Of a DNA stretch of 64,000 nt, positions 1 through 64,000 are shown in pieces. Every line of letters starts with the position of its first letter. The first letter of the stretch is position 1. The notes beneath the pieces were generated by a model. It searched no databases. It saw only the letters and a program-made list of their open reading frames with translations, and had not been told where the DNA came from. The translations under genes and the position numbers were made by a program. This DNA comes from Mycolicibacterium sp. HK-90 (GTDB lineage Bacteria > Actinomycetota > Actinomycetes > Mycobacteriales > Mycobacteriaceae): positions 5,642,001 through 5,706,000 of the forward strand of contig NZ_CP129613.1 of the NCBI RefSeq assembly GCF_030486405.1, written 5' to 3'.

Positions 1-3000
1 TGAGTCCGATCCACCGGCACGTACACCCCGCCGGCCTTGAGCACCGCCCACCACGCGGTCACCAACTCGACAGACCGGCTGATCGCCACCCCGACGGCAC
101 GCTCGGGACCCACACCCGCGCCGATCAACACCCGTGCCAGCTGGTTGGAGGCCTCATCGAGCTCCCGATAGGTGAACTCCCGCAGGTCATCCACCACCGC
201 CAAGGCGTCTGGATCCGCGGCCACCGCGGCTGCCAACAGCTCCGGAGCCAGCCCCACCCGTGCATCGATGTTGGCACCAGACCACTTGTGCAACACCAGA
301 TTGCGTTCGTCGCCGCCGAGCAGGCCGACCTCGCCCACCACCACCGACGAATCCGCCACCACGGCATCGACCACGCGGCCGAACCATCCCACCAGTCGCT
401 CGATGGTGGATCGGTCGAACAGGTCCGTGGCGTATGTCAGCACGCCGGCGGCCATCGGGGCGCCCGAACGTTCGTCGGGGACCTCCCTGATGTCCACGTC
501 GAGATCGAACTTTGCGGTCCGGGTGACCATCGACATCGGCTCGATGCCGGCGCCCTCCAACGCCACCTCAGGACGCACGTTGTTCTGGAAGACCAGGGCG
601 ACCTGGAACAGCGGATGATGCGATGTGGACCGCGTCGGGTTCAGTTGCTCCACCAGCAACTCGAAGGGCACGTCCTGGTTGGTGTAGCCATCCAGCGCTT
701 TCTGACGCACCTGATCGAGCACATCGCTGAACCTCTGCTGGGAGTTCAACCCGACCCGCAGGACCCACGTGTTGACGAAGAAGCCGACCAGCTCCTGCAG
801 GGCCTGGTCGTTGCGTCCCGCGATCGGTGTTCCCAGCGCGATGTCCTCACCGACGCCGGCCCGGTGCAGCACGACGGACATGACAGCCTGCAGCACCATC
901 GACGTGGTGACGTTGTGTTCTGCGGCAACGGCTTTGATTCCGGCCCAGGCTTGTGAATCGATGCGCAGGTCGACCCCGTCGCCCCGGTAACTGGGCACCG
1001 GCGGGCGCGGCCGGTCGGTAGGCAACGACACCACCTCGGGCAGACCCGCCAGCTCTTTGCGCCAATAGGACAGCTGCTCGGCGATTCGGCTGCCCGGATC
1101 GTCAAGGTCTCCCAGATGCTCACGCTGCCACACCGTGTAATCGGCGTACTGGACGGGCAACGGTGACCACGCTGGAACCTGACCGGCGCAGCGGGCTGCG
1201 TAGGCGATCCCGACGTCCTTGACCATGGGTGCCATGGACCAGCCGTCGAAGGCGATGTGGTGCAAGACGATTCCGAGGACATACCGTTCGGGACCCACCG
1301 CATAGATCTGCGCCCGGATCGGGATCTCGGTAGCCAGGTCAAACCGGTATCCCACCAACCCGACCAACTCGCTGATGACCGCGTCTTCTTGGTCCGCTGC
1401 CACCTGCACTACCGCCGGGCCGCCGCGCCGCCACAGCCCCGGCTCTGCCGGAAGCACCTTCTGCGAGGGCACACCGTCGACGTCAGGGAACACCGTGCGC
1501 AGCGATTCGTGCCGGTCGATGACGTCGTCGAGGGCCGACTCGAGCGCTTCGACATCGAGTACGCCGTTGATCCGGAACGCGATCGGCATGTTGTACGTCG
1601 CGACCCCGCCCTCGAATCGGTTGAGGAACCACAGCCGCTGTTGCGCATACGACAGTGGGATCACGGCGGGTCGCTGCTGCGGGACCAGCGGCCGGCGTTC
1701 GCTCGAGCCTGAGACGATGCGTGAGGCGAGTTGGGCGACGGCCGGCGCGTCGAACAAGGTACGCACGCCCATGTCGACGTCGAGGTGGCTGTTGACCGCG
1801 GCGAGCAACCGCATCGCCGACAGGGAGTCGCCGCCGAGGTCGAAGAAGGAATCGTCGACCCCGACCCGGGGCAGGTTCAGGACTTGGGCATAGATGCCGG
1901 CCAGGATCTCCTCGGTCGCCGTGCTCGGGGCCCGGTAATGATCGGTGTCGACGTATTCCGGTTCCGGCAACGCCCGTTTGTCCAGCTTGCCGTTCACCGT
2001 CAACGGCAAGGAGTCCAGGACCACGACAGCGGTCGGCACCATGTAGGCCGGTAACCGCTGCGAGAGCTGTGCGCGCACCACCGCGGGATCGGCTGACCCG
2101 GTGATGTAGCCGACCAGCCGCTTGTCACCGGGACGGTCCTCACGGGCGATCACCACGGCTTGCTGCACGTCATCGAGATCGGCCAGCGCCGTTTGGATTT
2201 CGCCGAGTTCGATACGGTAGCCGCGGATCTTGACCTGCTCATCGGCACGCCCGGCATACCGCAACTGCCCATCTGGACCCCAAGAGACCAAATCCCCGGT
2301 CCGATACATCCGGGCACCCGGCGCGCCGAACGGGCACGCCACGAACCGGGAAGCGCTCAGGCCCGCACGCCGCACATAGCCGACACCCACACCGCGACCG
2401 GCGACATACAACTCACCCACCACGCCCGAAGGCACCGGACGCAAGGCCCGATCCAACACAAACAGTGCCGCTCCGGGCACCGGCACACCTACCGGGACGA
2501 CCCCCGAACCGGGCTGCAACGGAGCGCTGATCGTGGCGTACACCGTCGTCTCGGTGGGACCGTACCCGTTGATCATCACCCGTCCCGGCGCCCAGCGGTC
2601 CACCACATCGGCTGGGCACGCCTCGGCAGCCACCATCAAGGCCGGCACCGACTTCAGCTTGTCAGGCGACAGCATTCCGACCGCAGAAGGTGTCTGGCTC
2701 AACACCGTCACACCCTCAGCGACCACCAACGCCTGCAATTCCTGCGGCGAACGCGTCACGGCCTCGGGCACGACCACCAGGCGTCCACCGTGCAGCAGAG
2801 CACCCCAGATCTCCCACACCGAATAGTCGAACGCCAACGACGAACACGCCGCCCACACCTGCTGCGGGCCCAACTCGATCCCGACATCCATGGCGTCGAA
2901 CAGCCGCGTCACGTTCTGATGCGTGACCGCAACACCTTTGGGCACACCCGTGGTCCCCGACGTGTAGATGACGTGCGCAATGTCATCCGGAGCCGGAACC

Positions 3001-6000
3001 GGCAATGCGCTCGAGGACTGCGCATCGATACGCGCGTCGTCGACCTCGACCACTGGGACACCGGATCCGTCCAACCGCTCGGCCAGCCCAGCCATGGTGA
3101 CCGCCGCCACCGGTTGCGCATCTGCCAGCATGAACTGCACCCGAGCGTCCGGATGCGCCGGATCAATCGGCAGATACGCCGCACCGGACTTCAGCACACC
3201 CAAGATCGCCACCACAGCCTGCATTGAGCGCTCGAGCATCAGCGCAACGTATTCGCCGGGTCCAGCGCCATATTCGGACAACAAGCGCGCCAACCGATTC
3301 GACGCCTCATCCAATTCCCGATACGACAACGACCGACCTTCAAACGACACCGCCACCGCATCCGCAGCGCGCTGCACCTGAGCCGCGAACAACGCCGGAA
3401 TCGACGACTCCACCACCGACCCCGTCAACACCGCCCGATGACCAACCTCATCCAGCCGCGCACGATCAGCAGCATCAAGAACATCCACCGACGACAACCG
3501 CTGACCCGGCTCGGAAACAAACGCCGTCAACACCCGCTGCAACCGCTCGACCAGGGTTCGAATGCTTGTCGCATCGAAGACGTCCGTGCGGAACTCGACC
3601 ACGCCGCCGATGCCGGCCGGGGCGCCGGCCTCGCTGAAACGTTCAGCGAGGGAGAACACCAAATCCATACGAGCGGTTCGGGTCTCCGCATCGAGCGGCG
3701 TGGCCTGGATATCGCCCAGATCCAAACTGGACGCCTGTTCCGCGGCGAAGTTCTGCCAGGAAACCATGACCTGCACCAGGGGGTGATGGGTGAGGCTCCG
3801 GGCCGGGTTGAGCCGTTCCACCAACAGCTCGAAGGGGACATCCTGATGCTCGAGCGCCGCCAGACCACGCTGCCGTACCTGGCCCAGCAGATCGGCAACT
3901 GTCGGGTCTCCGGCCAGGTCGAGCCGCAGAACCAGGGTGTTGACAAAGAAACCCACCAGCTCATCAAGGCCGGGGTCACTCCGTCCGGCGGTCGCGATTC
4001 CCACTGCCACGTCGGAACTCGCGCTCAGCTGGGCGAGCAGCGCCGCCAGCGCGGCCTGGACGACCATGAAACTGGTTGTGTTGTACTCCCGGGCGATGCG
4101 GGCCACCTGCTGCTGCAACTCGGCCGGCCAGTCCACCACCACGCTGGAACCCTGGTAGTCGGCCACCACCGGATACGGCCGATCTGTGGGCAGCTCCAGA
4201 ACTTCGGGCAGACCCGCCAACGCCTGCTCCCAGTAGGCCAGCTGCGTGGCGAGCACACTGTCGGGATCGGACTCGGATCCCAACCAACCCTGTTGCCACA
4301 ACGTGTAATCGGCGTACTGCACCGGAAGTGGCGACCAATCGGGAACGTGGCCTGCGCAGCGACTCGCGTACGCCGAACCCAGATCAGCCACGAACGGGGT
4401 TATCGACCAACCATCGGCAGCGATATGGTGAACCACCGCCACCAGCACATGGTGATCCGGGGCGACCCGGAACAGGGTTGCCCGCAAGGGGATTTCCTGA
4501 GTGAGGTCAAAGGGGCGCCGCCCGACAGCTCCGGCTGCTTCCTCCAACTGCTCGGTCGACCATCCGGTGGCGTCGACAACTCGCCAACCCAGTTCTGCTT
4601 GCGCGGCCGGCACCACCAATTGCCGGGGAACGCCGTCGACGGCCCCGAACATGGTGCGCAGAGTCTCGTGCCGACTCACGACATCGGCCAAGGACTGTCC
4701 GAGCGCGTCGGCGTCCAAGCTGCCGTCCAACCGCAGCGCGACCGCCATGTTGTAGATCGACGACGGTCCCTGCAGCTGCTCCAGGAACCACAATCGCTGT
4801 TGCGCGTAGGACAGTGGGATGACCGGAGAACGCGGCTGCGGCGTCAAGCGCTGACGTCCACCCGAGCCGGCCCTGATATGCGGTGCCAGAAGCGCAATCG
4901 TGGGTGAGTCGAACAAGGTACGGACGCCGAGATCGGCATCCAGGGCCGTGTTGACTGCGGCGATCAGTCGCATGGCCGACAGTGAATCGCCGCCGAGGTC
5001 GAAGAAAGAATCGTCGACCCCGACGCGTTCCATGCCCAACACCTGGGCGTAGATGCCGGCCAAGATCTCCTCGGTCGCCGTGCTCGGCGCACGGTAATGA
5101 TCGGTGTCGACGTATTCCGGCGCCGGCAACGCGCGCTTGTCCAGCTTGCCGTTCACCGTCAACGGCAGCGCCTCGATGACCACCACCGCTGCGGGCACCA
5201 TGTAGGCGGGCAACCGCTCGGCCAGTGCCGCCCGGACGTCAGCGGGTTCCACATTGCCGGTGATGTAGCCGACCAGCCGCTTGTCGCCGGGATGGTCCTC
5301 ACGGACGATCACCACCGCCTGCAGCACACCATCCAAAGACGCCAGAGCTGTTTGGATTTCCCCCAACTCGATGCGGTAACCACGGACCTTGACCTGATCA
5401 TCAGCACGCCCGGCATACCGCAACTGCCCATCCGGACCCCACGACACCAAATCCCCGGTCCGATACATGCGTATTCCGGGTGCACCCGCACTCCCGAACG
5501 GACAGGCAACGAACCGCGACGCGCTCAGGCCCGCGCGGCGCACATACCCCACACCCACGCCGCGGCCGGCCACGTACAACTCACCCACCACACCCGGAGG
5601 CACCGGGTGCAACCAGCGGTCCAGGACGAACAGCGCCGCACCTGGTACGGGTAGACCGATAGGCACTGGCCCCACCCCGGGCTGCATGGGTGCGCTGATC
5701 GTCGCGTACACCGTGGTCTCGGTCGGACCGTAGCCATTGATCATCACCCGGCCCGGCGCCCACCGATCCACCACATCCGCCGGGCACGGCTCAGCGGCCA
5801 CCATCAGCGCGGCCGATTCCAGGCCCTCTGAGGCGAGCATCCCTATCGCCGAAGGAGTTTGGCTCAGAACCGTGACGTGCTCATTGACCAACAGGGTATG
5901 CAGGTCTTGGGATGAACGAGTGGTCTGCTCTGGCACCACGACCAGGCGCCCACCAAACAACAAGGCGCCCCAGATCTCCCACACCGAATAATCGAACGCC

Positions 6001-9000
6001 AACGACGAGCATTGCGACCACACCTGCCGCGGGCCCAACTCGATACCCACATCCATACCGTCGAACAACCGCGTCACGTTCTGATGCGTGACGGCAACAC
6101 CTTTCGGCTCCCCTGTCGTCCCCGACGTATAGATGATGTGCGCCACATCATCCGGAGCCGGACCCGCGGCCGGCGCCGAACTGGACTGAGATCCAATCCG
6201 GGCATCCTCGATGTCGATCACCGAGACACCCCAGCCGCCGAGCCGCTCGCCCAGCTCAGCCGTCGTGATCACCGCCATCGGCCCGGCATCGCCGAGCATG
6301 AACTCAACCCGAGCATCCGGATGCGCCGGATCGATCGGCAGATACGCCGCACCCGACTTCAACACACCCAGGATCGCGACAATCGCATCGGCCGAACGGC
6401 CCATCATGAGGCCAACACACCCACCCGGGCCCGCCCCCTCGGAAACCAGCAGTTGCGCCAACCGATTCGACGCCTCGTCCAACTCCCGATACGACCACGA
6501 ACGGCCATCGAAAGTCAGTGCCGTCGCACCGGGCGCACGCTGTACCTGCGCTGCGAACAACGCCGGAATCGACGATTCCGCCACCGGCCGCGTCAACACG
6601 GCCCGATGACCCACCTCGTCCAGCCGCGCACAGTCGGCGGCATCAAGCAGCTCCACCGACGACAACCGCCGAGCCGGATCGGCCGTCATCTCGGCCAGCA
6701 TCCGCTGCAACCGCTCGATCAAAGTCTCGATAGTGGTCGGGTCGAACACGTCGGTACGAAATTCGACTGACCCCTCGATGCCGGTCGGCGTGCCCGCATC
6801 GTTGAAACGTTCGGCCAGTGAGAACACCAGATCCATACGGGCGGTCTGGGTTTCGGCCTCCAACCGGGTGACGCCCACGTCGCCCAACGTCAGCGCGGCG
6901 GCGGGATCGCTGTGCTGCCAGGGCAGGTTCTGCCACGTCAGCATGACCTGGACGAGCGGGTGATGGGTCAGGCTGCGGGTTGGATTCAGCCGATCGACCA
7001 GAACCTCGAACGGCACATCCTGATGCTCGAACGCCGCCAGACTACGCCGCCGCACCTGACCCAACAGGTCGGCAACCGTGGGATCTCCGGCCAGGTCAAC
7101 CCGGAGCACCAACGTGTTGACGAAGAAGCCCACCAGATCGTCCAGCGCGGGCTCACCGCGGCCGGCCGACGCGATGCCCACAGCGACATCAGTGCTTGCG
7201 CTCAGCTGGGCCATCAATGCGGCCAGTGCGGCCTGGACCACCATGAAGCTCGTCGCGCCGTGCTCGCGCGCCACCCGCGCGATCTGTTGCTGCAACTCGG
7301 CAGGCCAATCCACCGTCACACTGGAGCCCCGGTAGTCGGCCACTGGCGGGTACGGCCGATCCGTCGGCAGCTCCAACCGATCGGGCAGATCGGCCAGCTC
7401 GCCCTCCCAATAATCCAGCTGACCGGTGATCACGCTGTTGGGGTCAGATACGGATCCCAACCACTCCTGTTGCCACAACGTGTAATCCGCGTACTGCACG
7501 GGCAGGGGCGCCCAGTCCGGCGCCTGCCCCGCACACCGACTGGCGTACGCAGTCGCCAGATCGATCACCAGCGGTGTGACCGACCAGCCGTCGGCGGCGA
7601 TGTGGTGGACGACGGCGGCCAGCACATGTTCGTGTTCATCGATCCGGAAAAGCGTTGCCTTGATCGGGATCTCAGTCGTGAGGTCAAAACTGTGACGCGC
7701 GGTCTCACTGATTGCCTCGTCGAGGCGGCCTGCGGGCCATCCGCCGGCGTCGACGATTCGCCATCCCAGGTCAGCGTGCTCGGGGTCGAGGACCACCTGC
7801 TGAGGTACACCGGCGATCGACCTGAAGACGGTGCGGAGGCTCTCCTGCCGGCCCACGACGTCTGCCAGCGCGGCACCCAAGGCTTCTTCATCCAGGTGAC
7901 CACTGAGCCGTAACGCCACCGCCATGTTGTAGATCGGTGACGGCCCCTGCAGTTGCTCCAAGAACCACAGCCGTTGCTGGGCATAGGACAACGGGATCAT
8001 CGCCGGGCGATGCCGCGTGGTGAGAGGCGGTCGTGCCACGCCGTCCTGATGCCGGTCAAGATAATCGGCCATGCCACCGACCGTGGGTGCGTCGAACAGG
8101 TAGCGAACGGGTACATCCCTGCCAAGCGCGGACTGTAGCCGCGCGCAGACCCGGATGGCGATCAGCGAATCGCCGCCAAGGACGAAGAAATCGTCCTCGA
8201 GCCCCGCCCTGCCGAGTCCCAGGACCTCGGTGAACACCTCCGCGACGATCTTTTCCATATCGGTCTGAGGTGCGCGGAACGAGGTGGCGACAAAGGTGGG
8301 TTCAGGCAGGGCCTTGCGATCGATCTTGCCCGAGGAAGTCAGAGGGAATTCGTCGAGCACCACGATCTGCGACGGCACCATGTATTCGGGCAGCCGCTCG
8401 GCCAGCCATTGACGGACCGCGGTGACCTTCGAGTTGGTGTGTGGATCGTTGGCGTACCCGCCGCGCTGGCGGGAGTCGGTGGCGGGCTGGTAGAGATCGG
8501 TGAGCGCGGGCACGCCCGACCCATCGGAGGCGGCGATGAAGACGGCGTCCAATGTGCCGGGGTGTGCGCCCCAGGTGACCGCGACGTGGTATCCGGCGGC
8601 CTCTCCCAGGCGGTACACCATTTCGGGGGTGACGACATCCTCGGCTGCGGCGGCGTCGGCGTGGACGAGGGCCTCGACGATGGGAAGTCCGGCGCTCAAG
8701 GCTTCTTCGGTCACCACGTCGGCGATCACCCCGGCGCGGGGAATGCCACTGACCCGCACCGTGGAGGGGTGCCGAGTCGTCAACTCGGCATGCAGTCCGC
8801 TCAGGCCGGCACATTCAGTCCACGCCCAGACCGGGGCGCTCGCCAACGAGCACACCTGAGTGGGCGCCCTGTGGACGATCACGTCGTAGCGGTACCGGCT
8901 GAGTTCGTTGTCGGCTTCACCACGTTTGACCTGGATGTCGATACCTCCCACCGATGGATGGTCGGCCGCCCAGGTGGTGAAGAACTCTGGGGCAAGCAGT

Positions 9001-12000
9001 AACTCGGGCTCGCCCAGCATCGCCCGGTGTACCCGCTGGCGGATCTCGTCGGTATCGGTCCCGTTCCGGCTGCGCGCCAGTGCGATACCGGTCTGGAACG
9101 CACCCTGCAGGCTGTGGTTGCGGACGTCGCCGACGAACAGCGTCCCACCTGGCGCCAGCAGATCCATTGCCTTGTCGATGACCTCCGCCAGGTACCCAGC
9201 GCTCGGGAAGTACTGGACCACCGAGTTGATCACCACCATGTCGAACAGGCTTTGCGGCAGGTCCTCGGTGACGTGCGCCGGCCGGGTCAGCAGATGGACC
9301 CGATCTCCCCACGGTTGGCCGGCCACGGCCGCCTGAAGCTTCTGGATGGTCGGTGCGGAAAAGTCTGTGCCCCAGTACTGCACACACCTCGGCGCGAGCT
9401 GCGACAGCAACAAACCCGATCCAACACCGAGTTCGAGTACCCGCTGCGGCCGCAGTGCGAGGATCCGCTCCACGGTGGCCGAACGCCATTCCTCCATCTC
9501 CTGCAGGGGGATCGGATCGTCGGTGTAGCTGCTGTTCCAACCCCGGAAATCGTTGCCGAATTCGACGGAGTCAAGGTCGGCGTCGTAGAGCTCGTCGTAG
9601 ATGCCCTGCCACTGGTCGACGACGTCGGCGTCGTAGTCGGCGGTGCTGTTCTGTTCGAGGGCGATGTAGCCGACCAGATGATCGACACCGGTGCTCCCGC
9701 GACGCACAGCCGCGGCCGCACGCATGACCTGCGGGCAGGTCAGCAGGGTGTTCTCGATCTCGCCCAGTTCCAGACGCTGCCCGCGAAGTTTGATCTGGGC
9801 GTCGGCGCGACCCAGGTATTCCAGCTGGCCCGTCTCGGTCCAGCGCACCAGGTCGCCGGTGCGATACATACGCGTTCCCGGAGCGCCAAAAGGATTGGCC
9901 ACAAACCGATCCGCGGTCAGGTCGGGTCGACCCACGTAGCCCCGGCCCACTGCAGGGCCGGCGAGGTACAGCTCAGCCACGACTCCGACCGGAGCGGGAT
10001 GGAGCCGCGCATCGAGCACGAACGCGTGGGTGCCCGGAACCGGTGCGCCGATCCGCACCGGCTCCCCGGCGGTCAGTGCACTCCAGGTCGCCCAGATGGT
10101 CACCTCGGTCGGTCCGTAGGCATTGAACATCCGACGCGGTGCCTTGTTTCCCGCCTCGCGTGCGGATCCAGCCCACGCGGCAACCAACTCCGCCGGACAC
10201 GCCTCACCACCGGTGACCAATGTGTCCAACCCGTCGATCTGAGCCGGGTCCAGCGTGGCCAGCACGGTTGGGGTGATCAGCGCCGCGTCCACGCGGTGAC
10301 CCGCGAGCACCTCGGCCAATGCCGCGCCGGCATAAGAATCCGGCGGTGCCACAACCAGCGCCGCCCTCGCCGCGACTGCCCACAACCACTCGAATATCGA
10401 GGCATCGAATGTCGGTGCAGCGACCATCAGCACTCGGGAGCGCGGAGCCACACCGAGCAGATCGCGGTGCGCGGCCGCCACCCCCAGCACACCGGCGTGG
10501 CTGATCGCCACACCCTTCGGCGTCCCCGTGGAACCCGACGTGAAGATCACGTACGCCGCATTGTCGACACTCAAGGATGTCAGTCGGTCCGTATCCGTCA
10601 CGGGATCCGCGCTGTGCTCGGACAGATCGACCACATCGAGCGGAATGACGAGGTGGCTGCCGGTCCCCTCGAGCCCGCCCATGCCGCGCGTGAGCACACA
10701 AACCGCATCGGCAGTGTCCAACACCGTAGCGACGCGCTCGGCCGGGTAGCCCGGATCGACGGGCACGTACACCCCACCTGCCTTGAGCACCGCCCACCAG
10801 GCGACCACGAGCTCCGCGCAGCGACCCATCGCCACCCCGACGGCACGCTCCGGGCCCACCCCTGCCTCGATCAAGGCCCGGGCCAACCGATTGGAGATCT
10901 CATCCAGTTCCCGGTACGACAGCTCGCGCGGCCCATCCACCACTGCAACGGCGTCCGGGTCAGCGGCAACCGCCGCGGCCAGCAACTCCGGTGCCAGTCC
11001 CACCGGGGCGCCCGCCTCTGCGCCAGACCACTTGTGCAGCACCAGATCCTGCTCATCGTGAGCCAGTAGGCCAAGATCACCTACGACGACCGACGAATCG
11101 GCCACCACGGTCTCGACCACGCGGCCGAACCAACCCACCAACCGCTCGACGCTGGATCGGTCGTAGAGGTCAGTGGAGTAGGCCACCGTGCCTGCCGCCA
11201 TCAGCGCCCCGCGGTCTTCGGCCGTACCTGCCTTCAGATCGAACAACGCACTCGCGTCTCCGCTGGGGATCTCCCGCAGGTCGAATTCGAGATCGAACCG
11301 AGCGGTACGGATGTCGGCGGTGTCCGGCTCGACGTCGAGCCCATCCAGCTGGATTTCGGGGCGCACATTGTTCTGGAATGCCAACGCCACCTGGAACATC
11401 GGATGGTGAGACGTGGACCGGGTCGGATTGAGCCGCTCCACCAAGAGCTCGAAGGGCACGTCCTGATTGGCATAGGCGTCCAGTGCCTTCTGCCGCACCT
11501 GTGCCAACACTTCGCTGAACCGCAGCGCCGGATCCACGCCCACCCGTAGCACCCAGGTGTTGACGAAGAAGCCGACCAGTTCATCGAGCGCTTGGTCCGT
11601 ACGCCCGGCGATCGGAGTTCCCAGTGCGATGTCCTCGCCGACTCCGGCTCGGTGCAGGGCCACCGCCATCGCTGCCTGCAACACCATCGACACCGTTGCG
11701 TTGTGGGCCGTGGCCACGGCCCTGATCCCCGCCCAGGTGTCGGACTCGATGCGCAGATCAACCGCATCGCCACGGTAACTGGGCACCGGCGGACGTGGCC
11801 GGTCGGTGGGCAGCGATACCACCTCGGGAAGGTCGGCCAATTCCCGTCGCCAGTAGGCCAACTGGCTCGCGAGCACGCTGTCGGGATCGGACTCGGATCC
11901 CAGCCAATCCTGTTGCCACAACGTGTAATCGGCGTACTGCACCGGCAGCGGCGACCAGTCGGGGGCCTGGCCGAGGGTGCGCGACCGGTACGCCTCGCTC

Positions 12001-15000
12001 ACGTCCCGGGCCATGGGCGCCATGGACCAGCCGTCGAAGGCGATGTGGTGCAACACGATTCCGAGGACGTACCGCTCGGGACCCACCGAATAGATCTGAG
12101 CCCGGATCGGGATCTCGCCGGCCAGGTCGAACCGGTATCCAGCCAGCGCGACCAACTCGCCAACCAGATCGTCTTCTGCGACCTGCACCAGGGCCGGGCC
12201 GCCGCGCCGCCACAGCCCCCGCCGCGCGGGAAGCACCTTCTGCGAGGGCACACCGTCGACGTCGCGGAACACCGTACGCAGCGATTCGTGGCGATCGATC
12301 ACATCGTCGAGCGCCGCATCGAGTGCGCCCAGGTCCAGTGCGCCGTTGATCCGGAACGCGATCGGCATGTTGTACGTCGCCGCACCGTCCTCGAATCGAT
12401 TGAGGAACCACATCCGTTGTTGCGCGTAGGACAACGGAATCAGGCGAGGGCGTTCGCCGGCCACCAAGGGCGCACGCCGGTCCGAATCCTCGCCGACATG
12501 CGGTGCCAACTGCGCCACCGTCGGCGCGTCGAACAACGTACGTACCGCCAGTCCGGCATCCAAACCCGTGTTGACTGCGGCGACGACCCGCATCGCGAGA
12601 ATGCTGTCGCCGCCGAGGTCGAAGAAAGAATCGTCGACCCCGACGCGTTCCATGCCCAACACCTGGGCGTAGATGCCGGCCAAGATCTCCTCGGTCGCCG
12701 TGCTCGGCGCACGGTAATGATCGGTGTCGACGTATTCCGGCGCCGGCAACGCGCGCTTGTCCAGCTTGCCGTTCACCGTCAACGGCAGCGCCTCGATGAC
12801 CACCACCGCTGCGGGCACCATGTAGGCGGGCAACCGCTCGGCCAGTGCCGCCCGGACGTCAGCGGGTTCCACATTGCCGGTGATGTAGCCGACCAGCCGC
12901 TTGTCGCCGGGATGGTCCTCACGGACGATCACCACCGCCTGCAGCACACCATCCAAAGACGCCAGAGCTGTTTGGATTTCCCCCAACTCGATGCGGTAAC
13001 CACGGACCTTGACCTGATCATCAGCACGCCCGGCATACCGCAACTGCCCATCCGGACCCCACGACACCAAATCCCCGGTCCGATACATGCGTATTCCGGG
13101 TGCACCCGCACTCCCGAACGGGCACGCCACAAACCGCGACCCGGTCAAACCCGACCGGTTCACATAGCCGACTCCGACACCGCGGCCGGCCACATACAAC
13201 TCACCCACCACGCCCGCAGGCACCGGACGCAACGCCCGATCCAGCACAAACAATGCTGCACCCGGCACCGGCACACCAATCGGCACCACACCCGAACCCG
13301 CCTGCATGGGCTTGCTGATCGTCGCGTACACCGTGGTCTCGGTCGGACCGTAGCCATTGATCATCACCCGGCCCGGCGCCCACCGATCCACCACATCCGC
13401 CGGACACGCCTCAGCCGCCACCATCAACGCCGACACCGAACCCAACCGTTCGGGATCCAACACCCCCACCGCCGACGGCGTCTGACTCAACACCGTCACA
13501 CCCTCGCCAACAACCAACGCTTCCAAATCCCGCGGCGAACGCGTCGTCTGCTCGGGCACGACCACCAGGCGCCCACCAAACAACAGGGCGCCCCAGATCT
13601 CCCACACCGAATAATCGAACGCCAACGACGAACATTGAGCCCACACCTGCGCCGGACCCAACTCGAAACCCACATCCATACCGTCGAACAACCGCGTCAC
13701 GTTCTGATGCGTGACGGCAACACCTTTCGGCACCCCTGTCGTCCCCGACGTGTAAATAATGTGCGCCACATCATCAGGCGATGGACCCGGCAACGCACCA
13801 CACGACTGCGCATCAATCCGCGGATCATCAACATCGATCACCGGCACACCACAACCGCGCACGCGCTCAGCCAACGCAGCCGTGGTCACCACCGCCACCG
13901 GCCCAGCATCACCGAGAATGAACTCGACCCGAGCATCCGGAACTGCCGGATCAATCGGCAGATACGCCGCACCCGACTTCAACACACCCAGGATCGCGAC
14001 AACCGCATCAGCCGAACGACCCATCAACAAACCGACACACGCACCCGGCCCAGCACCCTCGGAAACCAACAACTGCGCCAACCGATTCGACGCCTCATCC
14101 AACTCCCGATACGACAACGACCGACCCTCAAAAGTCACCGCCACCGCATCAGGAACACACTCCACCTGAACCGCGAACAACCCCGGAACCGAAGACTCCA
14201 CCACCGGCCCCGCCAAGACCGCCCGATGACCCACCTCGTCCAGCCGCTCCCGATCAACCGCATCGAGCACATCCACCGAGGACAACCGCCGAGCCGGATC
14301 AGAAACAAACGCCCCCAACACCCGCTGCAACCGCGACGCCAGATCCTCGACGTCGAAACGGGAGAACGGTTGGGCCGTGCCCATCGTGCTGAGAAACAGG
14401 TCGTCCCCGGCGCTGGAGAAGACGAGGCCGAAGCCACCCACGACGCCGGCATTGGTCAACGACGCCGAGGCCTGCGCACCGCCGAAATCCAACGTGAAGG
14501 TGGACGGCAGGAAATTGACGCTCACCCGATTCGCCATCTGGCCCGCCGCTCGCGGGTTGACCTTGCGCTCTAGCGAGAGGACCGGAAACCGCTGATGCTT
14601 CAAGGCTTCCTGCATCCGGCGCTCGACATCGTCGATGAACTCGGAGATCGACGTTGCGGGTGAAGCCGTCAACACGAGCGGCACCACCCCGGCCACCATG
14701 CCGGGCAGCGTCCGCGATTCGGGGCTTACGCGACGGCTGACCGGGAAGTCGAGCACAACATCTTCGCCGTCAGCGCACCACCCGTGCACGAGCAAGGCAC
14801 ACGCCGCGGTGATTATCGATGAACGAGGAACATTCTTCGACCTGGCGAGTATGTCGACCTGGCGTAGTACCTCCGAGTCCAATTGAACTGGGGCAGAAGG
14901 CCAATGCACCTCCTGGTTGTCGACAGATTCGGTCGGACCAGAATCCGGGCCGACTTCCGGTGGAAGGTTCTCGTTCCAGTAGGCCTCGTCATCGAGATAC

Positions 15001-15566
15001 TCGGCCGACGCTTCGTACTTCGACTCGTTGTCGATCAGATCAGCCAGGGAGCCGAAAATCGACGGGGGTACGGGCTCGCCTGACGATACCGCCGAATACA
15101 CCGATGCCAGGCGTGAGCCGACCAGTGCGATGCCGGTCCCGTCGAGCACGATGTGGTGACAGCCCGCGATCAAGAAATGTTCATCGTCCTGTGTCTGGAA
15201 CAGTGCGAACCTGAACAGCGGCCCCGTGAACGACATCGGCATGCGTTGGATCGACGACGCCATGTCGCGCGCTTCCTGCACCGGGTCGATCGCACCGCGC
15301 AGGTCGTGGAAGGCAAGCTCCACTTCGGGGTCGTCGACCGCCTTCTGGTAGACCTGCCCGTCCACCTCGAAGAAGGTGGCCCTGAGCGGTTCGGCCTCGC
15401 GCACCACCCGGCGGATCGCCCACTCAAGTGCGTCGCGGTCGAGCGCGCCCGCGATCCTCACGAATAGACCGAGTAACCACTCGGTGCCGGATTCAGCCAC
15501 GTCGTGCGCAAGCCAAATATCGAGCTGCGCGCGTGTTACCGGCAGCGACTGTTCATCAAGCTGCAT
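1..15566 (-). CDS. Giant multimodular non-ribosomal peptide synthetase, 3' end outside window
   Basis: The frame is open from an ATG at 15566 (GGGAGAG five bases upstream) to the window edge, so about 5188 codons are visible. Approximate residue positions: C1 1-440, A1 450-940, T1 Ser988; C2 1040-1480 (HHIAFDG), A2 from 1490 interrupted by a methyltransferase at 1960-2400, A10 motif GKIDRKALP near 2411, T2 Ser2467; C3 2520, A3 2990-3475, T3 Ser3528; C4 3580, A4 4050-4530, T4 Ser4581; C5 4634, A5 from 5080, cut. All C domains keep HHxxxDG and all carriers keep GGDS. C1 starts at the N terminus and differs from the others, as in lipopeptide starter C domains. I see no epimerase, reductase or thioesterase. 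Reading pocket residues against GrsA gives D-Y-W-S-M-A-G-V-Y for A1, A3 and A4, and D-A-F-L-V-G-A-I-W for A2. Inferred product: an N-acylated peptide of at least five residues with one N-methyl group. It is translated just after mbtH. The product is unknown to me. Confidence 0.95.
4987..5501. repeat. 515-bp perfect direct repeat, copy in NRPS module 3
   Basis: I compared this block line by line with 12607-13121 and found it identical at all 515 positions, exactly 7620 bp away. It encodes the end of A3 (motifs A8-A10) and the start of the carrier domain T3. A second identical block, 5694-5783 against 13314-13403 (90 bp), lies at the same offset. Synonymous sites are also identical, so the copies are very recent or were homogenised by gene conversion. 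An assembly artefact is possible. Confidence 0.95.
8400..9690 (-). other. N-methyltransferase domain embedded in adenylation domain 2
   Basis: Between core motif A8 ([20 protein letters not shown], about 9760-9820) and A10 (GKIDRKALP, 8309-8335) of module 2 there are about 440 extra residues. They contain a class I SAM-binding motif [12 protein letters not shown] (about 9406-9441) followed by an acidic WGTDFS strand. This is the usual site of NRPS N-methyltransferase domains. The amino acid loaded by module 2 is therefore predicted to be N-methylated. A C-methyl or O-methyl role is less likely but cannot be excluded from sequence alone. Confidence 0.85.
12607..13121. repeat. 515-bp perfect direct repeat, copy in NRPS module 1
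   Basis: This is the partner of 4987-5501. It encodes the C-terminal part of A1 and the start of T1. The flanking sequence diverges abruptly on both sides: at 12606 and below (carrier core after GGDS), and at 13122 and above (between A7 and A8). The tract therefore has sharp edges, as expected for conversion or module-swap endpoints. Confidence 0.95.
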
Positions 15567-15611
15567 CGAACTCTCCCACTGCGAGATGTGCTGCACGCCC
15601 CAGGGGGCCGG

Positions 15612-15842
15612 TTAGCTGTCGGCCCCTTGGGCTTGGGCCAATCTGTCGCGCAGGCTCTTCGGTCGGATATCCGGCCAGTTCTGTTCGATGTAGTCCAGGC
15701 ACGCCGCGCGGTCCGCTTCGCCGAAGACGACCTTCCAGCCGGCGGGAATGTCGGCGAAGGTCGGCCACAAGCTGTGCTGTTCCTCGTCGTTGATCAGGAC
15801 GAGGAATCGGCCATTGTCATCGTCGAACGGGTTGATACTCAT
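15612..15842 (-). CDS. MbtH-like protein
   Basis: A 76-aa protein of the small MbtH family, which binds adenylation domains and is often needed for their solubility and activity. It shows the family landmarks: an N-terminal [16 protein letters not shown], the GW pair, CLDYIEQNW and DIRP, close to the usual length of about 70 residues. I place the start at the ATG at 15842 because GGGGGAGG lies six bases upstream. An in-frame ATG at 15860 lacks such a site. It is the first gene of the unit, with 45 bases between its TAA and the NRPS ATG, so the two are almost certainly co-transcribed. Its specific role is to activate the neighbouring A domains (inference from family and context). Confidence 0.93.
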
Positions 15843-16676
15843 CTGGTCCTCCCCCAGCATCGAGTCGACCAGCGAAACCGCTCAACGACGAGGATGCGGG
15901 GCAGTCCTGCCTCGCATCGTGCGTTGCGTTGTATCTATCTTTGGCCTACTCCAGCTATGCCGTGTCTAGTTGCAGAGCGCCAGCATATCCACTTCCGTTT
16001 AACGCGCGTGCAGAAATCAGCGATCTCAAAATTTTCGGTTGCTGTGCGTCTGACATTCGACTTCTTATTCCACACATTGGTGCACTTTTGGCAAATCCGG
16101 CGGCATTCGTTGAAAGCGGTAATCAGCTCGCGTCACGAGCGAGTGCGACCGCGATCGGAGGGCGAATCCGGTGGCCGCGGGAGCGGCTGGCCCGGCGGGT
16201 GCAGCGGTGACCTCGGGGCCGATCCGACGACGGGATGACGGCCAGGCCCAATCACCGAGCGGCGCCCCCAGGCAAGCCTGGTCGCACCGAGAAGGCCAGG
16301 TGAGACGGTCATTGGGCACCAAGAAGAGGCGCACAGTCACCATCGAGACCCACGGGGCACACGGGGCACATGTGCCGTCATCGGGGGCGCCGCCAGGCCC
16401 GCCGGCCGCAGACGATTTGCCGTTCGTGACCTCAGCGATCGCTCCGCTTCACCTCACTCCGATCGCCCACCAGCCGAAATGCGTCGTCATCAGGATGCAA
16501 ATTCAGCACACATCCGCGCCCGTCGGCCCGCCGAGAAACTCGTGGAGTGGGGGATCAGAGGTCGGCCCCGCGCCCGTTCCGGTGTATGTGACATCGGTGT
16601 AGTTCAATCCAGCGAAGTCGACTCGAGTGCCCCTGAAGTGGGAGAACACGCCACAACCGGGGAGAGCGCAGCCAAC
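15843..16676. other. AT-richer intergenic region upstream of mbtH-NRPS
   Basis: About 830 bp without a convincing gene. The part at 15920-16130 is clearly less GC-rich than the flanks, with runs such as tcaaaattttcgg. It must contain the minus-strand promoter for mbtH and the NRPS, but I cannot assign boxes with confidence. I looked for an iron box of the IdeR type (TTAGGTTAGGCTAACCTAA-like) and saw none. The open frames crossing it have no family resemblance and no good SD sites. Confidence 0.6.
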
Positions 16677-16838
16677 ATGGAACACTTCAAATACTCAGCA
16701 AACGCCGAAGGTGTTGAATGCAACTTTCTGGGCAATGCGGCACGCAGTTCCGCCCACAAGCATTGTGTTAGCCAGACCTGCACAGAATGGTGCGGAGTTG
16801 TGCCGGCCAAGACGTACTGTATCAAAATTTGCGATTGA
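16677..16838 (+). CDS. Candidate cysteine-rich small peptide
   Basis: A 53-codon frame starting at ATG 16677 with GGAGAG ten bases upstream and a TGA stop. It has cysteines at 15, 30, 35, 39, 48 and 52, i.e. C-x14-C-x4-C-x3-C-x8-C-x3-C, and ends in IKICD. Third codon positions are only about half G or C, unlike the neighbouring genes, so it is either foreign, a decayed sequence or not a gene. The same frame is open upstream to an ATG at 16479, but that part looks non-coding. The C-terminal half also has Ser/Thr at 32, 34, 36 and 46 among the cysteines, as a RiPP core would. No modification or export gene is adjacent. I do not recognise a family. Confidence 0.35.
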   Translation: MEHFKYSANAEGVECNFLGNAARSSAHKHCVSQTCTEWCGVVPAKTYCIKICD

Positions 16839-16956
16839 AAACACCGGCGAACTTTCAAGATCAGGCGAGTTTCAGCAATGCAGGAATCAACATCAAATGC
16901 ACCGGGTGCACAAAAGCGGGCATTTGAGTAGTGAAATAGGGCCGGAGCGGAAAATC

Positions 16957-19041
16957 TCAGCTGACGCTGGCCAACACCAGCGGCAACACCTCGGGCACGC
17001 CGGCGCCGCGAAGCAGGCGGGCGGCCATGGTCAGCGTCCAACCGGTGTCGGTCATGTCGTCGATGAGCAGCACCGGCCCGTCGACGTCGATGCGCGGAGG
17101 CTCCCACGCGCCGTCCAGGGCAGCCACCCGATACGCCGAATTCGCCGCTGTGACAGGGCGATGCTGCGGGGTGTAGGCCACGGTGCCGAGATTCGTCAAA
17201 CGGCCGATCCGCGCGAGCTGTTGCACCATCGAAGAGATCAACAGCGGGTGGGTCAGGGAATCCAGCCCCACCACCGCTACCGGCCGGCGATCCCAGTCCC
17301 ACGCCTTGAGCACCTCGACAGCCGCGACCACCACGTCGTCGGGCACCTCGCCGTCCGGCTCGGCCAGCAGTCGCCGCAGCCGCGCTCCCCAACCCAGGTC
17401 GGTGAGTCTGCCGATCGCCCGGCCCGGCGACGCGCCGTCGGCGATCCGGCCGGACAGTTCCACCCCGAGGGCAGCCAGTCCGGACGGCCACTGCTTACGT
17501 GGGGCCACCAGCACCCCGGGCCGCGACAATCGTTGCGCGGTATCGGCCATGATGTCCTGCGCCACCACGGCCGGATACCGCCTGCCGGTGCAGTTGTCAC
17601 ACCGGCCGCACTGCGCGCCCGGTTCCAGCTCGGGATCGTCGAGTTGACCCCGCAAGAACGCCATCCGGCAGCTGTCCGTGGCCTGATAGTCCAGCATGGC
17701 CTGCTGCTCCCGGCGCCGCGCCTCGTCCAACGCCCGGTAGCGGGCCTCGTCATAACTCCACGGCACACCGGTACCGATCCAGCCGCCCTTGACGCGGCGG
17801 ACCGCACCGTCGACGTCGAGCACCTTGAGCACCATCTCCAGGCGGGACCGGTTGAGATCAACCAGTGGCTCCAGCGCCTGGGTGGATTGGGCCCGGCCGG
17901 CCTCCAGCGCACCGATCACATTGCGCACCATGGCTTCCGAGGGGAATGCCACCGACGCGAAGTACCGCCACACATCCTGGTCCTCCGTGCCGGGCAGCAG
18001 GATCACCTCGGCACTCTCGGTCGCGCGCCCCGCACGACCCACCTGCTGGTAGTAGGCGATCGGGGAGGAAGGCGCGCCCAGGTGTACGACGAAGCCCAGG
18101 TCAGGTTTGTCGAAGCCCATCCCCAGCGCCGACGTCGCCACCAGGGCCTTAACCCGGTTGTCGAGCAGGTCGGCTTCCAGTTGCTCACGTTCGGTGTTGT
18201 CCGTGGAACCGGTGTAGGCGGCCACCTTGTGGCCGCGTTCGGCCAACAGGGCTGCCACGTCGTGGGCTTGGGCCACCGTGAGGGTGTAGATGATGCCGGA
18301 GCCGGGCAGGGAATCCAGGTGTGCCGCGATCCAGGCGGCCCGCTGCGCGGGTGTGCCCACCTGCACCACCGACAGCCGCAACGACTCCCGGTCCAGGCCG
18401 CCACGCAACACCAGAGTGTCCGACCCGCCGACACCCAATTGGGCGGCCACGTCACCGACCACCCGATCATTGGCCGTCGCGGTGGTAGCGAGAACCGGTA
18501 TCTCCGAACCCAATTCGCCGATCAAGGTACGGATACGGCGGTAGTCGGGCCGAAAGTCGTGACCCCAGTCGGACACGCAGTGCGCCTCGTCGACCACCAC
18601 CAGACCGGCATCGGCGGCCAGGGCGGGCAGCACGTTGTCGCGGAAGTCGGGATTGTTCAGACGCTCGGGGCTGACCAGGAGGACGTCGAGGTCGCCCTCG
18701 GCGACCTGCCGGTGGATCCCGTCCCACTCCGTGACATTGCCGGAGTTGATCGTGGCCGCCCGCACCCCGGCCCGGTCGGCGGCGGCCACCTGGTTGCGCA
18801 TCAACGCCAGTAGCGGGGAGACGATGACCGTCGGCCCCCGGCCGGACGCGCGCAAGAGCTTGGCTGCGATGAAGTAGACCGCCGATTTGCCCCACCCCGT
18901 GCGCTGCACGACGAGGGCGCGGCGCCGCTGAACCACCAGGGCCTCGATGGCCGCCCACTGGTCATCCCGGAGCACCGCCGCGGGCCCGGCCAGTTGTTCG
19001 AGGATCGACTGGGCCTGCTCGCGGGTGGTCATGATCCCCAT
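16957..19041 (-). CDS. RecQ-family ATP-dependent DNA helicase with C-terminal PRTase-like motif
   Basis: A 694-aa 3'-5' superfamily 2 helicase, presumably acting in DNA repair. The Walker A motif is GWGKSA (about residue 50), the DEAH box is DEAHCVSDWGHDF with the aromatic-rich RecQ loop, then TATAND. The helicase C domain carries TSALGMGFDKPD and QQVGRAGRA. A four-cysteine zinc site follows (DSCRMAF, then CGRCDNC) near residue 440. The last 40 residues contain VLLIDDMTDTGWTL, which fits a phosphoribosyltransferase PRPP loop. It is therefore longer and differently ended than classical RecQ, and no HRDC domain is evident. The first ATG is used; a second at 19032 is possible. It stands alone between the NRPS region and hsaF. 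Confidence 0.9.
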   Translation of the reverse strand: MGIMTTREQAQSILEQLAGPAAVLRDDQWAAIEALVVQRRRALVVQRTGWGKSAVYFIAAKLLRASGRGPTVIVSPLLALMRNQVAAADRAGVRAATINSGNVTEWDGIHRQVAEGDLDVLLVSPERLNNPDFRDNVLPALAADAGLVVVDEAHCVSDWGHDFRPDYRRIRTLIGELGSEIPVLATTATANDRVVGDVAAQLGVGGSDTLVLRGGLDRESLRLSVVQVGTPAQRAAWIAAHLDSLPGSGIIYTLTVAQAHDVAALLAERGHKVAAYTGSTDNTEREQLEADLLDNRVKALVATSALGMGFDKPDLGFVVHLGAPSSPIAYYQQVGRAGRATESAEVILLPGTEDQDVWRYFASVAFPSEAMVRNVIGALEAGRAQSTQALEPLVDLNRSRLEMVLKVLDVDGAVRRVKGGWIGTGVPWSYDEARYRALDEARRREQQAMLDYQATDSCRMAFLRGQLDDPELEPGAQCGRCDNCTGRRYPAVVAQDIMADTAQRLSRPGVLVAPRKQWPSGLAALGVELSGRIADGASPGRAIGRLTDLGWGARLRRLLAEPDGEVPDDVVVAAVEVLKAWDWDRRPVAVVGLDSLTHPLLISSMVQQLARIGRLTNLGTVAYTPQHRPVTAANSAYRVAALDGAWEPPRIDVDGPVLLIDDMTDTGWTLTMAARLLRGAGVPEVLPLVLASVS

Positions 19042-19076
19042 GATGCCGGGCGCAACCGACAGCCGACGTCACCGCG

Positions 19077-19217
19077 GTGATCGGGATGGGCCAGATTCAC
19101 GACCGGGCCCAAGGCGGCCCCATCCCGATCAACTCACAGTCGGCGAACTACCGCGACGACGTCTACCGACAGCTCGGAATCGTCTCTGAGGACGACGACG
19201 CGGCAGTCAGCGCCTAG
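19077..19217 (+). pseudogene. Possible gene remnant or short protein tail
   Basis: A GTG-started frame of 46 codons (open back to a stop at 19041) that reads like a real protein C terminus, with GMGQIHDRAQGGPIPINSQS near the start, an acidic EDDD stretch and AVSA before TAG. There is no SD site and the upstream part is missing, so I read it as the tail of a lost gene. Its TAG (19215-19217) overlaps the stop codon of the convergent hsaF inside CCTAGG. I do not recognise the family. Confidence 0.25.
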
Positions 19218-20266
19218 GCCTTGGCGGCCTCGGCTTCCTGCTCACGCTTGATCTCGAGCGCGATGTCGATCAGCTGGTCTTCCTGGCCACCGATCAACTT
19301 GCGCTGGCCTGCGCGATGCAGCAGCTGGTGCGCGGGCACCCCGTAGCGCTCGGACTGGCGGATGGCGTGCTTGAGGAAGCTGGAGTACACGCCCGAGTAG
19401 CCCATGATCAGCGCGTTGCGGTCGAGCAGGCACTCGGCCGGCATGGCCGGGGCGACGACCTCTTCAGCGGCATCGGCGATGTCGAAGAAGTCGATGCCGG
19501 TCTTGACGCCGATCTTGTCGAACACCCCGATGAGCGCCTCGACGGGAGCGTTGCCCGCACCCGCCCCGAATCGGCGGCAGGAGCCGTCGATCTGCTTGGC
19601 ACCGGCGCGCACGGCCTCGATGCTGTTGGCCACGCCCAGACCGAGGTTCTCGTGGCCGTGGAAACCAACCTGGGCGTCGTCACCCAGCTCGGCGACCAGC
19701 GCGGACACCCGGTCGGCGACGCCGTCGAGCACCAGGGCACCGGCAGAGTCGACGACGTACACACACTGGCAGCCGGCGTCGGCCATGATGCGGGCCTGCT
19801 TGGCCAGCTTCTCCGGGCTGATGGTGTGGCTCATCATCAGGAACCCGACGGTCTCCAGCCCGAGTTCGCGGGCCAGCCCGAAGTGCTGGATCGAGACGTC
19901 GGCCTCGGTGCAGTGGGTCGCGATGCGGCAGATCGAGCCACCGTTGTTCTGGGCTTCCTTGATGTCTTCCTTGGTGCCCACGCCGGGCAGCATCAGGAAC
20001 GCGATCTTGGCTTCCTTCGCCGTCTCGGCGGCCAGCTTGATCAGCTCCTGCTCCGGGGTCTTGGAGAACCCGTAGTTGAAGCTCGACCCACCGAGGCCGT
20101 CACCATGGGTCACCTCGATGACCGGCACACCGGCGGCGTCCAGGGCGGCCACGATCGAGCCGACCTCATCCTTGGTGAACTGGTGCCGCTTGTGGTGGGA
20201 CCCGTCGCGCAGCGACGTGTCGGTCATCCGGACGTCCCACACGGGGTTGAAGAAAATGTCGCTCAT
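19214..20266 (-). CDS. hsaF: 4-hydroxy-2-oxovalerate-type aldolase HsaF
   Basis: A 350-aa member of the HMGL/DmpG aldolase family. It cleaves 4-hydroxy-2-oxo acids to pyruvate and an aldehyde, here from the A/B-ring fragment of cholesterol. The N terminus has the family signature [15 protein letters not shown], which supplies metal-binding Asp and catalytic Arg/His. [15 protein letters not shown] and the C-terminal dimer/channel region follow. HsaF works as a complex with HsaG, which receives the aldehyde through a channel. The ATG overlaps the hsaG stop as ATGA, so the two are translationally coupled. Gene order hsaE-hsaG-hsaF matches Rv3536c-Rv3534c. Confidence 0.95.
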
Positions 20267-21183
20267 GCTTGGCCTCCTCCGGCCGGGGCGGCCAGGCGTT
20301 CCTTCGCGATTTCCTCGCCGACCTTGGTCGCCGCCGCGGTCATGATGTCCAGATTTCCAGCGTAGGGCGGCAGGTAGTCACCCGCACCCTCCACTTCCAC
20401 GAACACGGTGACCAGATGCTGACCACCGTTGACCACCGACGGTTCGTCGAACTGCGGTTCGTTGAGCAGGCGGTAGCCCGGCACGTAGGTCTGCACCTCG
20501 GCCACCACGTCCTTGATCGAGGCCGTGATCGCGGCGTGGTCGGCATCCTCGGGGATCGCGCAGAAGATGGTGTCGCGCATGATCATCGGCGGCTCGGCCG
20601 GGTTCAGGATGATGATCGCCTTGCCGTTGCGGGCCCCGCCGATGTCGCGCACGCCGGCGCTGGTGGTCTTGGTGAACTCGTCGATGTTGGCGCGGGTGCC
20701 CGGACCGGCCGAGGCCGACGACACCGACGCCACGATCTCGGCGTAGGGCACGTCCACCACGCGGCTGACGGCGTAGACCATCGGGATGGTGGCCTGGCCA
20801 CCGCAGGTGACCATGTTGACGTTCGGCGCATCGAGATGTGCGCGCAGGTTGGCCGGCGGGATCACGCCGGGGCCGACGGCCGCAGGAGTCAGGTCGATCG
20901 CGCGGATGCCGGCCTCTTCATAGCGCGGGGCGGCATCCCGGTGCACATAGGCACTGGTCGCCTCGAACACCAGATCCGGCTTCTCGGCCTGGGCCAGCAG
21001 CCAGTCCACACCCTCATGGGAGGTCTCCAGACCGAGCTTGCGAGCCCGCGCCAAGCCTTCGGACTCCGGGTCGATGCCGATCATCCAACGCGGCTCAAGC
21101 CACTCCGACCGCAACAACTTGTACAGCAGGTCGGTACTGATATTGCCCGACCCGACGATGGCAACAGATGCTTTGTCAGCCAT
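20263..21183 (-). CDS. hsaG: Acylating acetaldehyde/propionaldehyde dehydrogenase HsaG
   Basis: A 306-aa NAD-dependent acylating aldehyde dehydrogenase of the DmpF/MhpF family. It turns the aldehyde released by HsaF into an acyl-CoA. The N-terminal nucleotide-binding fold is [18 protein letters not shown]. The active-site region includes [16 protein letters not shown], where the Cys is the acyl-thioester nucleophile. Length agrees with the family. It lies 11 bases after hsaE and overlaps hsaF by four bases. The start ATG at 21183 begins [13 protein letters not shown]. Confidence 0.95.
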
Positions 21184-21194
21184 ATTCGGCTCCC

Positions 21195-21980
21195 TTATTC
21201 GAAACTCAGTCTTACTGAACCTAACCCGGCGAAGTCAGCGACGAAATCGCTGCCCGGAGGTGCATCTATCGCACGCGTGCACGAGCCCGGCAACACGATG
21301 TCACCGGCCTTCAGACGCACCCCGAAGCTCTCCACCTTGCGGGCCAACCAGGCCACCGCGGTCACCGGATTTCCCAGCACCGCATCGCTGCGTCCCTCGG
21401 CCACCACCTCGCCGTGGTTGGTCAGCACTGCGTCGATGTTTCGGATGTCGATGTCCTTGGGCGACACCCGCGCCTCACCGAGGACCCAGCCCGCGCTGCT
21501 GGCGTTGTCGGCGATCGTGTCGCACAACTTGATCTGCCAGTTGGTGATGCGGGTGTCGATCAGCTCGATCGCCGGCGCGAACGCGGCCGTCGCGGCGAGC
21601 ACGTCCTCCTCGGTGCAGCCGGCGCCGGGCAGATCGTCGGCCAGGATGAACCCGACCTCGACCTCCACGCGCGGGTACAGGAAGTTCGATGACTTCACCG
21701 GGACGTTCTCGAACACCTCCATCTCATCAAGGAGATGGCCGTAGTCCGGCTCGTCGACACCCATCATGTCCTGCATGGCCTTGCTGGACAGCCCGACCTT
21801 GTGGCCGATCACCCGGGCGCCCTCGGCTACCCGCTGCCGGATGTTGATCAGCTGGATCTCGTAGGCATCCACCACGTCGATGTCGGCGTACCGATCCGTC
21901 AGCGGCGTCATCGGAACCCGACTCCGCTCGGCCTGAGCGAGATCGGCCGCGAGCTCGTCGCGCACCTCGACACTAAGCAT
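21195..21980 (-). CDS. hsaE: 2-hydroxypenta-2,4-dienoate hydratase HsaE
   Basis: A 261-aa hydratase of the MhpD/FAA-hydrolase family. It adds water to the 2-hydroxydienoate left after HsaD cleavage, supplying HsaF. Visible features are [20 protein letters not shown], the metal-binding EVEVGFIL segment and [13 protein letters not shown] near the C terminus. GAGGGG lies about 11 bases before the ATG at 21980. It is the first gene of the minus-strand unit, divergent from kstD across a 73-bp gap that carries a KstR box, so both are expected to respond to KstR. Confidence 0.94.
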
Positions 21981-22016
21981 TTTGGTGAATTCCCCTCGCT
22001 TCTTTGACCGGCGCAG

Positions 22017-22052
22017 TTGTCCACAGGCCCGGCAATTCTATAACGTGTTCTA
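22017..22052 (+). promoter_or_regulatory. kstD promoter with overlapping KstR box
   Basis: TTGTCC (22017-22022), 16 bases, then TATAAC (22039-22044) fit a vegetative promoter. The -10 is the left half of TATAACGTGTTCTA (22039-22052), a close match to the KstR operator TnnAACnnGTTnnA. The kstD ATG is at 22054, so transcription would start at or next to the start codon. Confidence 0.75.
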
Positions 22053-22053
22053 C

Positions 22054-23736
22054 ATGACTGGACAGGAGTACGACGTTGTCGTGGTCGGCAGCGGCGCTGC
22101 CGGCATGGTCGCCGCCCTCACCGCAGCCCACCAGGGCCTCTCGACAGTAGTCGTAGAGAAGGCGCCGCACTATGGAGGTTCCACTGCGCGGTCCGGCGGT
22201 GGGGTGTGGATCCCGAACAACGAGATTTTGAAGCGGGACGGCGTCAAGGACACCCCCGAGGCCGCCCGTACCTACCTGCACAAAATCATCGGTGACGTGG
22301 TGCCGGCCGAGAAGATCGACACCTATCTCGATCGCTCTCCGGAGATGCTGTCCTTCGTCCTGAAGAACTCCCCGCTCAAGCTGTGCTGGGTGCCGGGATA
22401 CTCCGACTACTACCCCGAGACGCCCGGCGGCAAGCCGACGGGCCGCTCGGTGGAGCCCAAGCCGTTCAACGCCAAGAAGCTCGGCGCGGACGAGAAGGGC
22501 CTGGAGCCGCCGTACGGCAAGGTTCCGATGAACATGGTGGTGATGCAGCAGGACTACGTCCGGCTCAACCAGCTCAAGCGTCATCCCCGCGGCGTGCTGC
22601 GCAGCATCAAGGTCGGCGTCCGTTCCGTCTGGGCTAACGCGACCGGCAAGAACCTCGTCGGCATGGGCCGCGCCCTGATCGCCCCGCTGCGCATCGGCCT
22701 GCAGAAGGCCGGCGTCCCGGTGCTGCTGAACACCGCGCTGACCGACCTCTACATCGAGGACGGCGTCGTCCGCGGCATCTACGTTCGCGACACCACTGCC
22801 GGGGAAACCGCCGAGCCGCAACTGATCCGGGCTCGCCGCGGCGTGATCCTGGGTTCGGGCGGGTTCGAGCACAACGAGCAGATGCGGGTGAAGTACCAGC
22901 GCGCACCGATCACCACCGACTGGACCGTTGGCGCGGTCGCCAACACCGGCGACGGCATCCTGGCCGCCGAAAAGCTGGGTGCGGCACTCGAATTCATGGA
23001 GGATTCGTGGTGGGGCCCGACGGTCCCACTGGTCGACTCACCGTGGTTCGCCCTGTCCGAGCGCAACTCGCCCGGCTCGATCATCGTCAACATGGCCGGC
23101 AAGCGGTTCATGAACGAGTCGATGCCCTACGTCGAGGCCTGCCACCACATGTACGGCGGCGAGTACGGCCAGGGCGCCGGTCCCGGCGAGAACATCCCGG
23201 CCTGGCTGATCTTCGACCAGCAGTACCGCGACCGCTTCATCTTCGCGGGTCTGCAGCCCGGACAGCGCATTCCGAAGAAGTGGCTGGAGTCCGGCGTCAT
23301 CGTCAAGGCCGACACCCTCGAGGAGCTGGCCGCCAAGACCGGTCTTCCCGCCGATGCGTTCGCCGCCACCATCGACCGGTTCAACGGCTTCGCGCGCTCC
23401 GGGGTGGACGAGGACTTCCACCGCGGCGACAGCGCCTACGACCGCTACTACGGCGATCCCACCAACAAGCCCAACCCGAACCTCGGCGAGATCAAGCACG
23501 GCCCGTACTACGCGGCCAAGATGGTGCCGGGCGACCTGGGCACCAAGGGCGGTGTCCGCACCGACCTGAACGGCCGGGTCCTGCGGGACGACGACTCCGT
23601 GATCGAGGGCCTCTACGCCGCAGGTAACGTCAGCTCACCGGTGATGGGTCACACCTATCCCGGCCCCGGCGGCACCATTGGTCCCGCCATGACCTGGGGT
23701 TACCTCGCAGCACTCGACATTGCAGGGAAGAAGTAG
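22054..23736 (+). CDS. kstD: 3-ketosteroid Delta1-dehydrogenase KstD
   Basis: A 560-aa FAD-dependent enzyme that introduces the C1-C2 double bond into 3-ketosteroid ring A, the step before ring B opens. The N terminus is a Rossmann FAD site, VVVVGSGAAGMVAALTAA. GGSTARSGGGVWIP follows, and the C terminus has GHTYPGPGGTIGPAM, the conserved active-site Tyr/Gly region and FAD loop. An upstream in-frame start (21982) would add 24 residues across the promoter. I reject it because the KstD fold begins at MTGQEYD and the KstR box sits just ahead. Position and orientation match Rv3537. Confidence 0.95.
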   Translation: MTGQEYDVVVVGSGAAGMVAALTAAHQGLSTVVVEKAPHYGGSTARSGGGVWIPNNEILKRDGVKDTPEAARTYLHKIIGDVVPAEKIDTYLDRSPEMLSFVLKNSPLKLCWVPGYSDYYPETPGGKPTGRSVEPKPFNAKKLGADEKGLEPPYGKVPMNMVVMQQDYVRLNQLKRHPRGVLRSIKVGVRSVWANATGKNLVGMGRALIAPLRIGLQKAGVPVLLNTALTDLYIEDGVVRGIYVRDTTAGETAEPQLIRARRGVILGSGGFEHNEQMRVKYQRAPITTDWTVGAVANTGDGILAAEKLGAALEFMEDSWWGPTVPLVDSPWFALSERNSPGSIIVNMAGKRFMNESMPYVEACHHMYGGEYGQGAGPGENIPAWLIFDQQYRDRFIFAGLQPGQRIPKKWLESGVIVKADTLEELAAKTGLPADAFAATIDRFNGFARSGVDEDFHRGDSAYDRYYGDPTNKPNPNLGEIKHGPYYAAKMVPGDLGTKGGVRTDLNGRVLRDDDSVIEGLYAAGNVSSPVMGHTYPGPGGTIGPAMTWGYLAALDIAGKK

Positions 23737-24597
23737 ATGCCAATCGATCTCGACAAGGCGCTGGGCGCCGAGCTGGAACCCATCGAGTTCTCCTGGACCA
23801 GCAGCGACATCCAGCTGTACCACCTCGGCCTCGGTGCCGGCGCGGATCCGATGGACTCGCGCGAACTGCGCTACCTCATCGACGGCGACCCGCAGGTGCT
23901 GCCGACGTTCGGCAATGTGGCCGCCAGCTTCCACATGACCGAGCCACCCAAGGTGCAGTTCCCCGGCATCGACATCGAGCTGTCCAAGGTGCTGCACGCC
24001 AGCGAGGCCGTCAGCGTGCCCGGCCCGATCCCGACCAGCGGCACCGCGAAGTCGGTGCAGCGGTTCACCGAGATCTGGGACAAGGGCAAGGCCGCCGTCA
24101 TCGTCAGCGAATCCACGGTGACCGATGAATCCGGCAAGGTGCTCTGGACCACCAAGCGGTCGATCTTCGCCCGCGGCGAAGGTGGTTTCGGCGGCGAACG
24201 TGGACCGGCCACCTCGGCCGAATTGCCCGATCGTGCACCGGATGTCGAGATCTCGTTGCCGACGCTGCCGCAGCAGGCCCTGCTGTACCGGCTCTGCGGT
24301 GACCGCAATCCCCTGCACTCGGATCCGGCTTTCGCCGCAGCTGCGGGCTTCGAGCGGCCGATCCTGCACGGGTTGTGCACCTACGGCATCGGCTGCAAGG
24401 CCATCGTCGACAACCTGCTCGACGGTGACGTCTCCCAGGTGGCGTCCTACGGTGCCCGGTTCGCCGGCGTCGTGATCCCCGGCGAGACCCTGCAGGCCAA
24501 CATCTGGAAGGAAGACGGCAAGTTCATCGGCGTGCTGACCGCACCGTCGCGGGACAACGCCGTCGTGCTGTCCGGCGTGGAGCTGGTCCCCGCCTAG
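23737..24597 (+). CDS. hsd4B: MaoC-like enoyl-CoA hydratase (Rv3538/Hsd4B type)
   Basis: A 286-aa double-hotdog hydratase of the MaoC family, as in the C-terminal half of peroxisomal multifunctional enzyme 2. The hydratase-2 motif is clear: CGDRNPLHSDPAFAAAAGF with catalytic Asp and His, then RPILHGLCTYG (about residues 185-220). It hydrates sterol side-chain enoyl-CoA esters (family knowledge plus context). Its ATG follows the kstD TAG with no gap, so it is co-expressed with kstD. The order is the same as Rv3537-Rv3538. Confidence 0.9.
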   Translation: MPIDLDKALGAELEPIEFSWTSSDIQLYHLGLGAGADPMDSRELRYLIDGDPQVLPTFGNVAASFHMTEPPKVQFPGIDIELSKVLHASEAVSVPGPIPTSGTAKSVQRFTEIWDKGKAAVIVSESTVTDESGKVLWTTKRSIFARGEGGFGGERGPATSAELPDRAPDVEISLPTLPQQALLYRLCGDRNPLHSDPAFAAAAGFERPILHGLCTYGIGCKAIVDNLLDGDVSQVASYGARFAGVVIPGETLQANIWKEDGKFIGVLTAPSRDNAVVLSGVELVPA

Positions 24598-24622
24598 CTT
24601 TCGCGCGTTCCCCACTTCGTCA

Positions 24623-24660
24623 CGCTGGAGTGGCTGTCGACCTCGACGGCCACTCCAGCG
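24623..24660. terminator. Convergent terminator hairpin
   Basis: CGCTGGAGTGGC (24623-24634) pairs with GCCACTCCAGCG (24649-24660). The loop itself can form an inner GTCGA/TCGAC stem. TTGCTTTCTGG follows on the plus strand. It lies between hsd4B and the convergent gene ending at 24763. Confidence 0.75.
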
Positions 24661-24762
24661 TTGCTTTCTGGGGTCAATCGCGTGGGTAGGCAATCGCGAG
24701 CAGGCGCAACAGCAGGAAAAGCAACGGGCGCCGGCATACACCGACGCCCGCCGAACGCAGAC

Positions 24763-25579
24763 CTACATGCGACGCGCCAGATCCCCGTCGTCGTATCGCG
24801 AAGGCGGCTGGTGCGGTGCCACGGGAGCCTGAGGCGGAGCGGCAGGAGCCTGTGGCGGTGCCGCCGGCGCCTGCTGCGGCGGCGCGACCGGAGCGGGGCC
24901 CGCGGCGGAGTGGCTTTGGCTCGAACCGGCCCCCGGTGACGCAGCCGGAGCGGAACGGTCGTTCAGCTGATCCTCGCGCGCATCCAAACCGGCCTCGCGC
25001 CGGTCCTGAGCAACGTCGCGGTCGTTCTGCTGGTTCTCGCGATCGTTCTGCTGCTTGTCGCGCTCGTTGAGCTTGGCCTCGCGCTCCTCTTGCTGCTGTT
25101 GCGGATTCGGGGCACCGGGACCGCCGGGGGTTCCCGGGCCGCCGGGCTGCCCGGCACCGGGAGCACCGTTCTCCGGTCCGCCGCCCTTGGCGCCCTCCAT
25201 GGCCTTCATCAACGGTTCCATCAGCGAACCGAACTGGCCGCCCATCTGGCCCGCGGCCTGCGCGGGGGCGCCGGCCATCTGACCCATCTGGCCGAGTTGG
25301 CCCAACATCTGGCCGAGCTGGCCAACGCCTTCCCCGCCGCTCTCGTCCGCCTTGTCGTAGGCGCCCTGGGCGTCAGAAAGCTTGGCGTTGAACATGTTTT
25401 CCTTGGCCGACAACGCCGTCACATTCGTCGTCAACGACGCAGCCAGGGTCGGCAAGATGCCGGCGATGGTCATGCTCATGGCATCCTCGCCGGGCTGAAT
25501 CGGAGGCATCTCCGGCAGCTGGACCGGCGCGGCGTTCCAGCTGAGCGGTGCTTCAGGAGTTGAGAGCGGATCAGCCACG
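24763..25579 (-). CDS. Gly/Pro/Ala-rich coiled-coil protein paired with a PPE-like gene
   Basis: A 271-aa protein that I do not recognise as a named family. GTG 25579 is chosen because AGGGGG lies five bases upstream; an ATG at 25605 lies inside the PPE-like gene. The N-terminal 90 residues look helical. A Met/Gly/Gln segment (GQLGQMLGQLGQMGQMAG) and a Gly-Pro linker follow. A charged stretch then repeats about every seven residues in the pattern KLNERDKQQNDRENQQNDRD, likely coiled coil. The tail is Pro/Ala rich and ends YDDGDLARRM. It sits 20 bases after the PPE-like gene and is presumably a partner, by analogy with ESX substrates made as pairs. Function unknown. Confidence 0.8.
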
Positions 25580-25598
25580 GATTCCCCCTTGAATCGGC

Positions 25599-26696
25599 TC
25601 ACCAATCGTCATAGTCATCATCACCATCGCCCAGCTCGTGTTCCAACGGCGCGGGAACGGCCAGCCCGGACGTGGTTCCCCCGCCGCTGCCACCGCGCTG
25701 CCCCATCATGCCCATCGGAGCACCACCACCCATACCCGCCGCATTGGCGGCGGCGACCGGCGCGACACCGGCCATCACCGCGCCATTGGCGCCGGGATCA
25801 ACGGAGACCGGTGCGGTACCGCCGACGAGGTTCGACATCAGCGGCGTCTGCGGGCTGCCACCGCCCGGGCCGCCCGGCAGGCCCGCCGCCTTGACCATGC
25901 CCGAACCACCACCCGGGCCGGACCCACCGGCCAGCGGGTGGTTCGAGAACGACGAGAACGGACTGGGCCCGGCGCCGGAGCCTTTGCCGCCCGAACCCAG
26001 CATCGACGTCAACTGCTGCAGAGGCTGCGACAGCTGCTGCAGCGGTTGGGAAAGCTGCTGGGGAATCTGACCGAGCATCTGCGGGATCTGGCCCAGCATC
26101 TGCGGGAGCTGGCTGATCATCTGCAGCATCTGCTCGCCGCCCTTTGAGGCCGCCTGCGTTGCCTGGGCCGTCGGTGGGGTTCCGACCTGCGGGAGGTTGG
26201 CCACCGTGCCCAGGCTGCTGGCCATCTCGGAGGACGCGGCCGAGACCGTCGCGATGTTCTGGGAGAGCCCCATCTTGATGCGGCTCTCGATCAGCTGCTG
26301 CACGTTGGGCATCACGGCCGCGGCCGCCTGGAGTGCCTCGACCTCGTGCTGCACCTCTTGCGCGGCGGCATTCACAGCCGTCTTGGTTGCCACCACCGAC
26401 GCCGCCATCTTGGTCAATGCAGTGGCGATGGCCTGCGCCTGCGCGGCGTTCGCCTCGTGACCGGCGATCATCGTGGTGGCCTCACCCGAGGCGGCCAGCG
26501 ATGCGCCGCCCTTCCAGCCCTCGCCGAGCTTGGCGAGCTGGCTGGTTTGCTCGGGAACGACGGAGCCGCTGATCTGGGTTGCGACCTTGGTATACGACGC
26601 CGCGGCCGCGGTCAGCTGGTCCTCATCGACATTCGGCCAAGCCGGCCCCTGCAAGGTTTGCGACCCGTACGGGCTGCTGTCGCGCGGCATCCCCAT
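25599..26696 (-). CDS. PPE-like / ESX-associated secreted protein
   Basis: A 365-aa protein with a helical N-terminal domain of about 180 residues. It has the W-x-G turn GEGWKGGAS near residue 58, typical of WXG100/PPE helical hairpins. A long second helical region follows, rich in Ala, Gln and Val. Then come heptad-like repeats QLPQMLGQIPQMLGQIPQQL and LSQPLQQLSQPLQQL, and a Gly-rich tail ending EHELGDGDDDYDDW. It lacks a canonical Pro-Pro-Glu at the N terminus, so PPE-like is the safer label; EspB- or EspA-type ESX substrate is the alternative. GAAGGGGG lies eight bases before the ATG. It occupies the place of PPE63 (Rv3539) between hsd4B and ltp2, but on the opposite strand to kstD. Confidence 0.8.
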   Translation of the reverse strand: MGMPRDSSPYGSQTLQGPAWPNVDEDQLTAAAASYTKVATQISGSVVPEQTSQLAKLGEGWKGGASLAASGEATTMIAGHEANAAQAQAIATALTKMAASVVATKTAVNAAAQEVQHEVEALQAAAAVMPNVQQLIESRIKMGLSQNIATVSAASSEMASSLGTVANLPQVGTPPTAQATQAASKGGEQMLQMISQLPQMLGQIPQMLGQIPQQLSQPLQQLSQPLQQLTSMLGSGGKGSGAGPSPFSSFSNHPLAGGSGPGGGSGMVKAAGLPGGPGGGSPQTPLMSNLVGGTAPVSVDPGANGAVMAGVAPVAAANAAGMGGGAPMGMMGQRGGSGGGTTSGLAVPAPLEHELGDGDDDYDDW

Positions 26697-26771
26697 GCCA
26701 CGGCCCCCTTCTACGCGTGATGCACATCCGGAGCAAACATTACCGTGCCGGGCAGGGGCCCCGATGCACCT

Positions 26772-27929
26772 TTATCCGAGGATCAGTCCCGACGTCGGCA
26801 CGCCGGTTCCGGCGGTGACGAGTACGTGCTCGACACTGTCGACCTGATTGACCGAGGTCCCCCGCAATTGCCGCACGCCCTCGGCAATGCCGTTCATGCC
26901 GTGGATGTAGGCCTCGCCGAGCTGACCGCCGTGTGTGTTGATCGGCAGCCGGCCGCCGATCTCGATGGCGCCGCCAGCAATGAAGTCCTTGGCCTCACCC
27001 TTACCGCAGAAGCCGAGCTCCTCGAGCTGGATGAGCGTGTACGGGGTGAAGTGGTCATACAGGATCGCGGTCTGGATGTCGTCGGGAGACAGGCCACTCT
27101 GCTGCCAGAGTTGACGGCCGACCAGCCCCATCTCGGGCAGCCCGAGCTCATCGCGGTAGTACGAGTACATGGTGAACTGGTCGGTGCCCGCGCCCTGAGC
27201 GGCGGCCTCGATGATGGCCGGCCGGTGCTTGAGATCCTTGGCCCGCTCGGGGGTGGTGACGACGATGGCGACGCCGCCGTCGCTCTCCTGACAGCAGTCC
27301 AGCAGGCGCAGCGGTTCAGCGATCCACCGCGAGTTCTGGTGGTCCTCGATGGTGATCGGCTTGCCGTAGAAGAACGCCTTCGGGTTGGTGGCGGCGTGCT
27401 TGCGGTCGGCCACCGACACGGCGCCGAAATCGGCACTCGTGGCGCCGTATTCGTGCATGTACCGCTGGGCGATCATGGCCACCGACGCGGCCGGGGTGCT
27501 CAGCCCGTGCGGGTAGGACCAGCTGTACTCGACGCCGCGCGAATCGGCGTTGACGGTGAGGCCGGTCATCACCTGGCCGAACCGGAACTCCGAGCGCTCG
27601 TTGAATGCCCGGTATGCCACAACGACTTCGGCGACACCGGTGGCGACCGCGAGGGCGGCCTGCTGCACAGTCGCGGCCGCGGCACCGCCGCCGTAACCGA
27701 TCTGGCTGAAGAACTTCAGGTCCCCGATCCCGGTCGACCGCGCCACCGCGGTCTCCAGGTTGGAGTCCATCGTGAACGTCACCAGGCCGTCGACATCGGA
27801 CGGCTTGAGGCCGGCATCGTCGAGAGCGTCGAGCACGGCCTCGGCGGCCAGCCGCAGCTCACTGCGGCCGGAGTTCTTGGAGAAGTCGGTGGCGCCGATA
27901 CCCGCGATGGCGGCCTTGCCGGAGAGCAT
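26772..27929 (-). CDS. ltp2: Thiolase-like retro-aldolase Ltp2
   Basis: A 385-aa protein of the SCP2-thiolase superfamily. In the cholesterol pathway Ltp2 acts with the DUF35 domain of ChsH2. It cleaves the 17-hydroxy side-chain CoA ester to the 17-ketosteroid and propionyl-CoA. The thiolase fold is evident (AIAGIGATDFSKNSGRSE; QIGYGGGAAAATVQQAALAV). A C-terminal INTHGGQLGEAYIHGMNGI contains the conserved His. Last gene of the cyp125 unit; its ATG overlaps the chsH1 stop by one base. Matches Rv3540c. Confidence 0.93.
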   Translation of the reverse strand: MLSGKAAIAGIGATDFSKNSGRSELRLAAEAVLDALDDAGLKPSDVDGLVTFTMDSNLETAVARSTGIGDLKFFSQIGYGGGAAAATVQQAALAVATGVAEVVVAYRAFNERSEFRFGQVMTGLTVNADSRGVEYSWSYPHGLSTPAASVAMIAQRYMHEYGATSADFGAVSVADRKHAATNPKAFFYGKPITIEDHQNSRWIAEPLRLLDCCQESDGGVAIVVTTPERAKDLKHRPAIIEAAAQGAGTDQFTMYSYYRDELGLPEMGLVGRQLWQQSGLSPDDIQTAILYDHFTPYTLIQLEELGFCGKGEAKDFIAGGAIEIGGRLPINTHGGQLGEAYIHGMNGIAEGVRQLRGTSVNQVDSVEHVLVTAGTGVPTSGLILG

Positions 27930-28336
27930 CAGTTGTCCCCCAAAGTAAGTGTGGACGTGGCGATGACGTGGTTGCCAAGGCTGTTGCTGCCCACCACTTT
28001 CAGCGTCACCAGGTCACCCTCGATTTCGGTGACCTCACCGGTGAAGGTGATGGTGTCGTAGGCGTACCAGGGCACCCCGAGGCGCAACTTGATCGACTTG
28101 ATGAACGCGTTGGAACCCGCCCAGTCGGTCACGTACCGACCGACCAGCCCGGTGTCGGTCAGGATGTTGACGAAGATGTCCTTGGAACCCTTGGCCTGCG
28201 CCTTGTCCCGGTCGTGGTGCACGTCCTGGTAGTCGCGGGTCGCGATGGCGGTGGAGACGATGAACGTCGGGTCACCGTAGATCTTGAGTTCGGGGAGTGT
28301 GGTGCCGACTCGAACGTCGGAGACGGTCAGGCTCAT
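27929..28336 (-). CDS. chsH1: MaoC-like hydratase subunit ChsH1
   Basis: A 135-aa single-hotdog protein. ChsH1 pairs with the N-terminal half of ChsH2 to hydrate the C17 side-chain enoyl-CoA. RDYQDVHHDRDKAQAKG carries the hydratase-type acid/histidine pattern near residue 40. ATG 28336 begins MSLTVSDV and overlaps the chsH2 stop as ATGA. A longer frame from 28366 would run into chsH2 and is rejected. Matches Rv3541c. Confidence 0.92.
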   Translation of the reverse strand: MSLTVSDVRVGTTLPELKIYGDPTFIVSTAIATRDYQDVHHDRDKAQAKGSKDIFVNILTDTGLVGRYVTDWAGSNAFIKSIKLRLGVPWYAYDTITFTGEVTEIEGDLVTLKVVGSNSLGNHVIATSTLTLGDN

Positions 28337-29304
28337 GCTTGCGGCTCCCATGCGTACAACGTCCAAGCCGGACTGATCTCACTGTCCGGGAAGTCGATAT
28401 AGGTTGCGGTGACCGGCATTCCGATCTTCACCTGATCGGCGGCGATCCCACGCAACTCGCCCAGCATCCGAACCCCCTCCTCGAGTTCGACGAGGGCGAT
28501 CACGAACGGCAGGCTGCGGCCGGGCACCTTGGGTGCGTGGTGCACGACGTAGCTGAACACCGTGCCCTTGCCGGAGGCCACCACATAGTCAGCAGGGGCA
28601 TCTTTGTCGGCCCACACGGCCGGCACCGGCGGGTGCTGCAGGGTGCCGTCGGGACGGCGCTGGATCCGGAGTTCGTGGGCGTTGATGCCGTCCCAGAAGA
28701 ACTTCGTGTCCCGCGACGAGGACGGCCGCATCAGCTTGTCCGGGTCGAGATCTTCCGGGATCTCCTGGGTTTCAGGAGCTTCCGCGGCCGCCTGCTTGGC
28801 GGCGGGGAGGAACTTCATGATGCGCCAGTCCATGTCGGCGACTTCCTCGTCGCCGACATGCCAGCGGATTTTCTGATTAATGAAGTAGCCCTCACCCAGC
28901 GCGGTCTGCTTGGGGCCGACGATGCCGACGATCTCGGCGCTCATCACCACCTGTTCGCCGGGCTGGATGTAGCGGTGATAGGTCTGGTCGCAGTTGGTCG
29001 CGACGACGCCGACATACCCGGCATCGTCGAACAACTTCATCGCCCTACCCAGCGGATCATCGTCAGACCGGGTACGCCCCAGCCCCATCATGGTCCACAC
29101 CTGAATCATCGCCGGCGGCGCCACGATGCCGGGATGCCCAGCGGCCTTGGCAGCGGCCTCGTCGACATAGATCGGGTTCTTGTCACCGATCGCGTCGACC
29201 CAGTGGTGAATCATGGGTTGGTTCACCAGGTCCCGAGCCACCGTCGGTTTGCTGGTCCCGGACGCGAGGATCTGGTCGATCCCTGCCTGAAGATTCGCGC
29301 TCAT
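28333..29304 (-). CDS. chsH2: ChsH2: MaoC-like hydratase fused to DUF35 OB-fold domain
   Basis: A 323-aa two-domain protein. Residues 1-180 are a hotdog domain (MIHHWVDAIGDKNPIYVDEA, GIVAPPAMIQVW) that forms the hydratase with ChsH1. From about 205 on is a DUF35-type domain (FFWDGINAHELRIQRRPDG, then the TVFSYVVHHAP strand) that binds Ltp2 in the retro-aldol step. In DUF35 proteins a zinc ribbon is common, but the Cys pairs are absent here. The ATG at 29304 was chosen because the longer frame upstream overlaps chsE2 in another frame. Matches Rv3542c. Confidence 0.93.
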   Translation of the reverse strand: MSANLQAGIDQILASGTSKPTVARDLVNQPMIHHWVDAIGDKNPIYVDEAAAKAAGHPGIVAPPAMIQVWTMMGLGRTRSDDDPLGRAMKLFDDAGYVGVVATNCDQTYHRYIQPGEQVVMSAEIVGIVGPKQTALGEGYFINQKIRWHVGDEEVADMDWRIMKFLPAAKQAAAEAPETQEIPEDLDPDKLMRPSSSRDTKFFWDGINAHELRIQRRPDGTLQHPPVPAVWADKDAPADYVVASGKGTVFSYVVHHAPKVPGRSLPFVIALVELEEGVRMLGELRGIAADQVKIGMPVTATYIDFPDSEISPAWTLYAWEPQA

Positions 29305-29318
29305 CTCAATCCCTCGCT

Positions 29319-30482
29319 CTACCGCGGAACCCTCGGCACCCGCAGGCCCGACGCGGCGATCATCTCGCGCATCACCTCGTTGACGCCACCACCGAAGGTG
29401 ATGACCAGGTTGCGCTTGGCCATCTTGTCCAGCCAGATCAGCAGCTCGGCGGTCTCCGGGTCGGCCGGGTTGCCGTACTTGCCGACGATCTCCTCGGCCA
29501 GACGGCTGACTTCCTGGATGCGCTCGGTGGAGAACACCTTGGTGGCGGCGGCGTCGGCCACGGCGATGGTCTCGCCCGATGCGGCGACCTGCCAGTTGAG
29601 CAGCTCGTTGATCCGCCAGATCGATTTGATCTGCCCCAGAAGGCGTTTCACGTCGTCCTGCTCGATCGGCGTGACGCCGTCCGAACCGGGCTTGGAGGCC
29701 CAGGTGTGCACCTGGTCGTAGATGCCGGCGACGCGACCGGCCGGACCCAGGCCGACGCGCTCGTGGTTGAGCTGGGTGGTGATGAGCTTCCAGCCGCCGT
29801 TCTCCTCGCCGACGAGCATGTCGGCGGGCACGTGCACGTCGTTGTAGTACGACGCGTTGGTGTGGTGTGCCCCATCGGACAGGATGATCGGCGTCCAGGA
29901 GTAGCCGGGATCCTTGGTGTCGACGATCAGGATCGAGATGCCCTTGTGCTTGGCAGCAGTCGGGTCGGTACGGCAGGCCAGCCAGATGTAGTCGGCGTCG
30001 TGGGCGCCGGTGGTCCACATCTTCTGCCCGTTGACGATGTATTCGTCACCGTGACGGACCGCCGTGGTCCGCAGCGAGGCCAGGTCGGTGCCGGCGTCGG
30101 GTTCGGAGTAACCGATGGCGAAATGCACTTCACCGGCAAGGATTCCGGGCAGGAACTTCTTCTTCTGTTCCTCGGTGCCCAGCGCCTGCAGGGTGGGGCC
30201 CACGGTCTGCAGCGTGACCATCGGCAACGGAATGTCGGCGCGGTTCGCCTCGTTGATGAAGATCTGCTGCTCGACCGGACCGAAGCCGAGGCCGCCGTAC
30301 TCCTTGGGCCAGCCCACGCCGAGCTTGCCGTCGCTGCCCATGCGCTTGATCACTGCGCGGTAGGCCTCGTTGTGCCGGTCGGACTCCATCGCCGCGGCTT
30401 CTTCGGGCGTGATGAGAGTCGAGAAGTATTCGCGCAGTTCGGCTTGCAGCGCGCGCTGCTCGGGCGTCAGGTCGATGAACAT
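29319..30482 (-). CDS. chsE2: Acyl-CoA dehydrogenase subunit ChsE2 (FadE29)
   Basis: A 387-aa acyl-CoA dehydrogenase. ChsE1 and ChsE2 form a heterotetramer that oxidises the three-carbon (propanoyl-CoA) side chain of the steroid. FAD and substrate motifs are present: IGYSEPDAGTDLASLRTTA and ADYIWLACRTD in the middle domain, and NHERVGLGPAGRVAGIYDQV in the C-terminal helical domain, which is full length. Its ATG overlaps the chsE1 stop as TAATG. Matches Rv3543c. The final residues RVPRVPR are specific to this protein. Confidence 0.93.
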   Translation of the reverse strand: MFIDLTPEQRALQAELREYFSTLITPEEAAAMESDRHNEAYRAVIKRMGSDGKLGVGWPKEYGGLGFGPVEQQIFINEANRADIPLPMVTLQTVGPTLQALGTEEQKKKFLPGILAGEVHFAIGYSEPDAGTDLASLRTTAVRHGDEYIVNGQKMWTTGAHDADYIWLACRTDPTAAKHKGISILIVDTKDPGYSWTPIILSDGAHHTNASYYNDVHVPADMLVGEENGGWKLITTQLNHERVGLGPAGRVAGIYDQVHTWASKPGSDGVTPIEQDDVKRLLGQIKSIWRINELLNWQVAASGETIAVADAAATKVFSTERIQEVSRLAEEIVGKYGNPADPETAELLIWLDKMAKRNLVITFGGGVNEVMREMIAASGLRVPRVPR

Positions 30483-31486
30483 TACGCTCCCACCAAATCG
30501 AGGCGATGCGACGGACCGCCCAGCAGCCGGGTCAGATCCTTGATCGAGGAGTAGTAGCGGTCCATCGGGTACGTGATGTCCATACCCATACCGCCGTGCA
30601 GGTGATGGCAGAGCCGCATGGCCGGCGCGGCCTGCGACGCGAACCAGTAGCCCAGGATGGCCAGATCGTCGTCGGCGTCGAGCCCCTCGGACAACCGCCA
30701 GATCGTCGAGGTCGACAGCAGCGAGATGGTCCGCGAGGCGATGTAGACCTCGGAAAGCTGTGCTGCCACCGTCTGGAACGTCGAGAGCGGACGCCCGAAC
30801 TGCTCACGTGTGGCCACGTAGTCGGCGGTCAACCGCAATGCCCCGGCCACCAACCCGGCCGCGAACGCCCCGGTGACCGCCAGTGCCAGCTGGTTGACCC
30901 GGTGCGTGGTCGCGCCGTCGAGCACGTCCGCGGCGTCGACGGTGACGTCGGCGAACGTGACCACGTATTCATCCGAACCGTTGGAGGTCGGGGTCTTGGT
31001 GACCGTCACACCGTCGGCTGCGGGTGAAACCACCACCACGGCGTTGTCGGCGGTGACCACCAGCCACTTCGCCGTCTCGGCATAGGGCACACCGACTTTG
31101 GTGCCGTTCAGCTTGCCTTCGGCGTAGTTGGTCGCGGGCCGCTCGGGCAGTGACTGCCCCGGCTCGTTCAGCGCGGCCGAGAGCACCGCACCGGTGGCGA
31201 CGCCCGACAGGAAGCGGTCCTGCTGGGCATCGGTGGCCAGGTCGAGGAGCGACACCAGACCGAGGCCGATGGTGCCCAGCGCCGGGCCCGTGGTGCCGTG
31301 CCGGCCGATCTCGGTGAGCGCGGTGGACAGCTCGGGCAGGCCCAGCCCGTCACCACCGAGCCGCTCCGGCACTCCCAGCGCCGCGACTCCACCGGAAACC
31401 AGTGCGTCCCAGGTGTTGTCGCGTTCCAGAACAGAGGTCACCACATCGGCAACAGCCTGCTGTTCCGGGTTCGGTGTGAAATCCAC
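30482..31486 (-). CDS. chsE1: Acyl-CoA dehydrogenase subunit ChsE1 (FadE28)
   Basis: A 334-aa acyl-CoA dehydrogenase partner subunit, shorter than ChsE2 as in the known ChsE1-ChsE2 pair. Features are PERLGGDGLGLPELSTAL near the N terminus, the middle beta domain (residues 120-195) and TADYVATREQFGRPLSTFQT in the C-terminal helical domain. HHLHGGMGMDITYPMDRYY is the region that contacts FAD from the neighbouring subunit. It follows cyp125 after 36 bases. Matches Rv3544c. Confidence 0.93.
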   Translation of the reverse strand: MDFTPNPEQQAVADVVTSVLERDNTWDALVSGGVAALGVPERLGGDGLGLPELSTALTEIGRHGTTGPALGTIGLGLVSLLDLATDAQQDRFLSGVATGAVLSAALNEPGQSLPERPATNYAEGKLNGTKVGVPYAETAKWLVVTADNAVVVVSPAADGVTVTKTPTSNGSDEYVVTFADVTVDAADVLDGATTHRVNQLALAVTGAFAAGLVAGALRLTADYVATREQFGRPLSTFQTVAAQLSEVYIASRTISLLSTSTIWRLSEGLDADDDLAILGYWFASQAAPAMRLCHHLHGGMGMDITYPMDRYYSSIKDLTRLLGGPSHRLDLVGA

Positions 31487-31522
31487 CCGAATCCTCCTTG
31501 ATCCGTTAGGCGGTCAATGAGC

Positions 31523-32773
31523 TCAGTGAGCCACCGGGCAGGCGCCCGTGTAGTCCACCGGCCAATGCTTGATGCCGTTGAGCCAACCGGACTTTAGCCG
31601 CTCGGGATCACCCATGGGCTTGAGGTCGGGCATGTGGTCGGCCACCGCGTTGAAGATCAGGTTGATCGTCAGACGGGCCAGGTTCGCCCCGATGCAGTAG
31701 TGCGCCCCGGTGCCGCCGAAACCGACGTGCGGGTTGGGGTCACGCAGGATGTTGAAGGTGAAGGGGTCTTCGAACACCGTCTCGTCGAAGTTGGCCGAGC
31801 GGTAGGACATCACCACACGCTCGCCGGCCTTGATCTTGACGCCGGCGATCTCGGTGTCCTCGCTGGCGGTCCGCTGGAAGGCCGACACCGGGGTGGCCCA
31901 GCGGATGATCTCGTCCACGGCGGTCTTCGGGCGCTCCTTCTTGAACAGCTCCCACTGCTCGGGGTGCTGCGAGAACGCGATCATGCCGTGGGTGATCGAG
32001 TTCCGGCTGGTCTCGTTGCCCGCCACGGCCAGCATGATGACGAAGAAGCCGAACTCGTCGTCGCTGAGCTTCTCGCCGTCGATGTCGGCCTGGATCAGCT
32101 TGGTGACGATGTCGTCGGTGGGGTTCTTGCCGCGCTCCTCGGCCATCTTCATGGCGTAGGTGATCACCTCGAACGAGGACATCGCCGGGTCGACGTCGGC
32201 GTACTCGGGGTCGTCACCGGCGGTCATCTCGTTGGACCAGCGGAACAGCTTGTCGCGGTCGTCCTGGGGCACACCGAGCAGTTCGGCAATGGCCTGCAGC
32301 GGCAACTCGCAGGACACCTGCTCCACGAAGTCGCCGGAGTTGGACGCCGCGGCGTTCTTGGCGATCGCCTGCGCGCGGTTGTTCAGCTCGTCCTCGAGGC
32401 GCGAGAGCGCGCGCGGGGTGAAGCCGCGCGAGATGATCTTGCGCAGGCGGGTGTGGTGCGGGGCGTCCATGTTGAGCAGGACGGCACGCTGCAGGTCGAC
32501 GGCTTCGCGGGTCATCTCCTGTGGCCAGACCGGGATCGCGCCGTTCATCGCACTGGAGAACACGTCGCTGCGCAGCGACACGTCCTTCACGTCCTCGTGC
32601 CGGGTGACCAACCAGTAGCCCTTGTCGCCGAAGCCACCGGTGCCACCGGGAACGTCGACCCAGCGAACCGGCTCGGCCTTCCGGAGTTCCGCGAGCTCCT
32701 CGACCGGCAGGCCCTGGAGGTTGCGCTCGGAATCGAGGAAGTCGAAATCCTTGGGGATGTTCGGGCAGCCCAT
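31523..32773 (-). CDS. cyp125: Cytochrome P450 CYP125, steroid C26/C27-monooxygenase
   Basis: A 416-aa cytochrome P450. CYP125 oxidises the terminal methyl of the cholesterol side chain to start its beta-oxidation. The I-helix is AVAGNETSRNSITHG, the K-helix is EIIRWATPV (ExxR), and the heme loop is GFGGTGAHYCIGANLARL with the Cys ligand near residue 360. ATG 32773 (MGCPNIPKDFDF) follows AGGAG by eight bases; the frame is open further up but crosses the KstR-like box. It heads the unit cyp125-chsE1-chsE2-chsH2-chsH1-ltp2 and is divergent from fadA5. Matches Rv3545c. Confidence 0.95.
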   Translation of the reverse strand: MGCPNIPKDFDFLDSERNLQGLPVEELAELRKAEPVRWVDVPGGTGGFGDKGYWLVTRHEDVKDVSLRSDVFSSAMNGAIPVWPQEMTREAVDLQRAVLLNMDAPHHTRLRKIISRGFTPRALSRLEDELNNRAQAIAKNAAASNSGDFVEQVSCELPLQAIAELLGVPQDDRDKLFRWSNEMTAGDDPEYADVDPAMSSFEVITYAMKMAEERGKNPTDDIVTKLIQADIDGEKLSDDEFGFFVIMLAVAGNETSRNSITHGMIAFSQHPEQWELFKKERPKTAVDEIIRWATPVSAFQRTASEDTEIAGVKIKAGERVVMSYRSANFDETVFEDPFTFNILRDPNPHVGFGGTGAHYCIGANLARLTINLIFNAVADHMPDLKPMGDPERLKSGWLNGIKHWPVDYTGACPVAH

Positions 32774-32827
32774 GTGTCTAACTCCTAGTGTCTGTAGCAA
32801 GCCGTGCGCGTAGCCAGCAATGCTTGA

Positions 32828-32841
32828 AACAACGTGGTCTA
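32828..32841 (-). promoter_or_regulatory. KstR-like box upstream of cyp125
   Basis: Read on the minus strand it is TAGACCACGTTGTT, which keeps most positions of the KstR consensus, including the central ACGTT. It lies 55 bases before the cyp125 ATG. It is weaker than the boxes before kstD and fadA5. Confidence 0.5.
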
Positions 32842-32904
32842 GTACCAATTGAGACCATTGAAACACGGCTTGACCGCAGATCAAAGGTAGTGATGCATCC
32901 GCGC

Positions 32905-34092
<1,188 letters not shown>

Positions 34093-34101
34093 GACGTTCC
34101 T

Positions 34102-34476
34102 GTGTCTCACTCCGAAACCGAGCGCATCGCGGCCGCGCAGGCCTACATCGACGCGCTCGTCACCCATCAGGCCGATGAGGTGCCGTTCGCACCGGACTGC
34201 ATCCGCATCGAGATGGGACTGAAGACGGGACGCTCCGGCGATCACCTGCGGCGCAGTCTGAACAACGGCCCGCAGTTCAAGCTGATCGAGAAGACGACGA
34301 CACCGGAATTCTCCGTCAGCGGCGACGAGGTTCGCGCTCGATTCGACGTGCTCACCAAGCCGCGACTGTTCGGGCGGCGGGTGTGCTCACACGTCGACGA
34401 GACGTTCCTGATCCCGGCGTCGGACGGAAAGATTCACCACATCCGCGCCTCCCTCACCCCCTTCATCAGCCGCTAA
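34102..34476 (+). CDS. NTF2-like / SnoaL-fold small protein
   Basis: A 124-aa protein starting at GTG 34102, nine bases after fadA5. The layout is that of the NTF2-like cone fold: an N-terminal helix (ETERIAAAQAYIDALVTH), then HLRRSLNNG and a curved sheet with VCSHVDETFLIP and IHHIRASLTPF. NTF2-like proteins near sterol genes may bind or isomerise steroids, but I cannot see a specific catalytic set here. Likely co-transcribed with fadA5 and the ddn-like gene. Confidence 0.82.
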   Translation: MSHSETERIAAAQAYIDALVTHQADEVPFAPDCIRIEMGLKTGRSGDHLRRSLNNGPQFKLIEKTTTPEFSVSGDEVRARFDVLTKPRLFGRRVCSHVDETFLIPASDGKIHHIRASLTPFISR

Positions 34477-34485
34477 GGTCCACGC

Positions 34486-34965
34486 ATGGCCAACACCCCT
34501 CGCCCGCTGAGCCCCAAACAGGTCGAGCGACTCAACGCAAAATCGACCGGCACCGCCATCAAGTGGATGTCGCGCGCGCAGACCTGGATCTTCAAGAAGA
34601 CGGGCGGACGCTTCGGCGACAAGTTCCTGCGCGGCGCCGAGGTCGGCATCCTGACCACCATCGGGCGCAAGTCGGGCGAGGAGCGGGACAGCCCGCTGCT
34701 CTTCCTGCAGGAAGGCAAGCGCATCGTGCTGGTCGCTTCGCAGGGCGGTCGGGCCACGAACCCGATGTGGTACCTGAACCTGGTCGCCAACCCCCGGGTG
34801 AAGTTCCAGACGAAGCGCGAGACCTTGGAGCTGATCGCGCGCGACGCCACCGACGCCGAGCGCGACGGGTACTGGCCCAAGCTCGATGCCATGTACGCCG
34901 ACTTCGCGAACTACCGGTCCTACACCGACCGCAAGATCCCGATCGTGATCTGCGACCCGGCCTGA
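34486..34965 (+). CDS. ddn: F420-dependent (deazaflavin) nitroreductase-family protein, Ddn-like
   Basis: A 159-aa protein of the Ddn family, split-barrel enzymes that use reduced F420. Recognisable parts are ILTTIGRKSGEERDSPLLF, VASQGGRATNPMWYLNLVAN and the C-terminal YWPKLDAMYADFANYRSYT with conserved Tyr residues. Place and orientation right after fadA5 match Rv3547 (Ddn, which activates pretomanid). The family has many paralogues, so orthology rests on synteny. Start ATG 34486. Confidence 0.85.
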   Translation: MANTPRPLSPKQVERLNAKSTGTAIKWMSRAQTWIFKKTGGRFGDKFLRGAEVGILTTIGRKSGEERDSPLLFLQEGKRIVLVASQGGRATNPMWYLNLVANPRVKFQTKRETLELIARDATDAERDGYWPKLDAMYADFANYRSYTDRKIPIVICDPA

Positions 34966-34981
34966 CCTGACGTTTGCCGAG

Positions 34982-35012
34982 AGCGCCCCCGACCCCACCG
35001 GTCGGGGGCGCT
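34982..35012 (+). terminator. Rho-independent terminator after ddn-like gene
   Basis: A perfect 13-bp stem, AGCGCCCCCGACC (34982-34994) with GGTCGGGGGCGCT (35000-35012), and a 5-base loop. TTCTTGTT follows. It ends 47 bases after the stop of the ddn-like gene. Confidence 0.88.
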
Positions 35013-35164
35013 TTCTTGTTCAGGTGTCCTGCAGCTAGCCAATTACGCAACTCTCGGTAGCAGAATTGACGGGTGAACAGAATTCTGATTATGTTCTGTG
35101 AGCCCGCCCACAGTGAACGCCAAGTGAGCGGCAGCCCACATCTGCATGAACCGATGGAGACCTT

Positions 35165-36547
35165 ATGCAACGACCCACCCGCCGCCGGGCTGCCGGTGCC
35201 GCAGCGACCACCCTGACCGCGTGTGCGCTGTTCGCAGCGGCCACCCTGCCCGCCTCCGCGCTGACCGTGACATTCATCCGGCACGCCGAGTCGCAGGGCA
35301 ACGCCTCCGGATACATCGACACCAGCACCCCGGGGCCGCACCTGACCAACGATCAGGTGAACCAGAACGGCGGTGCGACCGGCGAGGAACAGGCGCAGGC
35401 GTGGGCCGATGGCCAGTCCGCCACCGCCTTCGACGCGCTCTATGCCTCGACGATGATCCGCACTCAGGAGACCGCGGCACCGTTCTCCGAGAAGAGCGGG
35501 CTGGGCGTGACGATCCTTGGCGCGTTCGACCCGGACAATCCGCAGCAGAACTCCGGCGTGCAGGAGATCAGTGCAGGCATCTTCGAAGGCCTGCCCGAAG
35601 GCGAAGGCATCGGCCGCATCGGCTACATCCTCGCCCCCCTGGCCTGGACCATGGGACTGCAATTCGTCCCGATCCCCGGCGGTGAGACGGGCCTGGAGTT
35701 CAACGAGCGCGTGACAAATGCCCTCGCACAGGTCGAGTCGGACACCGAAGACACCAACGGCGACGGCGAGATCGACGCCGCGGTGTTCTCGCACGGCGCC
35801 ACGATCATGATGTGGACGATGATGAACGTCGACAACCCGAACTTGCTGTTGTTCGCGCAGCATCCGCTGAACAACACCGAGACGGTGGTTGTGGAGAAGA
35901 ATGCGGACGGCAGCTGGACCCTCAAGGAATGGGCCGGCGAAGCGGTGGGCCCGGCCAACTACCCGACCCAGATGTTCGTCAACGTGCGCGACCTGATCGT
36001 GGCCCCGCAGAAGGCGATCTACAACATGCGCATTCCGGTTCTGTCGCTCGATGCCCAGGGGATCGTGACCACGGGTGTCCAGGGTGTGCAGGATGTGGCC
36101 GAGGCCGGCGTCAAGTTCGTCAGGGATTCGGTGACGGACACCGTCAACGCCATCACCAACATCCCGAACTCGCTGAACGAGTCCCCGACGCAGGTGTCGA
36201 AGCTGGGCACGGTGACCACCGCCGACACCGGCACCGCTGCCGTGGTCGATGTCACCGAGGGCGCCAAGACCGCGGTCCAGAACGCCACCGAGCCGGTGCG
36301 AACCAAGATCTCCGCCGCCCGGACCGCCAACGGAGCCACCAAGCTCACTGCGGGCAACAAGGTGGAGCCGGGCAAGGTCGTCTCCTCGGCGCGCGACCGG
36401 GTCAACCGCGCCGCAGATGAGGTACGTAGCGGAATCGAATCCTCGGTCAAACAGGCCGGCGAAACGGTCAAGAAGCTCACCCGCGCCGAGGGCGACTCCG
36501 ATGGCAACAGCACTGCCGACAAGAAGGCTTCCAAAGACGCCGCGTGA
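35165..36547 (+). CDS. Secreted histidine-phosphatase-like protein, paralogue 1
   Basis: A 460-aa protein. A signal peptide (residues 1-32, twin-Arg-like RRRAAG, hydrophobic core, cut near ASA-L) is followed by a phosphoglycerate-mutase/histidine-phosphatase domain. The RH motif is TFIRHAESQGN, then ASTMIRTQETA, the acidic EGLPEGEG segment and AVFSHGATIMMW, which carries the second catalytic His. The family is active on phosphate esters or pyrophosphates; the substrate is unknown. From about residue 280 a long Ala/Val/Lys/Thr-rich helical tail follows, ending DSDGNSTADKKASKDAA. GGAG precedes the ATG. It is the first of three tandem paralogues and the most divergent of them. Confidence 0.85.
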   Translation: MQRPTRRRAAGAAATTLTACALFAAATLPASALTVTFIRHAESQGNASGYIDTSTPGPHLTNDQVNQNGGATGEEQAQAWADGQSATAFDALYASTMIRTQETAAPFSEKSGLGVTILGAFDPDNPQQNSGVQEISAGIFEGLPEGEGIGRIGYILAPLAWTMGLQFVPIPGGETGLEFNERVTNALAQVESDTEDTNGDGEIDAAVFSHGATIMMWTMMNVDNPNLLLFAQHPLNNTETVVVEKNADGSWTLKEWAGEAVGPANYPTQMFVNVRDLIVAPQKAIYNMRIPVLSLDAQGIVTTGVQGVQDVAEAGVKFVRDSVTDTVNAITNIPNSLNESPTQVSKLGTVTTADTGTAAVVDVTEGAKTAVQNATEPVRTKISAARTANGATKLTAGNKVEPGKVVSSARDRVNRAADEVRSGIESSVKQAGETVKKLTRAEGDSDGNSTADKKASKDAA

Positions 36548-36581
36548 GATAGCGGGCTCCACAAGATAATACGCCCGGCAT

Positions 36582-36612
36582 GGTCCCCCTCTCCCTCCCG
36601 GAGAGGGGGACC
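36582..36612 (+). terminator. Strong hairpin after paralogue 1
   Basis: A perfect 13-bp stem, GGTCCCCCTCTCC (36582-36594) with GGAGAGGGGGACC (36600-36612), and a 5-base loop. There is no T-tract, a form often seen in mycobacteria. Confidence 0.7.
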
Positions 36613-36662
36613 GAGTCGCGTCCGCAGCGGCCCTAGCAGAACGACTATATTTGTCAATTACC

Positions 36663-36679
36663 GTCTCGCACAACGGGAT
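36663..36679 (+). promoter_or_regulatory. Shared motif upstream of phosphatase paralogue 2
   Basis: GTCTCGCACAACGGGAT here and GTCTCGGACAACGAGAC at 38376-38392 agree at 14 of 17 positions. The second copy is a perfect 6-bp inverted repeat around a 5-base spacer. Both lie 78-106 bases before the start codons of paralogues 2 and 3. No equivalent was found before paralogue 1. Confidence 0.45.
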
Positions 36680-36784
36680 AACTTGTTGCCACGGTCGGAA
36701 TTCGTCAGACAATGCATCTGGCCGGCCAACTAGATGCCACCGGCAGGTCACGTGAAATCCGCACTGCCGCAATGGAGGTAACAC

Positions 36785-38194
36785 ATGATCCGCTCTCACG
36801 GTGACGCCTCGGCGTCGCGATACAGAAGCATACTAGGGGGTGTAGCCCTGGCATTCCTCGCGCTGTTCCTGGCGATACCCGTCGCCCACGCCGCCGAGGT
36901 CATGCGGGTGACCTTCGTCCGCCACGCCGAGTCGACGGCCAATGCGAACCACATCATCGACACCACCATTCCGGGTCCCGGCCTCACTCCCACGGGCCAG
37001 CAGCAGGCGAAAGACGTGGTCGACCGACTGGGCGACAACAACTACGACGCGATCTATGCCTCGACCATGCTGCGGACCCAGCAGACCGCAACCCCGATGT
37101 CGCAGTACCTCGGCCTGCCGATCCAGGTGGTCGACGGCATTTCAGAGATCCCGGCAGGCGATTTGGAGGGCAAGTCCCAGGACCAGTACGGAACGGCCTA
37201 CATCCTCGCACCACTCAAGTGGGCGGGCCTGCTGCCCGGTGCCCCCGCTGACCTCACCGCGACCCAGCCGGGCACCGACTTCGACGGCAACGATTTCAAT
37301 GCCGGTGTGAACAACGCCCTGAAGGGCATGTACGACAAGGGCGATCGGAATGCCATCGTGTTCTCGCACGGCGCCACCATCATGTTCTGGACGATCATGA
37401 ACGCGAAGAACCTCAGCATGGCGCAGAAGGGCATGCTGCTGAGCCAGTACACGTTGGGCAACACCGATTACGTTGTCGTCGAGGGCAATCCGGAAGACGG
37501 CTGGACTCTGGTGGATTGGAATGGGCAGAAGTTCACCCCGGAGCCGAGTTTCGAGCACGAGGTGGGGCTGCAGTTCCGCACCCTGAGCCGGCAGCTGCAG
37601 CAGGTCATGAACGACGTCACGGCATCGTTCGCCTCGGGTGACATCGGGACCATCGCGACCGCGATCAACCGTGGTGTGGCCACGGCCGGCTTCTCGATGC
37701 TCAAGTTCGGCCGCGCGATCAACGCCGAGATCATCAAGCGGGCGACCGGTGCGATCCCGACCAGCACCGAGGACCTGCAGGAGCGCGTCTCCACCAGCCT
37801 GGACAACGCCAAGGCGGCCGTGGAGACCAACGTGGTGACCCGCAGTCTCGCGTCGGCTCCAGAGGCAGCCGACGAAACCGTCACTGCCGCAACCGGGCCG
37901 GACAACGAGACCTCGACCGGCTCGGCCGTCAAGTCGAAGGTCCAGGAGACCCTGGACAGCATCGCGACACCGCGTCGCGCGACAGATCTGTCCGACGGGA
38001 ACAAGGTCGTGCCGGGCGCCGCGAAGTCGCTCAGCCGCACCGGCGAGCAGGTCCGGGCGGCCGCCGAGGAGGCCCGCAACCAGGTGTCGTCGTCGATCAA
38101 AAAGTTCGGCGATGCCGTCAAGAAGGCGACCGGTACTCCATCCGAGGATGCTTCCGAAGATGGCGGTGCCACCGACTCCAAGGACGCTGCCTAG
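36785..38194 (+). CDS. Secreted histidine-phosphatase-like protein, paralogue 2
   Basis: A 469-aa protein whose ATG follows GGAGG. A hydrophobic signal (GVALAFLALFLAIPVAHA, cut before AEVMR) leads into TFVRHAESTANANHI, STMLRTQQTA, EIPAGDLEGKS and VFSHGATIMFW, all of the histidine-phosphatase type. The catalytic residues look intact. Residues 260-469 form the same long helical tail as in the paralogues, with ELQFRTLSRQLQQVMNDV-like helices, an LSDGNKVVPG motif and a Lys-rich end (SIKKFGDAVKKATG). Secreted or surface exposed; substrate unknown. It is much closer to paralogue 3 than to paralogue 1. Confidence 0.86.
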   Translation: MIRSHGDASASRYRSILGGVALAFLALFLAIPVAHAAEVMRVTFVRHAESTANANHIIDTTIPGPGLTPTGQQQAKDVVDRLGDNNYDAIYASTMLRTQQTATPMSQYLGLPIQVVDGISEIPAGDLEGKSQDQYGTAYILAPLKWAGLLPGAPADLTATQPGTDFDGNDFNAGVNNALKGMYDKGDRNAIVFSHGATIMFWTIMNAKNLSMAQKGMLLSQYTLGNTDYVVVEGNPEDGWTLVDWNGQKFTPEPSFEHEVGLQFRTLSRQLQQVMNDVTASFASGDIGTIATAINRGVATAGFSMLKFGRAINAEIIKRATGAIPTSTEDLQERVSTSLDNAKAAVETNVVTRSLASAPEAADETVTAATGPDNETSTGSAVKSKVQETLDSIATPRRATDLSDGNKVVPGAAKSLSRTGEQVRAAAEEARNQVSSSIKKFGDAVKKATGTPSEDASEDGGATDSKDAA

Positions 38195-38230
38195 CACTTC
38201 CGATCCGAGAAGGTAATCATGGCAATGGGA

Positions 38231-38259
38231 TTGGCTCCTTTCATTCGGAAAGGAGCCAA
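38231..38259 (+). terminator. Terminator after paralogue 2
   Basis: TTGGCTCCTTTC (38231-38242) pairs perfectly with GAAAGGAGCCAA (38248-38259), with loop ATTCG. TTCCGTT follows. It ends 65 bases after the stop of paralogue 2. Confidence 0.82.
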
Positions 38260-38375
38260 TTCCGTTCCAGGCCATAGTTGCCGGTGACAATCTCGCCAGC
38301 TGGCCTCCTACTGCCTGGAGGCCGGCTCCTTGGCGTCTGAAATATGTTGTGGCCCAGTCTAATAGCATGCTCGCC

Positions 38376-38392
38376 GTCTCGGACAACGAGAC
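38376..38392 (+). promoter_or_regulatory. Palindromic motif upstream of phosphatase paralogue 3
   Basis: GTCTCG-GACAA-CGAGAC, a perfect inverted repeat, 78 bases before the ATG of paralogue 3. It is the partner of 36663-36679. A shared transcription-factor site for the two closest paralogues is the simplest reading. No known consensus fits. Confidence 0.5.
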
Positions 38393-38470
38393 AGTGACAC
38401 CAATTTCAGTCGAACCCTCATACGTTGTGTCCGCTCCACCTGTTCATGTCGATTGGAGGAAAGCAGCACG

Positions 38471-39777
38471 ATGAGTTATTTCAGACGCTCGGGATTCCGG
38501 GCGGCGATCGCGAGCTTGGGAATGATGCTCCTGGCATTTCTTCTCGCCATCCCGGTCGCCCACGCAGCGGAAGTCATGCGCATCACGTTCATTCGCCACG
38601 GGGAATCAACCGCGAATGCGGCGAACATTGCCGACTCGTCGGTGCCGGGCCCCGTCCTCACCGAGAAGGGGCAGCAACAGGCGCGGGACATCGTCAAGGT
38701 GCTCGGTGACAACAACTACGACGCCATCTACGCCTCGACGATGGTCCGGACCCAGCTGACCGCCGCACCGATGGCCGAGTATCTGGGGCTGCCCATCCAG
38801 GTGGTACCCGGCCTTCAGGAGATCGAGGCCGGAATCTACGAGGGGACTCCGGAATCCGATGCCGTCAAGGGCTACCTGCAAGCACCGCTGAAGTGGCTGC
38901 AGGGTGATCTGGACGCCCGGATCCCGGGTCGATCAACGGCCGGGAATTCGATGCACGCATGGGCGGTGCGATTCAGACGATGTACGACAACGGGGACCGG
39001 AATGTGGCCGCGTTCTCGCACGGCGGCGCGATCATGTTCTGGGTGTTCCTGAATGCCGAGAACGCGGACCCGATGTGGCTGATGACCAATCCGCTGCGCA
39101 ACACGGGCTACGTCGTGGTCGAGGGCAACCCTGAGGATGGTTGGCGCGTCGTCAACTGGAACGGCACCGAGGTCGGACCCGAAACCGCGTTCCACGTCGA
39201 GGTCCTGCGTCAGGTCCGGACGCTGTCGCGGCAGCTCGACGCGGCGGTTCAGCAGGTGACGGATTCCTTCGCCACCCGCGATCCGGCGGCCATCGCCACC
39301 GCGATCAATCGCAGCATTGCCGACGCCAGCTTCTCCGTGACAAAGTTCAGCCGGGCGATCAATGCCGAGGTCATCGAACGGGTGAACAAGGCCATCCCGA
39401 AGAACGAAGAAGATCTGCGCGAGGAAGCCGCGACGGGCATCGAGAGCGTCAACGCCGCCGCCGACGACATCGAGACCGTGGCTGACGCGACAACCGAACA
39501 GGTCGAGTCGGCCGTCGAGCCAGCCACCACCGGCTTGCGGCCTACGGTCAGGACCCGCTCTGTGGCAACGGATCTCACCGACGGCAACAAGGCGGTACCC
39601 GGCGTCAAGAAGGCCGTGACCGAGTCAGGTGAGCGAGTGCGCGCCGTCGTCGAGAACACCCGCGACCAGGTCGCCTCTTCGGTGCGCAACCTCAGAGATG
39701 CGGTCAAGAAGGCCACCGGCCAGGCGAAGCCGACCGCAGCGGACAACGAGTCGAGCGGCGAGAAGGACGCCGCCTAA
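38471..39777 (+). pseudogene. Histidine-phosphatase-like paralogue 3, interrupted by a 1-bp frameshift
   Basis: The reading frame begins at ATG 38471 after GGAGGAAA with a signal peptide (MLLAFLLAIPVAHA) and TFIRHGESTANAANI, STMVRTQLTA, EIEAGIYEGTP. Near 38926 it leaves the frame that resembles its paralogues. The other frame continues SINGREFDARMGGAIQTMYD, then AAFSHGGAIMFW and the long helical tail to the TAA at 39775-39777. Restoring one G in the run at 38926-38928 rejoins both parts into a protein like paralogue 2 along its whole length. As written, translation would stop at 39052 after a truncated catalytic domain that lacks the second His. It is either a recent pseudogene or a sequencing error. 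Confidence 0.85.
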
Positions 39778-39792
39778 CCTGCCGAGCGGACG

Positions 39793-39830
39793 CAGAACTG
39801 CCCCAAATCAGCCGATTTGGGGCAGTTCTG
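39793..39830. terminator. Bidirectional terminator, 17-bp perfect stem
   Basis: CAGAACTGCCCCAAATC (39793-39809) pairs with its exact complement at 39814-39830 around AGCC. It sits between the converging paralogue 3 and the SDR gene ending at 39850. The core TGCCCCAAATC recurs in the terminator at 53228-53267. Confidence 0.9.
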
Positions 39831-39849
39831 TGTCTGTTCGCGGGCGGAA

Positions 39850-40755
39850 CTACGCGCCGTACACCGGAACCGCGGGACGCGCCTGGTTCAGCAGGTCTTT
39901 GACGACGGGGCCCAGCTCGGCGGGATCCCACTTTGCACCCTTGTCGATCTGCGGACCGTGCGCCCAGCCCTCGGCGATGCGGATCTTGCCGCCCTCGATC
40001 TCGAACATCTTGCCGGTGACGTCGCGCGACTCGACGCTGCCGAGCCACACCACCAGTGGCGAGATGTTCTCCGCGGCCATGGCATCGAAGGCCTGGTCCT
40101 GGGTGGCCATCATGTCGGCGAAAACGGTCTCGGTCATCCGGGTCCGGGCCGAGGGGGCAATGCCGTTGACGGTGACGCCGTAGCGACCCATCTCGGCGGC
40201 GGCCACCAGGGTCAGCGCGGCGATGCCGGCCTTGGAGGCGCTGTAGGTGGCCTGGCCGACGCTGCCCTGCAGACCGGCGCCCGAACTGGTGTTGATGATG
40301 CGCGCGTCAACAGTCTCGCCCGCCTTGGACTTCGCCCGCCAGTACGCGGCGGCGTGCTTCATGGTGGCGAAGTGCCCCTTGAGGTGAACGGCGGTGACGG
40401 CGTCGAATTCCTCTTCGGTGGCGTTGGCGAACATCCGGTCGCGCACGATGCCGGCGTTGTTGACCAGCACGTCCAACGTTCCGAAGGCGTCGACGGCATT
40501 CTGGATCAGCGCCTCGGCCTGCGCCCAGTCGGCGACGTTGGAGCCATTGGCAACGGCTTCACCTCCGGCGGCGACGATCTCGTCGACCACGTTCTGCGCG
40601 GCGCTGCCACCACCGGCGGGCGAGCCGTCGAGGCCGACCCCGATGTCGTTGACCACGACGCGGGCACCCTCCGCGGCGAACGCGAGCGCGTGCTCACGTC
40701 CGATGCCGCCACCGGCGCCCGTCACGATGACCACGCGGCCGTCGAGCAATCCCAT
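39850..40755 (-). CDS. Short-chain dehydrogenase/reductase (Rv3548c type)
   Basis: A 301-aa SDR with TGAGGGIGREHALAFAAEGA (cofactor loop TGxxxGIG), VLVNNAG, catalytic Ser in NTSSGAG and YSASK (Tyr and Lys). The length and the C-terminal extension resemble the hydroxysteroid-dehydrogenase-like branch found in mycobacterial sterol loci. Its place and orientation match Rv3548c in the KstR2 regulon. The exact substrate in C/D-ring breakdown is not established from sequence. It follows the next SDR by 21 bases. Confidence 0.9.
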   Translation of the reverse strand: MGLLDGRVVIVTGAGGGIGREHALAFAAEGARVVVNDIGVGLDGSPAGGGSAAQNVVDEIVAAGGEAVANGSNVADWAQAEALIQNAVDAFGTLDVLVNNAGIVRDRMFANATEEEFDAVTAVHLKGHFATMKHAAAYWRAKSKAGETVDARIINTSSGAGLQGSVGQATYSASKAGIAALTLVAAAEMGRYGVTVNGIAPSARTRMTETVFADMMATQDQAFDAMAAENISPLVVWLGSVESRDVTGKMFEIEGGKIRIAEGWAHGPQIDKGAKWDPAELGPVVKDLLNQARPAVPVYGA

Positions 40756-40776
40756 AGCTGTGTCTCCTTTTCCGAA

Positions 40777-41559
40777 TTACTTGATGTCGGCGGTCGTGGT
40801 GGACAGGTAGTGCGGCGGCTCCCCGCCACCGTGCACCTCCAACGACGCGCCACTGATGTACGAGGCGGCATCTGAGGCCAGAAATGCTGTGGCCCAACCG
40901 ATGTCGGCGGGCTTGGCCAGCCGGCCCAGCGGCACATTGCGCGAGATGGCAGCGATCGACTCGGCGTCGCCGTAGAACAGTTCGGACTGCTCGGTCTCGA
41001 CCATGCCGACCACCACGGAGTTCACCCGCACTTTGGGCGCCCACTCGACGGCGAGCGTCGAGGTGAGGTTGTCGATGCCGGCTTTTGCCGCGCCGTACGC
41101 GGCCGTCCCGGGGGTGGGCCGATGCCCGCTGACGCTGGAGATGTTGACGATGGTGCCGCCGGAATCCTGCTTCTGCATCACAGCGTTCGCATGGGTGGAA
41201 ACCGAGAGTGCGCCGATCAGGTTGAGCTCGATGATCTTGGTGCTGAACTTCGCCGAGGCATCGGCGGCCAGCACATAGGGCGAGCCACCGGCGTTGTTGA
41301 CGACGGCATCCAAACGACCGTGCTTCTCGACGATGCTTTCGATGAGGGACTTCACCGAGTCGTCATCCCGGATGTCGCAGCTGTGGAATTCGTAGGGCAG
41401 TCCCTCGACCGGGCGGCGAGCGCAAGTCACCACAGTGGCGCCCTGACCGGCAAAAACCGCGCTGATTCCAGCGCCAACCCCTCGCACTCCACCGGTCACC
41501 AGGACCACCTTGCCGGTCAAACCCAAACTGATGGCGCCGACTTCTGGCGTAACTGTCAC
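40777..41559 (-). CDS. Short-chain dehydrogenase/reductase (Rv3549c type)
   Basis: A 260-aa classical SDR. The cofactor motif is VTGGVRGVGAGISAVFAGQGA (with Val in place of the usual Ile), then VVNNAGGSPY, ISSVSG and YGAAK with the catalytic Tyr and Lys. The start is GTG 41559. It is the first gene of a two-SDR unit, divergent from echA20, and the KstR2 box lies 15 bases before its start. Matches Rv3549c by position. Substrate uncertain, probably a CoA ester of a ring C/D intermediate. Confidence 0.9.
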   Translation of the reverse strand: MTVTPEVGAISLGLTGKVVLVTGGVRGVGAGISAVFAGQGATVVTCARRPVEGLPYEFHSCDIRDDDSVKSLIESIVEKHGRLDAVVNNAGGSPYVLAADASAKFSTKIIELNLIGALSVSTHANAVMQKQDSGGTIVNISSVSGHRPTPGTAAYGAAKAGIDNLTSTLAVEWAPKVRVNSVVVGMVETEQSELFYGDAESIAAISRNVPLGRLAKPADIGWATAFLASDAASYISGASLEVHGGGEPPHYLSTTTADIK

Positions 41560-41573
41560 TGTGCTAGCGTACC

Positions 41574-41589
41574 AAGCAAGTGCTTGCTT
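41574..41589. promoter_or_regulatory. KstR2 operator between the SDR unit and echA20
   Basis: AAGCAAG-TG-CTTGCTT, a perfect 7-bp inverted repeat with a 2-base centre, fits the KstR2 consensus (AnCAAGnnCTTGnT). It lies 15 bases from the SDR start and 30 bases from the echA20 start, so one site can govern both divergent units. Confidence 0.85.
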
Positions 41590-41618
41590 AGGTAGCGACC
41601 CCTTCAGGAAGTGGATTG

Positions 41619-42374
41619 ATGACGATCACCACCAAGACAGTCGAACCGGGCATCGTCTCGGTCACCGTCAACTACCCGCCCGTCAACGCCATCCCATCGG
41701 CCGGCTGGTTCGAACTCGGCGATGCGATCACGGCAGCGGGCCGCGACCGCAGCACCCACGTGGTGATCCTGCGAGCCGAGGGCCGCGGCTTCAACGCCGG
41801 TGTGGACATCAAGGAAATGCAGAACACCGAGGGCTTCACCGCACTGATCGACGCCAACCGTGGCTGCTACCACGCGTTCAAATCCGTCTACGAGTGCGAG
41901 GTCCCCGTCGTCGCCGCCGTGAACGGCTTCTGCGTGGGCGGCGGCATCGGCCTCGTCGGCAACGCCGACGTGATCGTCGCCTCCGACGATGCCAAGTTCG
42001 GCCTCCCCGAGGTGGAGCGCGGCGCGCTCGGCGCGGCCACCCACTTGTCCCGCCTGGTCCCCCAGCACCTGATGCGCCGGCTGTTCTTCACCGCCGCGAC
42101 CGTTCCCGCCGAAACCCTGCACCACTTCGGTTCGGTGCACGAGGTCGTGCCCCGCGAGGAGCTCGACGAGGCCGCGCTGCGCGTCGCCCGCGACATCGCC
42201 AGCAAGGACACCCGGGTGATCCGGGCGGCCAAGGAGGCGCTGAACTTCATCGACGTCCAGCCCGTCAACGCGCGGTACCGCATGGAACAGGGCTTCACCT
42301 TCGAGCTCAACCTGTCCGGTGTGTCCGACGAGCACCGCGACGCCTTCGCCGGAACTGACAAGGGGTCCAAATGA
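41619..42374 (+). CDS. echA20: Enoyl-CoA hydratase-family ring hydrolase EchA20
   Basis: A 251-aa crotonase-fold protein. EchA20 hydrolyses a steroid ring after beta-oxidation of HIP-CoA (established for the M. tuberculosis pathway). The oxyanion-hole regions AEGRGFNAGVDIKEMQ and NGFCVGGGIGLVGNADVI are visible. GLPEVERGALGAATHLSRL supplies a conserved acid. ATG 41619 is preferred over a TTG three bases upstream, with AGGAA before it. Its stop overlaps the ipdA ATG as ATGA. Matches Rv3550. Confidence 0.94.
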   Translation: MTITTKTVEPGIVSVTVNYPPVNAIPSAGWFELGDAITAAGRDRSTHVVILRAEGRGFNAGVDIKEMQNTEGFTALIDANRGCYHAFKSVYECEVPVVAAVNGFCVGGGIGLVGNADVIVASDDAKFGLPEVERGALGAATHLSRLVPQHLMRRLFFTAATVPAETLHHFGSVHEVVPREELDEAALRVARDIASKDTRVIRAAKEALNFIDVQPVNARYRMEQGFTFELNLSGVSDEHRDAFAGTDKGSK

Positions 42375-43258
42375 CAGATAAGCGAACAACTCTCGACGAG
42401 GCAGTCGCCTCGATCGAAAGCGGCATGACCATCGGCATCGGCGGCTGGGGCTCGCGGCGCAAGCCGATGGCCTTCGTGCGCGCCCTGCTGCGCACCGACG
42501 TCAAGGATCTGACCGTGGTCACCTACGGCGGTCCGGACCTCGGTCTGCTGTGCTCGGCCGGCAAGGTCAAGCGCGTCTACTACGGCTTCGTCTCGCTGGA
42601 CTCGCCGCCGTTCTACGACCCGTGGTTCGCCAAGGCCCGCACGACCGGTGCGATCGAGGCCCGTGAGATGGACGAGGGCATGCTGCGCTGCGGCCTGCAG
42701 GCTGCCGCCCAGCGGCTGCCGTTCCTGCCGATCCGCGCCGGTCTCGGCAGCGACGTCCGCACGTTCTGGGGTGACGAGCTCAAGACCGTGAAGTCGCCGT
42801 ATGAGACCGACGGCGCCTACGAGGAACTGATCGCGATGCCCGCGCTGAACCTCGACGCGGCCTTCGTGCACATGAATCTCGGTGACGCCCAGGGCAATGC
42901 GGCCTACACCGGCATCGACCCGTACTTTGATGACCTGTTCCTAATGGCAGCTGCGCGGCGCATCCTTACCGTCGAGCGTGTGGTGTCCACCGAGGAACTG
43001 GTCAAGGCCGTTCCGACGCAGGCCCTGCTGATCAACCGGATGATGGTCGATTCCGTGGTCGAGGCGCCCAACGGTGCGCACTTCACCACCAACGAGCCCG
43101 ACTACCGGCGTGACGAGAAGTTCCAGCGCCACTACGCCGAGGCCGCCGGTTCCGACGAGACCTGGGCCGAGTTCGTCAAGACGTATCTGTCCGGTAGCGA
43201 GGCCGATTACCAAGCCGCTGTTCGGAAATTCAAGGAAGACCAGGAGGGCGCCAAGTGA
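42371..43258 (+). CDS. ipdA: COCHEA-CoA hydrolase alpha subunit IpdA
   Basis: A 295-aa protein of the class I CoA-transferase alpha fold. IpdA and IpdB form a heterotetramer that opens the last steroid ring by hydrolysis rather than CoA transfer (established for the family). The start contains TIGIGGWGSRRKPMAFVRAL, the glycine-rich motif of these subunits. FVHMNLGDAQGNAAYTGID is also conserved. It is coupled to echA20 upstream, and its TGA overlaps the ipdB GTG as GTGA. Matches Rv3551. Confidence 0.95.
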   Translation: MTDKRTTLDEAVASIESGMTIGIGGWGSRRKPMAFVRALLRTDVKDLTVVTYGGPDLGLLCSAGKVKRVYYGFVSLDSPPFYDPWFAKARTTGAIEAREMDEGMLRCGLQAAAQRLPFLPIRAGLGSDVRTFWGDELKTVKSPYETDGAYEELIAMPALNLDAAFVHMNLGDAQGNAAYTGIDPYFDDLFLMAAARRILTVERVVSTEELVKAVPTQALLINRMMVDSVVEAPNGAHFTTNEPDYRRDEKFQRHYAEAAGSDETWAEFVKTYLSGSEADYQAAVRKFKEDQEGAK

Positions 43259-44004
43259 TTGCCGTGACCCGCGCTGAGGTGTGCGCCGTCGCCTGCGCCG
43301 AACTGTTCCGCGATGCCGGCGAGATCATGGCCAGCCCGATGACCACCGTCGTCCAGATCGGGGCCCGCCTGGCCCGGCTGACCTTCTCCCCCGACATCGT
43401 GCTGACCGACGGTGAGGCCCGGATCCTGGCCGACACCCCGGCCATCGGCGCCCCGTTCACCGTCGAGGGCTGGATGCCGTTCAACCGGGTCTTCGAGACC
43501 CTGGCCTGGGGCAAGCGCCATGTGGTGATGGGCGCCAACCAGATCGACCGCTACGGCAACCAGAACCTGTCGGCGTTCGGCCCGATCCAGCACCCGACCC
43601 GGCAGATGTTCGGTGTCCGCGGCGCACCCGGTAACAGCATCAACCACACCACGAGCTACTTCGTGGGCAACCACACCAAGCGGGTGTTCTGCGAGTCGGT
43701 GGACATCGTGTCCGGAATCGGTTGGGACAAGGTCGATCCGGAAAACCCCGCCTACCGCTTCGCCAACATCTACCGCGTGGTGTCCAACCTGGGCGTGTTC
43801 GACTTCAACGGCCCCGACCACCAGATGCGCGCGGTGTCGCTGCACCCCGGCGTCGAGGCCGACCAGGTCGCCGACAACACCTCGTTCGAGGTGCACGGCC
43901 TGCAGGACGCCGAGACCACCCGGCTGGCCACCGACGAGGAACTCAAGCTGCTGCGTGAGGTCATCGATCCGAAGTCGCTGCGCGACAAAGAGGTCAAGGT
44001 TTAA
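43255..44004 (+). CDS. ipdB: COCHEA-CoA hydrolase beta subunit IpdB
   Basis: A 249-aa CoA-transferase beta-type subunit, partner of IpdA. It starts at GTG 43255 within the ipdA stop. Conserved segments are VEGWMPFNRVFETLAWGKRH, GANQIDRYGNQNLSAFG and GVRGAPGNSINHTTSYFVGN. Overlap with ipdA favours equal production of the two subunits. Matches Rv3552. Confidence 0.95.
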   Translation: MIAVTRAEVCAVACAELFRDAGEIMASPMTTVVQIGARLARLTFSPDIVLTDGEARILADTPAIGAPFTVEGWMPFNRVFETLAWGKRHVVMGANQIDRYGNQNLSAFGPIQHPTRQMFGVRGAPGNSINHTTSYFVGNHTKRVFCESVDIVSGIGWDKVDPENPAYRFANIYRVVSNLGVFDFNGPDHQMRAVSLHPGVEADQVADNTSFEVHGLQDAETTRLATDEELKLLREVIDPKSLRDKEVKV

Positions 44005-44007
44005 CGA

Positions 44008-45078
44008 ATGGGCAAGCTCAAGACTCCGCTGACCGAACTGGTCGGCATCGAGCATCCCGTCGTGCAGACCGGAATGGGCTGGGTGGCCGGTGCCCGACTG
44101 GTCGCCGCCACCTCCAATGCCGGCGGGCTCGGCATCCTGGCGTCGGCGACCATGACGCTCGAGGAACTGCAGACCGCCGTCACCAAGGTCAAGGCCGCCA
44201 CCGACAAACCCTTCGGCATCAACATGCGTGCCGATGCGGGCGATGCCGGTGATCGCGTCGACCTCCTGATCCGCGAAGGAGTCAAAGTCGCCTCCTTCGC
44301 TCTAGCTCCCAAGCCCGAGCTGATCGCCAAGCTGAAAGACGCGGGCGTCGTGGTGATCCCGTCGGTCGGTGCGGCGAAGCACGCCAAGAAGGTGGCCGGC
44401 TGGGGTGCCGACGCGGTGATCGTGCAGGGCGGGGAGGGCGGTGGCCACACCGGTCCCGTCGCCACCACGCTGCTGCTGCCCTCGGTGCTCGACGCCGTCA
44501 AGGACACCGGTATGCCGGTGATCGCCGCGGGCGGTTTCTTCGACGGCCGCGGCCTGGCCGCCGCCTTGTCGTACGGCGCCGCCGGTGTGGCGATGGGTAC
44601 GCGGTTCCTGCTGACCTCGGATTCCACCGTGCCCGACGCCGTCAAGGAGCGTTACCTGCAGGCCGCGCTGGATGGCACCGTGGTGTCCACCCGCGTGGAC
44701 GGCATGCCGCACCGGGTGCTGCGCACCGGCCTGGTCGAGAAGCTCGAGAGCGGTTCGCGGGCTCGTGGTTTCGCCGCGGCCGTCGGCAACGCCCAGAAGT
44801 TCAAGAAGCTCTCCGGGATGACCTGGCTGTCGATGGTCAAAGACGGTATGGCCATGAGGCACGGCAAGGAGCTCACCTGGTCGCAGGTCGTGATGGCGGC
44901 CAACACCCCGATGCTGCTCAAGGCCGGCCTGGTGGAGGGCAACACCGACGCCGGTGTGCTGGCCTCGGGCCAGGTCGCGGGCATCATCAGCGACCTGCCT
45001 TCGTGTGCCGAACTGGTCGAGAAGATCGTCGACGACGCTGTCGCACACCTGCAGTCCGCGTCGGGTTACATCCAGTAA
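44008..45078 (+). CDS. ipdC: Flavin-dependent oxidoreductase IpdC (NPD-like fold)
   Basis: A 356-aa FMN-binding TIM-barrel protein related to nitronate monooxygenases. It acts in steroid C/D-ring breakdown before IpdAB. Motifs are VQTGMGWVAGARLVAATSNA at the N terminus, then IVQGGEGGGHTGPVATT for phosphate/FMN binding and PVIAAGGFFDGRGLAAALSY. GAAGVAMGTRFLLT follows, all typical of the fold. It starts three bases after the ipdB stop and is the last gene of this unit before a terminator. Matches Rv3553; the fdxB-like gene that follows in M. tuberculosis is absent here. Confidence 0.94.
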   Translation: MGKLKTPLTELVGIEHPVVQTGMGWVAGARLVAATSNAGGLGILASATMTLEELQTAVTKVKAATDKPFGINMRADAGDAGDRVDLLIREGVKVASFALAPKPELIAKLKDAGVVVIPSVGAAKHAKKVAGWGADAVIVQGGEGGGHTGPVATTLLLPSVLDAVKDTGMPVIAAGGFFDGRGLAAALSYGAAGVAMGTRFLLTSDSTVPDAVKERYLQAALDGTVVSTRVDGMPHRVLRTGLVEKLESGSRARGFAAAVGNAQKFKKLSGMTWLSMVKDGMAMRHGKELTWSQVVMAANTPMLLKAGLVEGNTDAGVLASGQVAGIISDLPSCAELVEKIVDDAVAHLQSASGYIQ

Positions 45079-45103
45079 CTTCCTGCCGAGCAGTAACTCC
45101 TAT

Positions 45104-45134
45104 GTCAAGCCGCCACTGATTGTGGCGGCTTGAC
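45104..45134 (+). terminator. Terminator after ipdC
   Basis: GTCAAGCCGCCAC (45104-45116) and GTGGCGGCTTGAC (45122-45134) form a perfect 13-bp stem with loop TGATT. TGGGTTTTGG follows. Confidence 0.85.
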
Positions 45135-45333
45135 TGGGTTTTGGTGGCTGGGGTGAGCGTCGCCGCATCTACCGAACCACCCCTTTTGTACCCCCGAGAC
45201 ATATCGCGGCCGAATTTTCAGCCGCTCGAGACATCGTCAGAGTCACACCGGCTTCGTAACGTACGTCACGAACGCGACACCAGGTCTTCTACCAGTTGCG
45301 ACAGCCAAAATTCCCCCACGAAAGTGACTCCGC

Positions 45334-45459
45334 ATGTCTGTTCTCGGCTTCTTCTCCCTGTTCTTCATCGGCCTGTTCCCGATCCTGATCCCCGCCACCA
45401 CCTCCACCGCGCGGGCGATCGCGGGCTGGCGTCGTCGCCGCCTGGCCACAACTCGATAG
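45334..45459 (+). CDS. Small membrane peptide, 41 aa (hypothetical)
   Basis: An ATG-started frame encodes a single hydrophobic helix, SVLGFFSLFFIGLFPILIPA, followed by a basic tail with GWRRRRLA and a TAG stop. Length, topology and synonymous codon use (mostly C or G in third positions) suit a real one-pass membrane peptide with a positive inside end. The SD site is weak (GAAAG). It lies alone between ipdC and the methyltransferase gene. Function unknown. Confidence 0.45.
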   Translation: MSVLGFFSLFFIGLFPILIPATTSTARAIAGWRRRRLATTR

Positions 45460-45490
45460 CCACCATTGCGGCCCACGGCACAGTGGACGT

Positions 45491-46156
45491 ATGGACATCC
45501 GTCTCGTCGAGCACCCACTGGTCAAGCGGGCCGTCGAAGGACTGCACACCTTCAACAGTCGGCATCCGTGGAGTCACAACGATCATTTCCACCGCTGGAT
45601 CCTGGCCAACCTACCGGCCCGCCGCGGAACCGCGATCGACATCGGGTGCGGTCAGGGCGACTTGGTGGCTCAGCTGGCCACCCGGTTTGACCGGGCCCGC
45701 GGCACGGACCTCGACGCGGGCATGCGCGCCGAGGCGACCCGGCGATGCGCCCACCTGCCCAACGCGACCATTGACGGCAGCCAACTCGCCGACCTCGACG
45801 GACCGGCCGACCTGATCACCATGGTCGCCGTGCTGCACCACCTCGACGTCGAGCAAGCGCTGGTGGACGTCAAACGGCTCCTGGCCCCCGGCGGACGGTT
45901 CCTGGTGGTCGGCCTGGCCGCTCCGGCCTCGATCCGCGATACCGCATGGGATGTGGCATCCGCGGTGACCAATCCGCTCATCGGGCTGATCAAGCATCCG
46001 CGTCCGGTTCCAGGGGGTCCGGTGCCGCCACCGTTCCCGGTCCGCGACCCGCAGTTCAGCTTCGACGAACTCCAGGCGATGGTCCACAGCGTCATGCCGG
46101 GCGCCGAGATGCGCCGCCGGCTCGCCTTCCGGCACACGATCCGCTGGACGAAGTGA
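45491..46156 (+). CDS. Class I SAM-dependent methyltransferase
   Basis: A 221-aa Rossmann-fold methyltransferase. Motif I is AIDIGCGQGDLVAQL (near residue 50), the acidic end of strand 2 is GTDLDAGM, motif II is DLITMVAVLHHLDVEQ and motif III is LLAPGGRFLVVGL. The C-terminal part carries a Pro-rich cap (RPVPGGPVPPPFPVRD). No substrate can be assigned. It lies between ipdC and the nar operon and has its own terminator, so it is probably not part of either unit. Confidence 0.85.
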   Translation: MDIRLVEHPLVKRAVEGLHTFNSRHPWSHNDHFHRWILANLPARRGTAIDIGCGQGDLVAQLATRFDRARGTDLDAGMRAEATRRCAHLPNATIDGSQLADLDGPADLITMVAVLHHLDVEQALVDVKRLLAPGGRFLVVGLAAPASIRDTAWDVASAVTNPLIGLIKHPRPVPGGPVPPPFPVRDPQFSFDELQAMVHSVMPGAEMRRRLAFRHTIRWTK

Positions 46157-46243
46157 CGCCGACGCTACGGCCCCGCGCGGTAGACATCGTTGCTCGGCGA
46201 CATCCTCCGGCCCGAGTGTTACCGCGGTGATAAATCCTGAGCT

Positions 46244-46260
46244 GCCCGGCGCCGCCGGGC
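46244..46260 (+). terminator. Short GC hairpin after methyltransferase gene
   Basis: GCCCGGC-GCC-GCCGGGC, a perfect 7-bp stem 88 bases after the stop. It has no T-tract. Weak candidate. Confidence 0.4.
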
Positions 46261-46387
46261 GGGCCCGTGACCCCCGCCTCCGACACCGCCGATTTCTGCG
46301 CCGATTTCTGCGCCGACCAGGCCATCTCCGCAGGTAGACGAGGTTGCTCCGGCGGCACGATCGGCCTGCCTCATGACCAGCGTGTTC

Positions 46388-46423
46388 CTGTGAAATGACT
46401 TGGGCGTTAACGTGATTTCACAG
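46388..46423. promoter_or_regulatory. Inverted repeat operator candidate upstream of nar promoter
   Basis: CTGTGAAAT (46388-46396) and ATTTCACAG (46415-46423) are exact inverted repeats separated by 18 bases. They end 26 bases before the -35 hexamer, a usual place for an activator. The TGTGA/TCACA half sites recall Crp/FNR family sites, but the spacing is far too long for one canonical site. Confidence 0.5.
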
Positions 46424-46449
46424 CCGCACCCACCCGCGAGTGCGTTCTT

Positions 46450-46477
46450 TTGACGGTCCTCGCAACCCTCCTACGCT
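46450..46477 (+). promoter_or_regulatory. narGHJI promoter
   Basis: TTGACG (46450-46455), 16 bases, TACGCT (46472-46477). The -10 fits the mycobacterial TAnnnT form. Start of transcription is expected near 46484, giving a leader of about 24 bases with GGAGGG before the narG GTG. Confidence 0.65.
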
Positions 46478-46507
46478 CGTAAATCAACTCACTTGGAGGG
46501 ACGGATC

Positions 46508-49500
46508 GTGGTCGATTCACACGCGGGCAGCACGACACCTGCCGATGCTTTGCTGCGACTGGGCAAGTACTTCCACCGCGGTGAGATCTCAGCGGACCAG
46601 CGGACCCTGCACAAGATCGGCGGCCGCTCGGCCGACGATTTCTACCGGGACCGCTGGGCGCACGACAAGGTGGTCCGGTCGACCCACGGTGTCAACTGCA
46701 CCGGCTCCTGCTCATGGAAGATCTACGTCAAGGACGGTGTGATCACCTGGGAGTCGCAACAAACCGACTACCCGTCGGTCGGCGCCGACAAGCCCGAGTA
46801 CGAACCGCGCGGGTGCCCACGGGGCGCGTCGTTCTCGTGGTACACGTATTCCCCTGCCCGCGTGCGCTATCCGTACATCCGCGGCGTGCTGCTGGAGTAC
46901 TACCGGGAGGCCAAGGAACGGCTCAAGGATCCGGTCCTCGCGTGGGCCGACATCGTCGAAGACCCCGAGAAGTCCACGCGGTACAAGGCGGCCCGCGGTA
47001 AGGGCGGATTCGTGCGAGCCGAATGGTGGGAGGCCGCCGAGATCGCCGCCGCTGCCCACGTGCACACGATCAAGAAATACGGGCCGGACCGGGTCGCCGG
47101 CTTCTCCCCGATCCCGGCGATGTCGATGGTCAGCCATGCCGTCGGCGCCCGGTTCATCTCGCTGCTCGGCGGGTCGATGCTGTCGTTCTACGACTGGTAC
47201 GCCGACCTGCCGGTGGCCTCGCCGCAGGTGTTCGGGGACCAGACCGACGTGCCCGAATCGGCGGACTGGTTCGATGCGGGCTACCTGATCATGTGGGGCT
47301 CCAATGTCCCGGTCACCCGGACCCCCGATGCGCACTACATGACCGAGGCGCGCTACCGCGGCCAGAAGGTCGTCGTGGTGTCCCCCGATTACGCCGACAA
47401 CACCAAGTTCGCCGACGAATGGCTGCCGGCCCGCCCCGGCACCGACGCCGCCCTCGCCATGGCGATGGGTCACGTCATCCTCAAGGAGTTCTTCGTCGAG
47501 CGGCAGACGCCGTATTTCACCGACTACGTCAAGAAGTACACCGACCTGCCGTTCCTGGTCACCCTCGTCGAGCGCGACGGTCGGGTGCTGCCCGGGAAGT
47601 TCCTCACCGCCGCCGATCTCGGCGACACCGGTGAAGGCGCTGATTCGAAGACGGTCCTGCTGGATCAGGCCGGGCGGCCCGTGGTGCCCAACGGCTCACT
47701 GGGACACCGCTTCACCGCATCCGGCGAGGGACATTGGAACCTGGACCTACAGGGCGTCCACCCGCTGCTGACCCTGCACGATGCGGACGCCGAGCCGGCC
47801 ACCGTCGCCCTCCCCCGGTTCGACAGCGACCAGCCGGGCGTGCTGGAGCGCGGGGTGCCCACCAGAATCGTTGCCGGACAACGCGTGACGACGGTGTTCG
47901 ACCTGATGCTGGCGCAGTACGGCGTGGCGCGCGACGGGCTTCCCGGGCAGTGGCCGTCCGGATATGACGACGCCGCCGAGCCGTACACACCCGCTTGGCA
48001 GGAAGAGATCACCGGCGTGCCCGCGGCGGCCGCCGAACGGATCGCCCGGGAATTCGCCGACAACGCCGAACGGTCCAAGGGCCGGTCGATGATCCTGATG
48101 GGCGCGGGGACCAACCACTGGTTCCATTCCGATCAGATCTACCGTTCCTTCCTCACCTTGGTGATGCTCACCGGCTGCCAGGGCGTCAACGGCGGTGGCT
48201 GGGCGCACTACGTCGGGCAGGAGAAGTGCCGGCCGGTCACCGGTTGGGCCACATTGGCTTTCGGCCTGGACTGGCAGCGGCCGCCGCGCCAGATGCAGGG
48301 CACGGTGTTCTGGTATCTGGCGACCGATCAGTGGCGCTACGACCCGTTCACCTCGGAGGTGATGGCCTCGCCGCTGGCCGAGGGCCGGTTCGCCGGGCGC
48401 ACCGCGGCCGACAACATCGCGCTGGCCAGCCGGCTGGGCTGGATGCCGAGCTACCCGACCTTCAACCGCAATCCGCTGGATCTCGCCGACGAGGCCGCCC
48501 GGATGGACAAAGACGCTTCGGAATACGTGGTGGACGGTCTGAAGTCGGGGCACCTGCAGTTCGCCTGTGAGGACCCCGATGCCCCGGAGAACTTCCCGCG
48601 CTGTCTGACCGTCTGGCGGTCGAATCTGCTCGGCTCGTCGGCGAAGGGCAACGAGTACTTCCTCAAGCACCTGCTCGGCACCGATTCCGCGGTGGCCGCG
48701 CGCGACGAGGACGGTATCCGGCCACAAGAGGTGCGCTGGCGCGACGAGGCCCCGGTCGGCAAGCTGGATCTGCTGCTGTCCCTGGATTTCCGCAACACCA
48801 GCACGACGCTGTTCTCCGACATCGTGTTGCCCGCGGCCACCTGGTACGAGAAGCACGACCTGTCGAGCACCGACATGCACCCGTTCGTGCATGCGTTCTC
48901 GCCGGCCATCTCACCGCCGTGGGAGACCAAGACCGACTTCGATGCCTTCCACCGCATCGCCCGCGGGTTCTCCTGGCTGGCCGAAAAGCACCTCGGCAAG
49001 CGCAAGGACATCGTGGCCATGCCCCTGCAGCACGACAGCGTCGACGCCACCGCTCAGCCCGGCGGCCGCGTGCTGGACTGGAAAGCCGGTGAGTGCGAAC
49101 CGATTCCGGGCAAGACCATGCCCCGGCTGGTCATGGTGGACCGCGATTATCCGGCGATCGCCGAGAAAATGGCGGCGCTGGGGCCGATGGTGGAAACCGT
49201 CGGTCTGACCACCAAGGGCGTGACCACCCATCCCGAGGCCGAGGTCGAGTATCTGGGCGGGGTCAACGGCACGGTGGTCAGCGGTGTCGCGGTGGGACGT
49301 CCGTCGCTGGCCAAGGACACGCATGCGGCCGAGGCCATCCTTGCGCTGTCGGGCACCACCAACGGACGCCTGGCGGTCGAGGGTTTCGAGGCACTGGAGC
49401 GCCGCACCGGAACCGAACTGGTCGATCTGGCCAAGGAGAGCGAGGGCAAGCGAATTACCTTCGCTGACACCCAGGCCCGGCCGGTGCCCGTCAACACCTC

Positions 49501-50173
49501 GCCGGAATGGTCCGGCTCGGAGACCGGCGGCCGACGCTACTCCCCCTTCACCATCAACACCGAGCGGCTCAAGCCGTGGCACACCCTGACCGGCCGCCAG
49601 CATTTCTATCTGGATCACGACTGGATGAGTGAGCTCGGCGAGCAACTGCCGACGTTCCGTCCGCCGCTGGACATGACGGCACTCTTCAACGAACCTGCCG
49701 TCGGAGACACCACCGGAGGAATCACCGTGCGGTACCTGACGCCGCACTCGAAGTGGTCGATTCACTCTGCCTACCAGGACAACCTGTACATGCTGACGCT
49801 GTCCCGCGGCGGTCAGTGCATCTGGATGTCGGACGTGGACGCCGCCAAGATCGGGGTCAAGGACAACGACTGGATCGAGTGCACCAACCGCAACGGCGTG
49901 GTGAATGCCCGAGCCATCGTCAGCCACCGCATGCCCGAGGGTCTGGTGTTCATGTACCACGCCCAGGACAAGGCCGTAGACGTGCCGCGCACCGAGAAGA
50001 ACGGCAAACGCGGCGGCATCCACAACGCGCTGACCCGGATCATGATCAAGCCGACGCACCTGATCGGCGGCTACGCACAGCAGTCCTTCGCCCTGAATTA
50101 CCACGGACCCACCGGAAACCAACGCGACGAGGTCACCACGATTCGTCGCCGCTCGCAGGATGTGGAGTACTGA
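46508..50173 (+). CDS. narG: Respiratory nitrate reductase alpha subunit NarG
   Basis: A 1221-aa molybdopterin enzyme that reduces nitrate to nitrite on the cytoplasmic face of the membrane. The N-terminal FS0 cluster site is HGVNCTGSC, with the fourth ligand in EPRGCPRGASFSW. Other conserved parts are SMVSHAVGARFISLLGG, SFYDWYADLP with the Asp that ligates Mo, and TPHSKWSIHSAYQDN near the C terminus. GTG 46508 is chosen because GGAGGG lies seven bases upstream; a TTG at 46493 is the alternative. Length is typical. First gene of narGHJI, with the beta subunit starting one base after its stop. Confidence 0.96.
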   Translation: MVDSHAGSTTPADALLRLGKYFHRGEISADQRTLHKIGGRSADDFYRDRWAHDKVVRSTHGVNCTGSCSWKIYVKDGVITWESQQTDYPSVGADKPEYEPRGCPRGASFSWYTYSPARVRYPYIRGVLLEYYREAKERLKDPVLAWADIVEDPEKSTRYKAARGKGGFVRAEWWEAAEIAAAAHVHTIKKYGPDRVAGFSPIPAMSMVSHAVGARFISLLGGSMLSFYDWYADLPVASPQVFGDQTDVPESADWFDAGYLIMWGSNVPVTRTPDAHYMTEARYRGQKVVVVSPDYADNTKFADEWLPARPGTDAALAMAMGHVILKEFFVERQTPYFTDYVKKYTDLPFLVTLVERDGRVLPGKFLTAADLGDTGEGADSKTVLLDQAGRPVVPNGSLGHRFTASGEGHWNLDLQGVHPLLTLHDADAEPATVALPRFDSDQPGVLERGVPTRIVAGQRVTTVFDLMLAQYGVARDGLPGQWPSGYDDAAEPYTPAWQEEITGVPAAAAERIAREFADNAERSKGRSMILMGAGTNHWFHSDQIYRSFLTLVMLTGCQGVNGGGWAHYVGQEKCRPVTGWATLAFGLDWQRPPRQMQGTVFWYLATDQWRYDPFTSEVMASPLAEGRFAGRTAADNIALASRLGWMPSYPTFNRNPLDLADEAARMDKDASEYVVDGLKSGHLQFACEDPDAPENFPRCLTVWRSNLLGSSAKGNEYFLKHLLGTDSAVAARDEDGIRPQEVRWRDEAPVGKLDLLLSLDFRNTSTTLFSDIVLPAATWYEKHDLSSTDMHPFVHAFSPAISPPWETKTDFDAFHRIARGFSWLAEKHLGKRKDIVAMPLQHDSVDATAQPGGRVLDWKAGECEPIPGKTMPRLVMVDRDYPAIAEKMAALGPMVETVGLTTKGVTTHPEAEVEYLGGVNGTVVSGVAVGRPSLAKDTHAAEAILALSGTTNGRLAVEGFEALERRTGTELVDLAKESEGKRITFADTQARPVPVNTSPEWSGSETGGRRYSPFTINTERLKPWHTLTGRQHFYLDHDWMSELGEQLPTFRPPLDMTALFNEPAVGDTTGGITVRYLTPHSKWSIHSAYQDNLYMLTLSRGGQCIWMSDVDAAKIGVKDNDWIECTNRNGVVNARAIVSHRMPEGLVFMYHAQDKAVDVPRTEKNGKRGGIHNALTRIMIKPTHLIGGYAQQSFALNYHGPTGNQRDEVTTIRRRSQDVEY

Positions 50174-50174
50174 C

Positions 50175-51779
50175 ATGAGAGTCATGGCGCAGCTCGCGAT
50201 GGTGATGAACCTCGACAAGTGCATCGGCTGCCACACCTGCAGCGTCACCTGCAAGCAGGCGTGGACGAACCGCAGCGGTGTGGAGTACGTGTGGTTCAAC
50301 AACGTGGAAACCCGCCCCGGGCAAGGATATCCACGCCAGTACCAGGACCAGGAGAAGTGGAAGGGCGGCTGGACGCTGACCAAGCGCGGCAAGCTGACCC
50401 TCAAGTCCGGCTCGCGGTTCAAACGGCTGCTGAACATCTTCGCCAACCCTGACCTGCCCACGGTTTCGGACTACTACGACCCCTGGACGTACGACTACGA
50501 GAACCTGCTGTCGGCGCCGGCCATGGACACCACACCCGTCGCCCGTCCGAAGTCGCTGATCACCGGACGCGACACCAAGGTCACCTGGGGCGCCAACTGG
50601 GACGATGACCTGGGCGGTGGGCCAGAGCAGGTGAGCCGGGATCCGTTGCTGGCCAAGGTCGCTGAAATATCGGACAAGGTCAAGCTCGAGTTCGAACAGA
50701 CCTTCATGTTCTACCTGCCGCGGATCTGCGAGCACTGCCTGAACCCGTCCTGTGCGGCATCGTGCCCGTCCGGCGCGATCTACAAGCGCTCGGAAGACGG
50801 CATCGTGCTGGTGGACCAGGACAAGTGCCGGGGCTGGCGACAGTGCGTGACCGGATGCCCGTACAAGAAGATCTACTTCAACCACAAGACCGGCAAGGCC
50901 GAGAAGTGCACGTTCTGCTATCCGCGCGTCGAGGTCGGCATCCCCACGGTGTGCTCGGAGACCTGCGTCGGGCGGCTCCGCTACATCGGCGTGATGCTCT
51001 ACGACGCGGATGCGGTACTGGAGGCGGCGTCGGTCACCGAGGACCAGGACCTCTACCCGTCACAGCTCGGCGTGTTCCTCAATCCGCACGATCCGCGCGT
51101 CGTCGCCGAAGCCGAGCGCGCCGGCATCTCACCCGAATGGATCGAGGCCGCCCAGAACTCACCGGTGTACCGACTGATCGTCGACTACCAGGTGGCACTG
51201 CCCCTGCATCCGGAATACCGGACCATGCCGATGGTCTGGTACGTGCCGCCGCTGTCGCCGGTGGTGGACATCCTCAAGGAGACCGGCCACGACGGAGAGA
51301 ACAAGAACAACCTGTTCGGCGCCATCGACACGCTGCGCATCCCGGTGGAGTACCTGGCCGAGTTGTTCACCGCGGGCGATGTCGGGCCGGTCCGGGCCTC
51401 ACTACAGCGGCTGGCGGCGATGCGCGCCTACATGCGCGCGGCCAATCTCGGCGAGGAGTTCGACGAGACCATCCCCGAATCGGTGCGCCTGAGCGGCGAC
51501 GAGATCGAGTCGATGTACCGGCTGCTGGCCATCGCCAAATATCAGGACCGGTACGTCATCCCGACCGGGGCCGGGTCCGATGCCCACCGCCTCGACGCGC
51601 TGGCCACCGGCTGCAGCCTGGACGGTGACGGCGGACCGGGAATGACCGCGTTCGACACCATGGTGGACAAGTTCCACCTGACCCACACCAATGACGCTGT
51701 TCCGCAGGGTGATCCGACCCGGGTCAATCTGCTCAACTGGGACGGCCGGAGCACAGACGGGTTGTTGCCGACCACATGA
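50175..51779 (+). CDS. narH: Respiratory nitrate reductase beta subunit NarH
   Basis: A 534-aa iron-sulphur protein that passes electrons from NarI to NarG. Four cluster motifs are present: CIGCHTCSVTCKQAW, CEHCLNPSCAASCPSG, CRGWRQCVTGCPYKK and CTFCYPR with CSETC. The Trp in CRGWRQC replaces a cysteine and marks the [3Fe-4S] cluster, as in known NarH. ATG 50175 has GGAG seven bases upstream; the longer frame from 50160 overlaps narG. Its stop overlaps the narJ ATG. Confidence 0.96.
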   Translation: MRVMAQLAMVMNLDKCIGCHTCSVTCKQAWTNRSGVEYVWFNNVETRPGQGYPRQYQDQEKWKGGWTLTKRGKLTLKSGSRFKRLLNIFANPDLPTVSDYYDPWTYDYENLLSAPAMDTTPVARPKSLITGRDTKVTWGANWDDDLGGGPEQVSRDPLLAKVAEISDKVKLEFEQTFMFYLPRICEHCLNPSCAASCPSGAIYKRSEDGIVLVDQDKCRGWRQCVTGCPYKKIYFNHKTGKAEKCTFCYPRVEVGIPTVCSETCVGRLRYIGVMLYDADAVLEAASVTEDQDLYPSQLGVFLNPHDPRVVAEAERAGISPEWIEAAQNSPVYRLIVDYQVALPLHPEYRTMPMVWYVPPLSPVVDILKETGHDGENKNNLFGAIDTLRIPVEYLAELFTAGDVGPVRASLQRLAAMRAYMRAANLGEEFDETIPESVRLSGDEIESMYRLLAIAKYQDRYVIPTGAGSDAHRLDALATGCSLDGDGGPGMTAFDTMVDKFHLTHTNDAVPQGDPTRVNLLNWDGRSTDGLLPTT

Positions 51780-52456
51780 AGCTACTCACCCTCGGTCGCA
51801 GAACAGGCACGGGTTCCGCCCTGTCCGAGCGCCAGCAGCGTCTGGTGTGGCGCATCGCCGCGCTGTTGCTCGACTACCCGACAGCCGAAACCGCCGCGCT
51901 CATCAGTCAACTGGATGCAGCCGCAGCGGATCTTCCCGAGGCGGCACGTGGGCCGCTGACGGAGTTCCTGCGGCAGTTCGGCGACACCGATCCGATGCGG
52001 CGGGCGTCGAACTATGTCGAGACGTTCGACATGCAACGACGCAGCAGCCTGCACCTGACCTACTACGCCTACGGCGACACCCGCAAGCGCGGTATGGCGC
52101 TGCTGCGGTTCAAGCACGCCTACCGCCAGGCAGGCCTGGAGGTAGGCGACTTGGAGAATTCCGAGCTGCCCGACTACCTGCCCATGGTGCTCGAGTTCGC
52201 CGCGACGGTCGATCAAGTCCAAGGCGAACGGCTGCTGGCCGAGCACGTCCCGGTGCTCGAACTCCTACGGCTTTCCCTGCAGGACAACGAGTCCTACTAC
52301 GCCGGGCTGCTCGCCGCGATCCTGACCACCCTGCCCCCGGTGAACAGCGCCGACCGTCGCCGCATCGCACAGCTCGCCGCGGAGGGCCCACCCGACGAGG
52401 ACGTCGGCCTCGACCCGTTCGCGATGGACCCGATGGCTTCCGGAGGTACCCAATGA
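51776..52456 (+). CDS. narJ: Nitrate reductase assembly chaperone NarJ
   Basis: A 226-aa all-helical chaperone of the NarJ/TorD family. It is needed for insertion of the molybdenum cofactor and for membrane attachment of NarGH, and is not part of the final enzyme. Recognisable segments are LLLDYPTAETAALISQL, YVETFDMQRRSSLHLTYYAY and DTRKRGMALLRFKHAYRQAG, then ELPDYLPMVLEF. It overlaps narH and narI by four bases on either side. Confidence 0.95.
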   Translation: MKLLTLGRRTGTGSALSERQQRLVWRIAALLLDYPTAETAALISQLDAAAADLPEAARGPLTEFLRQFGDTDPMRRASNYVETFDMQRRSSLHLTYYAYGDTRKRGMALLRFKHAYRQAGLEVGDLENSELPDYLPMVLEFAATVDQVQGERLLAEHVPVLELLRLSLQDNESYYAGLLAAILTTLPPVNSADRRRIAQLAAEGPPDEDVGLDPFAMDPMASGGTQ

Positions 52457-53211
52457 GCACGCTGCCGTTGAGTACCACCCTGTGGATGACCCTGCCGTAC
52501 ATCGCCTTCACCTCGTTCCTGCTCGGACACGTCTGGCGCTACAAGGCGGATCAGTTCGGTTGGACCACAAGGTCTTCGCAGATCTACGAGAGCAGGCTGC
52601 TGCGGCTGGGCAGCCCGCTGTTCCACTTCGGCATCCTCGGTGTGCTGGCCGGGCACGTCGTCGGATTGCTCATCCCGCAGTCGTGGACCGCAGCGGTCGG
52701 AATCTCCGAGCACGTCTACCACCTGATGTCGGTGGGCATGGGATCGATCGCCGGGCTGGCCGTCGTCGCCGGCGTGGCCATCCTGCTCTACCGCCGGATC
52801 ACTGTTCCGGAAGTCCGCACCGCCACCACACTCAACGACAAACTGATGTATCTGCTGCTGGTCGCTGCGTTGGCGACGGGGATGCTGAACACCCTGACCA
52901 ACGTGTTCTCCACCTACAACTACCGCGAGACCGTGTCGCCGTGGTTCCGCAGCCTGTTCACGTTGCACCCGTCGCCGGAGTTGATGGCCGAAACCCCATG
53001 GAGCTTCCAGGCGCATGTGCTGGTGGTGGTCGCCCTGCTCGGCTTCTGGCCGTACACGCGGTTGGTGCACATGTTCAGCGCGCCGATCGGGTATCTGGTG
53101 CGTCCCTTCGTGATCTACCGCAGTCGCGACCCGCAGCGTGCCGGCAAGAACCGTTACGCCAAGGCGTGGGTGACACCCCAGGCCCCACCGCCCCGCAACC
53201 GTTGGGTGTGA
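52453..53211 (+). CDS. narI: Respiratory nitrate reductase gamma subunit NarI
   Basis: A 252-aa membrane cytochrome b that oxidises menaquinol and feeds electrons to NarH. Five hydrophobic segments are visible, starting at TLWMTLPYIAFTSFLLGHVW. Histidines that can bind the two hemes are in LGHVWRYK, LFHFGILGVLAGHVVG and FQAHVLVVVALLGFWPYTRLVH. ATG 52453 overlaps the narJ stop; the frame is open upstream across narJ but that part is out of register with the family. Last gene of the operon. Confidence 0.95.
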   Translation: MSTLPLSTTLWMTLPYIAFTSFLLGHVWRYKADQFGWTTRSSQIYESRLLRLGSPLFHFGILGVLAGHVVGLLIPQSWTAAVGISEHVYHLMSVGMGSIAGLAVVAGVAILLYRRITVPEVRTATTLNDKLMYLLLVAALATGMLNTLTNVFSTYNYRETVSPWFRSLFTLHPSPELMAETPWSFQAHVLVVVALLGFWPYTRLVHMFSAPIGYLVRPFVIYRSRDPQRAGKNRYAKAWVTPQAPPPRNRWV

Positions 53212-53227
53212 GCCACATCAGCTGAAA

Positions 53228-53267
53228 CACAAAGTGCCCCAAATCCATTGATTTGGGGCACTTTGTG
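53228..53267. terminator. Bidirectional terminator, 18-bp perfect stem
   Basis: CACAAAGTGCCCCAAATC (53228-53245) and its exact complement at 53250-53267, loop CATT. It separates the converging narI and fadA6. It shares the core TGCCCCAAATC/GATTTGGGGCA with the terminator at 39793-39830. Confidence 0.9.
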
Positions 53268-53285
53268 GTGAAGCTACGCAGCGAC

Positions 53286-54434
53286 TCAGAGGCGCTCGAT
53301 GATGGTGACGTTCGCGGTGCCGCCGCCCTCGCACATGGTCTGCAGACCGTAGCGGCCGCCGGTGCGCTCCAGGGTGTTCAGCATGGTGGCGAACAGCTTG
53401 GCGCCGGTGGCGCCGAGCGGGTGGCCCAGGGCGATGGCGCCGCCGCTCGGGTTGACCTTCGCCGGATCGGCCTTGGTCTCCTTGAGCCAGGCCAGCACGA
53501 CCGGCGCGAAGGCCTCGTTGATCTCGACGGTGTCGATGTCATCGATCGTCAGTCCGGTCTTCTCCAGCGCGTACTGCGTGGCCGGGATCGGGCCGGTCAG
53601 CATCATCACCGGATCATCGCCACGGGCGCTGATGTGGTGGATCCGGGCCCGGGGCTTCAGGTTGTATTTGTTGACCGCTTCCTCGGAAGCCAGCAGCACG
53701 GCCGCCGCACCATCGGAGATTTGGCTGGCCAACGCGGCCGTCAAGCGACCGCCCTCGACGAGCGGCTTCAGCGAGGCGAGCTTCTCCAGCGTCGACTCAC
53801 GCGGGCCCTCGTCGACACCGAAGTCCCCGACCGGGACGATCTCGTTGTCGAAGTGCCCGTTGCGGATCGCGGCGAACGCGCGCTGATGGCTGTTGTAGGC
53901 GAACTCCTCCATCTCCTCGCGGGAGATGTCCCACTTCTCGGCGATCAGTTCCGAACCGCGAAACTGGGAGATCTCCTGATCGCCGTAGCGGTGCAGCCAG
54001 CTCTTGGATTCGTTTGTGGGCGAGGTGAATCCGAATTCCTTACCGACCACCATGGCCGAGGAGATCGGGATCCAGCTCATGTTCTGCATGCCGCCGGCCA
54101 GGATCAGGTCGGCCGTGCCGGACATGATGGCCTGGGCGCCAAAGGAAATGGCCTGCTGGCTCGAACCGCACTGTCGGTCGACGGTCACGCCCGGGACGGC
54201 CTCGGGGTATCCGGCGGCCAGCCACGTCAGCCGGCCGATATTGCCGGCCTGGCCACCGATGGCGTCGACACAGCCGACGATGACGTCGTCCACCGCACCC
54301 GGGTCGACGTCGTTGCGGTCGAAGATGGCGCGGAACGCATGGACACCGAGGTCGATCGGATGCACCTGCGCCAGCGAGCCGTTCTTCTTTCCGACCGGCG
54401 TGCGCACCGCGTCGACGATGTATGCCTCAGGCAT
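53286..54434 (-). CDS. fadA6: Acetyl-CoA acetyltransferase FadA6
   Basis: A 382-aa thiolase of the KstR2 regulon that acts on the small ring-derived CoA esters after IpdAB. The nucleophile is in DRQCGSSQQAISFG (about residue 90), the His site is [17 protein letters not shown] and the second Cys is MCEGGGTANVTI. EINEAFAPVVLAW is conserved. The frame stays open to 55067 across the neighbouring gene, but the thiolase fold starts at ATG 54434 (MPEAYIVDAVRTP). Position next to kstR2 matches Rv3556c. Confidence 0.94.
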   Translation of the reverse strand: MPEAYIVDAVRTPVGKKNGSLAQVHPIDLGVHAFRAIFDRNDVDPGAVDDVIVGCVDAIGGQAGNIGRLTWLAAGYPEAVPGVTVDRQCGSSQQAISFGAQAIMSGTADLILAGGMQNMSWIPISSAMVVGKEFGFTSPTNESKSWLHRYGDQEISQFRGSELIAEKWDISREEMEEFAYNSHQRAFAAIRNGHFDNEIVPVGDFGVDEGPRESTLEKLASLKPLVEGGRLTAALASQISDGAAAVLLASEEAVNKYNLKPRARIHHISARGDDPVMMLTGPIPATQYALEKTGLTIDDIDTVEINEAFAPVVLAWLKETKADPAKVNPSGGAIALGHPLGATGAKLFATMLNTLERTGGRYGLQTMCEGGGTANVTIIERL

Positions 54435-54451
54435 TGTTTGTCTCCTTTGAC

Positions 54452-55057
54452 CTAACGGGCGGCGGTGATTCCGCCGAGGACGATGGCGAGGTATTGCCGG
54501 CCGACCTCTTCGGCCGAGAGCGGGCCGCCCGGTTGATACCAGCGGACCGAAACCCAGGTGGTGTCGCGGATGAACCGGTAGACCAGGTCGACGTCGATGT
54601 CCTGACGGAATGAGCCGTCGGTAATGCCCTGCTGCAGGATGTCGATCCACATCTTGCGCTGTTCGCGGTTGCGCTCGTCGACGAAGCCGAACTGCGGGAT
54701 GGCCGACAGTCGCTTGGCCTCGTCCTGGTAGATGACCACCTGGGCATGCCGGTGTTCGATCGCCTCGAACGAGGCCATGAACAGGCCGGTGAGCCGGCCC
54801 AGCGGCGTGGTCTCGGTGTCGAGAATCTGCTGGTAGCGGGCGAAAAGCCAGTCCAGGAAGTCCTTGAGCACCTCTTCGACCATCTGCTCTTTGGACTTGA
54901 AGTGGTGGTAGAGGCTGCCGGACAGAATTCCTGCGGAGTCGGCGATATCGCGGACCGTCGTCGCCTTCAGGCCGCGTTCGGCAAACATCGTTGCGGCAAG
55001 ATCGAGAAGCTCGTCGCGTCTGCTCGCCGGCTGGGCGGGTGTGTCCCCCATCGCCAC
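54452..55057 (-). CDS. kstR2: TetR-family repressor KstR2
   Basis: A 201-aa TetR regulator that represses the HIP/ring C-D catabolic genes until a HIP-CoA ligand binds. The helix-turn-helix is ATTVRDIADSAGILSGSLYH followed by HFKSKEQMVEEV (residues 30-65). The ligand domain contains HAQVVIYQDEAKRL and RFIRDTTWVSVRWYQPGGPL. GTG 55057 or ATG 55051 may be the start. The KstR2 box at 55067-55080 lies just upstream, so it should repress itself together with fadA6, which follows 17 bases after. Matches Rv3557c. Confidence 0.94.
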   Translation of the reverse strand: MAMGDTPAQPASRRDELLDLAATMFAERGLKATTVRDIADSAGILSGSLYHHFKSKEQMVEEVLKDFLDWLFARYQQILDTETTPLGRLTGLFMASFEAIEHRHAQVVIYQDEAKRLSAIPQFGFVDERNREQRKMWIDILQQGITDGSFRQDIDVDLVYRFIRDTTWVSVRWYQPGGPLSAEEVGRQYLAIVLGGITAAR

Positions 55058-55066
55058 AGCATAGCA

Positions 55067-55080
55067 ACCAAGCGCTTGCT
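55067..55080. promoter_or_regulatory. KstR2 operator upstream of kstR2
   Basis: ACCAAGCGCTTGCT fits AnCAAGnnCTTGnT. It lies nine bases from the GTG start, so bound repressor would block transcription start. Confidence 0.8.
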
Positions 55081-55120
55081 AGGTCACGTGCGGGCGAATC
55101 GTTTCACCATCGGGACGAAA

Positions 55121-55147
55121 AACGGGCCCCACGGCCGGGGACCCGTT
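55121..55147 (-). terminator. Terminator after the cysteine hydrolase gene
   Basis: AACGGGCCCC (55121-55130) pairs with GGGGACCCGTT (55137-55147), with one bulged base. It lies 66 bases after the hydrolase stop on the minus strand. Confidence 0.5.
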
Positions 55148-55212
55148 CATTCTCGATTCGTATCACGCGGGCTGCGGCACCACCCCGACGAGAAGCAGAC
55201 CGACGTTGCCCA

Positions 55213-55971
55213 TCAGCGGGCGACCCACTCCACGAACTGGTCCGAGGTGATCACCGGCGCGAAGAAATTGTTGATCCGCTCGAACGCTGCCCGCTCCTGG
55301 TCGGGCTGGGCCGCACCGGTCGCATCGCCGATCACGATCGGCAAAGGGCCGTGATCGCGGGCCGCGCGCGCATTGCCTTCCACGCACCAATCGAGGTGGA
55401 TCCCGGTGAGCACCACTACCTCCACCCGCTGCCGGCTCAACGCTCCTGGCAGATCGGTGCCGACGAACGCCGTCTGCAGCGCCTTTTCATACAACTCGTT
55501 GTCGCCGGGCTCAACCAGCTCACGCAATTCGCCCACGAGTTCGTTGTCCCAGGCGATCTGCTCGGGGGTGGCGTCGATGTGGCCGGTCCAGCCGTCGTAC
55601 TGCACCCGGTCGAAATCGGTCTTCGGGTAGTCGTCGCGGAACACCGAGAACCCGATCCAGTTGAACGACACGAAGTTCGGCGCTGAACGCGCCGCCTTCG
55701 CCACCTTCACGGTTGCCTCAAGACTGCCGCGGAACGCATGCCCTTCGGCGTATTGGACCCCGCCCGGTTCGTACAGCGAGTTGGACTGGCTGATCGACAG
55801 GAATGCAGCGGGCCGGGACAGGATCTCGCGGAAGTCCAGCCCCTCCCACTGCTTGGCCAGCGGCGGGATGGCAGCGCGGTTGTCGGCCGGGTAGCCGAGC
55901 TCCCGAGGGTCGAGCGCAATCGGATCCAGCGGAGTGGTTCGAGAGGAGCTCTCGACGGGGAGTGCGGTCAC
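55213..55971 (-). CDS. Isochorismatase-like cysteine hydrolase
   Basis: A 252-aa protein of the isochorismatase/nicotinamidase superfamily. The conserved strand-turn with the nucleophile is VVVLTGIHLDWCVEGNARAA, with Cys near residue 195. An N-terminal extension of about 70 residues (LGYPADNRAAIPPLAKQWEG) is longer than in simple nicotinamidases, and the substrate cannot be named. GTG 55971 is chosen because GAAGG lies eight bases upstream; the frame is open to 56070 but that part looks untranslated. It stands alone, between kstR2 and the two-component operon, with a hairpin behind it. Confidence 0.82.
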   Translation of the reverse strand: MTALPVESSSRTTPLDPIALDPRELGYPADNRAAIPPLAKQWEGLDFREILSRPAAFLSISQSNSLYEPGGVQYAEGHAFRGSLEATVKVAKAARSAPNFVSFNWIGFSVFRDDYPKTDFDRVQYDGWTGHIDATPEQIAWDNELVGELRELVEPGDNELYEKALQTAFVGTDLPGALSRQRVEVVVLTGIHLDWCVEGNARAARDHGPLPIVIGDATGAAQPDQERAAFERINNFFAPVITSDQFVEWVAR

Positions 55972-56036
55972 ACGGCATACCTTCGGCCGATGGCCGCCGG
56001 CACGACAGCCTTTGAATCGGCGCGATTCTGGGCGGG

Positions 56037-57578
56037 CTACCGGTAGTCGTATGACCAGTACTCCGAGCAATACTCCGGTAGATCGGTCACCACCGGTCGG
56101 TCAGCCCGCGACCGCGACAGATTGAACTCATACCACGGGTCCGAATCCGGACCATCAGATCGCACGCAGGCCCGGATGTGCGCGGGCAGGCGGTGCAGCG
56201 CGGGATCGATGTCAGAGGACAACCCGGACAGATACTCGGCGTCGAGCGCGCCGGTCTGCTCGAAGCGGTCGATGTTGCGATCGGCGACGAGCCGCTCGGG
56301 ATTGAGTGCCGCCAGACCGAGCAGCGCCACCACCCCGGCCACCAGCACCGCGTGCGGCAGCCACCGCCCCGACATTCGGATCCCGGTCGCGGCCACGAGC
56401 AGGAACACCGCGCCCAGCCACAGTTCGATGGTCACCACCATGACCCGATCGGTGCTGAAGCCGTATGCCTGCTGGTACAGCCACATCCGGTGAATCGCCG
56501 AGATCACCACGACAACGGATGTGGCGCACAGGACTCCGACCAGCGCCCGCAGCACCCGGCGATCGCCGGCGTCCGCCCGGCCGGCGACCCGGATCACCAC
56601 CGCGAGCACCAGCAGAGTCAGCGTCGACACCCACAGCAGCTGCCAGAATCCCTGCCTGGCGTACTCGGCGTACGTCAACCCTTCGGTTTCCAGCACGTGG
56701 GTGTGACCGCCGAACAGCACCGCCGCTTGCACCACCACAAACGCGATGAACAATGCGTCGAGCACCCCGAGCGGCAGCGCCCACTCCCACCGCGGGACCG
56801 GCTTCATCGGCGACGGGGCCATGGCATCCAGGCGTGGTGGAAACCGCGTCAGGTAGGCACCGCCGAGAACGAACGACGCCACGATCCCGAACACCACGAC
56901 ACGTGCGATGGCCTCGCCGCCGTCGAAGGCCGGTACCAGGTTGCCGACGAAATGCGCGAAAGCCGCGTCCGCCGAGGCGAACAACGCGCCGAACACGACC
57001 ACCAGCACCACGGTGAGACCGATGACGACGGCGATGCGGCCGGGGTTCGCGACGCCCGCCCGGTTCGGCACTCCGCGCCGCACCCAGCCGCCCACCCGAG
57101 CCGGCAAGCCCCACGGCAGAAACGGCCCGGCGAACACCGCGGTCCAGGTCCGTCCGCCGAACAACGTGCACCAGCCGACAATCCAGGCCGCCACGATGCA
57201 CAGCACGCCCAGCCATTCGGCGGCCAGCACGGCGGGAACGGCGAGCAGCGCGAGGGTGAGCCCGATGCCGGCGCACTCCGTGCGCGTGGGCCGACGCTCG
57301 GCGGTGCCGTACACCGCGGCGAACACCATCGTCCCGACGACCAGGTACCCGATGCTGAGCACCGACGGCCGCCACACCGCCGTGCCGATCAGACCGGCGA
57401 CCATCGCGATCATCAGAAGCCGGCGGGGCGCCGAAGCCAGTGGCGCGATCGGCCAGACCCGCCGCGACCACACCGTCCATCCAGGCTCGCCAGAGGTCGG
57501 CAAGGCCGGTCCGATCATCGGCGGTAGCATCCCCTGCTGCCCCGGATAGGGCGGTAACCCCGGGACCATCGTCGTCAT
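56037..57578 (-). CDS. Polytopic membrane protein, DUF4173-like
   Basis: A 513-aa protein with a Pro-rich start (PGLPPYPGQQGMLPP) and about ten hydrophobic segments between residues 45 and 430. The hydrophilic tail of about 90 residues ends EYCSEYWSYDYR. DUF4173-type features are FASADAAFAHFVGNLVPAF, the short RWEWALPLGVLDALF stretch and YAEYARQGFWQLLWVSTLTL with aromatic and acidic residues inside the membrane part. ATG 57578 overlaps the kinase stop as ATGA, so it is made together with the two-component system, perhaps as its output or sensor partner. No biochemical function is known to me. Confidence 0.85.
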   Translation of the reverse strand: MTTMVPGLPPYPGQQGMLPPMIGPALPTSGEPGWTVWSRRVWPIAPLASAPRRLLMIAMVAGLIGTAVWRPSVLSIGYLVVGTMVFAAVYGTAERRPTRTECAGIGLTLALLAVPAVLAAEWLGVLCIVAAWIVGWCTLFGGRTWTAVFAGPFLPWGLPARVGGWVRRGVPNRAGVANPGRIAVVIGLTVVLVVVFGALFASADAAFAHFVGNLVPAFDGGEAIARVVVFGIVASFVLGGAYLTRFPPRLDAMAPSPMKPVPRWEWALPLGVLDALFIAFVVVQAAVLFGGHTHVLETEGLTYAEYARQGFWQLLWVSTLTLLVLAVVIRVAGRADAGDRRVLRALVGVLCATSVVVVISAIHRMWLYQQAYGFSTDRVMVVTIELWLGAVFLLVAATGIRMSGRWLPHAVLVAGVVALLGLAALNPERLVADRNIDRFEQTGALDAEYLSGLSSDIDPALHRLPAHIRACVRSDGPDSDPWYEFNLSRSRADRPVVTDLPEYCSEYWSYDYR

Positions 57579-58606
57579 GCCTGCTCCTCCCCTTGCGCCG
57601 GAATACGGACCCTGATCCGGCAGCCCATCCCGACATCCATCACTTCGATTGAACCGCTGTGTAATTCGACCGCCCACCGGGCGATGGCCAAGCCCAGACC
57701 CGTTCCGCCGTCAGAGGTCGCCCCGCGGGTGAACCGCTCGAAAACGCGTTCCCGCTCGGCGGCAGCGATGCCCGGCCCCTCGTCCGCGACCTCGATTCGC
57801 AGGCCCGAAGGCTCACCCGCCGCCAGCACCATCACCCGACCGGCCGCCCGACTGTGCCGAATCGCGTTGTCCACCAGGTTGACCACGACCTGGCGCAGCC
57901 GCGCCGGATCGGCGACGGCTTTCAGACCCGGCGGGGACACTCTGATGTCCACTGCCACGTCACCCGCCGACACGGAGACGTGCGCGACGGCCTCGTGCAA
58001 GAACTCGTCGACGTCGAACCGGCTGATCTGCAGCGGAATAGCTCCGCCCTCGATTCGGGACAAATCGAGCAGGTTGGTCACCAGCTCGCCGAGGCGTTCG
58101 GTCTGCGACAGCGCCATCCTCATGGTCTCGGCGTCAGGCTCGACCACACCGTCGACCACGTTTTCCAGCACCGCTTGCAGTGCGGTGATGGGAGTCCGCA
58201 GCTCGTGGGACACATTGCCGATCAGCCCGCGCCGATATTCGTCGGCGGCTTCGAGATCAGTCGCCATCTGGTTGAATGCCGTTGCCAGTTGGCCGATCTC
58301 ATCGCGGGAAGTGGCACGTACCCGGAGGCTGTAGTCACCGCGGGCCATCGTCCGTGCTGCCGCCGTCATCTGCCGCAGCGGTGAGGTCATGCCGTGCGCC
58401 AGGAACTGCGTCAGGACCAACGACGTGGCGAGCGCGGCCAGCAGCGCATAGCGGAACTGCCAGCTGGCACCGATCCAGAACGTGAACGACGCCAGCAGGA
58501 TCGCCCCGCCCACCAACAGGCCCGTCTTGACCTTGAAGGACGCGAACGGATCCAACGGCCGGGGCAGCCGGTCCCACACCGCGGTCAGGCGGCCAGCCAC
58601 GCTCAC
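57575..58606 (-). CDS. Two-component sensor histidine kinase
   Basis: A 343-aa membrane kinase. Two hydrophobic helices at about 24-65 are separated by only a few residues, so it has almost no extracellular sensor and may sense the membrane or a partner protein. A HAMP domain follows (TSPLRQMTAAARTMARGDYS). The H-box is NVSHELRTPITALQ, the N-box is VVNLVDNAIRHS, G1 is DEGPGI and G2 is GGTGLGLAIAR. GTG 58606 overlaps the response-regulator stop as GTGA; the longer frame upstream is rejected. Partner of the regulator at 58603-59268. Confidence 0.93.
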   Translation of the reverse strand: MSVAGRLTAVWDRLPRPLDPFASFKVKTGLLVGGAILLASFTFWIGASWQFRYALLAALATSLVLTQFLAHGMTSPLRQMTAAARTMARGDYSLRVRATSRDEIGQLATAFNQMATDLEAADEYRRGLIGNVSHELRTPITALQAVLENVVDGVVEPDAETMRMALSQTERLGELVTNLLDLSRIEGGAIPLQISRFDVDEFLHEAVAHVSVSAGDVAVDIRVSPPGLKAVADPARLRQVVVNLVDNAIRHSRAAGRVMVLAAGEPSGLRIEVADEGPGIAAAERERVFERFTRGATSDGGTGLGLAIARWAVELHSGSIEVMDVGMGCRIRVRIPAQGEEQA

Positions 58607-59268
58607 CGAGGGACCTCGAGCGCGTAGCCGACCCCGTGCACCGTCCGGATCAGCTCGGAACCGAGCTTGCGGCGCAACGCCTTGACGTGGCTGTCGACCG
58701 TGCGGCTCTCCACCTCCGACGCCCAACCCCAGACCTGCTCCAGCAGTGTCTCGCGGGCCACCGCGGCCCTGGGCCGGCCGGCCAGGAAGGTCAGCAGGTC
58801 GAATTCGGTTCGGGTGAGGTGGATCTCGCGATCACCGTGGTGGACTCGACGCTCCGCCAGGTCGATGCGGTAGTCACCCACCGACAGTGGCTGGTCACCG
58901 ACGGCCCGATCGACCCGGCGCAACAGGACACGAACCCGAGCCACCAGTTCGCGCATGCTGAACGGTTTGGTCAGGTAGTCGTCGGCACCGATGCCCAAAC
59001 CGATCAGCATGTCGGTCTCGTCGCTGCGGGCGGTCAGCATCAGCACCGGCACGGCACGCTCGGCCTGGATGCGCCGGCACACCTCCAGCCCGTCGAAGCC
59101 CGGCAGCATCACGTCGAGCACCACGAGATCCGGCTGGGTCGCCGCGGCGGTTGCCACCGCCGACGGTCCGTCGATGGCGGTGTCGACCTCGAACGCCTCG
59201 GCACGGAGCCGCGTGGCCACCGCGGACAGGATGGTCGGCTCGTCGTCGACCACCAGGATTCGCTTCAC
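58603..59268 (-). CDS. OmpR/PhoB-family response regulator
   Basis: A 221-aa regulator. The receiver has acidic residues in ILVVDDEP, the phospho-acceptor Asp in LVVLDVMLPGFDG and Lys in DYLTKPFSMREL. A winged-helix DNA-binding domain follows, with LTRTEFDLLTFLAGRPRAAV and SRTVDSHVKALRRKLG. GTG 59268 begins KRILVVDDEP directly at the fold; the open frame to 59442 runs across the divergent promoter and is rejected. First gene of the unit regulator-kinase-DUF4173. Targets unknown. Confidence 0.93.
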   Translation of the reverse strand: MKRILVVDDEPTILSAVATRLRAEAFEVDTAIDGPSAVATAAATQPDLVVLDVMLPGFDGLEVCRRIQAERAVPVLMLTARSDETDMLIGLGIGADDYLTKPFSMRELVARVRVLLRRVDRAVGDQPLSVGDYRIDLAERRVHHGDREIHLTRTEFDLLTFLAGRPRAAVARETLLEQVWGWASEVESRTVDSHVKALRRKLGSELIRTVHGVGYALEVPR

Positions 59269-59411
59269 AGATCTGAGCGTAAGTCCAGGTTGTGGTGGCC
59301 ACGGGCAGTGATTGTGAAGATCCGGTGGAGACCGCCGCGGATTTGCTGTAGTCGAGTGTCGGCCGATCTGGCTACGCTGGCCGGGGTCAGCAGGCATCTG
59401 GAGGGGCGGCG

Positions 59412-60725
59412 GTGAACAACGGGGTGGACCAGAACACAGCATGGTCCACCGACGAAGTGCGTCAGTTTGCCGGGAAGGCCTTCGCCGCAGGCCAGAAGCT
59501 GGCGAGCACGGCGGGTTGGTCCAACACCGGTGCCACCCAGACCTTGCTGTGGGGCGACTTCCAGGGCAGCGGGCGCACCCCGTACCGGGTGCAGGTCAAT
59601 CTGGTAGGCCCGACGTACAAATGCTCGTGCCCGTCACGACAGTTTCCCTGCAAGCACGTCGTCGGCCTGGTGCTGCGCTGGTGCGGCGGCGATGTCGACA
59701 GCGCGGCAGAAGCCCCGCCGAGCGCCGTCGTCGCGCCGTCGTCCCCCCAGGCGCCGCGTGAGGTCAGCGAGAAGGCCATCGCGGCGCGGGAGCGCAGCGT
59801 CAACGAGGGCCTGGAGCAACTCCGGCGGTGGATCGACGATCAGATCCGCAACGGCATCGCCGGGATCAGCGCCGATCCGTACGGCGGGTGGAGCGAGCCG
59901 ATCGCCAAACGCATGGTCGACGCCAAGGCACCCGGCCTGGCGCGCTGGTTGCGCAGCCTGCCCGGCCACCTCACGCACGACGAGTGGCCACGGAAGATCA
60001 TCGAGGATCTCGGGTTGATGCGCCTGCTGACCGACGCGTACCGCACCATCGACGCGCTGCCCGACGAGACCGCCGCCGCCGTCCGGCGCCACATCGGGTT
60101 CACCGTGTCACGGGCCGAGGTGCTGGCCACCGATGCGGTGAACGACACCTGGCAAGTTCTCGGATACGCGGAGACACTGGAGGATCGGTACACCACCCGG
60201 CGGATGTGGTTGAGCGGCACCGACACCGGATATCTGGTCAACGTGCAGTCCACCGCGCCGAGCGGTGCCAGCTTCGACAACCGGCTCGTTCCGGGGCGCG
60301 AGTTCACCGGCGGTGTCCACCTGTACCCCGGCGGGGCGTCGAGCTTTCGCGTCGCCATCCCCGACGGGGATGTGCCGACCATCCCGATCCAACGTCTCAA
60401 CGTGACCGGTACCGGTATCGACGATGCACTCGCGTCGCGCGCCCGAGCACTCGCCGTCGACCCGTGGCTGCTGCGGTTCCCGGCGATCGTCACCGCCCGC
60501 GCCGTGCAACATGACCGCCCCAAACGCCGCCATCTTGTCGACGCGGACGGCAATGCCGTACCGGCGATCTGTGACGACGACCGCTGGGCGCGGCTGCAGG
60601 CCGCAAGCGGCGGGCGCTTGCAACCCGTGCTGGTCGAGATCACCACTGACGGTGTGGATCCGTTGTCGATGTTGAGCGACGTGCCACCGTCGCGCCTGAC
60701 CGGTCCGGCGGTGACGGCGCTGTGA
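59412..60725 (+). CDS. SWIM zinc-finger domain protein
   Basis: A 437-aa protein starting at GTG 59412 after GGAGGGG. Residues 1-60 resemble a small N-terminal domain. The SWIM motif CxCx(n)CxH follows as CSCPSRQFPCKHVVGLVL (about residue 70), a zinc site that can bind DNA or protein. The rest (140-430) is a larger domain without a motif I can name, containing DEWPRKIIEDLGLMR and TRRMWLSGTDTGYLV. It is the first gene of an operon with a DUF5691-like protein and a MoxR ATPase, a combination seen in several bacterial clusters of uncertain role. Confidence 0.85.
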   Translation: MNNGVDQNTAWSTDEVRQFAGKAFAAGQKLASTAGWSNTGATQTLLWGDFQGSGRTPYRVQVNLVGPTYKCSCPSRQFPCKHVVGLVLRWCGGDVDSAAEAPPSAVVAPSSPQAPREVSEKAIAARERSVNEGLEQLRRWIDDQIRNGIAGISADPYGGWSEPIAKRMVDAKAPGLARWLRSLPGHLTHDEWPRKIIEDLGLMRLLTDAYRTIDALPDETAAAVRRHIGFTVSRAEVLATDAVNDTWQVLGYAETLEDRYTTRRMWLSGTDTGYLVNVQSTAPSGASFDNRLVPGREFTGGVHLYPGGASSFRVAIPDGDVPTIPIQRLNVTGTGIDDALASRARALAVDPWLLRFPAIVTARAVQHDRPKRRHLVDADGNAVPAICDDDRWARLQAASGGRLQPVLVEITTDGVDPLSMLSDVPPSRLTGPAVTAL

Positions 60726-62182
60726 GCGACTATCAGCGGATGATCTCCGCGGCCACGGTCGGATTCGGTGCGAAACCGTTCCCCGACGGCACATTCGACG
60801 CCCCGGTCGACGACAGCGTGGGTCAGGTGTCCGATGCGGCCGATCCGGTCGGGTCGGTGTTGAGAGTGGCCGGTCTCTACGCGCTGGCACGACGGGCCGG
60901 GCAGCGTCCCGAACATGTCGAGGTGGGCAGCGATCCCGCGCCTCCGGAAACCCGGCCGCTGATCACCGACACGCACGGTTTTCTGATCGAACGCGCTCTG
61001 ACCGTGCGCCCGATCCTCGACGGTGCACTCTCCGACATCGCCGCGGCCGGCCTCCGCCTGCCCCCACGTCTGATACCCGCTCTGTTGCGGCTACAGCAGA
61101 GTGGCGTTGTGACGCAGGCACTCTGGGACGCGATCGGCACCGGAGGGCAGTGGTACGCCATCGAGCACTACGGTCGCAACCACCGCGCACTGCGCCACGT
61201 TCTCCACGGACGGCCCACAGAGTGGCCCAAGGAGTCCGACTTCACCCACGGCGACACCGCCAAGCGCCTGAACTGGCTCGCCACCGCCCGGACGCTCGAC
61301 CCGGATCGCGCCCGTGATCTGGTGGCCCAGCACTGGACCAGCGAGGACGCCGAATCCCGGGCGACCCTGTTGGCGGCGTTCGCCTCACCCGAACATGACG
61401 CCGACGAGCCGTTCCTGGAGGCCGCCCTCGACGACCGGGCGGTCACCGTCCGCAACGCCGCCATCGCCGTGCTCGGCGCGCGGTCCCGCAGCCGCTATCT
61501 GGATCGCATGAAAGCCCGTGCCGCCCACATCTTCTCGGTCAAGAAGTCGTTGCTGGGCGTGAAGATCGCGGTCCATCCGCTACCCGGGCCCGACGCCGCT
61601 GCGGTTCGTGACGGGCTGAGCACTACCAAGCCGGAGGCCGTCGTCGCCCGCACGCCGATCGGTTTCTGGGCGGAGGTGTTCGGCGCGATCACACCGGAGA
61701 AGGTCGCCCGCACACTTTCGGAAACCGAACACCAACCCGTGCTGGCGGCGCTCACCGGCAGTGCGCTACGTGGCAACGATCCCACCTGGGCGGTGCCGCT
61801 GTTGCAGCGTTGCCCGCCCGGCGACTACGCCACGTACTTCGACCCGGCCACCGCACATCCGGCGATCTCGGCCGAGATGATCCGCGCGCTCACCCACACC
61901 GCGCAGGCCACACCCTTGGTGCGTATCGCCGCGAGCCTGCCGCGACCGTTCGCACCCGATATCGCCGCGGCGTTGTTCGGATCGCTGGCCGGGGCCGGGT
62001 GGGGCACCGCACGCCAACGCCGCGAGGCCGCGGCACACCTCGCCGCCGGCTACCCGCTGGACTGGCTGCCGCGCTTCGCGCGCCTCGCCGACCTCACCGC
62101 CGACCAAGAACTGCACACGTTCTACGCCACCGTCTTCGAGCTGCTCACGCTGCGATCCGACCTTGCAAAGGAACTCCGATGA
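60722..62182 (+). CDS. DUF5691-like helical-repeat protein
   Basis: A 486-aa protein starting at GTG 60722, overlapping the SWIM gene stop as GTGA. The sequence is dominated by helices with a HEAT-like rhythm, for example WTSEDAESRATLLAAFASPE followed by EPFLEAALDDRAVTVRNAAI, then a short basic segment RSRSRYLDRMKARAAHIF. No catalytic motif is visible. A scaffold role for the MoxR ATPase is likely but inferred. Its stop overlaps the moxR ATG as ATGA. Confidence 0.78.
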   Translation: MSDYQRMISAATVGFGAKPFPDGTFDAPVDDSVGQVSDAADPVGSVLRVAGLYALARRAGQRPEHVEVGSDPAPPETRPLITDTHGFLIERALTVRPILDGALSDIAAAGLRLPPRLIPALLRLQQSGVVTQALWDAIGTGGQWYAIEHYGRNHRALRHVLHGRPTEWPKESDFTHGDTAKRLNWLATARTLDPDRARDLVAQHWTSEDAESRATLLAAFASPEHDADEPFLEAALDDRAVTVRNAAIAVLGARSRSRYLDRMKARAAHIFSVKKSLLGVKIAVHPLPGPDAAAVRDGLSTTKPEAVVARTPIGFWAEVFGAITPEKVARTLSETEHQPVLAALTGSALRGNDPTWAVPLLQRCPPGDYATYFDPATAHPAISAEMIRALTHTAQATPLVRIAASLPRPFAPDIAAALFGSLAGAGWGTARQRREAAAHLAAGYPLDWLPRFARLADLTADQELHTFYATVFELLTLRSDLAKELR

Positions 62183-63270
62183 CTGAAGCAACGCTCCTGC
62201 GTCCGCACGCCGAGCAGCTGTTCGCCGCCGAACTCGCCGCCCTGCGGTCCGCCGACGAGAAGCCCGTGCCGCCGAACTGGTCGATGTCGCCGCATGCAGT
62301 GGTGCGCTACCTGCTGGGCGGGGAAACCGTTGACGGAGTCGAGATCACCCCGAAGTACATCGGCCCGCGACGGATCATCGAGGTGGCCGTGGCGACGCTG
62401 GCCACTGACCGGGCACTGCTGCTGCTCGGCGTGCCCGGCACCGCCAAGACCTGGGTGTCGGAGCATCTGGCCGCGGCCGTGACCGGGGATTCGACGCTGT
62501 TGGTCCAGGGCACGGCGGGCACCGTGGAGGAGGCCGTGCGGTACGGCTGGAACTATGCCCGGCTGATCGCCGAAGGGCCGTCCGAGCAGGCCCTCGTCCC
62601 GTCACCGATCATGACCGCGATGCGGGACGGCAAGATCGCCCGCCTCGAAGAGCTGACCCGTATCCCGTCGGAGGTCCAGGATGCGCTGATCACGGTGTTG
62701 TCCGAAAAGACCCTGCCCATCCCCGAACTCGGTGCCGAGGTACAGGCCACACAGGGCTTCAACGTGATCGCGACGGCCAACGACCGCGACCGCGGCGTCA
62801 ACGACCTGTCCTCGGCGCTGCGCCGGCGGTTCAACACCGTGGTGCTTCCCCTGCCTGCGAGCCTCGATGACGAGGTGGAGATCGTGACGCGCCGGGTTGC
62901 CGACATCAGCGGATCGCTACAACTGCCCGAGGTACCGACCTCGGCCGACGAGATCCGCCGCGTCGTCACGGTGTTCCGCGAACTGCGCTCCGGCCTGACC
63001 GCCGACGGCCGCAACAAGCTCAAGCAGCCGTCCGGCACCTTGTCCACCGCCGAGGCGATCTCCGTCGTCACACAGGGCATAGCGATGTCGGCACACTTCG
63101 GCGACGGTGTGCTGCGGCCGGCCGACACCGCGGCGGGCATCGTCGGCGCGGTCGTGAAGGATCCGGTCAACGACGCGGTGGTGTGGCTGGAATACCTCGA
63201 GGCAGTGGTGCGGGAACGTGACGGCTGGGCCGACTTCTACCGGGCATCGCGGGACGTGCTGAACCCGTGA
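62179..63270 (+). CDS. MoxR-family AAA+ ATPase
   Basis: A 363-aa AAA+ protein. Walker A is LLGVPGTAKTWVSEHL (about residue 80). The pre-sensor stretch is GKIARLEELTRIPSEVQDAL, in which the usual DEI of MoxR Walker B is LEEL. Sensor 1 is NVIATANDRDRGVNDLSSAL and the Arg finger is in RRRFNTVVLPLP. MoxR proteins act as chaperones that assemble or remodel partner complexes, often with a vWA protein, which may lie beyond the right edge. Overlaps both neighbours by four bases. Confidence 0.9.
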   Translation: MTEATLLRPHAEQLFAAELAALRSADEKPVPPNWSMSPHAVVRYLLGGETVDGVEITPKYIGPRRIIEVAVATLATDRALLLLGVPGTAKTWVSEHLAAAVTGDSTLLVQGTAGTVEEAVRYGWNYARLIAEGPSEQALVPSPIMTAMRDGKIARLEELTRIPSEVQDALITVLSEKTLPIPELGAEVQATQGFNVIATANDRDRGVNDLSSALRRRFNTVVLPLPASLDDEVEIVTRRVADISGSLQLPEVPTSADEIRRVVTVFRELRSGLTADGRNKLKQPSGTLSTAEAISVVTQGIAMSAHFGDGVLRPADTAAGIVGAVVKDPVNDAVVWLEYLEAVVRERDGWADFYRASRDVLNP

Positions 63271-64000
63271 CCACCCACGTCCTGGGTGTTCGGCACCACG
63301 GTCCCGGTTCCGCGCGCGCCGTGGTGTCCGAGCTGGACCGGATCCAGCCGGACATCGTGGTGATCGAAGGCCCGGCCGATGCGAACGCGCTCACCACCGA
63401 CGTCGACCACACCGACATGGTGCCGCCCGTGGCGATCATGGCGTATGCCGTCGACGATCCCGCGGTGTCGGTGTTCTGGCCGTTCGGCGCCTTCTCGCCC
63501 GAGTGGCAGGCGCTGCTGTGGGCAGTGCGGCACCAGGTGCCGGTGAGGTTCTGCGATCTGCCGGCGGCCACCGTGCTGGCCCAGCGCGACCAGCGGCACG
63601 AGAGCTCATCGTTCGTGCGGGTCGACCCGATCGGGGCACTCGCCGAAGCCGCAGGCTACGACGACCCCGAACGCTGGTGGGACGATGTCGTGGAATCTCG
63701 CACGGACGGCACCGGATTCGAGGCGATCACCGAGGCCATGCGGACGGTCCGGGAACTCGAGCCCGACGAGGACGATCCGATCGAGCATCAGCGCGAAGCA
63801 AACATGCGCCAGGTGATCCGCAAGGCGGCCAAGGAATTCTCGACGGTCGTCGTGGTGTGCGGCGCCTGGCACGCACCGGCCCTGGCCGGGAAACTCCCCG
63901 CCGCCAGCGGGGATTCGGCTCTGCTCCGCGGCCTGCCGAAGGTCAAGTCGGCGACGGTGTGGGTGCCGTGGACGCACTCGCGGCTGGCCGCGGCCTCGGG
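63267..64000 (+). CDS. DUF5682-like protein, 3' end outside window
   Basis: A GTG-started frame (63267) overlapping the MoxR stop as GTGA; 244 codons are visible before the window ends. It begins THVLGVRHHGPGSARAV and has DIVVIEGPADANAL, VFWPFGAFSPEWQALLWAV and VVVVCGAWHAPALAGKLP. The RHHGPGSA and GPADA pattern is typical of DUF5682 proteins, which co-occur with MoxR and SWIM genes and may be related to TraB/EreA-like folds. Activity unknown. Confidence 0.8.
   Translation, partial: MTTHVLGVRHHGPGSARAVVSELDRIQPDIVVIEGPADANALTTDVDHTDMVPPVAIMAYAVDDPAVSVFWPFGAFSPEWQALLWAVRHQVPVRFCDLPAATVLAQRDQRHESSSFVRVDPIGALAEAAGYDDPERWWDDVVESRTDGTGFEAITEAMRTVRELEPDEDDPIEHQREANMRQVIRKAAKEFSTVVVVCGAWHAPALAGKLPAASGDSALLRGLPKVKSATVWVPWTHSRLAAAS

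Follow-up and report, generated by a model that had tools for sequence, protein, structure and literature searches.

We asked which peptide is made by a giant nonribosomal peptide synthetase (NRPS) of Mycolicibacterium sp. HK-90, and whether the sterol genes nearby have anything to do with it. The window, the whole 64,000-nucleotide stretch of DNA analysed (contig NZ_CP129613.1, positions 5,642,001 to 5,706,000), holds only the beginning of this synthetase, from which the original prediction had proposed an unknown N-methylated lipopeptide. Following the locus past the window, we consider it highly probable that the synthetase N1 and its partner N2a form a nine-module, all-L, linear line to a fortuitine-type lipononapeptide, with N2b probably a second tail.

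The head synthetase N1 and its surroundings

A single open frame on the minus strand, window positions 3-15596, is the start of N1 (Table 1), a protein of about 6,540 residues whose 6,549-residue frame occupies genome positions 5637947-5657596. The ATG at 15566 is likely its start; relatives show similar starts, over a stretch of 18 protein letters. Read from the N-terminus, the domain order assigned by Pfam within the window is the one first proposed, five modules of which the last appears as C-A. Past the left edge lie the N-methyltransferase (MT) and T domains of module 5 and a terminal, unpaired C domain, so that the full string is C-A-T, C-A-MT-T, C-A-T, C-A-T, C-A-MT-T, C, and the five modules are five of nine.

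Table 1. Features of the locus inside the window (window coordinates)
Feature	Position	Strand	Remarks
N1, head synthetase (5' part)	3..15566	-	reaches genome 5637947, 4054 bases beyond left window edge
N1 module 5, start (C-A)	3..1706	-	code DAFLAGLIW; N-methyl-Leu by fit
N1 module 4 (C-A-T)	1707..4871	-	code DYWSMAGVY; Val by fit
N1 module 3 (C-A-T)	4872..8051	-	code DYWSMAGVY; Val by fit
N1 module 2 (C-A-MT-T)	8052..12491	-	code DAFLVGAIW; N-methyl-Leu by fit
N-methyltransferase domain, module 2 (PF08242)	9138..9437	-	SAM motif VLELGVGSG
N1 module 1 (C-A-T)	12492..15596	-	code DYWSMAGVY; Val by fit to fortuitine
Starter C domain C1, lipo-initiating type	14241..15554	-	HHIVLDG motif
MbtH-like protein gene, 76 aa	15612..15842	-	directly upstream of N1
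RecQ-like DEAD-box helicase gene	16957..19041	-	locus border; neighbour in relatives too

The first C domain had been singled out as divergent and akin to those of lipo-initiated systems, a view that our comparisons bear out. C1 scores 173.7 bits against PF00668, the other five C domains of N1 295-325, and in a C-domain tree it falls, at 100/100 support, into one group with starter C domains from three further mycobacterial synthetases rather than with ordinary LCL domains. Its best solved relatives are 7c1k, 7c1h and 7c1p together with CDA synthetase I (4jn3); the internal domain C3 instead matches 5u89, PCP-C didomains and Txo2. From its lipo-initiating type we would expect an N-terminal fatty acylation of the product, the chain itself being a prediction. 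The proposed absence of epimerisation (E) domains also holds, and extends from N1 to both tail synthetases, N2a and N2b, because each condensation-type domain either precedes an A domain or is the C domain at the end of N1, and because the 11 non-starter C domains cluster in the tree with C domains downstream of non-E modules (LCL), separate from the E and post-E C domains of another cluster in the same genome.

The dedicated MbtH-like gene is present as predicted. The RecQ-like helicase gene, which probably does not belong to the NRPS pathway, separates it from an HMGL/DmpG-type aldolase gene on the sterol side. The sterol neighbourhood reported earlier is therefore real in position, but since the helicase gene intervenes and the tailoring genes lie on the opposite side of the NRPS genes, it is probably incidental and without functional meaning. 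HtpG/FadD/PKS/MmpL genes form the other border, and in view of the two borders we rejected a sterol-related function of the NRPS locus. Scans of the window yielded no Rfam family at the gathering threshold, and no relative turned up when viral contigs were scanned with a spurious overlapping frame of the plus strand; plasmid similarity was likewise discarded, the 3.4 kb lying upstream of N1 matching three records by megablast, and these only inside the helicase gene.

Nine modules on two polypeptides

Extension leftwards, recommended in the original prediction as the way to the termination domain, reached the end of N1 at its unpaired C domain; the line then continues in N2a (4,087 residues, genome 5625687-5637950), whose gene overlaps that of N1 by 4 bases. 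N2a opens with an A-T unit and brings the line to a TE domain, not a reductase. Nine A domains result, five in N1 and four in N2a, and MT domains are confined to modules 2 and 5; the C9 motif of N2a reads HHIAGDA, compared with HHxxxDG.

Within N1 the A-domain codes of modules 1, 3 and 4 are identical and those of modules 2 and 5 alike, and the codes of N2a read Thr, Thr, Ala, X. Together they would spell Val-MeLeu-Val-Val-MeLeu-Thr-Thr-Ala-X, a reading in which characterised mycobacterial lipopeptides provide the calibration for Ala and Thr, while Val and Leu, without independent calibration, are assigned by fit to fortuitine. For the calibration, a second NRPS pair of the same genome carries the codes DFWSVGMVH-DVWSVAAVY-DVWTVVAMC-DFWTVGVMW-DAESLAAIC-DFWTLVAVY in its head and DFWSVGMVH-DFWSVGMVH in its tail, with E-type matches after modules 1, 3, 6 and 8, the order T-A-F-I-Y-L-T-T of GL8P (PMC11978893, available part). 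P0193 of M. avium, the likely synthetase of L5P, has the string Phe-[MT]-Ile-Phe-Ala and an E-type motif following module 1, which is the order of L5P (PMC8103206, available part). Both systems give DVWSVAAVY for Ala, identical to the code of N2a module 3, and the Thr code of N2a, DYWSVGMVH, is one letter off that of the GL8P-like pair. Module 9 reads, by motif, DVWNVAGYT, in a loop with a one-residue deletion; we take this not to be a canonical Pro code. Should the fortuitine assignment be right, it would supply mycobacterial lipopeptides with calibrated A-domain codes.

L5P of M. avium subsp. paratuberculosis is methyl-esterified at its C-terminus, and like the product expected here, for which the ester is a prediction, it is N-acylated, N-methylated and linear; unlike N1/N2a, it has five residues, D-Phe at position 1 and a single polypeptide with TE (PMC8103206). 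GL8P of M. abscessus (MAB_4690c/4691c) shares with N1/N2a a head and tail on two polypeptides and an MbtH, but has eight residues, four E domains and glycosylation, and the available part of its description reports neither N-methylation nor a second tail (PMC11978893). N1/N2a does not fit such an octapeptide line with four E domains; the separate locus of the genome does.

Fortuitine as the probable product, and its rivals

The compound that the line resembles most is fortuitine, which we take to be an all-L peptide with Val at 1, 3 and 4, N-methylated Leu at 2 and 5, Thr-Thr-Ala at 6-8, Pro at 9 and O-acetylated Thr; N1/N2a likewise has nine modules, MT at 2 and 5, Thr-Thr-Ala at 6-8 and all-L residues, and its pattern of equal codes is the one that the Val and Leu positions would demand. 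Fortuitine is known as a compound from mycobacteria, "an acylnonapeptide methyl ester" in the title of its description (Barber, Jolles, Vilkas, Lederer 1965), and in the open-access papers searched we found no gene assignment for it. Because the locus fits fortuitine and a genome typed by hsp65 as M. fortuitum has the same locus, the product is probably already a known compound. The N-methylated lipopeptide of the original prediction thus stands, and its "unknown" is probably wrong.

The typed genome, G348, is the only one of eight whose hsp65 fragments equal M. fortuitum type 1, an identity that rests on a table covering some species only (PMC3511182, available part). Its string is A-B-A-A-B-Thr-Thr-Ala-X, with identical codes at 1, 3 and 4 and at 2 and 5; module 4 is changed in two of the seven Thr-Thr-Ala-X loci (G239, G273). 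We considered and rejected M. fortuitum for the present genome, whose hsp65 fragment is 139, not 145. Its 16S sequence also speaks against it, being identical to that of G239, one difference from G327 and 11-12 from the two G348 copies, in a comparison of the eight genomes other than G273, G298 and G124. This genome is a close relative and, by hsp65, not M. fortuitum itself.

On the fortuitine reading, the starter C domain would attach a long fatty acid to the amino group of residue 1, modules 1-5 would add Val, N-Me-Leu, Val, Val and N-Me-Leu, and the terminal C domain of N1 would hand the acyl-pentapeptide to the A-T unit at the start of N2a, which would continue with Thr, Thr and Ala and close with residue nine, Pro in the case of fortuitine. 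TE would release the acid, an ICMT-like enzyme would then form the C-terminal methyl ester, and WS/DGAT-like acyltransferases may O-acetylate the threonines. Candidate genes for both modifications adjoin N2a, and orthologues of AT1 and ICMT1 lie beside the tail in 7/7 Thr-Thr-Ala-X loci; both are absent from the three other loci with the region examined (G298, G252, G280). Since these three retain an ICMT-like gene (50-52% identity) and acyltransferases of 57-64% identity occur in G012 and G339, whose residue strings differ, such genes are not exclusive to the Thr-Thr-Ala-X tail. The ICMT-like protein matches PF04140 above cut-off and PDB 4a2n at E 9e-7, but its score with PEMT (50.6 bits) exceeds that with ICMT (38.5), and it falls far under the NCBIfam cut-off (69 against 160). 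The acyltransferases match WS/DGAT weakly: in NCBIfam all three tested do so at E 2e-6 to 5e-9, far below cut-off, and in Pfam one of six does, also below cut-off. A profile built from the six found no solved structure in the PDB at E 0.01.

Could the product instead be a relative of fortuitine, likewise a linear N-methylated lipononapeptide of this architecture but not identical to it, with Ile or Abu for Val, say, or another residue 9? The module 5 code differs from that of G348 (DAFLAGLIW against DAFLVGAIW), the residue 9 code is non-canonical, and in the wider family this scaffold carries different residue strings; but G348 combines nearly the same string with orthologues of AT1, ICMT and AT6, and we think this variant unlikely. 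A glycopeptidolipid or mycobactin-type system, already dismissed in the original prediction, is ruled out by the domain strings, despite the starter C domain, the MbtH and the kinship with mycobacterial lipopeptide synthetases. The glycopeptidolipid synthetases Mps1/Mps2 form a tetrapeptide-amino-alcohol line with E domains and a terminal reductase, whereas N1/N2a has nine modules, no E domain, two MT domains and TE at its end; moreover, the genome has the GL8P-like locus elsewhere and, at 4.13-4.15 Mb, a third NRPS group, which from its layout we take to be that for mycobactin. If the fortuitine reading is right, these are the genes for a lipopeptide of 1965 structure, in rapidly growing mycobacteria that include opportunists.

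A second tail and a possible fork

The most unusual feature of the locus lies beyond the window, invisible to the original prediction: a second tail synthetase, N2b (4,099 residues, genome 5603727-5616026), with codes Thr-Thr-Thr-X. It has no leading C domain, begins with the broken C-A linker also seen in N2a and is intact, its A, C, T and TE motifs all present. Among ten loci where this is visible, the present one included, eight have a second tail and two a single tail; in a separate set of 10 loci, one tail was seen in each. A second-head remnant in front of N2b was sought by tblastn and rejected, the matches being at chance level (E 1.9 or more).

As the genome has two alternative back halves, one head may feed two products: N2b would probably take the same acyl-pentapeptide from N1 and make a second nonapeptide. 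We lean towards a forked NRPS, in which two four-module tails of different specificity compete for a five-module head with an unpaired C domain. That N2b is not fed by N1, being silent, decaying or served by another partner, which would leave a single product from an unforked line, seems to us a serious though less than even prospect. It would accord with the MbtH copy ahead of N2b, which is a remnant in this genome (37 residues, 51%), and with the single-tailed loci of both sets; it accords poorly with the full motif set of N2b, the recurrence of a second tail, the like linker starts of the two tails, and the fact that the genome's remaining multidomain condensation matches belong to two further clusters, of which one comes with its own tail.

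What is new is the layout, with its second complete tail, for which we propose a forked line of one head and two tails. In anabaenopeptin synthetase, two alternative starter modules share the rest of one NRPS line; there the alternatives begin the chain, whereas N2a and N2b would end it. If the fork is true, one strain would make two lipononapeptides, the lipid half constant and the C-terminal half variable, and species would differ through tail swapping at the break in the C-A linker. This linker is the exchange-unit boundary used by NRPS engineers, and a real fork would present natural NRPS recombination at that point, with tails of different specificity comparable across species.

Organization of the synthetase genes

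In the 6.49-Mb, single-contig genome of Mycolicibacterium sp. HK-90 (G000), one minus-strand frame fills positions 3–15596 of the window; it belongs to the head synthetase N1, whose likely start is the ATG at window position 15566. Across the 95 kb examined around this frame, N1 is accompanied by two tail synthetases, N2a and N2b. Pfam resolves N1 as C-A-T, C-A-MT-T, C-A-T, C-A-T, C-A-MT-T, C, and Pfam with motif order resolves each tail as A-T, C-A-T, C-A-T, C-A-T-TE, with no E domain seen by these means in any of the three. LGGDS is found in all 13 T domains, and HHxxxDG in all six C domains of N1, all three of N2b and two of three in N2a, the exception being C9 (HHIAGDA).

Features and their genome coordinates (G000 unless stated)
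Feature	Coordinates	Strand	Remarks
N1, head gene	5637947-5657596	minus	6,549-aa frame; codes, modules 1-5: DYWSMAGVY, DAFLVGAIW, DYWSMAGVY, DYWSMAGVY, DAFLAGLIW
N2a, first tail	5625687-5637950		follows N1, 4-base overlap; codes DYWSVGMVH, DYWSVGMVH, DVWSVAAVY, DVWNVAGYT
N2b, second tail	5603727-5616026		codes DYWSVGMVH three times, then DVWNLAAYA
MbtH remnant before N2b	5616265-5616375		37 aa, 51% identity
Second ICMT-like copy near N2b	5617221-5617822		split across two frames
Ornithine cyclodeaminase-like gene	5601271-5602329		adjoins N2b
Adjoining block	5577915-5595222		two MmpL-like genes (named by eye), AMP-ligase (FadD-type), PKS, methyltransferase
Second NRPS pair	3194803-3227516		8,184 and 2,720 aa
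Two tails of G252	782892-796622		direct tandem; called frame of second overlaps end of first

The first C domain of N1 scores 173.7 bits against PF00668, versus 295–325 for the other five. Among solved structures this first domain is closest to 7c1k/7c1h/7c1p and to CDA synthetase I (4jn3), and internal C3 to 5u89, PCP-C didomains and Txo2; we take 7c1k and 4jn3 to be lipo-initiating domains. In a 30-row tree, with LCL/DCL labels assigned by us from position and long-branched mycobactin-type rows of unsure placement, this domain groups at 100/100 support with three other starter domains, those of the GL8P-like synthetase of G000 and of the NRPS proteins P0193 (M. avium) and P0185 (M. immunogenum). 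The 11 remaining C domains of N1, N2a and N2b form one group with C domains following non-E modules, and none falls with those following E domains.

A predicted fortuitine-type lipononapeptide

Nine-letter A-domain codes were extracted by motif at what we take to be the GrsA positions (unread codes are motif failures) and calibrated against two standards, the Val and Leu assignments having no independent standard. One is the second NRPS pair of G000, whose eight codes, with E-type matches after modules 1, 3, 6 and 8, give the octapeptide order T-A-F-I-Y-L-T-T; GL8P from M. abscessus was found to have this sequence (PMC11978893). The other is P0193. Its modules give Phe-[MT]-Ile-Phe-Ala, and an E-type motif follows module 1; L5P has its residues in this order (PMC8103206), and we infer that P0193 is the L5P synthetase. 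Between these standards the Ala and Ile codes are identical and the Phe codes near-identical; the standard Ala code, DVWSVAAVY, recurs unchanged in N2a, and the Thr code of the GL8P-like pair, DFWSVGMVH, is one letter from the DYWSVGMVH of both tails.

Read in this way, N1 and N2a are predicted to assemble A-MeB-A-A-MeB-Thr-Thr-Ala-X, with all residues L. Fortuitine has the sequence acyl-Val-MeLeu-Val-Val-MeLeu-Thr(Ac)-Thr(Ac)-Ala-Pro-OMe. A title of 1965, as cited in PMC3509699, calls it "an acylnonapeptide methyl ester". Our best reading, held with considerable confidence, is that N1 and N2a constitute a fortuitine-type lipononapeptide synthetase, whose product is probably this already described compound; the open-licence literature searched yielded no gene assignment for it. 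Two features depart from this match: the module 5 code of G000 differs from that of module 2, and the module 9 code of N2a is, we presume, not a canonical Pro code. Adjoining N2a are the acyltransferase genes AT1 and AT2 and an ICMT/PEMT-like enzyme; the locus holds six acyltransferases in all, the five others 63–84% identical to AT1, as well as an ICMT fragment, an ornithine cyclodeaminase-like gene and a KAS III-like gene.

A relative, G348, carries the codes DFWSMAGVY-DAFLVGAIW-DFWSMAGVY-DFWSMAGVY-DAFLVGAIW-Thr-Thr-Ala-DVWNLVGYT, and its in-silico hsp65 fragments (231/116/79/15 and 145/123/58/52/40/23) fit the M. fortuitum type 1 row of the table excerpted from PMC3511182. This pair of patterns is absent from all seven other genomes typed; G124 has a 146 HaeIII fragment, but its BstEII pattern is unlike that of G348. 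For G000, the fragments correspond in that table either to M. senegalense type 1 or to M. fortuitum type 2.

Distribution, and one head with two tails

With the starter C domain as query, 396 genomes of the genus, G000 included, were searched. At E <= 1e-60 it matched 245 of them, and many of these matches, judged by identity and frame length, evidently belong to other NRPSs; identity exceeds 72% in 12 genomes besides G000. We examined 13 loci including G000, covering eight of these 12 (G336, G299, G049 and G141, with short frames, were left out), and then ten more. A Thr-Thr-Ala-X first tail occurs in seven of the 13 (G000, G231, G239, G124, G348, G273, G327), adjoined in every case by orthologues of AT1 and of the methyltransferase gene ICMT1 (78–81% and 83–94% identity outside G000); five of the seven have the full head pattern, module 4 being changed in G239 and G273. 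G298, G252 and G280, with differing tails, lack both orthologues and retain an ICMT-like gene of 50–52%, the cut loci of G128, G177 and G281 being left out of this comparison. In each of the ten further loci the head terminates with a C domain and the tail starts with an A domain, and none of the ten combines this head with Thr-Thr-Ala-X; AT-like genes (57–64%) occur in two, G012 and G339.

Of ten loci with enough flank, eight (the seven Thr-Thr-Ala-X loci and G252) have a further tail frame that begins with an A domain; G298 and G280 have one tail, as do the ten further loci within the ~40 kb examined, where a more distant second tail is possible. At their start the tails carry (V/M)TADLSRRLSSMDFLDEDEH, or a sequence close to it, which is the middle of the C-A linker; the heads stop within the first half of the same linker, as RLRKVLMAMTAE. 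In G252 the called frame of the second tail begins upstream of this tail opening, and in G348 the second tail has a short extension. The GL8P-like tail opens unlike N2a and N2b, with VTAEANRRLLSMDLDDDDD. Between N2a and N2b of G000 no head remnant was found. In G124 and G273 a full-length MbtH match lies in front of the second tail; the remnant in G000 scores 26.2 bits, below the cut-off of 27, and at E 1e-8 no MbtH gene was detected in that place in G231, G239, G348, G327 or G252. From the architecture, we infer that N1 may pass the same acyl-pentapeptide to either tail, and we lean towards such a fork; what is unusual here is the arrangement of a single head with two tails.

Second-tail codes read Thr-Thr-Thr-X in G000 and G327, Val-like first with an MT in the third module in G231, G239 and G273, Thr-Ala-Thr-Val-like in G348, and Thr-Ala followed by two unread codes in G124. 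The two loci with Thr-Thr-Thr-X are also the only ones of the 13 with the ornithine cyclodeaminase-like gene, AT4, AT5, AT2 and the KAS III-like gene, and the cyclodeaminase-like enzyme might supply the ninth residue of that tail's product.

Other loci in the genome

In the second NRPS pair the last domain match is C-like and no TE is evident on inspection; according to PMC11978893, conservation of GL8P is confined to the M. abscessus complex plus a small number of its close relatives. The block adjoining the locus is largely retained in relatives. It resembles a trehalose polyphleate-type locus.
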